Part shown: positions 1 through 39,211 of the stretch, piece by piece
Numbering within the stretch: the stretch's first letter is position 1
Layout of the letters: each line of letters starts with the position of its first letter
Assembly (NCBI GenBank): GCA_023146115.1
Contig: JAGLCS010000128.1
Coordinates: 1-39,211, forward strand
Source of the DNA: Abyssibacter sp.
GTDB taxonomy: Bacteria > Pseudomonadota > Gammaproteobacteria > Nevskiales > OUC007
DNA: 39,211 bases
Direction: 5' to 3'
The notes under the pieces: model-generated
The model's database searches: none
Told to the model about the DNA's origin: nothing
The model's input: only the letters and a program-made list of their open reading frames with translations
Made by a program: the position numbers and the translations under genes

Positions 1-639
1 CTGGAGCGCTCGCTGGATGAGCTGGGCGTTGCACCGCGTGTGCTCAAGGGCGATGACGCCGAGCAGGTGTTGGCCAAGCTCGAACTGGACGACATGGAAG
101 ATCTTTACGCCAGCATCGGCCTGGGTCGGCGCCTGTCGCCGCTGGTGGCCCGCCTGTTCCTGGAACCTGCTCAGCAGAACAGCGCCATTGCACTGGTCGC
201 CCCGTTGGCGATTCAGGGCACGGAGGGCCTGATCGTCGAGTACGGCGGCTGCTGCCATCCAATCCCCGGCGATCCGATCCGCGGCCATGTCTCGATGGGG
301 CGCGGCATCGTGATTCATCGGGTCGATTGCAAATCCGGCATTCAGAACCGCAAGGGTGGGCCGCATGACTGGGTTTCGTTGTCCTGGTCCGATGATGTCG
401 AGGGTGACTTCATCGTCGAACTGCGGATTCAAGGGCCCAATCAGCGCGGATTCCTGGCCACCGTTGCCACCGAGATCGCCGATGCCGGTTCCAGCATCGA
501 GAACGTGAACATGTCGGACCGGTCCAGCGGGATGGCGGATATGCGCATCAACATCACCATCCGTGACCGCATTCACCTCGCGCAGGTCATGCGCGGTCTG
601 CGACGCCTCGATATCGTCGAGCGCGTGCAACGCAGCTAA
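1..639 (+). CDS. spoT: Bifunctional (p)ppGpp synthetase/hydrolase SpoT, C-terminal part (5' end outside window)
   Basis: Open from base 1; YGGCCHPIPGDPIRGHVSMGRGIVIHRVDC TGS/zinc-finger-type region followed by a C-terminal ACT domain; followed by ridA and recG. Confidence 0.92.
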   Translation: MERSLDELGVAPRVLKGDDAEQVLAKLELDDMEDLYASIGLGRRLSPLVARLFLEPAQQNSAIALVAPLAIQGTEGLIVEYGGCCHPIPGDPIRGHVSMGRGIVIHRVDCKSGIQNRKGGPHDWVSLSWSDDVEGDFIVELRIQGPNQRGFLATVATEIADAGSSIENVNMSDRSSGMADMRINITIRDRIHLAQVMRGLRRLDIVERVQRS

Positions 640-766
640 GGAAACACTGATCTATTCTCACCACCGAGACGGAGTGAGCGCGGTTTGATCATTCCAAATG
701 AGCGAACGACCACGCAGGCTTGCGGGAAAATCGGCAACTTGGCGGCGTGATTAGATCAGTGTTTCC
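640..766 (+). mobile_element. MITE-like element, copy A (127 bp, internally deleted relative to copy B)
   Basis: Perfect 15-bp TIRs GGAAACACTGATCTA (640-654) / TAGATCAGTGTTTCC (752-766), flanked by 4-bp direct repeat CTAA (636-639 and 767-770); internal blocks shared with 17014-17276. Confidence 0.8.
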
Positions 767-795
767 CTAACGTCCCCCATTTATCTGGAGCAACC

Positions 796-1179
796 ATGCG
801 CCGCATCATCAGCACAGATCAGGCCCCGGCGGCCATCGGAACTTACTCGCAGGCCGTGCAGGCCGGCAACACGGTCTACATTTCCGGCCAGATCCCGCTG
901 GACCCGGTGACCGGCGCCATGGTCGAAGGCGATTTCGAAGCCCAGGCGCGGCAGGTCTTCAGCAACCTCTCGGCGGTGGCCGAGGCCGCCGGCGCCACGC
1001 TGCAGGCGGCGGTCAAGCTGACCATCTTCCTGACCGACCTGGGTGAGTTCGCTGCGGTGAATCGGGTGATGTCCGAATTCTTTTCCGAACCGTACCCGGC
1101 GCGGGCGGCCGTCGAGGTGTCTGCCTTGCCCAAGGGTGCGCAGGTCGAGGCCGACGCAATTCTCGTCCTCGAGGACTGA
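796..1179 (+). CDS. ridA: RidA family reactive intermediate/imine deaminase
   Basis: 127 aa; [24 protein letters not shown] and [21 protein letters not shown] are RidA/YjgF signatures; SD-like ctggag upstream. Confidence 0.95.
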
Positions 1180-1195
1180 GCGCACTCGAACGACG

Positions 1196-3307
1196 ATGGC
1201 GACTCGGGGGCGCATTGCCGCGGCACGCACCACGCCGTTGACTCCGGACTCACCGCTGACGGCGTTTCCCGGCGTCGGCGACGCAATGGCCGCACGGTTG
1301 GCGCAGTTGGGCCTGCAGGTGGCCGAAGATCTGCTGTTCCACTTGCCCAATCGCTACGAGGATCGCACTCGCCTGTGGACCATCGGCAGCCTGACGCCGG
1401 GTATCCGCGCACAGCTGGTCGGACGGGTCGAGCGGGCCGACCTCAAGTTTGGACGGCGGCGATCGCTACTGGTGTCGCTCACCGACGGCACCGGCCGGCT
1501 CGGCATGCGCCTGTTCCATTTTTCGCGCGCGCAGCAGCGCCAGTTCGTCTCGGGACAGTGGGTGCGTGTGTTTGGCGATGTGCGTCCCGGCCCCACCGGA
1601 CTGGAAATGGCGCATCCGGAGTACAAACTGGTGCCCGGCCCGGAGGACGAGTCCGTCACCGAAGACGCGCTCACGCCGCTGTATCCGCTGACCCAGGGCG
1701 TCACGCAGGGGCGCTTGCGAGCGATGATTGCCCGGGCGATGGACCACCTGCTGACCCAGGTGGATGATCCCTTGCTCGGCGAGTCGTTCGCGGGCCTGCC
1801 CCTACCTGCGCTGCATGAGGCGATCACCGTCTTGCACCGGCCGCCGGTCGGCAGTGATGTCAATCTGCTCGCCAGCGGTTACCACCCGGCCCAGCGGCGC
1901 CTGGCGCTGGAGGAATTGCTTGCGCATCGGCTGAGCCTTAGTGATCTCAAGCGGCGCGCGCGGGAGCAACTGCGGGCCACGCCGCTGCGTCTCGATCGCG
2001 CGGTGCTCCAGCCGCTGCTGGACGGGCTCGGGTTTACGCTCACCGGCGCCCAGCAACGCGTGGTTGGCGAGATCGCTGATGATCTGGCGCGGGAGGGCCC
2101 GATGATGCGCCTGGTTCAGGGCGACGTTGGTGCGGGCAAGACGGTGATTGCCGCGGCCGCACTGCTGGCTGCGGTCCGCGCCGGACATCAGGCCGCATTG
2201 ATGGCACCTACCGAATTGCTCGCCGAGCAACATGCGGTGACCTTGCAGGGTTGGCTGGCGCCCCTCGGGGTGGAGGTGCTGCTGCTGTCCGGAGCACGCA
2301 AGGCACAGGAGCGTCGTCAAATCGAAGCGCGCCTGGAATCCGGAGACGCATTACTCGCCGTCGGAACCCATGCACTGTTCCAGCGCAGCGTTCAGCTGCC
2401 GAAGCTGGCGCTGGTCGTGGTGGATGAACAGCACCGCTTCGGCGTGCATCAACGGCTTGCGCTGCTCGACAAGGGCGCAGACCGCTATCCCCATCAACTG
2501 GTCATGACCGCCACGCCGATCCCCCGGACACTGGCGATGCGGGCCTACGCCGACCTCGACACCTCGGTGCTCGACGAACTGCCGCCGGGCCGGACTCCGG
2601 TCGCGACCATTGTGCTGGACCAGCAGCGTCGCGATGCTGTCATCGAACGCGTGGCCGCCGCCTGTCAGCGCGGCCGGCAGGCGTATTGGGTCTGCACGCT
2701 GGTGGAAATCTCGGACCAACTGGATGCCGAGGCGGCCGAAGCGGCGGCGGAGCGGTTGCGTGCAGACTGCCCCCAGCTGCGTATCGGCCTGGTCCATGGC
2801 CGCATGAAACCGGCCGACAAGCAGCGCGTGATGGCGGAGTTCAAGGCGGGCGGCATTGATCTGCTGGTCGCGACCACGGTCATTGAGGTCGGGGTAGACG
2901 TGCCGAACGCATCGCTGATGATCATCGAAAATGCCGAACGTCTGGGGCTGGCTCAGTTGCACCAGCTGCGGGGGCGCGTGGGCCGTGGCAGCGAATCCAG
3001 CCATTGCGTGCTGATGTATCAGGGGCCGCTGTCACAACTCGCGAAATCAAGGCTGGCGGTGATGCGAGAAACCACCGACGGCTTCCGGATCGCTGAGCGG
3101 GACCTGGAATTGCGCGGACCGGGCGAGGTGATGGGAACACGGCAAACCGGCGAGGTCGGCCTGCGCATTGCCGACATGGTCCGCGACGCCGATTTGCTGG
3201 ATGCGGCCGAGGCCATCGCGGTGGGTCTTGGCGAGCGCAGCGATGATGTCCGCCGAGTGCTGTCGCAACGCTGGGTCGCCGGAGCCGAGCGCTTCGCACG
3301 CGCCTGA
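1196..3307 (+). CDS. recG: ATP-dependent DNA helicase RecG
   Basis: Walker A GDVGAGKT, DEQHRFGV, MTATPIPRTLAM, QLRGRVGRG; start MATRGR at 1196 preferred over ORF start 1136, which overlaps ridA. Confidence 0.95.
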   Translation: MATRGRIAAARTTPLTPDSPLTAFPGVGDAMAARLAQLGLQVAEDLLFHLPNRYEDRTRLWTIGSLTPGIRAQLVGRVERADLKFGRRRSLLVSLTDGTGRLGMRLFHFSRAQQRQFVSGQWVRVFGDVRPGPTGLEMAHPEYKLVPGPEDESVTEDALTPLYPLTQGVTQGRLRAMIARAMDHLLTQVDDPLLGESFAGLPLPALHEAITVLHRPPVGSDVNLLASGYHPAQRRLALEELLAHRLSLSDLKRRAREQLRATPLRLDRAVLQPLLDGLGFTLTGAQQRVVGEIADDLAREGPMMRLVQGDVGAGKTVIAAAALLAAVRAGHQAALMAPTELLAEQHAVTLQGWLAPLGVEVLLLSGARKAQERRQIEARLESGDALLAVGTHALFQRSVQLPKLALVVVDEQHRFGVHQRLALLDKGADRYPHQLVMTATPIPRTLAMRAYADLDTSVLDELPPGRTPVATIVLDQQRRDAVIERVAAACQRGRQAYWVCTLVEISDQLDAEAAEAAAERLRADCPQLRIGLVHGRMKPADKQRVMAEFKAGGIDLLVATTVIEVGVDVPNASLMIIENAERLGLAQLHQLRGRVGRGSESSHCVLMYQGPLSQLAKSRLAVMRETTDGFRIAERDLELRGPGEVMGTRQTGEVGLRIADMVRDADLLDAAEAIAVGLGERSDDVRRVLSQRWVAGAERFARA

Positions 3308-3404
3308 CCATGCTCGACTGCGTTGGCTGCGGGTGTGAACGCCAGCGTCGCAACGCGGTCTCGTGCACTGTACCGCCCATTCCTCACGAACCAGGAGTTA
3401 CTTC

Positions 3405-4295
3405 ATGTCCGATGATCAGGGTTACACGCCGCCGACAGTCTGGACCTGGGATGCCGAAAGCGGAGGGCGCTTCGCCAGCATCAACCGCCCGGTGGCCGGT
3501 CCGACCCACGACAAGAGCCTGCCAGTGGGCGAGCACCCCTTGCAGCTCTATTCGTTGGCGACGCCGAATGGCGTCAAGGTCACCGTCATGCTGGAAGAGT
3601 TGCTGGAGCTCGGTCATGCCGGAGCCGACTACGATGCCTGGCTGATCAACATCACGGAGGGCGATCAGTTTTCGTCCGGCTATGTCGACATCAACCCGAA
3701 CTCGAAGATTCCGGTGATGGTAGATCGCAGTACCGACACGCCTACCCGGGTGTTCGAATCCGGTTCGATTCTGCTGTATCTGGCCAACAAATTCGGCGCG
3801 CTGTTGCCGCTGGAGCACCACGCGCACACCGAGGCCATGAACTGGCTGTTCTGGCAGATGGGCAGCGCCCCCTTTCTGGGAGGCGGGTTCGGCCACTTCT
3901 ACGCCTACGCGCCAATCAAGATCGAGTACGCGATCAATCGCTACGCGATGGAAACCAAGCGCCAGCTCGATGTGCTCAACCGACATCTAGCCGAGCATGA
4001 ATACCTGGCCGGGGACGACTACAGCATCGCCGATATCGCCAACTGGCCGTGGTACGGCGCGCTGGTCAAGGGCTTGCTGTACGAGGCGGGGGAATTCTTG
4101 CAGGTGCAGGACTACAGCCATGTCATTCGCTGGGCGGATGCCATTGCCGCGCGGCCGGCGGCGCAGCGGGGGCGCAAGGTCAACCGGGTTTGGGGCGAGC
4201 CGTCCGACCAGCTCTTCGAGCGGCACGACGCCAGCGATTTCGATCAGCGCACCCTGGACAAGCTCAATCCGTCGGCCAAGGCCACGACGCTATAA
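3405..4295 (+). CDS. yghU: Glutathione S-transferase, YghU type
   Basis: MSDDQGYTPPTVWTWDAESGGRFASINRPVAGPTHDKSLPVGEHPLQLYS... N-terminal extension typical of YghU; GGAG SD upstream of 3405. Confidence 0.88.
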   Translation: MSDDQGYTPPTVWTWDAESGGRFASINRPVAGPTHDKSLPVGEHPLQLYSLATPNGVKVTVMLEELLELGHAGADYDAWLINITEGDQFSSGYVDINPNSKIPVMVDRSTDTPTRVFESGSILLYLANKFGALLPLEHHAHTEAMNWLFWQMGSAPFLGGGFGHFYAYAPIKIEYAINRYAMETKRQLDVLNRHLAEHEYLAGDDYSIADIANWPWYGALVKGLLYEAGEFLQVQDYSHVIRWADAIAARPAAQRGRKVNRVWGEPSDQLFERHDASDFDQRTLDKLNPSAKATTL

Positions 4296-4319
4296 GGCTG
4301 CGACGCTTCGGCAGGTTCC

Positions 4320-4403
4320 CGCGTCTCGCTGGGGAGGGCACCCCGCCCGGCAACAAGGCATGCCGACCGCGCCACTGGCCGGGCGGCTTCGCAGGGAGAC
4401 GCG
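4320..4403 (+). promoter_or_regulatory. Structured leader with putative SD-sequestering stem
   Basis: CGCGTCTC (4320-4327) pairs with GAGACGCG (4396-4403), which overlaps the SD AGGGAG; nested inside is a 9-bp stem CCGCCCGGC (4343-4351) / GCCGGGCGG (4378-4386). Confidence 0.4.
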
Positions 4404-4406
4404 ACC

Positions 4407-4703
4407 ATGACCAATCGAAGATCCACGCAAGGGCGGCCATGGCTGGCCGTCGGGCTAGTCCTGGGCCTGCTCGCGGCGCCCGGCGGGGCCGCTGCTGGCG
4501 CGGTGCCGCGCACGGCCGACCCCGATAGCGCCCGTCATTGGCTGGTGCTGAACTTCGATACGCAACCTGTTGGTCGGCAAATCGCCCAGCAGGGCAACGC
4601 AGCGCTGCAGAGGATTCGTGCGGGCATCCGGGTCACCGCCCCAGCGCTGCCGCGGCCCCAGCGCGACGAACTGGCGAGTCGTCAGGCTCAGCTCGACGGC
4701 TAG
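4407..4703 (+). CDS. Small predicted secreted protein, unknown function
   Basis: 98 aa with Sec-type signal (LAVGLVLGLLAAPGGAAAGA); AGGGAG SD upstream of ATG. Confidence 0.6.
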   Translation: MTNRRSTQGRPWLAVGLVLGLLAAPGGAAAGAVPRTADPDSARHWLVLNFDTQPVGRQIAQQGNAALQRIRAGIRVTAPALPRPQRDELASRQAQLDG

Positions 4704-4760
4704 CGTCGCCGCGGCGACTGATTTGCCTGGCAATCGCCGGCACGACATGGCCTGAGAGAA

Positions 4761-5711
4761 TCAGGCGGCTGGGCTGACCTCCCAGGGAGCCGGCTCCTGT
4801 ACCCAGGTGACGCCAGCCATGGCGCTGGAAAGTATCGCTTCCTGCAGTGCGGCGATGGCCTGCCGGCGAGGGAAGTTCTTGCGCCAGGCTATGGCGATGC
4901 GGCGCTGCGGTGCCGGTGACTGAAACGGCCGCGTGATCAGCATGGTGGTTTCATCCGGCCGGTTGACGATTGAGCTCTGAGGCAGGACGGTGATACCCAG
5001 CCCGCTGGCGACCATGTGTCGGATCGTCTCCAGACTGGAGCCGGTTAGCGGTCTCGGCTGACCCTGCACCTGATCGACACAATTCGGGCAGGCCTCGACG
5101 ACCTGATCCCGGAAGCAGTGACCTGGTCCCAGCAGCAGCAGGTGCTCGCCGGCCAGCTCTTCGGACGGAATGTCCTCGGCCGCCGCCCAGGGGTGGTCGG
5201 CGGGCAGGACCACCGAAAAGCTCTCGTCGTAAACCGGCCACGTCTGCAGGCCGGCCTGATCAATCGGCAACGCGATGAGGATTGCATCCAGTTCGTTCTG
5301 CTTGAGCTGCTCAATCAGATTGACCGTGAAGTTTTCCTCGATGATTAGCGGCATGCTGGGCGCTGCCTTCCGCAGGGCCGGGACGAGGTAGGGCAACAGA
5401 TAAGGCCCGACCGTGTAAATCGCCCCCAGGCGCAGTGGGCCAGCCAGTTCGTTCTGTCCAGCGCGGGCCAGCTGCTCGATCTGTGCCGCTTCGGACAGCA
5501 CCACCCGGGCCTGGGCGATGATGCGTTCGCCGATGGGGGTGGGTCGCGCTTCGCCGCGGTGCCGTTCGAACAGCGTCACGCCGAGTTCATCTTCCAGTTT
5601 GCGCAGCGCCACCGACAACGTCGGCTGGCTAACAAAGGAGCGGTCGGCCGCGCGGCCGAAGTGGCGTTCGCTGTCCAGGGCGACCAGATACTTGAGTTCG
5701 GTCAGTGTCAT
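4761..5711 (-). CDS. oxyR: LysR-type peroxide sensor OxyR
   Basis: MTLTELKYLVALDSERHFGRAADRSFVSQPTLSVALRKLEDELG HTH; GHCFRDQVVEACP retains the two redox Cys with the spacing of E. coli C199/C208. Confidence 0.93.
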   Translation of the reverse strand: MTLTELKYLVALDSERHFGRAADRSFVSQPTLSVALRKLEDELGVTLFERHRGEARPTPIGERIIAQARVVLSEAAQIEQLARAGQNELAGPLRLGAIYTVGPYLLPYLVPALRKAAPSMPLIIEENFTVNLIEQLKQNELDAILIALPIDQAGLQTWPVYDESFSVVLPADHPWAAAEDIPSEELAGEHLLLLGPGHCFRDQVVEACPNCVDQVQGQPRPLTGSSLETIRHMVASGLGITVLPQSSIVNRPDETTMLITRPFQSPAPQRRIAIAWRKNFPRRQAIAALQEAILSSAMAGVTWVQEPAPWEVSPAA

Positions 5712-5765
5712 GACGGGAGTCTGTCCCGGCCGGTATGGCTGCGCAACATAGACCGGGCGCGACCG

Positions 5766-6683
5766 CTACGCCCAGGCTCGCGGTACGAGGAAATGTTCCG
5801 TCAGCGCAGCCTCTGGCGAGCCGGGTTCTGGCACGTGCCGATACCGCCAGCCGGAGGCAGGTGGCATGGACATCAGAATGGATTCGGTGCGCCCGCCCGA
5901 CTGCAGCCCGAACAGCGTGCCGCGGTCGTGCACCAGGTTGAACTCCACATAGCGCCCGCGGCGGTATAGCTGGAACGCCCGCTCGCGTTCGCCGTACGTC
6001 ATGTCGCAGCGGCGCTGCAGTATCGGCAGCAGCGCATCGACATAGCCCCGACCGACCGACTGCTGGAACGCGAAACAGCGCTCGAAACCCCCATCGTTGA
6101 GGTCGTCGAAGAACAACCCACCAATGCCGCGGGGCTCCTGGCGGTGCGGCAGATAGAAGTAGTCGTCGCAGGCCTGCTTGTAGCGCGGGTACACCTCGGC
6201 GCCGAAGGGTGCGCAAAGCGCTTTCGCTGTCGCATGCCAGTGGCGGCAGTCTTCGTCGAAACCATAGATCGGCGTGAGATCGAAGCCGCCACCGAACCAC
6301 CAGATCGGCGGGCTATCGGCCGATTCCGCGACCAGAAAGCGCACGTTCATATGTGACGTGGGCGCATAGGGGTTGCGGGGATGGACGACCACGGAAACGC
6401 CCATGGCGCGAAACCCCCGGCCGGCCAGCTCGGGATTGCGGGCACTAGCCGCGGGCGGCAGCCGCTTGCCCTGGATGACCGACAGCGCCACGCCGGCGCG
6501 TTCCAGTGCGGCGCCATCTTCCAGCACCCGGGTGTTGCCGCCACCGCCTTCGGCGCGCTGCCAGACATCGTGTGCGAAGCGTGCGGTGGGCTCCAGCGAC
6601 TCCAGCGCCGAGCAGATGTCGCTTTGCAGTTGACGCAGAAATGCCTCAACCGCCGCAGGCTGGATGGTCGCGGAATCAGCCAC
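5766..6683 (-). CDS. hemF: Oxygen-dependent coproporphyrinogen-III oxidase
   Basis: [17 protein letters not shown]..., [68 protein letters not shown] track opens at a TTG (6722); GTG at 6683, overlapping the tsaC stop, looks more likely. Confidence 0.93.
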
Positions 6684-7233
6684 GTGGCATGCCGCCTCGT
6701 GCGTAGTCACCGCTGCCGGCAACGCGGATGGGGGTTGCGCCGCGTAGCGGGCCGGTTCGCCCGCCCAGTTTCAGGTCGACCGCCTGACGGATCTGCGGGT
6801 CGATCTGGGAGGCCCGTCGCGGTGCCGGCCGGCCCCCAGGGTTGGCGCTGGTCGACACGATGGCACCGCCGAAGTGGGCACAAAGCCCGGCGGCAACGGG
6901 ATGGGTGGTGATACGCACGGCGAGCGTCGGTCGTCCCCCCGTCAGCCACCAGGGGCAGGCGACGTGAGCCGGCAGAATCCAGGTCGTCGGTTGATCGCCG
7001 GGCGCCGGTAGATCGCTCAGGTCCACGACATAGGGGGCGAGCCGCTCCGCGCGGTCGGCGATGAGGATCAGCCCCTTGGACACGGGGCGGGCCTTCAGCG
7101 CCAGCAGGGCGAATACCGCGTCCGGGTCCAGCGGATTGCAACCCAGCCCCCAGACACCTTCGGTGGGGTAGAGCGCCAGCCCGCCGGCGCGCAGCCTACC
7201 GGCGGCCTGACGAAGCTGAAACGCCGTCGTCAC
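6676..7233 (-). CDS. tsaC: L-threonylcarbamoyladenylate synthase, TsaC/YrdC family
   Basis: 185 aa; [45 protein letters not shown]. Confidence 0.9.
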
Positions 7234-9557
7234 CCGCTCTTCTTGGCCTTAGGCGCGGCCTTGCGCGTACCGCGTTTCTTGCGTTCAGGCGCCGCTGCAA
7301 TCAGTTCCTGGCACTGCTCCAGTGTCAGCGACTTGGGCTCGGTGTCCTTGGGAATCTTGGCGTTCTTCTTGCCGTCGGTGATGTACGGGCCGTAACGGCC
7401 GTTCAGCACCTTGATGCCCTCGTCTTCCCAGACGTGGATCTCGCGTTCCGCATCCAGCTTTTTCTTCGCCGCGACCAGTTCCAGGCAGCGGTCTCGACTG
7501 ACCGTGTAGGGGTCGTCTTCCTTGCCGAGCGACGCGAATTTCTTGCCGAAGCGCACGTAGGGCCCGAAGCGCCCGACGTTGACCTGCATCTCTTCGCCCT
7601 GAGGCGTTTCGCCCATGTCACGCGGTAGCTGGAACAGGGCCAGGGCCTCGTCCAGGGTGATCTTGTCCAGGCGTTGCCCGGGCCGCAGGCTGGCGAACTT
7701 CGGCTTGTCTTCGTCGTCCTTGGAGCCGATCTGCGCGAAAGGCCCATAGCGGCCGATCCGAACGATCACCGGTTTGCCTGACTTGGGGTCGGTGCCCAGT
7801 TCCCGGGCCTGCGCCACCTCGGCGCGGGAGATGTCCTGCTTGGATTCCACGGTCTCGTGGAAGGGTTCCCAAAAGCCTTCGAGCAGCGGCTTCCAGTCCT
7901 TTTCACCACGTGAAACGGCGTCCAGTTCATCTTCCAGCCGGGCCGTGAAGTCGTAATCCACGTACTGGGTGAAGTGTTCGGTCAGGAACCGGGTGACGAT
8001 GCGGCCGATGTCGGTGGGGTAGAACCGCTTGGATTCCAGTTCCACATACTCGCGCGACAGCAACGTGGAGATGATGCTGGCATAGGTCGACGGCCGGCCG
8101 ATGTCGTATTCCTCCAGCGTCTTCACCAGGCTGGCTTCGGTGTAGCGAGGCGGCGGCTCGGTGAAGTGCTGGTCGGCGGCGATGTCCAGCAGTTCCAGTA
8201 CATCGCCCTGCTCGACCGGCGGCAGGGTCTTGTCGTCGTCGTCGGCCTTCGAATCGTCGCGGCCTTCCTGATAGACGGCGATGAAGCCCGGCTCGACCAG
8301 GGTCGATCCGGTGGCGCGGAAGCTGTGTCCGTCGCCGGCGGCCAGCGTCAGTGACACCGTGTCGTAGAGCGCCGGCTGCATCTGGCTGGCCATCGCACGC
8401 TTCCAGATCAGCTCATACAGCTTGCTCTGGTCGCTGTTGAGGTATTTTTTCATGTCGGCCGGGTGACGAGCTGCCGATGTGGCGCGCACGGCTTCGTGCG
8501 CTTCCTGGGCATTCTTGGACTTGGTCTTGAAGTGGCGCGGCTTGTCGGGCAATGCCTTGTTGCCGTAGCGCTCGGCAATCACCTCACGCATTTCCACCAG
8601 CGCATCGTTGGCCAGCGACACCGAGTCGGTCCGCATGTAGGTGATCAGGCCGATCGAGGAGCCGTCGATCTCGATGCCCTCATACAGCTGCTGCGCCGTG
8701 CGCATGGTCCGCGTCGTCGTGAAGCCGAGCTTGCGCGAGGCTTCCTGCTGCAGGGTCGATGTCGTGAACGGCGGTGCGGGATTGCGGCGACGTTGTTTTT
8801 TCTCGACCGTCTCTGCGGTGAGCGAGCCGCCGGCTGCGGCCAGCAGCTTTTCGCGGGCGCCGGTGGCGCCGGCCTCGTCGGTGAAGGTGAACTGCTCCAC
8901 CTTGTCGCCGCCGAAGGTCCACAAGCGGCCGGCAAAGGACTGGCCATCCTTCTGCACCTGGGCGTCGATGGACCAGTATTCCTGTGCGACGAACTTGTCG
9001 ATCTCGTCTTCGCGTTCAACGATCAGCCGCAACGCCGGACTTTGCACGCGCCCCGCTGACAGTCCGCGCTGTACCTTGCGCCACAGCAGGGGGGAGAGAT
9101 TGAAACCGACGAGATAGTCGAGGGCGCGCCGCGCCTGCTGTGCATCGACCAGGTGATCGGACACGGCGCGCGGATGGCTCAGGGCCTCCTGGATCGCGCG
9201 CTCGGTGATTTCGTGGAACACCACGCGCTGCACCAGCTTGTCGCCCAGCAGCTTGCGCTCCTTGAGGATCTCCAGCAGATGCCAGGCGATGGCCTCCCCT
9301 TCGCGATCAGGGTCAGTCGCCAGCAGCAGGGAGTCGGATTTCTTCAGCGCCTCGACAATGTTCTTGACGTGCTTTTCGTTGCGGTCGATGACCTGATAGC
9401 GCATCGCGAAATCTGCGCTGGGATCAACAGCCCCTTCCTTGGGAACCAGGTCTCGCACATGGCCGTAGGACGCCAGTACTCGGTAATCCTTACCGAGATA
9501 TTTCTCGATGGTCTTGGCCTTGGCAGGCGATTCGACGATGACCAGATTCTGCGCCAT
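7230..9557 (-). CDS. topA: DNA topoisomerase I
   Basis: NLVIVESPAKAKTIEKYLG, ATDPDREGEAIAWH, GLITYMRTDS; C-terminal repeats ending in a basic tail. Confidence 0.97.
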   Translation of the reverse strand: MAQNLVIVESPAKAKTIEKYLGKDYRVLASYGHVRDLVPKEGAVDPSADFAMRYQVIDRNEKHVKNIVEALKKSDSLLLATDPDREGEAIAWHLLEILKERKLLGDKLVQRVVFHEITERAIQEALSHPRAVSDHLVDAQQARRALDYLVGFNLSPLLWRKVQRGLSAGRVQSPALRLIVEREDEIDKFVAQEYWSIDAQVQKDGQSFAGRLWTFGGDKVEQFTFTDEAGATGAREKLLAAAGGSLTAETVEKKQRRRNPAPPFTTSTLQQEASRKLGFTTTRTMRTAQQLYEGIEIDGSSIGLITYMRTDSVSLANDALVEMREVIAERYGNKALPDKPRHFKTKSKNAQEAHEAVRATSAARHPADMKKYLNSDQSKLYELIWKRAMASQMQPALYDTVSLTLAAGDGHSFRATGSTLVEPGFIAVYQEGRDDSKADDDDKTLPPVEQGDVLELLDIAADQHFTEPPPRYTEASLVKTLEEYDIGRPSTYASIISTLLSREYVELESKRFYPTDIGRIVTRFLTEHFTQYVDYDFTARLEDELDAVSRGEKDWKPLLEGFWEPFHETVESKQDISRAEVAQARELGTDPKSGKPVIVRIGRYGPFAQIGSKDDEDKPKFASLRPGQRLDKITLDEALALFQLPRDMGETPQGEEMQVNVGRFGPYVRFGKKFASLGKEDDPYTVSRDRCLELVAAKKKLDAEREIHVWEDEGIKVLNGRYGPYITDGKKNAKIPKDTEPKSLTLEQCQELIAAAPERKKRGTRKAAPKAKKSG

Positions 9558-9740
9558 GGGGGGCGGAAACCCTTTTGTTGGATTGGGGATTTGGGGGCGC
9601 GAGCATGGCCGTGGCTTGGAAGACTTGCAAGTCGGGCCGTCTGCAAACGGCCACGGGCCAAGTCTTGGCGCAAGCCCGCTCAGGCTCTGGTGCCGCAGTC
9701 TGGCCGGGCGCTGCGGCTGCTCTTGTCCGGCCGGTGATCA

Positions 9741-9776
9741 ACGGTCTCCGGCGCCCGGGGCGACGCCGAAGACCGT
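9741..9776 (-). terminator. GC-rich stem-loop just 3' of smg (no clear U-tract)
   Basis: ACGGTCTCCGGCG (9741-9753) / CGCCGAAGACCGT (9764-9776), 12/13 paired, a few nt downstream of the smg stop on the minus strand. Confidence 0.4.
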
Positions 9777-9782
9777 CGGCGC

Positions 9783-10256
9783 TTAGTGCAGTGCTTCCGC
9801 GTAGTCCTGAAACACCAGGTCTTCCATCCGGGCGTAGGCCTCTTCGTGCTCGGGCTGGTTGAACAGCACCATCAGCACCACCCACTTGACGTGGTCTTCC
9901 TCGACGGCATCGTCGTCCAGGGCCATGAGGCGCTCGATGACCAGTTCGCGGCCGTCCGGGTGGAGGATGCCCAGATTCTCCAGGTGCATCAGCAGACCCC
10001 GGCAGCCGGTCGACAGCCGCGCCATCTCCTCTGCGGCATAGACCCGTGAGGCGGTACTGACAGTGACGGTTTCGATCGAGCGCTTGCGCGATTCCAGGCC
10101 TTCCAGCCAATCGAAGGCGTGGCTGATCGCTTCCATTGGGAAGCCAGCGGCTTCGAGTTCTTCGCGGAGAGGGCTGCCGTCGTAACGGGCCTCGATTTCT
10201 TCTTCCAGGTAGTTCTCAAACAGGTAAAGGAGGACGTCGAGCACGTTTTCCTTCAT
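9783..10256 (-). CDS. smg: Smg family protein (DUF494)
   Basis: MKENVLDVLLYLFENYLEEE start; lies between dprA and topA. Confidence 0.88.
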   Translation of the reverse strand: MKENVLDVLLYLFENYLEEEIEARYDGSPLREELEAAGFPMEAISHAFDWLEGLESRKRSIETVTVSTASRVYAAEEMARLSTGCRGLLMHLENLGILHPDGRELVIERLMALDDDAVEEDHVKWVVLMVLFNQPEHEEAYARMEDLVFQDYAEALH

Positions 10257-10370
10257 GTCGTTTGCCCTTGAGTTGGGCCTGTCTGCGCAGGCGTGGTACC
10301 GGTTTCGATTGACGTGAAACCAAGGCATCAGCCACCCATGCCGTGGTTCCACAGCGCGGTTATTCACGAT

Positions 10371-11492
10371 TCAGTGTGCAGATGACAATCGCATGAAAAG
10401 TCCGCTAGAGGCGGAGGCAACAACACCATCCAACTCTAGGACCAGCAGCATGGAAGAAACCGCCTCGACGGTCAATTCGGTCCGATCGACGAGCGTGTTG
10501 AGACTGACCGGCGCGTCGCCCATTGCCTTCAACAAGCGTTGGTAGTCCGCGTCATAGCGCGGTGTGGTCGCAGGGTCAGGGAATGCATCGGAGGCCTGGG
10601 CGCCGGCGCCGGGCGTCCAGTCGAGCCGGCCTGCCAAGGGTTCCAGTAAGTCTTCAGCCGTTTCCACCAGGGTGGCGCCATCGCGGATCAGCCGGTGGCA
10701 GCCACGCGCCAATACGTTGTGGATGGAGCCGGGAATCGCGAAGACTTCGCGGTTTTGCTCCATGGCATCGCGCGCGGTGATTAATGAGCCGGACTCGATG
10801 GCGGCTTCGACGACCAGCACGCCCAATGCCAGCCCGCTGATGATGCGATTGCGGCGCGGGAAATGCTCGGCCTTGGGAGGCGTGCCCGGTGGCCACTCCG
10901 ATACCAGCGCACCTTCCGCCGCGATCTGATGCGCCAGATCGCGATGGGTGGCCGGGTACACGCGGTCCAGCCCGGTACCGCAAACCGCCACCGTAAGCCC
11001 GCCCGCGGCGAGGGCGCCTCGATGCGCCTGTCCATCAACGCCGAGGGCCAGGCCGCTGGTGATGGTGAGTCCGCGTGCGGCAAGGGAATAGGCGAAGGCC
11101 TGTGCATTCTCCGCGCCCTGCGGGGTCGGGTTGCGACTGCCAACGATGGCGAGCTGCGGCAATCGCAGCACATCCGGGTCGCCCAGAACGAATAGTGCCG
11201 CTGGCGGCGCGGCGATTTGCCGGAGTGCATCAGGAAACACCGCATCGTCTCGTGTGATCAGCGCTCGGTTCGGCTCGGCGTCCAGCCAGCGCAGATCGTC
11301 GTCGATGCCCACCGGTTCGATGTCCAGTGCGGCCGCCACCGCGGCAGGCAGGCCCGCTCGCTCACGCTCGGTTCTCGGCGCCGCCAGGGCCTGATCGGGA
11401 TGGCCGAACGCATCGAGCAGACGCTGCGTGCGAACCGGACCCAGGCCGGGGGTGCGCAGCAGGCGCAGCCAGACCCGGCGCGGGTCAGTCAA
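10371..11492 (-). CDS. dprA: DNA-processing protein DprA/Smf
   Basis: LAIVGSRNPTPQGAENAQAFAYSLAARGLTITSGLALGVDGQAHRGAL; FPRRNRIISGL. Start codon appears to be TTG. Confidence 0.93.
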   Translation of the reverse strand: MTDPRRVWLRLLRTPGLGPVRTQRLLDAFGHPDQALAAPRTERERAGLPAAVAAALDIEPVGIDDDLRWLDAEPNRALITRDDAVFPDALRQIAAPPAALFVLGDPDVLRLPQLAIVGSRNPTPQGAENAQAFAYSLAARGLTITSGLALGVDGQAHRGALAAGGLTVAVCGTGLDRVYPATHRDLAHQIAAEGALVSEWPPGTPPKAEHFPRRNRIISGLALGVLVVEAAIESGSLITARDAMEQNREVFAIPGSIHNVLARGCHRLIRDGATLVETAEDLLEPLAGRLDWTPGAGAQASDAFPDPATTPRYDADYQRLLKAMGDAPVSLNTLVDRTELTVEAVSSMLLVLELDGVVASASSGLFMRLSSAH

Positions 11493-11501
11493 TCCGCGAC
11501 C

Positions 11502-12611
11502 TCAGCGTCCGGGTTGAGGGTTCTTGACCTTGTCCAGCACATGCACCGGCCGGAAAGCCTCCATGACCAGGCCATAGGAGAACCGCTCGTACGTCTTGAA
11601 GACCAGTAGCGTACCGGCGAGCTGGTCCGGTAGCTGGACCTTGCCGTAGCCGCTCTTGTACGGATCGGAGACCTTGCGGCCGGCCTGATAAACGCTCAGC
11701 ACATGGCCGGGCGCAAGACCGTGGGTCTGGCCGCGGTTCAGCGCCACGATGGCGTACTGACCAATCTGCGAAACGCCTTCGTAGACGCTGACGATGCGGC
11801 CTTCGACGTCGTTGGCGGGCGAATGCGGGAAAAAGTTCGCGCTGAAGATTTCCTCTTCCGACGGCAGCATGTGATCGCCGATCAGAATCTCGCGCTGTGA
11901 ATCGAGTACCCGGGCCACGGCGGGTGAGCCGTAGTCCAGCACCTCGATCTCGCCAATCGGAATGGCCTCGACACCGAGTATCTTGTTGTTGTCCGGATCG
12001 CGGTAGGTCTCGCCGCGGCGCACGATCTGATAGGCCGTGACATCGTTTTCCGGCAGGCGCATGACATAAACCGACATGCCCTCGGCGCCGATCAGATGCT
12101 CGCCGACGAATTCAAGCACATAGGGCGCGTCGTCCAGCGTGTCGGTTTCGATCAGACGCGGTCCGCGCAGGAAATTGCGGATGGCGTCGATCGGAATCGT
12201 CGGAATGGCGGCGTCCAGCGGCAGATTGCGCACGCGCGGCGACAGGCGCTCGACGCCCAGGCCGGAACGGCGAATCTGAGGGCGCCCGTCGACCCAGACC
12301 AGCAGCAACTCGTCGCCGGGGAAGATCAGATGCGGGTTGTTGACCTGCGGATTGACGTACCAGACCTCGGGCCAAAGCCATGGATCGCGCAGAAAGTAGC
12401 TGGCGATGTCCCACAGCGTGTCGCCTTTCTTCACCACGTATTTCAGGGGCGCGTTGTCGGCAACCTCGACCACCGGTGGCGGTAAGCCCGGTTCGGCCCT
12501 GGGTGGCGGCGGCTCGAACGAGGGTGAGGGCGCAGGCGCCGGATCGCTGGCACAGGCCATCAGCAGGCAGGCGCCGGCAATCGAAGACAGCAAAGGTTTA
12601 TACTTCGTCAT
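11502..12611 (-). CDS. LysM peptidoglycan-binding domain lipoprotein
   Basis: Lipobox LLMAC; LysM KYVVKKGDTLWDIASYFLRDPWLWPEVWYVNPQVNNPHLIFPGDELLL; located upstream of dprA. Confidence 0.85.
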   Translation of the reverse strand: MTKYKPLLSSIAGACLLMACASDPAPAPSPSFEPPPPRAEPGLPPPVVEVADNAPLKYVVKKGDTLWDIASYFLRDPWLWPEVWYVNPQVNNPHLIFPGDELLLVWVDGRPQIRRSGLGVERLSPRVRNLPLDAAIPTIPIDAIRNFLRGPRLIETDTLDDAPYVLEFVGEHLIGAEGMSVYVMRLPENDVTAYQIVRRGETYRDPDNNKILGVEAIPIGEIEVLDYGSPAVARVLDSQREILIGDHMLPSEEEIFSANFFPHSPANDVEGRIVSVYEGVSQIGQYAIVALNRGQTHGLAPGHVLSVYQAGRKVSDPYKSGYGKVQLPDQLAGTLLVFKTYERFSYGLVMEAFRPVHVLDKVKNPQPGR

Positions 12612-12722
12612 TCGCGTCCCCACTCCCAACATCGCGGCTGACAGGACCAGCGACATCGAGGAACGGTGACTGTTGCACAGTGAATTCCTTGAGCCGCATC
12701 AAGTTGTTGCGAGCAATTTAGC

Positions 12723-13229
12723 ATGGCAATCCTGAAAATTCTTCACCATCCTGATCCTCGTCTACGCAATGCCGGCAAACCGGTGAAGCAGTTCGATGAT
12801 GAACTGCAAGCGCTGATCGACGACATGTTCGAAACGATGTACGACGCCCCCGGCGTCGGACTGGCGGCCACCCAGGTCGGTATCGCCTTGCGGTTGGCGG
12901 TCATGGACTGCTCGGAGAAGAAAGATTCTCCGATCGTGATGATCAATCCCGAGATCATCGGGGCCGAGGAGCCGGAGCTTGTCGAAGAGGGCTGTCTGTC
13001 GGTGCCGGGGCACTACGACCGCATCGAACGTCATGGACGGACGACCGTGCGTGCGCTGGATCGCCATGGCGAGTCCTTCGAGCTGACCGGCGAAGGCCTG
13101 CTCGCCCAGTGCATCCAGCATGAGATCGACCATCTCGACGGCAAGCTCTATATCGACTACCTGTCGCAGCTGAAGCGAAACCGTATCCGCCGCAAGCTGG
13201 AGAAGCAGCAGCGGCAGGAATCGGATTGA
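12723..13229 (+). CDS. def: Peptide deformylase
   Basis: [28 protein letters not shown]. Confidence 0.97.
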
Positions 13230-13248
13230 GCCCCGTCCGGATCGCGCC

Positions 13249-14181
13249 ATGAGGGTTGCCTTCGCCGGCACGCCGGAATTCGCGGTGCCGCCGTTGCAGG
13301 CGCTGGTGAACGCCGGGTTTGACGTCTGCGGCGTCTACACCCAGCCAGATCGTCCCGCCGGACGTGGCCGCAAGCCCCGGCCGAGTCCGGTCAAGGCATT
13401 GGCAGAGTCGCTGGACCTGCCAATCTTTCAGCCGGCATCGCTACGTGATCCTGCGGCCCAGAACGAGCTGTCGGCGCTGAGGCCTGACGTCATGGTGGTT
13501 GTGGCCTATGGGCTGATTCTACCGGCCACCGTGCTGGCGATACCGCGTATGGGCTGTGTCAACATTCACGCCTCGCTGCTGCCGCGCTGGCGGGGTGCCG
13601 CGCCCATCCAGCGCGCCTTGCTGGCGGGCGATACCGCCACCGGCGTCAGCCTCATGCAGATGGATGCAGGGCTGGACACCGGGCCGGTGCTGGAAACGGT
13701 GACGCTCCCGTTGCAGGGACGTGAGACCTCCCAGGCCGTTCACGACGCGCTTGCTGATCTTGGGGCGCAGCATCTTCCGGCCTGTCTGCAGGGTTTGGAG
13801 CAGGGTGCGCTCACCGCGGCGCCACAGCCGGAGGCTGGCGTGACCTATGCACATAAGCTGGACAAGGCAGAAGCCCGTGTCGACTGGGCGCTCGACGCAG
13901 CATCGATCGATCGCGCTGTTCGCGCCTTCAACCCGTGGCCGGTGGCGTTTTCGCCGCTGGACGATGCGCCGGTGCGCATCTGGTCGGCGCAGCCGCTATC
14001 GGGCATGAGATCCCATGCTGCACCCGGTGCCATTGTTGCGGCGAACGAGGCGGGCATCGACGTCGCCTGCGCAGACGGCGTGCTGCGCATTCTGGAATTG
14101 CAATTCCCCGGCAAGCGGCGGTTGAACGCCGCCGAGGTGGTGCGGGGGCGGCCCTTGCGCGGCCAGCAGTTCGGCTCTTGA
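13249..14181 (+). CDS. fmt: Methionyl-tRNA formyltransferase
   Basis: MRVAFAGTPEFAVPPLQAL, NIHASLLPRWRGAAPIQRA. Confidence 0.97.
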   Translation: MRVAFAGTPEFAVPPLQALVNAGFDVCGVYTQPDRPAGRGRKPRPSPVKALAESLDLPIFQPASLRDPAAQNELSALRPDVMVVVAYGLILPATVLAIPRMGCVNIHASLLPRWRGAAPIQRALLAGDTATGVSLMQMDAGLDTGPVLETVTLPLQGRETSQAVHDALADLGAQHLPACLQGLEQGALTAAPQPEAGVTYAHKLDKAEARVDWALDAASIDRAVRAFNPWPVAFSPLDDAPVRIWSAQPLSGMRSHAAPGAIVAANEAGIDVACADGVLRILELQFPGKRRLNAAEVVRGRPLRGQQFGS

Positions 14182-15440
14182 AGGTCGACGCGCGAGCGGA
14201 GGCGGCCCGCATCGTGGCCGAGGTGCTCACCGGCCGGTCGCTGGATGACGCGCTGGCGGCCTGTCCGCCGTTTCCCGACGCGCGGGACAAAGGCTTTGTT
14301 CGCGTGCTCGCCAGCGCGGTGTTGCGAGACTGGCGTGCGCTGGATGCTCTGATTCGACGCATGGTGCAGCGCCCGCCTCAACCACGGGTGCGCGCGTTGC
14401 TCGCCGTCGGCCTCACCCAGCTGCGCAGCCTGGATACTGCCCCGCATGCTGCGGTATCGGCCACGGTGGACGCGACGCGGGCGCTGGGCGAACCCAAGGC
14501 CCGAGGGCTCGTCAACGCCATCTTGCGTCGCTATCTGCGGGAGCGCGCGGCATTGGACGATGGCCTGCCGCGGGTTTGGCTGCCGCCTTGGTTGGCTGAT
14601 GCCGTGGCGGCGGACTGGGGAGAGCAGGCCGCCGAGATCGTGTTGCAGTCTCGCGTGCCGGGGCCGATGACCCTGCGTATCAATCGGCGTCGCCTGACTC
14701 GTGACGAGGCGGCGGAACGGCTGACAGCGGACGGGCACGCCGTGCGAATCCTGGAGGGTTTGCCGGACGCGCTGGTCTTGGAGCAGCCGGTGGACCTGGC
14801 GAGTCTGCCGGGGTTCGCTGACGGCTGGTTGTCCGTCCAGGACGCCTCGGCCCAGCGAGCGGTGGACCTGGTAGCACCCAAGGATGGCGAACGCATTCTC
14901 GATGCCTGCGCCGCGCCGGGCGGCAAAACGGCGCATCTGCTGGAGCGTGCCGATGCGGCCGTCACCGCCCTGGATTCGGAGGCCGAGCGACTTTGCCGGG
15001 TGGACGAAACCTTGACGCGCCTTGGATTGCAGGCGCGCACACAGGTAGCCGATGCCGCCAAACCGGATGTCTGGTGGGACGGCACGCCCTTCGATGCCGT
15101 GCTGCTCGACGCGCCCTGTTCCGGCACCGGGGTGATCCGGCGCCACCCGGACATCCCCTGGCTGCGTCGCCCTGGAGATTTAGCGCGCCTGGCCGACACC
15201 CAGAAGCGGTTGCTGGATGCGTTATGGCCACTGGTCCGGCCCGGCGGTCGCCTGATCTACGCCACCTGCTCCATTCTGTCGGCGGAGAACGCCCAGTTGG
15301 TGGTTGATTGGTTGGCACGGACGCCCGACGCCCAGCCGCGACCGCTGAGCGGCTGGGGACTACCGGCCGGTGCCGGGCGTCGCATCCAACCGGGTGGTGA
15401 TTTCGATGGGTTCTTTTATGGCGTGTTCGAAAAGCTCTAG
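14178..15440 (+). CDS. rsmB: 16S rRNA (cytosine-967-C5)-methyltransferase
   Basis: NusB-like N-terminus, LDACAAPGGKTAHLLE, LLDAPCSGTGVIRRHPDIPW; likely TTG start overlapping fmt stop (cTTGA). Confidence 0.93.
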   Translation: MKVDARAEAARIVAEVLTGRSLDDALAACPPFPDARDKGFVRVLASAVLRDWRALDALIRRMVQRPPQPRVRALLAVGLTQLRSLDTAPHAAVSATVDATRALGEPKARGLVNAILRRYLRERAALDDGLPRVWLPPWLADAVAADWGEQAAEIVLQSRVPGPMTLRINRRRLTRDEAAERLTADGHAVRILEGLPDALVLEQPVDLASLPGFADGWLSVQDASAQRAVDLVAPKDGERILDACAAPGGKTAHLLERADAAVTALDSEAERLCRVDETLTRLGLQARTQVADAAKPDVWWDGTPFDAVLLDAPCSGTGVIRRHPDIPWLRRPGDLARLADTQKRLLDALWPLVRPGGRLIYATCSILSAENAQLVVDWLARTPDAQPRPLSGWGLPAGAGRRIQPGGDFDGFFYGVFEKL

Positions 15441-15619
15441 ACCCACCTCCGTGGCGCTCCCCATCCGCGTCATGGAGCGGATTTGACTTGTCAGTCAGAC
15501 GACCCGGCCGTAAGGTGCGCAGCCAATGGGATGCAGGGGTTGTTGATGACGCGTTTTGCGGCGGCGGGTTGTGCCACGTCACGGCCTTCGTGCGTCCAGT
15601 TTTCGGCTGACGCCGCCTC

Positions 15620-16993
15620 GTGAAAATCATCATTCTCGGTGCCGGACAGGTGGGCTCCACGCTCGCGGAAAATCTTGCGGACGAGAACAACGACGTCACC
15701 GTGATCGACACCGACGCCGGCCTGTTGCAGGACCTGGCGGATCGCCTCGACATTCGCACCGTCCATGGGTCGGCGTCCTACCCCAACATCTTGCGCCAGG
15801 CCGGCGCTGATGACGCCGACATGATCATCGCCGTCACCGATTCTGACGAGATCAACATGATCGCCTGTCAGATCGCCTACACGCTGTTTCACACCCCGAC
15901 CAAGATCGCTCGTGTGCGCGCCGCCGAGTACCTGAACGAAAAGAATCTGTTCAGTCAGGAAGCGCTGCCGGTGGACATGCATATCAGTCCGGAGCAGCTG
16001 GTCACCGACTACATCCGGCGTCTGATCAAGTATCCGGGGGCATTGCAGGTGGTGGACTTCGCCGAAGGCCGGGTGAGGCTGGTTGGCGTGCGCGCTTACT
16101 ACGGCGGCCCGCTCGTGGGTCAGGAGTTGCGTGAGCTGGCGCATCACATTCCTGGTGTGGAGACGCGCGTCGCGGCCATATACCGTCGCGGCAAGCCGAT
16201 CATTCCCGAGGGCGACACCATCATCGAGGCGGAGGACGAGGTGTTCTTCGTCGCCGATCAGCGGGACATCTCCAAGGTTATCTCCGAGCTGCGCAAGACC
16301 GACAAGGAGGTCAAGCGCGTGATTCTGGCCGGGGGCGGCAACATCGGCCTGCGGCTGGCCCGTGCGCTGGAAGGGCATTGCCAGGTCAAGCTCATCGAGC
16401 GCTCGCGTGAGCGGGCGCGGCATCTGGCCGAACAGCTCAACCACACGGTGGTGCTGGTGGGCGATGCCGCCAGCGAGAATTTGCTGCTGGAAGAACACAT
16501 CGAGTCGGCGGACGTGTTCTGCGCCGTGACCAACGATGACGAGGCAAACATTCTTTCGGCCATGCTGGCCAAGCAGCTGGGTGCCCGCAAGGCGATGGCG
16601 CTGATCAACCGCCTGGCATACGTGGATCTGGTCGAGGGCGGCGCGGTGGACATCGCCATCTCGCCGCAGCAGTCCACGGTGTCGGCGCTGCTGGCGCATG
16701 TCCGGCGAGGTGACGTCGTGCGGGTCCACAACCTGCGTCGCGGCGCGGCCGAGGCCATCGAGGCCGTGGCCCATGGCGATCCCAAGTCATCCAAGGTTGT
16801 GGGGCGTCGCGTCGATCAGATCAATTTGCCCAAGGGCGCGACGATTGGCGCCATCGTGCGTGGTGAGCAGGTGCTAATGGCGCATCATGACACCGTGATC
16901 GAACCCGAGGACCACGTCATCCTGTTCATCGTCGACAAGACGCTCACCCCCAAGGTGGAGCGCCTGTTCCAGGTGGGCGTCACGTTCATCTGA
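15620..16993 (+). CDS. trkA: Trk system potassium transporter NAD-binding protein TrkA
   Basis: [32 protein letters not shown]; duplicated RCK/Rossmann halves. Confidence 0.96.
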
Positions 16994-17013
16994 ACGACGC
17001 CGTGCAGCCCGAG

Positions 17014-17276
17014 GGAAACACTGATCTATTCACACCACCAAGACGGAGTCGGTTTTCCCGCAAGCCCAGGCGGAGCGAGCGCGGTTTGGTCATTCCAAAT
17101 GAGCGACGACCACGCAGGCTTGCGGGAAAACCGGCCCGTTCCATCCGGATTGCGCCTGAAAACGGGCCACGCGGCGTTGCTCGTCGCTTGTTTGGCATGA
17201 CCAAACTTCACTTCTCGCGCCTTGCCTGGCCTGTTTTCAGGCGGCAACTTGGCGGCGTGGATAGATCAGTGTTTCC
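17014..17276 (+). mobile_element. MITE-like element, copy B (full-length, about 263 bp)
   Basis: Terminal GGGAAACACTGATCTAT (17013-17029) / ATAGATCAGTGTTTCCC (17261-17277) perfect 17 bp, extending to 27/30 bp; right flank CTAG, left flank CGAG; three further internal inverted repeats. Confidence 0.85.
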
Positions 17277-17280
17277 CTAG

Positions 17281-18735
17281 ATGGACGACTTCTCCCCAGT
17301 CCAGCGCATCGTCGGCCAACTGCTGATGTTGTTCTCGATCAGCATGCTGCCGCCGGCGGTGGTCGGCCTCTATTTTCAGGATGGCGGCGTGGCGGCCTTC
17401 GTGACCGCGTTCTTCATCACGTTGATCGCCGGTTCTGTGGTCTGGTATCCGGCCCGCCATCAGCATCGGGAACTGAAGATCCGCGATGGCATGCTCGTCG
17501 TCGTGTTGTTCTGGGTGGTGCTGAGTCTGTTCGGCGCGATTCCGCTCTACCTGTTCGAACGGCCGTTCCTGTCGATCACCGACGCGGCCTTCGAAGCGGT
17601 TTCCGGGCTGACCACGACCGGGGCCACGATTCTGGTCGGAATCGATTCCCTGCCGCATTCGGTGCTCTGGTACCGCCAGCAACTCCACTTCTTGGGTGGC
17701 ATGGGCATCATCGTGCTGGCCGTGGCGATTCTGCCGTTGCTGGGTGTGGGGGGCATGCAGCTTTACCGGGCGGAAACGCCGGGGCCGATGAAGGATGCCA
17801 AGCTCACGCCCCGCATTACGGAGACGGCCAAGACGCTCTGGCTGATCTACATCGGCCTCAACGCGGTCTGCGCCGTGGCCTTCTGGCTGGGCGGCATGAC
17901 CTGGTTCGACGCGATCTGCCACGCGGTCTCGACCGTTGCAACCGGTGGGTTCTCGACCCACGACCAGAGCATGGGCTACTACAACAGCGCGGTGCTGGAA
18001 GGCATTGCCGTGGTGTTCATGATTCTCGGCTCGTTGAATTTCGGCCTGCACTATCTGGCCTGGCGGTCAGCCTCCGTCAACGCTTATTTGAAGGACCCCG
18101 AAACGCGCGTGTTCTTTATGGCGGTGGGCATTGTCACCGTCATTGGCACCGGGTATCTGTATCTCGAAGGTACCTATGCGCGGCTGCCGGAGTCATTCAT
18201 GGCGGCGATCTTCCAGGTCGTGTCCATCGGCACAACGACCGGATTCACCACGGCCGAGTACACGCTGTGGCCGAGCTTTCTGCCGATGCTGTTGCTGCTG
18301 GGTTCCTTCGTCGGCGGTTGCGCGGGTGGAACCACCGGCGGCATGAAGGTGATCCGGTTTTCGCTGATCGTGCGGCAGGGGCGGCGAGAGGTGATGCAAC
18401 TGCTGCATCCGAGCGCGGAACTGCCGATCAAGGTGGGTTCCAAGCGGGTGCCGGACCGGGTGATCCAGGCGGTCTGGGGTTTTTTCGCCGCCTACGTGCT
18501 GATATTCGTGACCATGATGCTGGCGCTGATGGGGCTGGGACTGGACGAGGTCACGGCCTGGTCGGCTGTCGCGGCCTGCTTGAACAACCTGGGTCCGGGG
18601 CTGGGCGATGTGGCGACCAACATGGCGTCGGTGGGTGATCCGGAAAAATGGATTCTGATCCTGGCGATGTTCTTCGGGCGGCTGGAGATCTTCACATTGC
18701 TGGCCATCCTCACCCCGGCCTTCTGGCGCCGGTGA
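17281..18735 (+). CDS. trkH: Trk potassium transporter membrane subunit TrkH
   Basis: TTTGATIL, TVATGGFSTHDQSMGYY, GTTTGFTTAEY, CAGGTTGGMKVIR selectivity-filter loops. Confidence 0.96.
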   Translation: MDDFSPVQRIVGQLLMLFSISMLPPAVVGLYFQDGGVAAFVTAFFITLIAGSVVWYPARHQHRELKIRDGMLVVVLFWVVLSLFGAIPLYLFERPFLSITDAAFEAVSGLTTTGATILVGIDSLPHSVLWYRQQLHFLGGMGIIVLAVAILPLLGVGGMQLYRAETPGPMKDAKLTPRITETAKTLWLIYIGLNAVCAVAFWLGGMTWFDAICHAVSTVATGGFSTHDQSMGYYNSAVLEGIAVVFMILGSLNFGLHYLAWRSASVNAYLKDPETRVFFMAVGIVTVIGTGYLYLEGTYARLPESFMAAIFQVVSIGTTTGFTTAEYTLWPSFLPMLLLLGSFVGGCAGGTTGGMKVIRFSLIVRQGRREVMQLLHPSAELPIKVGSKRVPDRVIQAVWGFFAAYVLIFVTMMLALMGLGLDEVTAWSAVAACLNNLGPGLGDVATNMASVGDPEKWILILAMFFGRLEIFTLLAILTPAFWRR

Positions 18736-19043
18736 GCTTGCGCGAGCGGCTGGAAGCGGCGCTGGCGGCCGGTCAGGACACCGCCTTGCTGCGCTTTTCG
18801 CTGGGCGACCTGCTCGCAAAATCGGGTGATCTTGATACCGCCTGCGAGCACCTGCGGCGAGCGGTCGAGCTGGACCCCCAGTATTCCGCTGCCTGGAAGT
18901 TGCTCGGGCGTACCCAGCTTCGTGTCGGGTACGCATCCGATGCGCGCGTGACGCTCAGGCAGGGCATTGCAGTGGCTCGGGCGCAGGGCGACAAGCAGGC
19001 CGAGCGCGAGATGGACGTGTTTCTCAAACGGTTGGATCGCTGA
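18732..19043 (+). CDS. Small TPR-repeat protein
   Basis: GTG start overlapping the trkH stop (GTGA); GDLDTACEHLRRAVELDPQYSAAWKLLGRTQLRVG is TPR-like; stop overlaps thrB ATG (TGATG). Confidence 0.75.
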   Translation: MSLRERLEAALAAGQDTALLRFSLGDLLAKSGDLDTACEHLRRAVELDPQYSAAWKLLGRTQLRVGYASDARVTLRQGIAVARAQGDKQAEREMDVFLKRLDR

Positions 19044-19987
19044 TGTCGGTTTTCACTCCGGTTACCCGCCGAGCCCTGGAGCCATTTCTCACGCATTTCG
19101 ATGTCGGCGAACTGGTGAATTTTCACGGCATCTCCGAAGGCGTGGAAAACACCAACTACTTCGTCGACACCACGGCCGGGCAGTACGTGCTGACGCTGTT
19201 CGAACGCCTGGACTATGACCAGCTGCCGTACTTTCTAGGTTTGATGGCGCACCTCAATGCTGCGGGCGTGCCGACGCCCGCGCCGATGCCGACGCTGCGG
19301 GCCGGCGAGTTGAGCCAACCGCTGCTGAACAAGCCGGCCGCGCTGGTTCAACGCATTGAGGGGATCGGTGTTGCGGATCCATCCGCGAAGCAATGCGCTG
19401 CGGTCGGCCGTGCACTGGCACAGCTTCACACGGTGGGGCAGGGCTTCGGCAAAACGCGCCCGCCGGACAGGAGCGTGGCCTGGTGGCATCGCACGGCCGA
19501 CGCGCTGCGTGATCATCTCGGCGCCGAGGAACGATCGCTGCTGGACGATGAACTCGCTTTCCAGGGTCGCGTCCCGCGCGATGGACTGCCGGGCGGGGTC
19601 ATCCATGCGGACCTGTTTCGCGACAATGCATTGTTCGCCGGCGAGCGGCTGTCCGGGCTGATTGATTGGTACTACGCCTGCAACGATCGCTTCATCTATG
19701 ACCTTGCCGTGTCGGTGAACGACTGGTGTGTCGATGAGCTGCGGCAGCCGCGCGAGTCGCACTGGCATGCCTTGCTGGAGGCCTACGCCGCGCTGAGACC
19801 GTTCAGCGCTCAGGAGCGCGAGGTCTGGACCGCCGAGCTACGGGCCAGCGCGCTGCGGTTCTGGTTGTCGCGGCTTTACGACCGGGTGTTCCCGCGCGGC
19901 GGCGACCTGACCGTGATCAAGGACCCCACGCCGCAGCGCCGTCGCCTCGAACACTGGCGCGACGGCCAGGCATTGCCCCTACCCTGA
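19043..19987 (+). CDS. thrB: Homoserine kinase, aminoglycoside-phosphotransferase-fold type
   Basis: MSVFTPVTRRALEPFLTHFDVGELVNFHGISEGVENTNYFV, GGVIHADLFRDNALF. Confidence 0.92.
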   Translation: MSVFTPVTRRALEPFLTHFDVGELVNFHGISEGVENTNYFVDTTAGQYVLTLFERLDYDQLPYFLGLMAHLNAAGVPTPAPMPTLRAGELSQPLLNKPAALVQRIEGIGVADPSAKQCAAVGRALAQLHTVGQGFGKTRPPDRSVAWWHRTADALRDHLGAEERSLLDDELAFQGRVPRDGLPGGVIHADLFRDNALFAGERLSGLIDWYYACNDRFIYDLAVSVNDWCVDELRQPRESHWHALLEAYAALRPFSAQEREVWTAELRASALRFWLSRLYDRVFPRGGDLTVIKDPTPQRRRLEHWRDGQALPLP

Positions 19988-20001
19988 TCGGAGACGCTCG
20001 C

Positions 20002-20598
20002 ATGCAACTGCTCTGTACCCTCACGTCGCCGTTCGCGCGCAAGGTCCGGATGTTCGCGCTCGCAAAAGGGGTGTCTGACCGGATTGAGCTGGTGCCGTCG
20101 AATCCATTGGACGATCCGGACGCACTGCTTCGGATCAATCCGCTATCAAAAGTACCGGCACTGGTGCTGGACGACGGCATGGGGCTTTATGACAGCCGGG
20201 TGATCTGCGAATACCTGGACACGCTCATGGATGCTCCTGTGCTGATTCCCAGGCAGTCGGATCAATACTGGAACCTGATGCGCCATCAGGCGCTGGCCGA
20301 TGGCCTCATGGACGCCGCCGTCAACATCGTCTTCGAGCGCCGCCGGCCAGCTCATGAGCAGTCTCCGTCATGGATGCTGCGCTGGGAAGACAAGGTCCGC
20401 CGAGCCTTGCAGGCTCTCGATGCCGAGCAGGCAACCCTCAGCTTGCAACGGCTTGATGGCATTGCCGCAGCCGCGGCCTTGGCGTATCTCGACTTTCGGC
20501 TCCCCGACCTCGACTGGGCGGGACACTGCCCGCTGCTGACGCAATGGTGGAAGCAGGCTGCGCAGGCCCGCTGCGTGATCGAAACCGCGCCGGCCTAA
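20002..20598 (+). CDS. Glutathione S-transferase family protein
   Basis: MQLLCTLTSPFARKVRM, NPLSKVPALVLDDGMGLYDSRVICEYLD thioredoxin-fold N-terminus. Confidence 0.88.
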   Translation: MQLLCTLTSPFARKVRMFALAKGVSDRIELVPSNPLDDPDALLRINPLSKVPALVLDDGMGLYDSRVICEYLDTLMDAPVLIPRQSDQYWNLMRHQALADGLMDAAVNIVFERRRPAHEQSPSWMLRWEDKVRRALQALDAEQATLSLQRLDGIAAAAALAYLDFRLPDLDWAGHCPLLTQWWKQAAQARCVIETAPA

Positions 20599-20618
20599 AC
20601 AACGCAGCGACCCCGGAC

Positions 20619-21485
20619 CTATCCGTCGACCGGAATCAGCGTGCCCTTGACGCACATTTCGTGGATGAACAGAGCGTCGCCCAGATCCAGCGACAGCAGC
20701 GGCGCGTTCATGCGGATTTCCACCTGATCGTAGGGCTGGGTCACACGCCGGCCAACATAGGCATATTTTTCGGTGCCTAGCGAAAACCCGAGCAGATCCA
20801 GGTTGACAGCGGAGATCGACACCGGCTCCTCCTGCTGGACGCCGTCCAGAAAGGTCGTCACCTCAACGCTGTTGAACAGCGCGAGGCTTAGCAAGCTCTC
20901 CGGGAACGAAATCGCGAAAACCGCGTAGTTCTCGCCGTTGGCCTCGATGGGGATCGGCATGTGGACGCGTTCACCCAGGGCGGACACGGTATCGCCCAGC
21001 AGCGACAGCGTGAGCGTGAAGACCGATGCCGTGCGCATGGTGTTGTCGGCAACATAGGGCAGATCGCCGACCGCGGCCAACAGGTCGGACAGCGAATCGC
21101 CTTCCAGCAAGTCGACCAGATCAACCACGGCACCGCCGACCAGCCCGAACGCGGCGGCCTCCACCGTGACTCCCTCGGGTCCGCTCGCCGAATCCGAGCA
21201 GGCGAAGTTCATGCCGCTGTCGCCACCGACGATTTGCGTGGTGTCTTCGAAGATCGCACCGCCGGCCTCGCCGGCGTTGGGAAAGCCGGTGTCGTCGTTG
21301 CCGCCGCCGGGATCATCGCTGCCGTCATCGGGATCGACAGGGGCCACGCCGTCGGGGATATCGGTAGTGACGTCGGCATCGGCCTCGCAGCCGGTGAGCG
21401 CGGCGAGCATCGGAATGCAAAGCGCCAAGGCAAAGAGCGGGCGGAGTCGGTGGTGCATGGTCCTCATCCTGTGATGGTCGGGCAT
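20619..21485 (-). CDS. Predicted lipoprotein with Asp/Gly-rich linker, unknown function
   Basis: Lipobox MLAALTGC; DPDDGSDDPGGGNDDTG linker; start codon uncertain (internal Met alternatives). Confidence 0.7.
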   Translation of the reverse strand: MPDHHRMRTMHHRLRPLFALALCIPMLAALTGCEADADVTTDIPDGVAPVDPDDGSDDPGGGNDDTGFPNAGEAGGAIFEDTTQIVGGDSGMNFACSDSASGPEGVTVEAAAFGLVGGAVVDLVDLLEGDSLSDLLAAVGDLPYVADNTMRTASVFTLTLSLLGDTVSALGERVHMPIPIEANGENYAVFAISFPESLLSLALFNSVEVTTFLDGVQQEEPVSISAVNLDLLGFSLGTEKYAYVGRRVTQPYDQVEIRMNAPLLSLDLGDALFIHEMCVKGTLIPVDG

Positions 21486-21497
21486 TGACGCGTGCGT

Positions 21498-22553
21498 CTA
21501 GTTCAGAACCCGGAGTTCGACACGGCGATTGCGTTCGCGGCCGGTGGGGGTGTCATTGGGGGCGATGGGTTGGGTCTCACCGTAGCCCCGCGCCTGGATT
21601 TGCGAGACACGAACCCCGGTCTCCACGAAGTAGTCGACCACGGTTTGCGCACGGGCCTCCGAGAGCGCCTGGTTGTAGTCATTGCTGCCCAGACTGTCGG
21701 TGTGGCCGGCGACCTCGACTTGCATATCCGGATAGCGCCGGAGCAGCTTCACCGCCCAGTCCAGCAGGCTTTGAGCATCCGGCCGCAGGCGTGTCGCATC
21801 GAGTTCGAACGTGACGCCCTTGAGTTCAAGGATCTCCTGCAGCTCGCAGCCATCGCCGTTAACGCGTGTGCCCGGTGGCGTGCGCGGGCAGCGGTCCTTG
21901 TCGTTGATCACGCCGTCGTCGTCGTCATCCAGCAGGCCGGTGGGGACCTCGACCACCTGGACCTGCGGCTTGGCCGGCGGGAGCGGTGGCGGCGGGGCTG
22001 TCCATAGCGGCATCTCGACGCCGATCCCAAGCTCTGGCTCCCAGTAGCCTTCGCCCACGTCGTCGTAGCCGTACAAGGCTTGTGCACGGACCTTCACTGG
22101 AAAATCGCGGAACAGGGGTGCCGTGACCAGCCCGACGCCAATCCGTCCCGTTGCGGTCAGGCCGTCGTCGTCATCAGGCAGCACGTCGTTGAATCCGCCG
22201 CCGAGGCCGACCATGACAAACGGCGTCAATGCCTCACGATTTCCAAAGGAATAGGTGGCGTCGAGTCCGAAGCCATAGCGGTAGAAATCGGTTGCCGTGG
22301 CGCTGCCGGTCTCGAAGGTATCCAGGTCGACGTTAATCTCGAAGCCGAGTCCGCCGTCGCGCTCAAACATCGCGCCGATCAGAAAGCCCACACCGCCGCC
22401 GTAGTCCACGTCGGTGGCGGCACGGTCGTCATCGGGCGCGATGTACTGCCCGAGTACCGCCGCATAACTCGACCATGCGGACGCGTTGGCCATCGCCTGG
22501 GCGGGCGTAGCCACTGCCGCCAATGCCAGTGCTGAATACAGAAACTTTCGCAT
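21498..22553 (-). CDS. OmpA family outer-membrane protein with TSP3-like Ca-binding motif
   Basis: Signal peptide; DDDDDGVINDKDRCPRTPPGTRVNGDGC; C-terminal OmpA domain VEVAGHTDSLGSNDYNQALSEARAQTVVDYF. Confidence 0.9.
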   Translation of the reverse strand: MRKFLYSALALAAVATPAQAMANASAWSSYAAVLGQYIAPDDDRAATDVDYGGGVGFLIGAMFERDGGLGFEINVDLDTFETGSATATDFYRYGFGLDATYSFGNREALTPFVMVGLGGGFNDVLPDDDDGLTATGRIGVGLVTAPLFRDFPVKVRAQALYGYDDVGEGYWEPELGIGVEMPLWTAPPPPLPPAKPQVQVVEVPTGLLDDDDDGVINDKDRCPRTPPGTRVNGDGCELQEILELKGVTFELDATRLRPDAQSLLDWAVKLLRRYPDMQVEVAGHTDSLGSNDYNQALSEARAQTVVDYFVETGVRVSQIQARGYGETQPIAPNDTPTGRERNRRVELRVLN

Positions 22554-22899
22554 GCGTCAGCCTCCCTGCCGAACGCTATTCCCGAGATGTCCGATCCGGA
22601 CCAAGCGCGACCGCGGCGCAAATGGCACCGGCCGGCTGGGTCTGGTCGAGTGGTATGGGGCGGGCCTCGCGCTCCCTGCTGCTGCCCCGAGCGGCCACAG
22701 CAAACCATGGATATGACCAGGAAATTCCCACGCAAGGTGACCAAAGTACGTTGACGACCGATCAGCGGATTCAGTCAGTGTTAAACGGTAATATTTTGGG
22801 AATAAAAACCTCTTTAACTGATTGAAATATTGAGTAATGCGCGAATTACGATTGCCGAGTTGTTGAATGGTGTGGCTAAAACGCTGGCTAGGCTTTTTG

Positions 22900-22933
22900 G
22901 TGTCATCAATCTGTCATTTCTGTTGCATAGACT
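22900..22933 (+). promoter_or_regulatory. PHO-box-like site plus -10 upstream of phoX-like gene
   Basis: GTGTCAT-CAAT-CTGTCAT (22900-22917) resembles CTGTCAT-N4-CTGTCAT; TAGACT (22928-22933) follows after 10 nt. Confidence 0.55.
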
Positions 22934-23179
22934 GCGGGCGGCTTGAATGATCAGGTGCTAATCAAGCATCTGAAAACAATAAGAATTCGTCTTGGGTTCT
23001 GGGCTCCTTTTCCCGCCGGCGGAGATCGCTGAAAGTGTGCGATCTCGGCATGCGGCTGATTGCGTCAGGCCGGTCTTGGGCGGTCAATGCCGACCCATCG
23101 CTGCCTGGCCGCCTTGCCATCGCTGAACCTCTGCCGTCACGACGAGATTCTGGGAACAACTGACTGTGGGAGTGTCCGA

Positions 23180-24490
23180 ATGATCAATGCTTTACCCCAT
23201 CGCACGGGTGGCAAGATTCCTGCGCGGTTGTCGCGGCGGGATTTTCTACGCCACAGCCTGGCCACGTCCGGTCTTGCCGTCACCGGCCCGCTGCTGTGGA
23301 GTTGCAGCGGCGGCGGTGGTTCCGGCCCCGGAGGCACCGTGCTGGCGCCGTCGCTGACCAAGCTTGGCGTGTTGGGAGAGCCGGATGCCCTTGGCCTGCG
23401 GCTGCCGGAGGGATTCTCCGCACGCATCCTCGCCGAGTCCGGCATTCCTGTTGTCGGTGATCTGCTGGATCCGATTCTCGGTCCGGTGCTCGGTTACGAC
23501 TGGCACACGTTTCCCGACGGCGGTGCGACCTTCCCGGCAGAAGACGGTGGCTGGGTCTACGTGTCGAATTCCGAATCGGTGCCCGGCGGTGTAGGTGCGC
23601 TGCGATTTGATGCGGCTGGTCAGGTGATCGACGCGTACCAGATTCTCGCCGGCACTATCATCAACTGCGCGGGTGGGCCGACGCCGTGGGGCACCTGGCT
23701 GTCCTGCGAGGAGATTCCCACGGGGCGTGTTCACGAGTGCAATCCGTTCGGGGGCATTCTCGATGCCCGTGCCAGACCCGCACTGGGGATTTTCGATCAT
23801 GAGGCGGTAGCGGTGGACCCGGTGCGTCGGCAGCTCTTTCTGACCGAGGATGCCGGCGACGCGACGTTCTACCGCTTCGTGCCCAGCGCCATCGACTGGC
23901 CGGCCGGTGCCGAGCGCCCGGCGCTGGAGGACGGCGCGTTGCAGGTCATGGTGGTGCCGGGTGTTGCCGACTCGCGCGACATCCCGTTCGAATCCGATCC
24001 CGTACCGGTGCAGTGGATCGATGCCCAGGCGCCGGATCGACCACAAGCATCGAACCGGCTTGCCGAGGCGACCGTGTTCGCGGGCTCCGAGGGCATCTGG
24101 TACATCGACGACATCGTCTATTTCACCTGCAAGTCCGGCAACCGGGTCTGGGCATATCACTGTGTCGATCAGACGGTGCAACCGATTTACGACGACGATG
24201 CCTACGGCGGCGGCGAGGCGCCGCTGCGCGGCGTCGACAACTGCGTGGTGTTCGGGCCCTCGCGCGATCTCATCGTCGCCGAGGATGGCGGTGACATGCG
24301 GATTAGCGCCATTGGGCTGGACGGTGCCGTGGTTCCGATCATGCAGCTCGTCGGCCAGGATGATTCCGAAATCACCGGGCCGGCCTTCAGCCCTGACGGC
24401 AGTCGCCTGTACTTCAGCTCACAGCGCGGCGGCCGCCTGGGCAGCGGTATCACCTACGAGATGACCGGCCCATTCGGCGAGCCGCGCTGA
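23180..24490 (+). CDS. PhoX family (DUF839) exported phosphatase-like protein, short form
   Basis: Tat motif LSRRDFLRHSLATSG; NCAGGPTPWGTWLSCEE and FDHEAVAVDP are PhoX/DUF839 signatures; start at 23180 (MINALPH). Confidence 0.88.
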   Translation: MINALPHRTGGKIPARLSRRDFLRHSLATSGLAVTGPLLWSCSGGGGSGPGGTVLAPSLTKLGVLGEPDALGLRLPEGFSARILAESGIPVVGDLLDPILGPVLGYDWHTFPDGGATFPAEDGGWVYVSNSESVPGGVGALRFDAAGQVIDAYQILAGTIINCAGGPTPWGTWLSCEEIPTGRVHECNPFGGILDARARPALGIFDHEAVAVDPVRRQLFLTEDAGDATFYRFVPSAIDWPAGAERPALEDGALQVMVVPGVADSRDIPFESDPVPVQWIDAQAPDRPQASNRLAEATVFAGSEGIWYIDDIVYFTCKSGNRVWAYHCVDQTVQPIYDDDAYGGGEAPLRGVDNCVVFGPSRDLIVAEDGGDMRISAIGLDGAVVPIMQLVGQDDSEITGPAFSPDGSRLYFSSQRGGRLGSGITYEMTGPFGEPR

Positions 24491-24512
24491 AGCCGGTGCT
24501 GCGCGTGCGCGT

Positions 24513-26960
24513 TCAGAAGCGAAGGTTCAACGCCGCGAAATACTGCCGGCCACTGGCCAGTTGCGCCTGGTAAGTGCCGGGAAAGAACGGCGTATCGGTG
24601 ACCTGGTTGAGCACGCGCTCGTCGGTGAGGTTGGTGCCGCCGACGGTGATCGACCAGGACTCGCTCTGCGACCCCAGCGTGATGCGCGCAGCGTACTTGG
24701 TGTAGGCGGGCACATAGGTGTTCGGGTCCAGGTCCGAGTCCACGAACTGATCACCCTGGTACAGCACATCGACGGCGGTGATCAGCGCCATCGACCCGAT
24801 CGGAACGCTTAGCGTCGGCGTCAGCGTCGCGGTGGCGCGCGGGGCGAAGGCGATGCGCTGATCGCTGAGATCCTGCTCCGCGTCGATGCCCTGCTGAATC
24901 GGAGCAGGGGCGTCGGTGTATTCGTCGTAGCGGGCATCCAGCCAGCCGAAGGAGCCGGCCAATTCCAGCGGCGTCCAGGGCGTCAGCCACAGGAAGTCAG
25001 CTTCGAGGCCGCGTGAGTACGCTGTGGCAGCGTTGCTGACATCGAAAAAGGTGCCGTTGAAGGCCAGAACCTGCAGGTTGTCGAACTCCGTTTGATAAAC
25101 CGTCAGATTGACCGACAGGGTGCGGTCGAAAAAGCGACCCTTGACGCCGGCTTCCACCGTCTGCGTTTCCTCGGCCTCGTACTCCAGGTCGTCGCCGGTG
25201 TAGGACAGCGAATTGAAGCCGCCACTCTTGAAGCCTTTTGCCCAGGACGCGTAGTAGTTGACGTCGTAGTCGCTGAAGTACTGCAGGACGAACTTGGGCG
25301 AGAGGTCGGATTCTTCGCGGCGAAGATTGTTGCGGTCGTAATCGTTTGCGCCCAGCAACAAGCCCATCACGCAGGGGATCACGCTGGCTGGGGTGCGCTC
25401 GCAGAACGCCGTGCCGGCCGTGTCGACACGCTTTTCCTCGCGGTTGTAGCGGATGCCGGGCGTGATCGCCCAGCGGTCCGTCAGGTACCAGGTCATCTGC
25501 CCGAACAGCGCCGCCGAACTGATGTCCTGCGTGTAGTCGAACTGGTAGAAATCGTTTTGCAGCAATGGCACAAGCAGCGGTCCAAGGCCTTGCAGCAGCG
25601 TCAGCGGGCTGCTGATATCGCCGCTGCCCGTGATCAGCTGCAGCGCGTCGTCGGTGAACACGTAGCTGCTCAGATCCTCGCCGGCGACGATGCGCGCCAG
25701 CAACTCGTAGCTCGAATCGAACCAGAACGCCCCGGCGACGAACTCCACGCCTGTTCCCCAGCCAAACGGCGCCGGGCCGGCACCGCTGAAGCGCAGCTCG
25801 GCCGATAGCTGATCGTGGTCTTCGTGGTTATCGAGGCGGCTGATGTTGGCCGGCGAAATGTCCAGCTCGTTGAGCTGGTCGATGTAAAACCGCGACCCGC
25901 CGAGCACCAGCACCGTGCTCAGGTCATCCAGCACGCCAACCGGCCCGTGGGCCCACTCGGTCTTCCAGCCTATGGTGCGTGAACCCTTCTCGATCCAGCC
26001 CGGTGTTTCCGCGGAGTTGATGAAGTTTTTCGGATCGTCCTCGATGTCCGGGTCGAAATCCTCCAGGTAGTTGCGGGTGTCGGCATCCAGATTGAATAGC
26101 TGAAACGGCCAGAAGGCCGCTTCCGTGTCGGAGATCACCGCGGTGATTTCGCTGTCGATGTCGTAGCTGGGCAGTACTCGGAACTTCAACCGCGCCGCCT
26201 GTTGTTCCAGGCGCTCCTCATGGCGATCGAGAAACTGGTTGTACAGCTCGCCGTCCTGCGCCCGGTCGAGCACCGCCAGGCGGGCGCCTACCCATTCGTT
26301 GAGCATGCCTCCAGCACCGGCCTCAACGCGGTGTTCGCCATGCTCGCCGTAGAACACGCGGCCATCGACGCCGGCGCCAGACACCGGCCCCTTGCTGATC
26401 ACGTTGAATACGCCGGCCACCGTGTTCTTGCCGAACAATGTGCCTTGCGGCCCGCGCAGGACCTCGACGCTATCGACATCGAACATCGCCTCGGTGAAGT
26501 AGCCGGGGCGACCGAAGTAGATTTCGTCCTGAACAAAACCGACAGAACTTTCGAAGCTGGGATTGAAGGCGTTGGTGCCGAATCCGCGGATGAAGACCTG
26601 CGGAGAACCCAGATCGTCGGCATCGACGCGCACATTCGGTACGTAGAGCGACACATCTGCCAGATCCGCCGCGCCGCTGGCCTGGATGAAGCCGCCGTCG
26701 ATGGCCGTGACCGATACCGGGACCTCTTGCAGCGTCTGCTCGGTCTTTTGCGCCGTGACCACCATTTCCTCGAGCTGACGAGGCGGATCATCGGCGCGGG
26801 TTCTGGCGGGCTTGTCCACCGGCCGCACCGGAATCAATTCCAGCTCGGCCTCGACGGGCTCGGGTCCGCCGGGGCGCTCCTGCTCGGGTGATTGCGCACC
26901 GACACTGAAACTCACGATCATGGCGAGTGTCGCCATTCCCTGCGGCGAAAAGTGCTTCAT
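24513..26960 (-). CDS. TonB-dependent receptor
   Basis: MKHFSPQGMATLAMIVSFSVGA signal; EEMVVTAQKTEQTLQEVPVSVTAIDG TonB box/plug; C-terminal ...FAALNLRF. ATG at 26960 preferred over ORF start 27269. Confidence 0.92.
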   Translation of the reverse strand: MKHFSPQGMATLAMIVSFSVGAQSPEQERPGGPEPVEAELELIPVRPVDKPARTRADDPPRQLEEMVVTAQKTEQTLQEVPVSVTAIDGGFIQASGAADLADVSLYVPNVRVDADDLGSPQVFIRGFGTNAFNPSFESSVGFVQDEIYFGRPGYFTEAMFDVDSVEVLRGPQGTLFGKNTVAGVFNVISKGPVSGAGVDGRVFYGEHGEHRVEAGAGGMLNEWVGARLAVLDRAQDGELYNQFLDRHEERLEQQAARLKFRVLPSYDIDSEITAVISDTEAAFWPFQLFNLDADTRNYLEDFDPDIEDDPKNFINSAETPGWIEKGSRTIGWKTEWAHGPVGVLDDLSTVLVLGGSRFYIDQLNELDISPANISRLDNHEDHDQLSAELRFSGAGPAPFGWGTGVEFVAGAFWFDSSYELLARIVAGEDLSSYVFTDDALQLITGSGDISSPLTLLQGLGPLLVPLLQNDFYQFDYTQDISSAALFGQMTWYLTDRWAITPGIRYNREEKRVDTAGTAFCERTPASVIPCVMGLLLGANDYDRNNLRREESDLSPKFVLQYFSDYDVNYYASWAKGFKSGGFNSLSYTGDDLEYEAEETQTVEAGVKGRFFDRTLSVNLTVYQTEFDNLQVLAFNGTFFDVSNAATAYSRGLEADFLWLTPWTPLELAGSFGWLDARYDEYTDAPAPIQQGIDAEQDLSDQRIAFAPRATATLTPTLSVPIGSMALITAVDVLYQGDQFVDSDLDPNTYVPAYTKYAARITLGSQSESWSITVGGTNLTDERVLNQVTDTPFFPGTYQAQLASGRQYFAALNLRF

Positions 26961-27171
26961 GCACGCTCCCTGTGCTGTCTGGATCCGACCGCCCCGGTGG
27001 TTATCAGCCCCGTATTGCGATCCCTGCTGCCTTTCCTCCGCAACATCGAAGATAGAGCACCGTCCGGCGCTGGGTAGTCGTAAATTGATCCTAATCCGTC
27101 GCGAACGCCCGCCCTGGCGGATGCGGCTGGCATGATTACGGCATCCACACCGCCATAGAACGCGCAAGGGA

Positions 27172-27546
27172 ATGCAAATCGTGAACCGATTGTTTCTGTG
27201 TATGGGATTGGCCTTGCTGGTCGCGGCCTGCGGGCCCAGCGATTCGTCAGGAGGCATCTCACCAGCCAAGGCCTTGTCGATGGCGCCGGCTGATCCCGAT
27301 CTGGCCGAGCTGTATCAATCGAGCTGCCGCGCCTGCCACGCCACGGCCGCCGGCGGTGCGCCACGTACCGGCAGCGCCATGGCCTGGCGGTCCCGTCTCG
27401 CCAAGGGCATGAGCACGCTGGTGGATCACACCATCACCGGTTTCCAGGGCATGCCGCCTATGGGCCTGTGCTCCGATTGTTCCGAGGCCGAGCTGCGCGC
27501 CCTGATCGAGTTCATGGCCACGCCGCCGGTCGAGGACGACGCGTGA
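27172..27546 (+). CDS. c-type cytochrome lipoprotein
   Basis: Lipobox LLVAAC; heme motif CRACH; distal Met region GMPPMGLC plus CSDC pair. GTG at 27181 is an alternative start with better SD spacing. Confidence 0.85.
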   Translation: MQIVNRLFLCMGLALLVAACGPSDSSGGISPAKALSMAPADPDLAELYQSSCRACHATAAGGAPRTGSAMAWRSRLAKGMSTLVDHTITGFQGMPPMGLCSDCSEAELRALIEFMATPPVEDDA

Positions 27547-28949
27547 GGCGGCGGGACTTTCTCGCCGGCAGCGCGGCGGTTGCCACCCTGCCGCTGGCAG
27601 GTTGCGACGACTACGGTGCGGCCAACATGCCCCGACCACCGGAGCCGAAAGCAGGCCCTGATGGCCAGCGCCTGCTGCCATGGCAGAACTGGTCGGGCTA
27701 CCAGTCCAGCCTGCCAAGCCAGCGAATCGCGCCCGAGACGGAAACCGCCTTGGCGGAGTTGCTGACCTCCACTGCTGGCACGGTGCGGCCGGTCGGCTCC
27801 GGCCATTCGTTCACACCGCTGGTCCCCACGGACGACACCATTGTCTCGCTGCGGCATTTCAGCGGCCTGCTGGAGCACGACACCGCGGCGATGACGGCCG
27901 TGGTTGGCGCCGGCACCAAACTGGGCAGCCTAGGAGCGCCGTTGCATGACGCCGGGCAGGCGCTGATCAACATGCCCGATGTCGACGCTCAGACCCTGGC
28001 CGGCTCGATGGCCACAGCGACCCACGGCACCGGAGCCGGCCTGGGTGCATTGCACACGGCGGCCACGGGGTTTCGACTGGTGACCCCGACCGGAGAGATC
28101 ATCGATTGCTCGGCCGGCGAGAACCCGGACGTCTTCCAGGCCGCGCAGGTCTCGCTCGGCGCCTTGGGTGTGATCACCCGAGTCACGCTGCAAAACGTGC
28201 CGACCGTGCGCATGAAGCGCCGGGTCTGGGTGGAGGATTTCGCGGCGCTGGTGGAACGGTTCGACACGCTGGCCGCCGAACATCACAGCTTCGAGATGTA
28301 CTGCGTGCCGCATTGCGACTACGGCATCGGCATCACCATCGACCCGACCGATGATGCCATCCAGCCCCGCGGCCCGGAGCAGGACAACGATGCGGTCATG
28401 GACCTCAAGAAGCTGAGGGATTTGCTGTCCTGGTTCCCCGCCGCTCGCCGCTGGCTGCTCAATATGGCGATGCAGGACTACGAGCCGGAGGAGGCCGTGG
28501 ATGTCTGGTACCGCATCTTCCCGTCCAGCCGCGCCGTCCGGTTCAACGAGATGGAATACCACCTGCCGCGTGAGGCCTTGTTGCCGACCTTGCTGGAAGT
28601 GCGCAAGACGCTGGAGCAAAAGCATCCCGGCGTGTTCTTTCCGATGGAGATCCGCCTGGTGAAGGGTGACGACGCCTGGCTGAGCCCGTTTCAGGGCCAC
28701 GCGACCTCCGGCTCGATTGCCGTGCACCGCTACTTCGAGGAGGACCCGCTGCCGCTGTTCCGGGACGTGGAGCCGCTGTACCAGCCGCTGGGCGGGCGCC
28801 CGCACTGGGGCAAGATGCACACGCTGGGCCCGGCGACCCTGGCCGAACGCTATCCGCGTTTCGGTGATTTCGTCGCCCTGCAGGCGAGGCTGGACCCGGA
28901 CGGCCGCATGCTCAACGACTACCTGAAAGGATTGCTTGACCATGCCTGA
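27543..28949 (+). CDS. FAD-linked oxidoreductase, D-arabinono-1,4-lactone oxidase (ALO) family, Tat-exported
   Basis: GTG start overlapping the cytochrome stop; RRRDFLAGSAAVATLPLAGC Tat/lipobox; VRPVGSGHSFTPL FAD-binding region; C-terminal GGRPHWGKMHTL ALO signature. Confidence 0.88.
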   Translation: MRRRDFLAGSAAVATLPLAGCDDYGAANMPRPPEPKAGPDGQRLLPWQNWSGYQSSLPSQRIAPETETALAELLTSTAGTVRPVGSGHSFTPLVPTDDTIVSLRHFSGLLEHDTAAMTAVVGAGTKLGSLGAPLHDAGQALINMPDVDAQTLAGSMATATHGTGAGLGALHTAATGFRLVTPTGEIIDCSAGENPDVFQAAQVSLGALGVITRVTLQNVPTVRMKRRVWVEDFAALVERFDTLAAEHHSFEMYCVPHCDYGIGITIDPTDDAIQPRGPEQDNDAVMDLKKLRDLLSWFPAARRWLLNMAMQDYEPEEAVDVWYRIFPSSRAVRFNEMEYHLPREALLPTLLEVRKTLEQKHPGVFFPMEIRLVKGDDAWLSPFQGHATSGSIAVHRYFEEDPLPLFRDVEPLYQPLGGRPHWGKMHTLGPATLAERYPRFGDFVALQARLDPDGRMLNDYLKGLLDHA

Positions 28950-30273
28950 GCTGGATATCCACTGGAAGCGCCGCACGTTCCTGGCGGCCTGCGTCGCCGC
29001 GCCGATCGGCCTGCTTGCGGCCAAGAAGCCGCGGGACCAAGGTCAGGGCGGTCACGATGACTACTTCGCGGGCCTGCAGCAGGCCCTGCGCGATGCGGAC
29101 CTGATGCGACCGACGCTGGTGATCGATCGTGCGCGGCTGGACGCCAATATCGCCCTGCTCAAGCAGCATCTGCCATCGGACATGGCCTACCGCATCGTGG
29201 CCAAGTCGTTACCCAGCGTGGAGCTGATCCGGCGCGTGCGCGCTGCGACCGGCACGAATCGGCTGATGGTCTTCCACCAGCCGCACCTCAATGTGCTGTC
29301 CCAGGCCATGCCGGACGCCCATCTGCTGCTGGGCAAGCCGATGCCGGTGGGCGCGGTCGACAGCTTCTTCGCCCAGTACCAACCCGGAGCATTCGATACG
29401 GCTACGCAAATCGAGTGGTTGGTCGATACGCCGCAGCGCATTGCCGACTATCGCGAGCTCGCTGCGGCGCGGGTGCGCGATGGCGCCGGGCCGATGGCGC
29501 TGAACCTGGAGCTGGATGTCGGTCTGCACCGCGGCGGATTCCGCAACACCCGCGATGTGGCCGAGGCGATTCGGTCGTTGCAGGCCGACCCGAACGTGCG
29601 ATTCGCCGGCTTCATGGGCTACGAGGCGCATGCTTCGAAGATTCCGGATGCCCTGGGCGGCCCGGCCGGTGCGCTGGCTGACGCCATGGCCTACTACGCC
29701 GATTGTGTTGAAGTCGCCAAGGCCGTGCTCGGCGACGCCTATCGGCCCGCCGAGCTAACCCTGAACGCGGGTGGAAGCAGCACCTACCAGCTTTACGACA
29801 ACGCGGCGCCCTGCAACGAACTGGCCATGGGCTCGGGGCTGGTCAAGCCATCGGATTTCGACACCGCCACGTTGTCCGACCATCAAGCGGCCGCCTACAT
29901 CGCGACACCGATCCTCAAGCAGCTCGACGGCACCCGGCTGCCCAGTCTGGAGCGTTTGTCGGGCCTGTTTCAGGCCTGGGATCCGAACACCGCCCAGACC
30001 TTTTTCCTCTACGGTGGCTACTGGCTTGCCGACACCGTGTCGCCGCCCGGCTTGCAGCGCAATGCCATCTGGGGGCATTCCACGAATCAGGACATGCTCA
30101 ACGGCTCAGCCCAAGTCGAACTCGCCGTGGGCGACCACGTGTTCCTGCGGCCGCAGCAAAGCGAGTTCGTGTTTCTGCAGTTCGGCGACATCGCGGTGTA
30201 TGAGCAGGGCCGAATTGTCGATACCTGGCCGGTGTTTCCGCAGGCGCCCATGGCGCAGCCCGCTCAGGCCTGA
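28942..30273 (+). CDS. DSD1-family / alanine-racemase-fold PLP protein with Tat-like signal
   Basis: HWKRRTFLAACVAAPIGLLAA; YRIVAKSLPSVELIRR PLP-lysine region; LNLELDVGLHRGGF; GYEAHASK. Overlaps previous CDS by 8 nt. Confidence 0.82.
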   Translation: MPELDIHWKRRTFLAACVAAPIGLLAAKKPRDQGQGGHDDYFAGLQQALRDADLMRPTLVIDRARLDANIALLKQHLPSDMAYRIVAKSLPSVELIRRVRAATGTNRLMVFHQPHLNVLSQAMPDAHLLLGKPMPVGAVDSFFAQYQPGAFDTATQIEWLVDTPQRIADYRELAAARVRDGAGPMALNLELDVGLHRGGFRNTRDVAEAIRSLQADPNVRFAGFMGYEAHASKIPDALGGPAGALADAMAYYADCVEVAKAVLGDAYRPAELTLNAGGSSTYQLYDNAAPCNELAMGSGLVKPSDFDTATLSDHQAAAYIATPILKQLDGTRLPSLERLSGLFQAWDPNTAQTFFLYGGYWLADTVSPPGLQRNAIWGHSTNQDMLNGSAQVELAVGDHVFLRPQQSEFVFLQFGDIAVYEQGRIVDTWPVFPQAPMAQPAQA

Positions 30274-30494
30274 ACGGTTTCCGGCGCCACCGTCTCGGTG
30301 CTAAAGCCCGTGACATGCACGCCCCCGAACTGCCGCAGAAACGCATCGACGATTAGGCGCGGCACCGGCTGGCCATCGAACATCGGCGTCAGCTTTCGGG
30401 CCTGATCCACGCGCTCGAAGGCCTGCGGCGTGCGTTCCACGACAATCACTCGATTGTCACCATCCCTGTACATGTAGGCGTGTTGCATATCCAT
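30264..30494 (-). CDS. Small hypothetical protein (about 76 aa from internal Met)
   Basis: MDMQHAYMYRDGDNRVIVVERTPQAFERVDQARKLTPMFDGQPVPRLIVDAFLRQFGG; convergent, overlapping the PLP gene 3' end by 10 nt. Confidence 0.5.
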   Translation of the reverse strand: MDMQHAYMYRDGDNRVIVVERTPQAFERVDQARKLTPMFDGQPVPRLIVDAFLRQFGGVHVTGFSTETVAPETVQA

Positions 30495-30642
30495 TGCTCC
30501 TGCGTCTGGTGTCCTACAGAACGGCATTCGGAACCGGATCCGGACATCCGAAACCATTATTTCGTCGGAGTCCGCGCCGGACATCCCCCTGAACAGGGCG
30601 TACACGGTTGGGCACGCGGTTTCACGCGCTTTATCTTGGTGG

Positions 30643-30861
30643 GTGGGGAAACTGGTGAGGTCGCAAGGGGCAATGGCGGAACAACAGCGCGAACAACAGG
30701 AAAAAGTGCGAGCACGAGAGCTGGAGCAGCTCGACCGCAGGATGGGCGAGTTGCTAAGAACCTCGCTGTTTTACGAGGCGATGCAGGCGGAGGCCGCGTG
30801 GCAGACCCGCGATCAGGCTCGCCGCCTGACACGGCATGATCAGAAGCCGATCGCTGAATAA
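30643..30861 (+). CDS. Small charged hypothetical protein
   Basis: EQQREQQEKVRARELEQLDRRMGELLRTSLFYEAMQAEAAWQTRDQARRL; alternative start MAEQQ at 30673; no recognised family. Confidence 0.4.
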   Translation: MGKLVRSQGAMAEQQREQQEKVRARELEQLDRRMGELLRTSLFYEAMQAEAAWQTRDQARRLTRHDQKPIAE

Positions 30862-30867
30862 AAGAAT

Positions 30868-30907
30868 CCCCGCGCCGTGCATGAGAGGAGGAGATGCACG
30901 GGCGGGG
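30868..30907 (-). terminator. Rho-independent terminator of ahpCF (possibly bidirectional)
   Basis: CCCCGCGCCGTGCAT (30868-30882) / ATGCACGGGCGGGG (30894-30907); minus strand continues with ATTCTTTTATT. Confidence 0.75.
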
Positions 30908-30966
30908 ACGCTTCGTCCCGGCGAGCCGGGGTGCGGGGGGATAGCCCGCCGGGACAATCAGGCGGG

Positions 30967-32547
30967 CTAGGCCGCCTGCTGTTGCGCGTCGTCAGGGGCC
31001 GAACTACGCATCAGGTGGTCAAACGCGCTGAGCGCGGCGGTGGAGCCGCCACCCATGGCGATGATGATCTGCTTGTACGGCGTGGTGGTGACATCACCCG
31101 CGGCGAATACGCCCCGCATGGAGGTCTGCGCCCGGTCGTTGACGATGACCTCGCCGCGCTCGCTGAGCTCCAGCGTGCCCTTGAGCCATTCGCTGTTGGG
31201 CAACAGGCCGATCTGAACGAACACGCCTTCGAGTGCCACGTCGTGAATCTCGCCGCTGTTGCGATCCTTGTACTTCAGGGCCTGCACCTTCTGCCCGTCG
31301 CCGATGACTTCGGTGGTCTGCGCGGAGGTCAGCACCTTCACGTTCGGCAGGCTGAGCAGCTTGCGCTGGAGGACAGCATCCGCCCGCATCGTGCTGTCGA
31401 ACTCCAGCAAGGTGACGTGCTTGACGATGCCGGCCAGATCGATCGCGGCCTCGACGCCGGAATTGCCGCCCCCGATGACCGCGACGCGCTTGCCCTTGAA
31501 CAGCGGACCGTCGCAGTGCGGGCAGTAAGCCACGCCCTTGTTGCGGTACTCCTCTTCGCCAGGCACGCCCATCTGCCGCCAGCGGGCACCGGTGGCGATG
31601 ACCAGGCTCTTGGCCTTGAGAGCGGCACCGCTGTCGAGGTGGACTTCCAGAAACTCATCGCCTTCGACCAGCTTGCTGGCCTTTTGCAGCTTCATCACGT
31701 CGACGTCGTAGTCCATGACGTGCTGTTCCAGGGCCGCGCCCATCTTCGGGCCTTCGGTCTTGGACACCGAGACAAAGTTCTCGATGTCCATTGTGTCCAT
31801 GACCTGGCCGCCAAAGCGTTCGGCAACCACACCGGTTCGAATTCCCTTGCGCGCGGAGTAGATGGCCGCGGCGGCGCCAGCCGGGCCGCCACCGACGATC
31901 AGCATGTCGAAAGGGTCCTTCTGCTTGATCTTCTCGGCTTCGCGCTCGACCGCGCCGGTGTCCATCTTCGCCAAGATCTCATCGACCGTCATACGCCCTG
32001 AGGCGAAGTGCTCGCCGTTCAGGAATACGGCCGGCACGGACATAATCTGGCGTTGCTCGACCTCGTCCTGGTTGAACGCGCCGTCGATGGCCACGTGTTC
32101 GATGTTCGGGTTTAGCACCGCCATGGCGTTGAGCGCCTGGACCACATCCGGGCAGTTCTGGCAGGACAGCGAGAAGAAGGTTTCGAACTTGTGGGTGCCA
32201 TCAATGGCCTGGATCTGCTCGATGGCGTCTTCACCCAGCTTGGGCGTGTTGCCGCCGACCTGCAGCAGCGCCAGCACCAACGAGGCGAACTCGTGGCCGA
32301 GCGGAATGCCGGCGAACTCCAGATGGATGTCCGCATCCGGCGTGCCGATCGCGAAGCTGGGAATCCGCTTGCCGCTGTCGGTGCCGCTGTTCACGCTGAT
32401 CTTGTCGGAGGCGCTCTTCAATTCGCCGAGGAAACTGAGCATTTCCTTGGAGTGGTCGCCATCGTCGGTGTAAGCGGTGATTTCGACCGACCGGGACAGT
32501 CGTTCGAGATACTGCTTGAGTTGTGCTCTCAGGTTGTCATCCAACAT
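30967..32547 (-). CDS. ahpF: Alkyl hydroperoxide reductase subunit F
   Basis: [27 protein letters not shown]-terminal CQNC and C-terminal YCPHCDGP redox pairs; FAD/NAD motifs. Confidence 0.97.
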
Positions 32548-32644
32548 CTCGTCGTTCCTCTCTCTGGCGGCCGCACTCGCCTCAGCGGTGCTGGCCGGCG
32601 TCGGTCAGGTCAGCTGCTTTGGCAGCCGACCGCGTGTTTGGGGT

Positions 32645-32689
32645 GGCAGGCCGGCATGGCCGACCTGCCGATCCAACAGCGGAGCTGTT
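32645..32689 (-). promoter_or_regulatory. Two stem-loops in the ahpC-ahpF intergenic region (putative attenuator/processing site)
   Basis: GGCAGGCCGGC-ATG-GCCGACCTGCC (32645-32669), 10 of 11 pairs plus one wobble on the transcript strand; AACAGC-GGA-GCTGTT (32675-32689) abutting the ahpC stop. Confidence 0.55.
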
Positions 32690-33252
32690 TAGATCTTGCC
32701 GACCAGGTCCAGGGACGGGGTCAGCGTCTTTTCGCCTTCTTTCCACTTGGCCGGGCAGACTTCGCCAGGATGGGCGGCCACGTACTGGGCAGCCTTGACC
32801 TTGCGCAGCAGCTCTTCGGCGTTGCGGCCGATGCCGTTGTCGTGGATTTCACAGAGCTTGATCTCGCCGTCCGGGTTGACCAGGAAGGTGCCGCGCAGGG
32901 CGATGCCTTCTTCTTCGATCATGACCTGGAAGGCGCGAGCCAACTGGCCCGTCGGATCGCCGATCAGCGGGTACTTGACCTTGCCGATGGCTTCGGAGGT
33001 GTCGTGCCATGCCTTGTGCGCGAAATGGGTGTCACAGGACACGCCGTAGATCTCGACGCCAATGGCCTTGAACTGGTCGTAAAGGTCAGCGAGGTCTTCC
33101 AGCTCCGTCGGGCAGACGAAGGTGAAGTCGGCCGGGTAGAACACGATCGCCGACCACTGGCCCTTGAACGTGTCTTCACTGACATCAATGAACTCGCCTG
33201 CCTGGAATGCGGTGGCCTTGAACGGCTGCACCGAAGTATTGATCAGGGACAT
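32689..33252 (-). CDS. ahpC: Alkyl hydroperoxide reductase subunit C (2-Cys peroxiredoxin)
   Basis: MSLINTSVQPFKATAF; FTFVCPTELEDL; HPGEVCPAKW. Confidence 0.97.
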   Translation of the reverse strand: MSLINTSVQPFKATAFQAGEFIDVSEDTFKGQWSAIVFYPADFTFVCPTELEDLADLYDQFKAIGVEIYGVSCDTHFAHKAWHDTSEAIGKVKYPLIGDPTGQLARAFQVMIEEEGIALRGTFLVNPDGEIKLCEIHDNGIGRNAEELLRKVKAAQYVAAHPGEVCPAKWKEGEKTLTPSLDLVGKI

Positions 33253-33314
33253 TCCTCTCTCCTTATTGCGTGGGTGTTCCTTAAGCGGAAGCGAACGCTA
33301 CAAAGCCACGAGCA

Positions 33315-33351
33315 ATAGAGCAAGACAATCGTTTTTATGGATGTCATTATA
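33315..33351 (-). promoter_or_regulatory. Weak OxyR-like operator upstream of ahpC
   Basis: ATAG-N7-CAAT-N7-ATGG-N7-TATA has OxyR tetranucleotide spacing, but the last element does not match; position is 60-100 nt upstream of ahpC. Confidence 0.3.
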
Positions 33352-33557
33352 TTTATGCATCAAGCGGAAGCGATTGATCTGGCGGCTTTTTTGGCCTCGT
33401 TGCCGGGGCTATCAGCCGGATGAACGGCGGACTAGCAGCCTCCGTCGAGACAAACCATTGCGCGCTTGCGCATCCATCATGGCTTCGGGCCTGACACTTT
33501 TGGTGCCGGCTGCGTCTACCGGGTGAATCGACTATTCACTGGAACAGGAGCAGCACC

Positions 33558-35333
33558 ATGAAATCACGGGTCGCAGGGAGCTTGATGTTGAGCATGGCCG
33601 TCGCGGTCGGACTGGCGGCCTGTGCCGGCGGGGGGGATCGCCAGACGCTAGCGGACCAAGAGCCGGTGCAAGAGCCGGCCACCACTTCGTCGGATCGGGC
33701 GAGCAATGCGACAGTGGCGCAGCCTCCGGCCGACGCTGGGGCCGCGATGGCGCAGGCGGCCAGCCCGAAACAGGCGATGCGATCCGCCCTGTTCGCTCGG
33801 GAGAACATGGCGAGCATGATGCTGCCGCCGCGCATGCCGCCGGCCGCGCCATTCAACCGGGAAGGCTACGAGGCCATCACCGAGAACCGCTTTCACGACC
33901 CGCAGGTCACGCCGTTGTCGACCTTCGGCCTGGATGTGGACACGGCGTCCTATACCAACCTGCGACGCCTGCTCAACGCCGGGCAGACGCCCCCGATCGA
34001 TGCCGTGCGCATTGAGGAACTGGTGAACTACTTCGACTACAGCGAGTTGCCGGTCAGCGGGCGGCACCCGATTCGCCTACGCACGGAGCTGACGGAGGCC
34101 CCCTGGGCTGATGGGCATTTGCTGGCCATGGTGCAGGTGGCCGCACACGCGCCGAAACCGGCGCAGGCACTTCCGAATCGTCTGGTCTTTCTGATCGATA
34201 CCTCCGGCTCCATGCAGGCGCCGGACAAGCTGCCCATGCTGCAGCGCGCTTTCCGTCAGCTCACCGAACAGTTGGGCCCGGAGGATTCGGTTGCGATCGT
34301 GACCTATGCCGGCAACGCCGGCGTCGCATTGCCGGCCACGAGAGGGGATCAGAAGTCCAAGCTCTATGAGGCCATTGGCCGCATGCAGGCAGGAGGCTCG
34401 ACGGCTGGCGCACGCGGCATCGAGCTGGCCTACCAGATCGCGCAGCAACAGTTCGATGCCGAGGCCAACAACCGAGTGATTCTGGCCACAGACGGTGACT
34501 TCAACGTGGGCGCCTCCAGCCAGGGCGAGCTGGTGCGGTTGATCGAACAGCGACGCGACCAGGGCATCTACCTGACCGTGCTGGGTTTCGGCACCGGCAA
34601 CTATCAGGACGGCCGCATGCATCGCCTGGCCGATCATGGTGACGGCAACTACTACTACATCGACACGGATCTGGAGGCGCGGCGGGTGTTGGTCGACAAG
34701 CTCCAGGGCACGCTGGTGACCGTCGCCAAGGACGTCAAGCTGCAGGTGGAGTTCAATCCACAGCGTGTCGCCCAGTACCGGCTGCTCGGCTACGAGACGC
34801 GGGCGCTCGCCGCCGAGGACTTCAAGGACGACCGCAAGGACGCCGGTGACGTCGGCGCCGGCCAGCGGGTGACGGCCTTGTACGAGATCGTGCCGGTGGG
34901 CGCGCAGACCGGCGCCCCTGACGCACTGCGCTACCAGACCCGTAAGCCGACCCCCGCGAGCCAGCGCAAGGACGAATGGATGCTGGTCAAGGCGCGCTAC
35001 AAGCAGCCGGATGGCGGGGCCAGCACCGAGTTGCGTAACGTCGTGGAGGCGGATGTCACCGCACTTGCCCAAGCATCGGCGGATCTGCAATGGGCCGCTG
35101 CAGTCGCTGAGTTCGGTCTGGTGATGCGCAAGTCCGAACACGCCGCCGACGCCAGCTTTGCCGATGTGCTGCGCCGGTCGGAGCGCCTTGCGCAGCGCAT
35201 CGATGACCCTGCCCGGGACGAGTTTGTCGGGCTGGTTCGCCAGGCCAACCTGCTGGCCAAAGCGCCGGAACCGCTCCGCATGGGCCGGGACTATCAGCCG
35301 GCACATCAGACCACCGCGCGGGTTCAGGAATAA
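33558..35333 (+). CDS. von Willebrand factor type A domain lipoprotein (YfbK-like)
   Basis: Lipobox GLAAC; VWA N-terminal domain PLSTFGLDVDTASYTNLRRLL; MIDAS DTSGSM; C-terminal YRLLGYETRALAAEDFKDDRKDAGDVGAGQRVTALYEIVPVG. Confidence 0.9.
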   Translation: MKSRVAGSLMLSMAVAVGLAACAGGGDRQTLADQEPVQEPATTSSDRASNATVAQPPADAGAAMAQAASPKQAMRSALFARENMASMMLPPRMPPAAPFNREGYEAITENRFHDPQVTPLSTFGLDVDTASYTNLRRLLNAGQTPPIDAVRIEELVNYFDYSELPVSGRHPIRLRTELTEAPWADGHLLAMVQVAAHAPKPAQALPNRLVFLIDTSGSMQAPDKLPMLQRAFRQLTEQLGPEDSVAIVTYAGNAGVALPATRGDQKSKLYEAIGRMQAGGSTAGARGIELAYQIAQQQFDAEANNRVILATDGDFNVGASSQGELVRLIEQRRDQGIYLTVLGFGTGNYQDGRMHRLADHGDGNYYYIDTDLEARRVLVDKLQGTLVTVAKDVKLQVEFNPQRVAQYRLLGYETRALAAEDFKDDRKDAGDVGAGQRVTALYEIVPVGAQTGAPDALRYQTRKPTPASQRKDEWMLVKARYKQPDGGASTELRNVVEADVTALAQASADLQWAAAVAEFGLVMRKSEHAADASFADVLRRSERLAQRIDDPARDEFVGLVRQANLLAKAPEPLRMGRDYQPAHQTTARVQE

Positions 35334-35409
35334 CCAAACCGCACTCCTCGCGCCTTGCCTGGCCTGTTTTGAGGCAGCAACTTGGTGGTGTGACCAGATC
35401 AGTGTTCCC
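35332..35409 (+). mobile_element. MITE-like element, copy C (5'-truncated)
   Basis: 82 nt (35332-35413) align without gaps to 17199-17280 of copy B, about 70 identical by eye; right TIR AGATCAGTGTTCCC then CTAG; left half absent. Confidence 0.75.
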
Positions 35410-35419
35410 CTAGTTCTCC

Positions 35420-36256
35420 ATGGCAGATGACATCGACAATTGGCTGGACCAGCTGGCGGGCCGCGCGGCCACCGGCCTAGAGCACCCGTTGGACCAGGCC
35501 CTGGTGAGCGCACTGCACGCTGAGTCGGCGCCCATGGGCGATGACCTGGGTTTGCGACGGCTGCACCGCCGCCTCGAAGCCGAGGGACTGCTCAACGCCA
35601 AAGACAAGGTTCGGCGTTCGCCGCGATGGCTGGCCGTTGCGGCCTCGCTGATGGTCGCGGTGTCGCTGGGCTGGTGGATGTTGCCGGAACAGGCGCTGCA
35701 TGAATTTGGCGATACGCCGAACGCCGCGTCCAGGGCAGGCGAGGCCGCCGATAGTCGGCCCATGTCCGCGGAAGACCGCGCGCCGGAACCGGTGATCGCT
35801 GCGCCTGCGCCACCGCCGCCAGCCGAAGCGGTGCAGCGCTCGTCGAGAGAGCCGGTCACGGCGCCGGCCATACCGTCGCCCAGTCGTGAGGCGCAAGCAG
35901 CCGCCGACGCGGCCGTGCAGGATTTCGCCGAGCAGCAGGCGATGCGCGAGCGGCGGGCCGTGGCGAAGTCGAACGCCGCGGCGCAAAGCGCATTCGCCGC
36001 CACGCCACCGGTGGCGCTGTTGCCGCAGGAGGCCGGAAATAACCTAGCCGACCTCAGTGAGCGCCTGAACGCTTTGGAGGGCGTCCGGGCGGTAGCCTGG
36101 CCGCCCAGCCGTGGCGACGGTCTGCAGGTGAGCTGGGCCGATGCCGCGGCCAGGGCGCGGTTGATCGCGGCACTGCCCCCCGGGACCGAGCCGCTGCCCG
36201 CGGCTGACAGCGGCCAGGTGCTCCTGCGCCGGCCCGGCAGCGGGGCCGTTCAATGA
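35420..36256 (+). CDS. Single-TM Ala/Pro-rich protein, putative anti-sigma factor
   Basis: One TM helix WLAVAASLMVAVSLGWWML after a cytoplasmic-type N-terminus; ATGA overlap with downstream ECF sigma gene; no recognisable zinc anti-sigma motif. Confidence 0.65.
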   Translation: MADDIDNWLDQLAGRAATGLEHPLDQALVSALHAESAPMGDDLGLRRLHRRLEAEGLLNAKDKVRRSPRWLAVAASLMVAVSLGWWMLPEQALHEFGDTPNAASRAGEAADSRPMSAEDRAPEPVIAAPAPPPPAEAVQRSSREPVTAPAIPSPSREAQAAADAAVQDFAEQQAMRERRAVAKSNAAAQSAFAATPPVALLPQEAGNNLADLSERLNALEGVRAVAWPPSRGDGLQVSWADAAARARLIAALPPGTEPLPAADSGQVLLRRPGSGAVQ

Positions 36257-36822
36257 CGGTGCCGGAGGCCGAGTGGTTACAGCAGATCGCAGCCGGTGGG
36301 GAGTCGCGTCGCGAGGCCGTGTCCGCCTTGTACCGGCATTACGCCGCGCGGTTCCGTGGCTACTTCCAGCGTCGTGGCGCGAGTCCTGCGGATGCCGAGG
36401 AGCTGTGCCAGGACAGTTTTGTTCGATTGGTGCGAGCCCTGGACCGGGGCACACGGGTGGAACAGCCCAGGGCCTGGATCTGGTCGGTGGCCCAGTCTCA
36501 ATGGCTGGATTGGCGGCGCGGCGCAGGGCCGGATACCGAGGACATCGCCGACTGGGAGGCCGCCCAATCGCAGGATGACCCGGCCGACCGCAGCCTGCAC
36601 CTGGACGATTGTGTGCGCCGACAATTCGCCGCCTACTCGGCCGCATACCCGGTCGGAGCGCAGGCCCTGCTGTGGGCCAGTGTTGAGCAGTTCACCGCGC
36701 CGGAAATCGGTGAGTTGCTGGGACGTACCCCGGGTGCGACGCGTCAGTTCCTCAGCGAGGCGCGTAAGCGTGTACGTGGCTACCTGGCCGTTTGCCAGGA
36801 GTGGTTGGACGATTCCAGTTGA
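36253..36822 (+). CDS. ECF-type sigma-70 family RNA polymerase sigma factor
   Basis: Sigma region 2 SALYRHYAARFRGYFQRRGASPADAEELCQDSFVRLVRA; region 4 EQFTAPEIGELLGRTPGATRQFLSEARKRVRGYL. Confidence 0.85.
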   Translation: MTVPEAEWLQQIAAGGESRREAVSALYRHYAARFRGYFQRRGASPADAEELCQDSFVRLVRALDRGTRVEQPRAWIWSVAQSQWLDWRRGAGPDTEDIADWEAAQSQDDPADRSLHLDDCVRRQFAAYSAAYPVGAQALLWASVEQFTAPEIGELLGRTPGATRQFLSEARKRVRGYLAVCQEWLDDSS

Positions 36823-39211
36823 TCCAGTGCTGCCGCGAGGTTTGCGGCGTTTTGAAATAGCTGGCCTTGCCGAAAATCCACACCGATTTGCTGGACTGCC
36901 GTGTCGATGGCGGCGGTCTCGACAAACTCGGCGATGGTGCGCACGCCGAGCAGCTTGGCGATGCCGTCGATGGCGGCGACCAGATCGCGGCTGGCCTGAT
37001 CGGACAGCATGTCCCGGACGAAACTACCGTCGATCTTGACCAGGTCGCAGGGTAAGGACTTCAGGTAGTGGAACGACGCCAGGCCGCTGCCGAAGTCATC
37101 GATTGCAACGCGGCAGCCATGGCTTCGCAGCTGGCGTACAAAGTCGATGGCCCGATCCAGGTTGGAGATGGTCGCGGTCTCCGTGATCTCGAAGCAAAGC
37201 TTGTGCGCCGGTACGCGGCTGCCGCTAACGAGCGAAAGCACCTCGCTGGCGAATCCGCCGTGGCCAAGGCTTTGCCCGGACACATTGATCGAGACGAATT
37301 CCAGTGCTGCAATCCTGCTCAGGTTGGCTTCCAGATCGCGCAACGCCAGTCGCAGTACATGGAGGTCCACGTCCGGTGCCAGGCCGTAACGCTCGGCGGC
37401 CGCAATCAGGTCGCCGGTGTCCACAGCCGGTGCATCCGTTGGTCGTTGTATGCGCAGCAGCATTTCCAGACCGACAACACGGTCCGTGGCCGTGGCGACG
37501 ATGGGCTCGCAGGCCAGATGGATCGCATCGTCAGCCATGGCGTTGCGGATCAGGCCGGCCCAATGCATTTGTGTTCGGCGGCGACGGTTGCTGATGTCGG
37601 ATGCGTCGTAGACGCGCACCGAGCCCGGTCCATCCTTGCGGGAAACATCGCTGGCGACATCCGCCCGCCGCAGCACTTCTTCAGCCGTGATGTCCTGTTC
37701 GCCAATGCCGACCATGCCGATGTAGCAGCTGAGCTTGAAGGCGTGCTCGCCGACGGTGATCGAGGAACCGGACAGCGCTGCCAGCAAGCCATCGGTGACA
37801 CGTGTGGCCTCGTCGAGCGGGCAGTACTCCATGAGAATGCCGAACTCGTCACCACCGAGCCGCGCCACGATGTCGCGCGCGCGGGTGTACTGGCGCAGCA
37901 CGGCAGCGAACTGCTGCAACACCGCATCGCCGATCTCGTGTCCGGCCGAATCGTTGATCAGCTTGAAGTTGCACAAGTCCAGGCGGACCAACACGTGCTG
38001 GGTGCCGGGCTTGCGCACGCCGCGCAGAATGCGCCGCAGAATGGCGTCGAATTCGCGGCGATTGACCAGACCCGTCAGTCCATCGTGGGTGGCATGGAAC
38101 TCGAGTTGCTGCGATAGGCGCCGTTCTGTCGTCAGGTCCTGGCACTGCACAACCAGCGTCCGTGCGCCGTGCGAATCGACCGCACGCACCACGCATCGTG
38201 CCCATAGCGGCTCGCGGCCGGTGCCGGCGAACCGGATATCCCACTGTCTGACCTCGCCGGAATCCAGTGCTGCGCGCAGCACCGCGCGGGTTTGTGCAGG
38301 GCGTGTGCCGAGCGTGGTGAAATCCACCCCTATCAAGGTGTCCGGCGAGCGCCCAAGCTGCCCTGCGCCAAAGGCATTGATGGACTCGATACGCAGGTCC
38401 GCCGTCAGCGAGAAAGCCATGGATGGGCTTTGTTCATAAAGCCTGCGATAGTGCGCTTCGTTGCGGCGCAGTTCGGCCTGCGCCTCGTCCGCCTGCTCGA
38501 GCTTGCGTTGCAGCGCCACGTTTACGGACGAGAGGTCCTCATTGAGCGCCTGCAAAGCAACGCGGCTCGATTCGACCTCTTTGTGACGGCGGCTGGCTTC
38601 GTCGGACAGGTTCCGTAGCGATGCCTCCATCGATTCGAGTTGCTCCGCCGAGCTTTGCAGTGCCTCATGCGCAGCCCTTAATTCCTGCTCTAGCGCGACG
38701 ATGGTGCTATCCGGCTCGGGTGTCGGTTCGCCCCCCGCAGTTGCGACCACACCGGTCTGCAAGCTGACGAGGCATAACGGTTCGGGAACCGTCGGGTAAG
38801 CGAGCGGACTTGCCGTGATCTGCAACGGCTGCACGGTGGGTTCCAACAGACGGGCGGGCATGATCACCGTGGTCTGCTCCGAGAGTGCGCGGCGAACGGC
38901 CTCACGCAGCTTGGCGCGCAACCCACGGCGGGCCAGCGTGAGCAGATTCTGCCTGGCCGAAGCAGCACAGGGCTGCAAATACGTGTCGACCTGGCCAAAG
39001 CGTTCGACTACATCAAATCCGCCGGTGACCACCAGCGACGCAGGAACAAACCGTTCTTGTAACAGCCCCTGCACATAAGGCGCCAACATGTCGGAACCTG
39101 ACGGCGTTTGCGGACTGGGCGGCCCCTGTAGCGGCGGGCGCAGTGCCCGCAGGCTGGTGCGTTCGAACAATGTCGCGCCCTGCACACGCTGATAGATGCT
39201 GGCGCTGGCGT
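36780..39211 (-). CDS. PAS-GGDEF-EAL protein with N-terminal CheR-associated coiled-coil linker (5' end outside window)
   Basis: ARLGGDEFGILME with I-site RARD; GLEMLLR (EAL variant), INVSG, FEITE, DDFGSG, VKIDGSF; coiled coil SRVALQALNEDLSSVNVALQRKLEQ. Frame stays open past the GTG at 39185 to the window edge. Confidence 0.88.
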   Translation of the reverse strand, partial: ASASIYQRVQGATLFERTSLRALRPPLQGPPSPQTPSGSDMLAPYVQGLLQERFVPASLVVTGGFDVVERFGQVDTYLQPCAASARQNLLTLARRGLRAKLREAVRRALSEQTTVIMPARLLEPTVQPLQITASPLAYPTVPEPLCLVSLQTGVVATAGGEPTPEPDSTIVALEQELRAAHEALQSSAEQLESMEASLRNLSDEASRRHKEVESSRVALQALNEDLSSVNVALQRKLEQADEAQAELRRNEAHYRRLYEQSPSMAFSLTADLRIESINAFGAGQLGRSPDTLIGVDFTTLGTRPAQTRAVLRAALDSGEVRQWDIRFAGTGREPLWARCVVRAVDSHGARTLVVQCQDLTTERRLSQQLEFHATHDGLTGLVNRREFDAILRRILRGVRKPGTQHVLVRLDLCNFKLINDSAGHEIGDAVLQQFAAVLRQYTRARDIVARLGGDEFGILMEYCPLDEATRVTDGLLAALSGSSITVGEHAFKLSCYIGMVGIGEQDITAEEVLRRADVASDVSRKDGPGSVRVYDASDISNRRRRTQMHWAGLIRNAMADDAIHLACEPIVATATDRVVGLEMLLRIQRPTDAPAVDTGDLIAAAERYGLAPDVDLHVLRLALRDLEANLSRIAALEFVSINVSGQSLGHGGFASEVLSLVSGSRVPAHKLCFEITETATISNLDRAIDFVRQLRSHGCRVAIDDFGSGLASFHYLKSLPCDLVKIDGSFVRDMLSDQASRDLVAAIDGIAKLLGVRTIAEFVETAAIDTAVQQIGVDFRQGQLFQNAANLAAALDQLESSNHSWQTAR

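Follow-up and report, generated by a model that had tools for sequence, protein, structure and literature searches.

Small mobile repeats are often found directly after genes, which raises the question whether such elements are directed to stop codons or whether stop codons are simply among the few places where they can survive. The window analysed here (the whole stretch of 39,211 nucleotides from the marine bacterium Abyssibacter sp.) presents this question at the junction between spoT and the next gene, where a 127-bp repeat begins directly after the spoT stop codon. The features of this junction are:

40-639, plus strand: 3' part of spoT (ACT domain), with the stop codon TAA at 637-639
636-639, no strand: left copy of the 4-bp target duplication, CTAA, which contains the spoT stop (read directly; family-wide flank agreement)
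640-766, plus strand: copy A, a 127-bp non-autonomous element, internally deleted derivative of a full-length form of about 263 bp
640-654, plus strand: left terminal inverted repeat of copy A, GGAAACACTGATCTA
752-766, minus strand: right terminal inverted repeat of copy A, TAGATCAGTGTTTCC
767-770, no strand: right copy of the target duplication, CTAA
796-1179, plus strand: ridA-type gene (Rid family, Ribonuc_L-PSP), next downstream of spoT

The open reading frame at 40-639 encodes the C-terminal part of SpoT, as indicated by matches to RelA/SpoT models of NCBIfam and by an ACT_4 domain. The original prediction placed the 127-bp copy directly after the spoT TAA with CTAA on both sides (636-639 and 767-770), and read the left CTAA as the final base of a Ser codon (AGC) plus the stop; the sequence and the 40-639 reading frame confirm both statements. 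Copy A begins with GGAAACACTGATCTA and finishes with TAGATCAGTGTTTCC, its terminal inverted repeats being 15 bp long and perfect, and the CTAA sequences around it form a direct rather than an inverted repeat. We found that the same junction lacks the element in two sister species (G001 and G002), in which spoT stops at the same codon position but with TGA. The CTAA target must therefore have been created by an earlier G-to-A substitution in the stop codon, before the insertion.

The element belongs to a dispersed family. A search of its own genome, a 3.39 Mb draft in 192 contigs with 63% GC, returned 95 matches, or approximately 45 elements after pairing of ends, while the two other species of the genus gave 43 and 34 matches. 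Across the genus there are about 40 element copies per genome, with a full-length form of approximately 263 bp, and the terminal inverted repeats recur in about 40 copies. Since many contigs of the draft break inside these repeats (C8, C3, C127, C180, C43, C120 and others), both the copy number and the number of intact copies are underestimated there. A pattern scan of the genome contigs for the right end of the element gave no match. At one locus of the draft (L067, positions 1-60, on contig C76), the C-terminus of a gene reads through an end-like sequence, TTGAATCAGTGTTTCATTAG; another copy follows directly, with the site in common, and the G001 orthologue has a different end. The window contains two further copies:

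17014-17276, plus strand: copy B, full-length 263-bp element with a three-armed fold, between a trkA-like gene (15620-16993) and a trkH-like gene (17281-18735)
17277-17280, no strand: right flank of copy B, CTAG, directly before the trkH ATG
35327-35409, plus strand: copy C, a right-half remnant
35410-35413, no strand: right flank of copy C, CTAG

The left flank of copy B is CGAG (one mismatch). Its right flank adjoins the trkH-like ATG (17277-17283), so that the end of the element fills the usual position of the ribosome binding site. A vWA/YfbK-type gene (33585-35333) runs into copy C and has its stop TAA (35331-35333) inside it; this gene therefore draws its last codons and its stop from the copy (35327-35333), a repeat turned coding sequence. 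No Rfam families were found in the window at gathering thresholds. The elements are short (127-263 bp), with terminal inverted repeats, a target duplication, multiple dispersed copies and empty sites in relatives, and even copy B, at full length, could not accommodate a transposase and contains no such open reading frame. Judged by these features, copy A is a miniature inverted-repeat transposable element (MITE), non-autonomous and gene-less, which would be mobilised in trans by a transposase. The ERIC elements of enterobacteria resemble it in being about 127 bp long, palindromic and extragenic, although their sequence is not known to be related. ERIC and similar repeats have been discussed among prokaryotic MITEs (PMC10969869).

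We examined the flanks of element ends in the three species and found that 120 of 175 are exact YTAR (CTAG 72, TTAA 30, CTAA 11, TTAG 7), with 44 more only one mismatch away. Among 37 two-ended copies, the first flank position was the same on both sides in 30 (19.7 expected) and the fourth in 29 (18.0 expected), values that 0 of 5000 shuffles reached, with the small circularity that, where sub-terminal support was weak, the flank itself helped to decide whether an end was included. Agreement beyond shuffles points to duplication of 4 bp, not to a constant tag, and the genome-wide YTAR duplication on which the original prediction depended is thus present. The GTAG tag of REP elements belongs to the element itself, and we considered whether CTAA might likewise be part of this element or the agreement be due to chance. 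The two flanks do differ in some copies and a YTAR pattern is common to most flanks, yet this explanation is extremely improbable, since the flanks vary between CTAG, TTAA and CTAA while still agreeing between sides, the CTAA at copy A is direct, and empty sites exist both at the spoT-ridA junction and at another gene, where G001 has a one-ended match on a CTAG stop and the orthologue in the draft genome keeps its CTAG stop with no element. For the family as a whole, an assignment to REP or REPIN elements, which have a constant inverted tetranucleotide tag and no duplication, was rejected because the flanks vary and repeat directly. One stop-codon insertion (L058 in the draft genome, L093 in G001) appears common to both species, which indicates that stop-codon insertions can be old.

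The target and the ends of the element match those of IS5-group MITEs, and copy A accordingly looks IS5-group-like. The target of IS5 is YTAR (PMC10359306, PMC11677980), so that a 4-bp YTAR duplication is common to IS5 of E. coli, the IS5 group and the Abyssibacter element; IS5 carries a transposase, whereas the Abyssibacter element has none and its own assembly contains no matching one. Neither PF01609 nor a direct protein search detected an IS5-type transposase in G001, which is 99% complete, and the only IS5-type matches in the draft genome lie on contig C186, without matching ends. G002 contains an IS5-family element (L080, 1017-2220; NF033581, 342 bits) that has the ends GGARRCTCTGCAC and is flanked by TTAA left and right. 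It has the tip in common with the MITE (10 bp, GGARRC.CTG against GGAARCACTG) but differs from GATCTATTC in its sub-terminal sequence, and an element of this type is absent from the draft genome, G001 and a further genome, G036. Since the tip agrees and the remainder differs, its parentage is a lead rather than a result, and we regard it as a candidate mobiliser only. A close precedent is MITEPsy1 of Pseudomonas syringae pv. phaseolicola, a gene-less element of 100 nt with 18-nt ends starting GGAAGGTCTG, a 4-nt duplicated target, CTAG or YTAA, and ends similar to those of the IS5-family ISPsy2 (PMC3189936). It resembles the Abyssibacter element in its small size, lack of genes, tip and target, and differs in length and, as far as it is described, in its interior. 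MITEPsy1 has few copies, 2 of 6 genomic copies interrupting loci, and its transposition was shown experimentally in a living strain (PMC3189936), while for the Abyssibacter element we infer it. The passages of that description consulted contain no stop-codon association (PMC3189936).

Copy B folds into three arms with a DNA energy of -90 kcal/mol (z -11.5). Across 23 copies, drawn from the same genus and from other families in the order, standard pairs fill 96.9% of the pair cells in the core, and changes on both sides occur in 56 of 82 pairs (28 in shuffles; 0 of 500 shuffles reached the observed value). Selection on the fold may account for such double changes, as may correction of one arm from another by template switching. 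A core of approximately 200 nt with a double arm is common to elements of the order and the class that have quite different terminal repeats (17014-17276; L153, L155, L163 and L238-L241). G036 carries the same core with other ends (GGGCCTGTTAAC..., AACCTATCC...) and a duplication that looks like TA only, the first base of the element apparently completing TAG, for which reason its counts were kept separate from those of the three species. A third end type in G036, (G)AACCTATCCGTGAATTG, was observed at L165 (5636-5925), L168, L169 (11134-11397) and L171, and the flanks there point to duplication of TTA or TA. When one 98-nt arm was used as a covariance model, 33 of the 185 genomes sampled from the class gave matches; frequently these were two arms in inverted orientation, separated by about 107 bp, and further end types were seen. 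We tentatively propose, with less than even confidence, that the core is a widespread gammaproteobacterial module whose fold is kept by paired changes and whose terminal repeats were swapped several times (GGAARCACTGATCTA; GGGCCTGTTAAC...; GAGCCTATCC...), moved by different transposases and always to TA-centred, YTAR-like targets including stops. No description of the core was found in the literature searched, although such absence is weak evidence.

The frequency of stop codons among insertion sites must be compared with the sites on offer. As a null we classified all YTAR sites in approximately 1.4 Mb from the three species with a purpose-written codon-usage gene caller. About 51% of the sites lie inside coding interiors, and the stops of called genes make up 77 of 204, 202 of 569 and 41 of 131 non-CDS sites in the three species, so that 36% of the YTAR sites outside CDS interiors, about one third, are stops. 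Element ends lie on stop codons in 47 of 169 cases against 30.7 expected (1.5-fold, P = 0.001). This excess is due to copies of which a single end is visible (35 of 87 on stops, 15.9 expected), while intact copies show none (12 of 41, 14.2 expected). Survivorship, in which truncation spares the side next to the gene, would explain the truncated copies better than those at contig ends of the draft genome, in which stops coincide with 11 of the 20 visible ends. Ends face the 3' end of a gene more often than sites do (61% against 50%, P = 0.005), and when only 3'-facing sides are compared the use of stops (47 of 100) is close to that of background sites (332 of 825, P = 0.20). Only 4 of 132 copies, some of them doubtful calls, lie inside a CDS, as against the approximately 51% expected from the sites. 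A two-fold enrichment from our first per-end count was rejected as targeting, because intact copies show no enrichment and the effect disappears when gap orientation is controlled. Overlap of YTAR insertions with stop codons recurs as had been predicted, but an enrichment of stops as targets is not supported. The original prediction also supposed that such elements build up between operon genes; instead, stop sites in tandem gaps are used below their availability (8 of 33 against 193 of 435, P = 0.03), and the enrichment is in convergent gaps, which hold 31 of the 76 copies that could be classified and 162 of the 762 sites (P = 0.0003).

These data suggest, at a probability of roughly 0.8, that stop codons are safe harbours left by selection rather than preferred targets, target specificity and selection being nearly sufficient. 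A true preference of the transposition machinery for stops or transcription ends, for example through DNA opening linked to termination, would fit the excess above the simple null when all ends are pooled, the copies at contig ends of the draft genome, which are presumably young, and the related G036 family, in which 10 of 20 two-ended copies adjoin stops against 21% of sites. However, the G036 count is inflated, since the first base of the element, G, seems to complete TAG, and neither the intact copies of the genus, nor the 3'-facing sides, nor the tandem gaps show what such a preference would produce; we consider it unlikely. The element might instead be kept after stops by positive selection because its hairpin acts on the 3' end of the mRNA as a stabiliser, processing site or terminator. 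Its fold, which is very stable (as RNA, copy A has -54 kcal/mol and z -5.1; as DNA, copy B has z -11.5), the strong covariation and the enrichment in convergent gaps are compatible with such a role, yet no terminator or promoter was found near copy A, intact copies are not enriched at stops, many copies are truncated, and the fold may serve transposition or simply follow from palindromes, all of which makes this role very unlikely. The literature searched does not describe insertion of IS5-type MITEs at stop codons, an absence that is weak evidence.

Under the safe-harbour reading, the gene-less copy A would owe its movement to a DDE transposase acting in trans, which would recognise GGAARCACTG ends and cut a 4-bp YTAR target, here the CTAA formed by the last base of spoT and its stop codon; the duplication itself is observed. 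Since the whole stop codon lies within these 4 bp, the insertion would leave the stop of the upstream gene as it was and add no more than a spacer in front of the downstream gene. The prediction that a YTAR element can insert at a stop without harm to the protein agrees with this geometry, in which duplication preserves the stop, and with the many independent cases, 47 ends on stops in three species. Stops would be frequent hosts because they account for about a third of the YTAR sites outside gene interiors in a compact genome of 63% GC. Selection would remove insertions in coding interiors, as their near absence indicates, and apparently disfavours the 5' sides of genes, to judge by the 3'-facing and convergent bias; a dedicated targeting of stop codons would be unnecessary. 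Preservation of the stop by duplication is most important where two convergent genes have their stops in a single YTAR site. At locus L045, a 45-bp remnant is immediately preceded by the TAG (1533-1535) that ends a plus-strand gene and immediately followed by the stop of a minus-strand gene; at L156 in G036, each flank likewise serves as the stop of one of two convergent genes.

The Abyssibacter element is a new representative of a known kind, an IS5-group-like MITE. What it offers is a quantitative explanation of the position of small mobile repeats immediately behind genes: since TAA or TAG within a target is a stop codon whenever the target lies at a gene end, target sequence and selection nearly suffice. 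It also provides the correct null for similar claims about YTAR or TA elements, namely the proportion of stops among the target sites that are tolerated. The three-armed core deserves its own study and, if new, its exchanged ends would raise the separate question of how such modules change transposases.

Follow-up and report, generated by a model that had tools for sequence, protein, structure and literature searches.

The element that lies between trkA and trkH in the Abyssibacter sp. window (the whole 39,211-nucleotide stretch of DNA analysed) is a MITE by every feature tested: it is multicopy, non-coding, bounded by terminal inverted repeats (TIRs), flanked by YTAR-like sites and missing from the orthologous site in three relatives. 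We consider it likely that this MITE is mobilised by IS5-family transposases, that its body is a DNA-structured module found across the class and not an IS remnant, and that its ends were changed in the genus to those of another IS5 subgroup. The main new point is that one conserved body carries the ends and target footprints of two IS5-family subgroups.

The first-pass annotation had assigned positions 17013-17280 to the element. An element is present there, but its boundaries are refined to 17014-17276 (263 bp, GGAAAC...GTTTCC, plus strand in the orientation of alignment A1), between the trkA stop and the trkH ATG (17281), and the G at 17013 and the C at 17277 are reassigned to the flanks. 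The 30-bp ends were found where they had been reported, with 17 bp perfect, 27/30 positions complementary and three mismatches, all transitions. The left TIR (17014-17043, plus strand), with an IS5-type outer 13 bp, GGAAACACTGATC, forms the terminal stem with the right TIR (17247-17276, plus strand). Three structures lie between them on the plus strand, each with approximate limits: arm A (17044-17137), a long hairpin with a nested TTTGGTCATTCCAAA hairpin; a central mini-hairpin (17138-17147), which reads CCC..GGG in most relatives; and arm B (17152-17242), a long hairpin that is an inverted relative of arm A. Arm B was matched at 17137-17247 with 119 bits by R1, a covariance model of the centre and arm B, which also matched the arm A region, on the minus strand, at 17043-17152. 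The predicted fold of the MITE as single-stranded DNA has an energy of -90.4 kcal/mol compared to -46.1 kcal/mol for shuffles (z = -11.5). Being shorter than 500 bp and ending in TIRs, the element has the size and ends of a MITE, and its interior contains no ORF of ≥100 aa, in agreement with the earlier view that it encodes no protein. Its flanks also read as previously given, with CGAG on the left (17010-17013), a degenerate YTAR target or target-site duplication, and CTAG on the right (17277-17280), directly before the trkH ATG; neither flank is assigned a strand. This duplication is imperfect and counts against the explanation that we favour.

BLAST of the MITE against its own genome (3.39 Mb, 192 contigs) gave 69 matches. 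TIR-like ends numbered 45 at ≤2 mismatches and 55 at ≤3, compared to 0 for a reversed-pattern control, which is more than chance would give; the true copy number is uncertain because the assembly breaks in many copies at contig ends. Contigs that start or end inside the MITE include C90, C43, C120, C3, C189 and C148 of this genome (G000). Many copies are also carried by two congeners. Within the window, a related copy had been noted at 640-766, and this was confirmed as an internally deleted copy (plus strand) with a perfect CTAA/CTAA duplication, lying in the gap that separates a RelA/SpoT-like ORF from the ORF after it. A second, noted at 35332-35409, exists as a partial copy at 35327-35410 (plus strand) that consists of the right TIR and part of arm B and matches bases 182-268 at 85%. 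The CTAA duplication of the 640-766 copy (636-640) includes the TAA stop codon (637-639) of the RelA/SpoT-like ORF before it; a YTAR target can overlap a stop codon, and this insertion therefore keeps the ORF intact.

An empty orthologous site, which the first-pass annotation had proposed looking for in relatives, was found in three genomes: the trkA-trkH interval lacks the MITE in the congeners G001 and G002 and in the confamilial G003. In its place, G002 has a short spacer, G001 a spacer of unrelated sequence and G003 a different repeat. Since the MITE is absent at this position in all three, the window insertion is most simply read as lineage-specific. The repeat that fills the G003 gap (L141) is also palindromic, CGTCATTGCGAGGAAGCGAAGCG...

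The ends of the MITE in the genus Abyssibacter read GGAARCACTGAT(C/T)(T/G)ATTC. In the search for a parent IS, 85 genomes of the same order were queried with the IS5-family transposase of the congener G002 (NF033581, 342 bits). This search found a 1232-bp IS in G028 and G461, whose transposase matches the NF033581 'IS5 family transposase' with 316 bits. Its ends, GGAAACACTGATCAAGTC/G, match the window TIR at 15-16 of 18 positions, with the outer 13 bp identical at both ends, and its target duplications are TTAA/TTAA, CTAA/CTAA and TTAG/TTAG. The IS therefore resembles the MITE in the outer 13 bp of both ends and in its YTAR duplication, but differs in encoding a transposase, in having an interior unrelated to the MITE body and in not being found in the own genome. 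Thus, an autonomous element sharing the ends occurs within the order and not in the own genome, where no parent IS was found. Against the favoured explanation, no IS with the full 18-bp genus TIR was found, the best match (16/18) coming from another family of the order, and G028, the genome with that match, had no MITE match; the genus yielded no IS-size TIR pair with a transposase. Collectively, the shared outer 13 bp and the YTAR sites support the original guess of a non-autonomous IS5-like element, and an IS with the same TIR, which had been suggested as a check, was found for the outer 13 bp in the order, yet not as a resident source. Comparison of the MITE interior with seven IS loci revealed no clear similarity beyond the ends. 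We therefore propose that the MITE is mobilised like IS5 and do not claim descent from IS5; the alignments give no sign that the body is a deletion product of the 1232-bp IS. Other candidates were rejected. The only PF01609 locus of the own genome (C186) has ends that do not match. In G001, a 2.5-kb TIR pair (C5:104987-107453) was set aside because its ends are degenerate and its interior, by inspection, does not look like that of an IS. IS701 also makes 4-bp target duplications (PMC2266710), but the IS with matching ends belong to the IS5 family.

In most other lineages, the MITE body carries a different TIR, GGCCTGTTAACACTA, here called canonical. Further ends on the body outside the genus include GGCCTGTTAACAC, GGTCTGTTGAC, GGCCTGTTGCCG, GGACCTGTCATGG, GAGCCTACCCGC and more, and the MITEs with these other ends are mostly still ~263 bp long and lie beside YTAR-like sites. 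G003 has both the canonical and the genus end types, and ends like those of the window copy also occur in a Salinisphaerales MAG. The genome G186 contains 263-bp MITEs with GGCCTGTTAACACTA ends and also five copies of an 805-806-bp IS with 17-bp ends, GGCGTGTTAACACTAAT. This IS has two overlapping frames (135 and 132 aa) matching the two halves of the NF033580 'IS5 family transposase', each of which scores just under the full-length cut-off. Its ends are nearly those of the canonical MITE, with a YTAG/CTAR footprint common to both, but the window copy has ends of another type, and the interior of this IS is unrelated to the MITE body. Since the canonical and the genus ends each match an IS5-family subgroup, a single body bears the ends and footprints of two subgroups. 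Two loci in G045 were rejected as sources: an 822-bp IS next to a MITE has other ends, GTGTCGTCACGAGAT, and a 1.15-kb TIR pair (L242) appears to be a mini-MITE into which another IS has inserted. Elsewhere in G045 (L182, C1 about 3322000), an IS5-family IS with the TIR GGATGCTCTGCACAACC and a TTAA target is inserted into a canonical MITE end. Two further IS-size TIR pairs were seen at other loci (L250 and L255).

YTAR is the target motif of IS5 (PMC10359306), and the MITE copies are found at such sites, against a background of 0.14% of window positions. The boundaries used for full-length copies rewarded YTAR, and flank counts taken from them therefore lean to YTAR; the counts given here use boundaries set by TIR patterns alone. 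Among 47 genus-type copies, an exact YTAR was present on the left in 31, on the right in 23 and on both sides in 12, and 11 of these 12 had identical 4-mers (CTAG 7, TTAA 3, CTAA 1). Among 56 canonical copies, the corresponding numbers were 39, 43 and 32. The 32 canonical pairs were CTAG/CTAG (18), TTAG/CTAG (6), CTAG/CTAA (4) and TTAG/CTAA (4); they read YTAG/CTAR, 14 are non-identical, and TTAA/TTAA never occurred. The canonical flanks are consistent with a duplicated TA (2 bp), in which case the element begins at G; the G186 IS likewise fits a TA duplication. The genus-type flanks fit a 4-bp YTAR duplication, which is unambiguous only in the 640-766 copy (CTAA/CTAA) because most genus sites are TTAA or CTAG and so palindromic.

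We searched 387 genomes drawn evenly from the Gammaproteobacteria with R1, whose E-values are rough. Matches were found in 95 of them (about a quarter), including Azotobacter chroococcum, Azomonas macrocytogenes, Pseudomonas schmalbachii, Nevskia, Candidatus Thiodiazotropha, Woeseiaceae and Cellvibrionaceae. When eight distant copies, among them those of Azotobacter chroococcum, Pseudomonas schmalbachii and Thiodiazotropha, were aligned directly with the body of the window copy, identities were 69-78% and scores 130-171, compared to at most 35 for shuffles. Plasmids yielded three weak partial matches only, in Halomonas and Azotobacter, and the phages searched had no MITE match. With lengths from 35 to 450 bp allowed, 48 of the 56 canonical copies were 262-266 bp long. 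The genus-type copies had a mode at 264 bp and further classes at 43-127 bp, 336 bp and 408-415 bp.

RNAalifold on 38 full-length copies recovered the terminal stem, arm A, the central mini-hairpin and arm B, and 77 of the 88 pairs were changed on both sides. In this alignment, 92.3% of cells were paired, and the covariation score was 0.551 compared to 0.180 for shuffles and 0.07-0.09 for slid partners; the cells are not independent events because the copies are related. Across the class, 149 arms had 94.7% of their cells paired and 1012 cells changed on both sides, although this alignment leans to structure because it was fitted to the model. The inner loops are conserved.

Such extreme covariation, together with the conserved inner loops, would also fit a structured RNA, regulatory or catalytic, that was spread by transposition and whose fold is selected in the transcript. 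Selection at the RNA level should favour G-U over A-C mismatches. The TIR stem (G-U 2.8%, A-C 3.1%) and arm B (2.5% and 2.7%; class-wide 1.55% and 1.97%) show no such excess, so the fold is probably kept as DNA and not as RNA. Arm A does show one, with 5.7% G-U compared to 1.4% A-C in the order set and, with strand allowed for, 3.9% compared to 2.7% class-wide; the order-wide total of 123 G-U to 76 A-C is due to this arm. No Rfam family was matched at the gathering score, and the ends and YTAR flanks mark the element as a transposon whatever other role it has. We therefore regard an RNA selected for its fold as unlikely. The substitution patterns suggest that the fold is probably maintained mostly at the DNA level, and the excess in arm A leaves room for an RNA role.

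MITEs are usually seen as remnants of one local IS. Under that view, the trkA-trkH MITE would be an internal deletion derivative of a local IS5 element with a meaningless leftover as its interior, and the IS5-type ends and target, as well as the internally deleted 43-129-bp forms, fit it. However, apart from the ends, no clear similarity links the interior to the IS examined, the interior is homologous across the class, the dominant 263-264-bp size is kept, and 77/88 pairs covary, all of which make such an origin very unlikely. A host palindromic repeat, REP/BIME-like or other, outside the IS5-type transposable elements, would likewise be highly palindromic, intergenic and multicopy. REP/BIME sequences are short RAYT-associated palindromes with GTAG/CGTC-type tags, and their anatomy differs from that of the trkA-trkH MITE, which is a unit of defined length (263 bp) bounded by TIRs, has target footprints, is missing from the orthologous site in relatives and shares its ends with IS. 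We give this identity almost no credence.

On the IS5-mobilised explanation, an IS5-family transposase acting in trans would recognise the TIRs, excise or copy the MITE and insert it at YTAR. The body would be a structured DNA module of ~263 bp, in which a TIR stem encloses two homologous arms in inverted orientation and a central mini-hairpin, and it is spread through the Gammaproteobacteria, usually with GGCCTGTTAACACTA ends resembling those of the two-frame IS5-family IS. The genus ends, GGAARCACTGAT, would have arisen by replacement, as against base-by-base change from GGCCTGTTAACA. Since they match a different IS5-family subgroup, the MITE probably changed its transposase; we infer the direction of this exchange from the wide distribution of the canonical type. 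Self-complementarity of the arms would most likely be preserved in the DNA, through template-switch correction of quasi-palindromes, through selection for a foldback that places the two ends side by side, or through both, and the data fit the two alike. A bolder extension, to which we give slightly less than even credence, is that the MITE is a class-wide transposable structure, a Watson-Crick foldback independent of any one IS, that swaps ends between the IS5-family subgroups available to it.

As far as the accessible text of PMC10969869 describes them, Correia, ERIC, Chunjie, QMITE and MITEAba12 resemble the trkA-trkH MITE in being short, non-coding, TIR-bounded, multicopy and stem-loop forming, and in their presumed movement in trans. 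In the same account, each of them belongs to certain genera or families, whereas the body described here spans many gammaproteobacterial families with ends that differ by lineage. A limited search of the open-access literature (MITE terms and the text of the canonical TIR) found no earlier description of this body, and its novelty is meant in that sense. A body with the ends of at least two IS5-family subgroups makes transposase switching by bacterial MITEs testable, and its conservation does the same for constraint on a MITE interior. The covariation pattern offers a good case for distinguishing structure kept in DNA from structure kept in RNA, and many intergenic repeats that lack a label could be annotated with the covariance model.

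In some copies (L111, L114, L116 and L121 in G001; L014 in G000), arm A, arm B or both carry multi-hairpin inserts of ~72 bp, at positions that correspond between the arms. They give the 336- and 408-bp classes, and the two inserts resemble diverged relatives with re-paired stems. In G425, a pattern search found about 190 TIR ends and size classes of 225, 263 and 290 bp and others, indicating strong amplification.

Follow-up and report, generated by a model that had tools for sequence, protein, structure and literature searches.

A miniature inverted-repeat element with a conserved two-armed interior between trkA and trkH of Abyssibacter sp.

In this work we have analysed a stretch of 39,211 nt from a draft genome of Abyssibacter sp. 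(the window; its genome is G000, and the congeneric genomes used for comparison are G001 and G002), and in particular the region between its trkA and trkH genes. The trkA ORF (TrkA_N/TrkA_C) ends at position 16993 and the ATG of trkH (TrkH) lies at 17281; between them is a structured element which ends two bases before the trkH start codon. With this insertion the two genes are 287 nt apart, versus 14 nt in G002, and an effect of the insertion on the translation of TrkH is possible. The element is short (267 bp) and has no conserved coding, with small frames only and no ORF >100 aa inside, and it is bounded by terminal inverted repeats of 31 nt (Table 1). The window holds two further, incomplete copies: copy A starts right after the stop codon of an ORF with an ACT_4 domain (40-639), and copy C overlaps the 3' end of a gene for a YfbK-like VWA protein (33558-35333). 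No obvious ribosome-binding site is left upstream of the trkH ATG after the insertion.

Table 1. The element between trkA and trkH, its parts, and its incomplete copies, in window coordinates
Feature	Position	Strand	Remarks
Whole MITE, two-armed, 267 bp	17012..17278	+	between trkA and trkH
Left terminal inverted repeat, 5' side of base stem	17012..17042	+	90% complementary
a, 5' side of arm 1 stem	17050..17066	+	inverted repeat; covariation
Arm 1 tip hairpin, first part of b	17084..17100	+	GTTTGG TCATT CCAAAT; pair probability 0.975; 3/6 pairs compensated
a', 3' side of arm 1 stem	17117..17133	+	inverted repeat; covariation
Central mini-hairpin between the arms	17140..17150	+	TCC..GGA (other species: CCC-TTCG-GG); fold and consensus fold
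c, 5' side of arm 2 stem	17153..17172	+	inverted repeat; covariation
Arm 2 tip hairpin, part of b'	17190..17206	+	GTTTGG CATGA CCAAAC; pair probability 0.96
Arm 2 internal-loop strand, most conserved word of the family	17217..17231	+	CGCGCCTTGCCTGGC; alignments, pattern scan
c', 3' side of arm 2 stem	17224..17243	+	inverted repeat; covariation
Right terminal inverted repeat, 3' side of base stem	17248..17278	+	inverted repeat; compensatory changes
Copy A	638..769	+	internally deleted derivative; both ends retained, with b and a'
Copy C	35327..35411	+	right-hand part only

An earlier note on this DNA described three interlocked pairs of inverted repeats, a/a', b/b' and c/c', and all three are present. 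The a and a' repeats match at 17 of 17 positions, c (17153-17168) and c' (17228-17243) sit within a longer pair of 20 nt at 90%, and b (17084-17109) and b' (17181-17206) belong to a longer, weak self-match (53 nt, 72%), a consequence of the 67% match between the element and its reverse complement over the full length. The pairs are beyond chance, as the longest inverted repeat with at most one mismatch in the inner 201 nt measures 19, whereas 40 dinucleotide shuffles gave at most 12. The point missed by the earlier note is that two arms, inverted copies of one unit, give the order a-b-a'-c-b'-c'. The homology of the arms makes b and b' complementary, and each of them contains a 6-bp hairpin of its own.

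In the predicted fold the ends form a base stem carrying arm 1 (a-b-a') and arm 2 (c-b'-c'), and an independent consensus fold has the same two-armed architecture. The predicted energy is -161.6 kcal/mol (z -13.2 against shuffles), and folded as DNA the element is likewise far more stable than its shuffles. The inner inverted repeats exceed those of all shuffles, and the remark that there is more structure here than a decayed transposon end needs is supported. Searching Rfam with the element gave no family above the gathering cut-off and only sub-threshold matches to miRNA hairpins. Could the element then be an RNA switch in the trkA-trkH transcript, in which trkH is regulated by an a+c fold and a b fold that exclude each other? 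The earlier note had proposed such an alternation, and the complementarity of b and b' at 23 of 26 positions, together with a trkH start codon only two bases away, would fit it. RNA folding upholds the a and c stems, with pair probabilities of 0.997 and 0.969, but not the b/b' helix, with 0.000; the two tips reach 0.975 and 0.960, and imposing the b/b' pairing costs 12.7 kcal/mol.

The same distinction is seen in covariation. Within a genus-level set of 18 full copies, 30 pairs in the ends, the a and c stems and the tips have changed on both sides, a count that none of 500 shuffles reaches and that slid controls (7 or fewer) do not approach, so that a/a', c/c' and the ends strongly pass the check suggested in the earlier note, a comparison of genomic copies for compensatory changes. 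The base stem has compensatory changes in 13 of its 22 pairs, and in the arm 2 stem all four Watson-Crick pairs are used at many positions across genera (146 sequences). The base stem and both arms have thus undergone compensatory evolution. The pairing of b with b' has no such support: one pair of this helix carries a double change in the 18 copies, which is the shuffle level (402 of 500 reach it). The reason for this lack of covariation beyond chance is that each of b and b' folds within its own arm, where it forms the tip hairpin. At columns 76:90 of the left tip hairpin, for example, 12 copies have CG and 6 have UA, and the b/b' pair 76:199 does not form in 12 of the 18; where a change breaks b/b', the compensation lies within the tip hairpin, which counts against b/b' pairing. 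A cis-regulatory RNA switch, which needs two conserved alternative folds, was rejected on this ground.

The element belongs to a mobile family. The draft genome of the window contains 69 local matches in about 40 places, many of them at contig ends, and in G001 the ends gave 70 and 67 matches on the two strands versus 5 and 3 for a control. The trkA-trkH site is without the element in both congeners, and the flanks of the window copy are too diverged from these empty sites for a target duplication to be read. It can be read at an orthologous site in 25 species of Stutzerimonas, where the TA is bare in ten, a full element of 268-326 bp is present in nine, and five more, together with near-identical species, retain 43 bp of the ends as a remnant. 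Sites with an element have the form TA-GGG...CCC-TA, and comparison with the bare TA identifies the target duplication as TA (2 bp); our first reading, a 4-bp YTAR duplication, was replaced once the empty sites had been read. Copies show no preference in gene orientation (11:14) and their neighbour genes are unrelated.

Where is the pairing kept? Among 7 orthologues of the fixed Stutzerimonas site (mean identity 0.947) we counted 1 compensated, 5 one-sided and 22 broken pair types, whereas 8 copies dispersed in G001 (mean identity 0.937) gave 10 compensated, 6 one-sided and 11 broken, a comparison that involves one fixed site, is not corrected for phylogeny and, since it omits two more fixed-site orthologues whose degradation prevented a good alignment, if anything understates the decay. 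This suggests that the fold is kept in lineages in which the element moves and decays after it has settled. A second Stutzerimonas site, considered as a further test of decay, proved to be a young insertion, with a 2-bp gap in the closest relative. The decay in place at one well-sampled site, the empty site in two congeneric genomes and the unrelated genes adjoined in both orientations add to the zero predicted probability and missing covariation of b/b', and we regard a switch that regulates trkH as highly improbable.

The wobble pairs provide information on the strand. Selection for pairing in a single strand is expected to leave more G.T than A.C on the selected strand, and strand-symmetric change to leave equal numbers. 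G.T exceeds A.C in arm 1 (52:30, or 23:8 in 80% clusters), A.C exceeds G.T in arm 2 (159:49, or 53:21) and the two are equal in the ends (66:62); sign tests on the 80% clusters gave p = 0.007, 0.005 and 0.72, respectively, and for arm 1 at 70% clusters p = 0.12. The opposite signs mean that both arms favour the same strand of the unit, on opposite strands of the element, suggesting that each arm folds as a single strand and that the two do so in opposite orientations. One RNA strand of the whole element was rejected as the selected form because the sign differs between the arms.

Two other explanations have to be weighed here. It may be that this is a bidirectional RNA element in which the arm transcribed first would always be oriented CCAGGCAAGGCG..GCAACGCCGCATGG and its hairpin would make insertions into operons tolerable, a candidate effect being to limit polarity or mRNA decay. 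The excess of G.T over A.C in the CCAGGCAAGGCG..GCAACGCCGCATGG orientation of both arms, not seen in the ends, is consistent with this, and the genes on the two sides of a copy run in the same direction in a raw share of 25 of 38. As the pairing decays at one fixed site that is operonic, we consider this explanation possible but rather doubtful. Alternatively, the paired changes could stem from copying between the arms, by template switching at inverted repeats, instead of selection on the fold. The two ends of one copy are alike beyond chance (523 of 560 letters, against a maximum of 492 in 5000 shuffles), although a DDE transposase needs no pairing of the ends, and the ends show no strand asymmetry. 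Arm-to-arm copying is a live alternative in that it could give part of the covariation without selection. It does not, however, predict that the wobble asymmetry has opposite signs in the two arms and, being linked to replication, it would be expected to operate at the fixed site as well, yet there 1 compensated type stands against 22 broken ones; as an explanation of the paired changes at large we consider it, too, possible but rather doubtful.

Family-like ends bound IS5-family transposase genes (DUF4096 + DDE_Tnp_1), a group which we take to be IS427-like, in three hosts: on a Paracoccus plasmid (L304:2501-3342), on an Azotobacter plasmid (L307:2499-4693, interrupted by an IS4-type gene) and in the Salinisphaera genome G014 (L314:1386-2249). 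The last is an IS5-type element with an open frame of 269 codons of the DUF4096 type; its right end GGGCCTGTTGATGTTTC is identical over 17 bases to the MITE end of the same genome, and this genome also carries the two-armed element. Matching autonomous transposons thus exist in other hosts. Like our element, these insertion sequences have ends of the form TAGGG[T/C]CTGTTGACGTTT flanked by TA; the element differs from them in having no transposase, and the similarity is limited to the ends. By analogy, the partner of the window's element would be of the IS5-family DUF4096 type, ending in GGGAAACACTGATC. Searches for this transposase family gave none in the genome of the window or in G001, G003, G036 and G061-G063, and an autonomous element with the same ends was found neither in the window's genome and G001 nor in P. 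profundi and S. nitrititolerans; G002 has a single DUF4096 element with ends different from those of the family. The window's genome and its sequenced congeners thus yielded no transposase bounded by the exact ends of this element. The DUF772 type of IS5 was rejected as a partner, being absent from G000 and G001 and having other ends in G036. So was a transposase between facing ends in S. nitrititolerans, where stretches of 1.6 kb and 3 kb hold ordinary genes. On contig 58 of this species (163250-165150, L265), two facing family ends at a distance of 1648 bp enclose a gene for an AadA_C-domain adenylyltransferase and a DksA-like ORF. The paired hairpins and their inverted arrangement might also recall a REP/BIME-like element, for which the mover would be a single-strand RAYT/Y1 transposase, but a Y1 transposase was not detected in the carriers G000, G003, G036, G010 and G016, and the TA duplication and the IS5-type partner ends contradict this explanation, to which we give almost no credence.

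Our preferred interpretation is that of a MITE on which a DUF4096-type transposase of the IS5 family would act in trans, with duplication of TA. Its interior consists of two homologous hairpin arms, inverted relative to each other, on a base stem made by the ends. DDE transposases are known to need only the ends, so that such a mover does not by itself account for the arms. Perhaps the folded single strand of each arm matters in the mobile phase, either in transposition or in the survival of new insertions, so that spreading lineages would keep the pairing and settled copies decay. The b/b' match is a by-product of the inverted-copy arms and not a regulatory switch. We infer that the fold is tied to mobility rather than to host regulation, and mobility or the tolerance of new insertions are our best bets for the function of the arms. 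That this is a MITE without a switch we hold with high confidence, the link of the fold to mobility is close to an even call, and all of this taken together appears probable to us.

In the usual view a MITE is a pair of ends, with a filler between them that it can do without. In this element the filler is a fold of two arms that covaries and is maintained across large evolutionary distances, apparently when the element is moving and not when it has settled; if this is true, the folded strand matters for the spread of IS5-type MITEs or for the survival of insertions in operons. The element is of a known kind, a MITE of an IS5-family transposase, and its conserved two-armed interior is unusual. 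ERIC is likewise a structured intergenic repeat with a TA target, yet with a Stutzerimonas copy as query nothing similar to the family was found in any E. coli genome. The bacterial MITEs reviewed in PMC10969869 (Correia, RUP, ERIC, QMITE and Chunjie) resemble the element in being short and non-coding, with inverted ends, a duplicated target, many intergenic copies, internally deleted versions and stable predicted hairpins, whereas the typical MITE there is AT-rich and the element GC-rich. It is further distinguished from bacterial MITEs by a pair of homologous arms in inverted arrangement, which have evolved in a compensatory way across Beta- and Gammaproteobacteria, by a near-constant two-arm length with optional three-hairpin modules, and by an arm core that occurs inside unrelated ends. 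The R0, R2 and R6 repeats of Pseudomonas fluorescens, proposed MITEs, are also intergenic inverted repeats forming hairpins, and their listed lengths and single-hairpin description set them apart (PMC2718517). Our literature search by sequence found no description of this repeat family, to which a sizeable group of repeats from Pseudomonas, Stutzerimonas, Azotobacter, Salinisphaera and their relatives can be assigned.

A 22-base two-part pattern from arm 2 occurs in at least 116 stretches of GTDB genomes, with hosts among the matches listed that include Pseudomonas, Stutzerimonas, Azotobacter, Salinisphaera, Solimonas, Chromohalobacter, Variovorax, Ramlibacter, Polaromonas and others. Two viral contigs and few plasmids gave matches as well, and no phage record or E. 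coli genome did. Three architectures are found: two-armed elements of ~262-275 bp with mostly TAGGG-type ends, elements of ~234-248 bp with other ends in Burkholderiales, and one-armed elements of ~160-177 bp with yet other ends. The arm 2 core recurs in elements with unrelated ends in Beta- and Gammaproteobacteria. One-armed relatives of ~164-168 bp which share this core and have unrelated ends are L087, L098, L125, L145, L154 and L169, and their hosts include Nitrosomonadales, Gallionellaceae and Polaromonas. We raise only tentatively the idea of a superfamily of DDE-dependent MITEs whose mobility would depend on a folded single strand; in these, a shared arm module with a conserved internal loop and optional three-hairpin extensions would sit inside unrelated ends across Beta- and Gammaproteobacteria, and its RNA or DNA fold would aid movement or the tolerance of insertions. 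The end-to-end distances in G001 (L241-L260) fall into classes of 45, 56, 82, 97, ~266, 338 and 410 bp. The remnants of 45-56 bp are the ends alone, and the 338- and 410-bp forms are longer by one or two modules of ~72 bp, each of three hairpins, inserted into an arm at its internal loop. Similar extended forms exist in P. profundi and, in our reading, the ~72-bp modules of the two groups are probably homologous, judging by the shared loops CATGGA and CCCGAAGGG.
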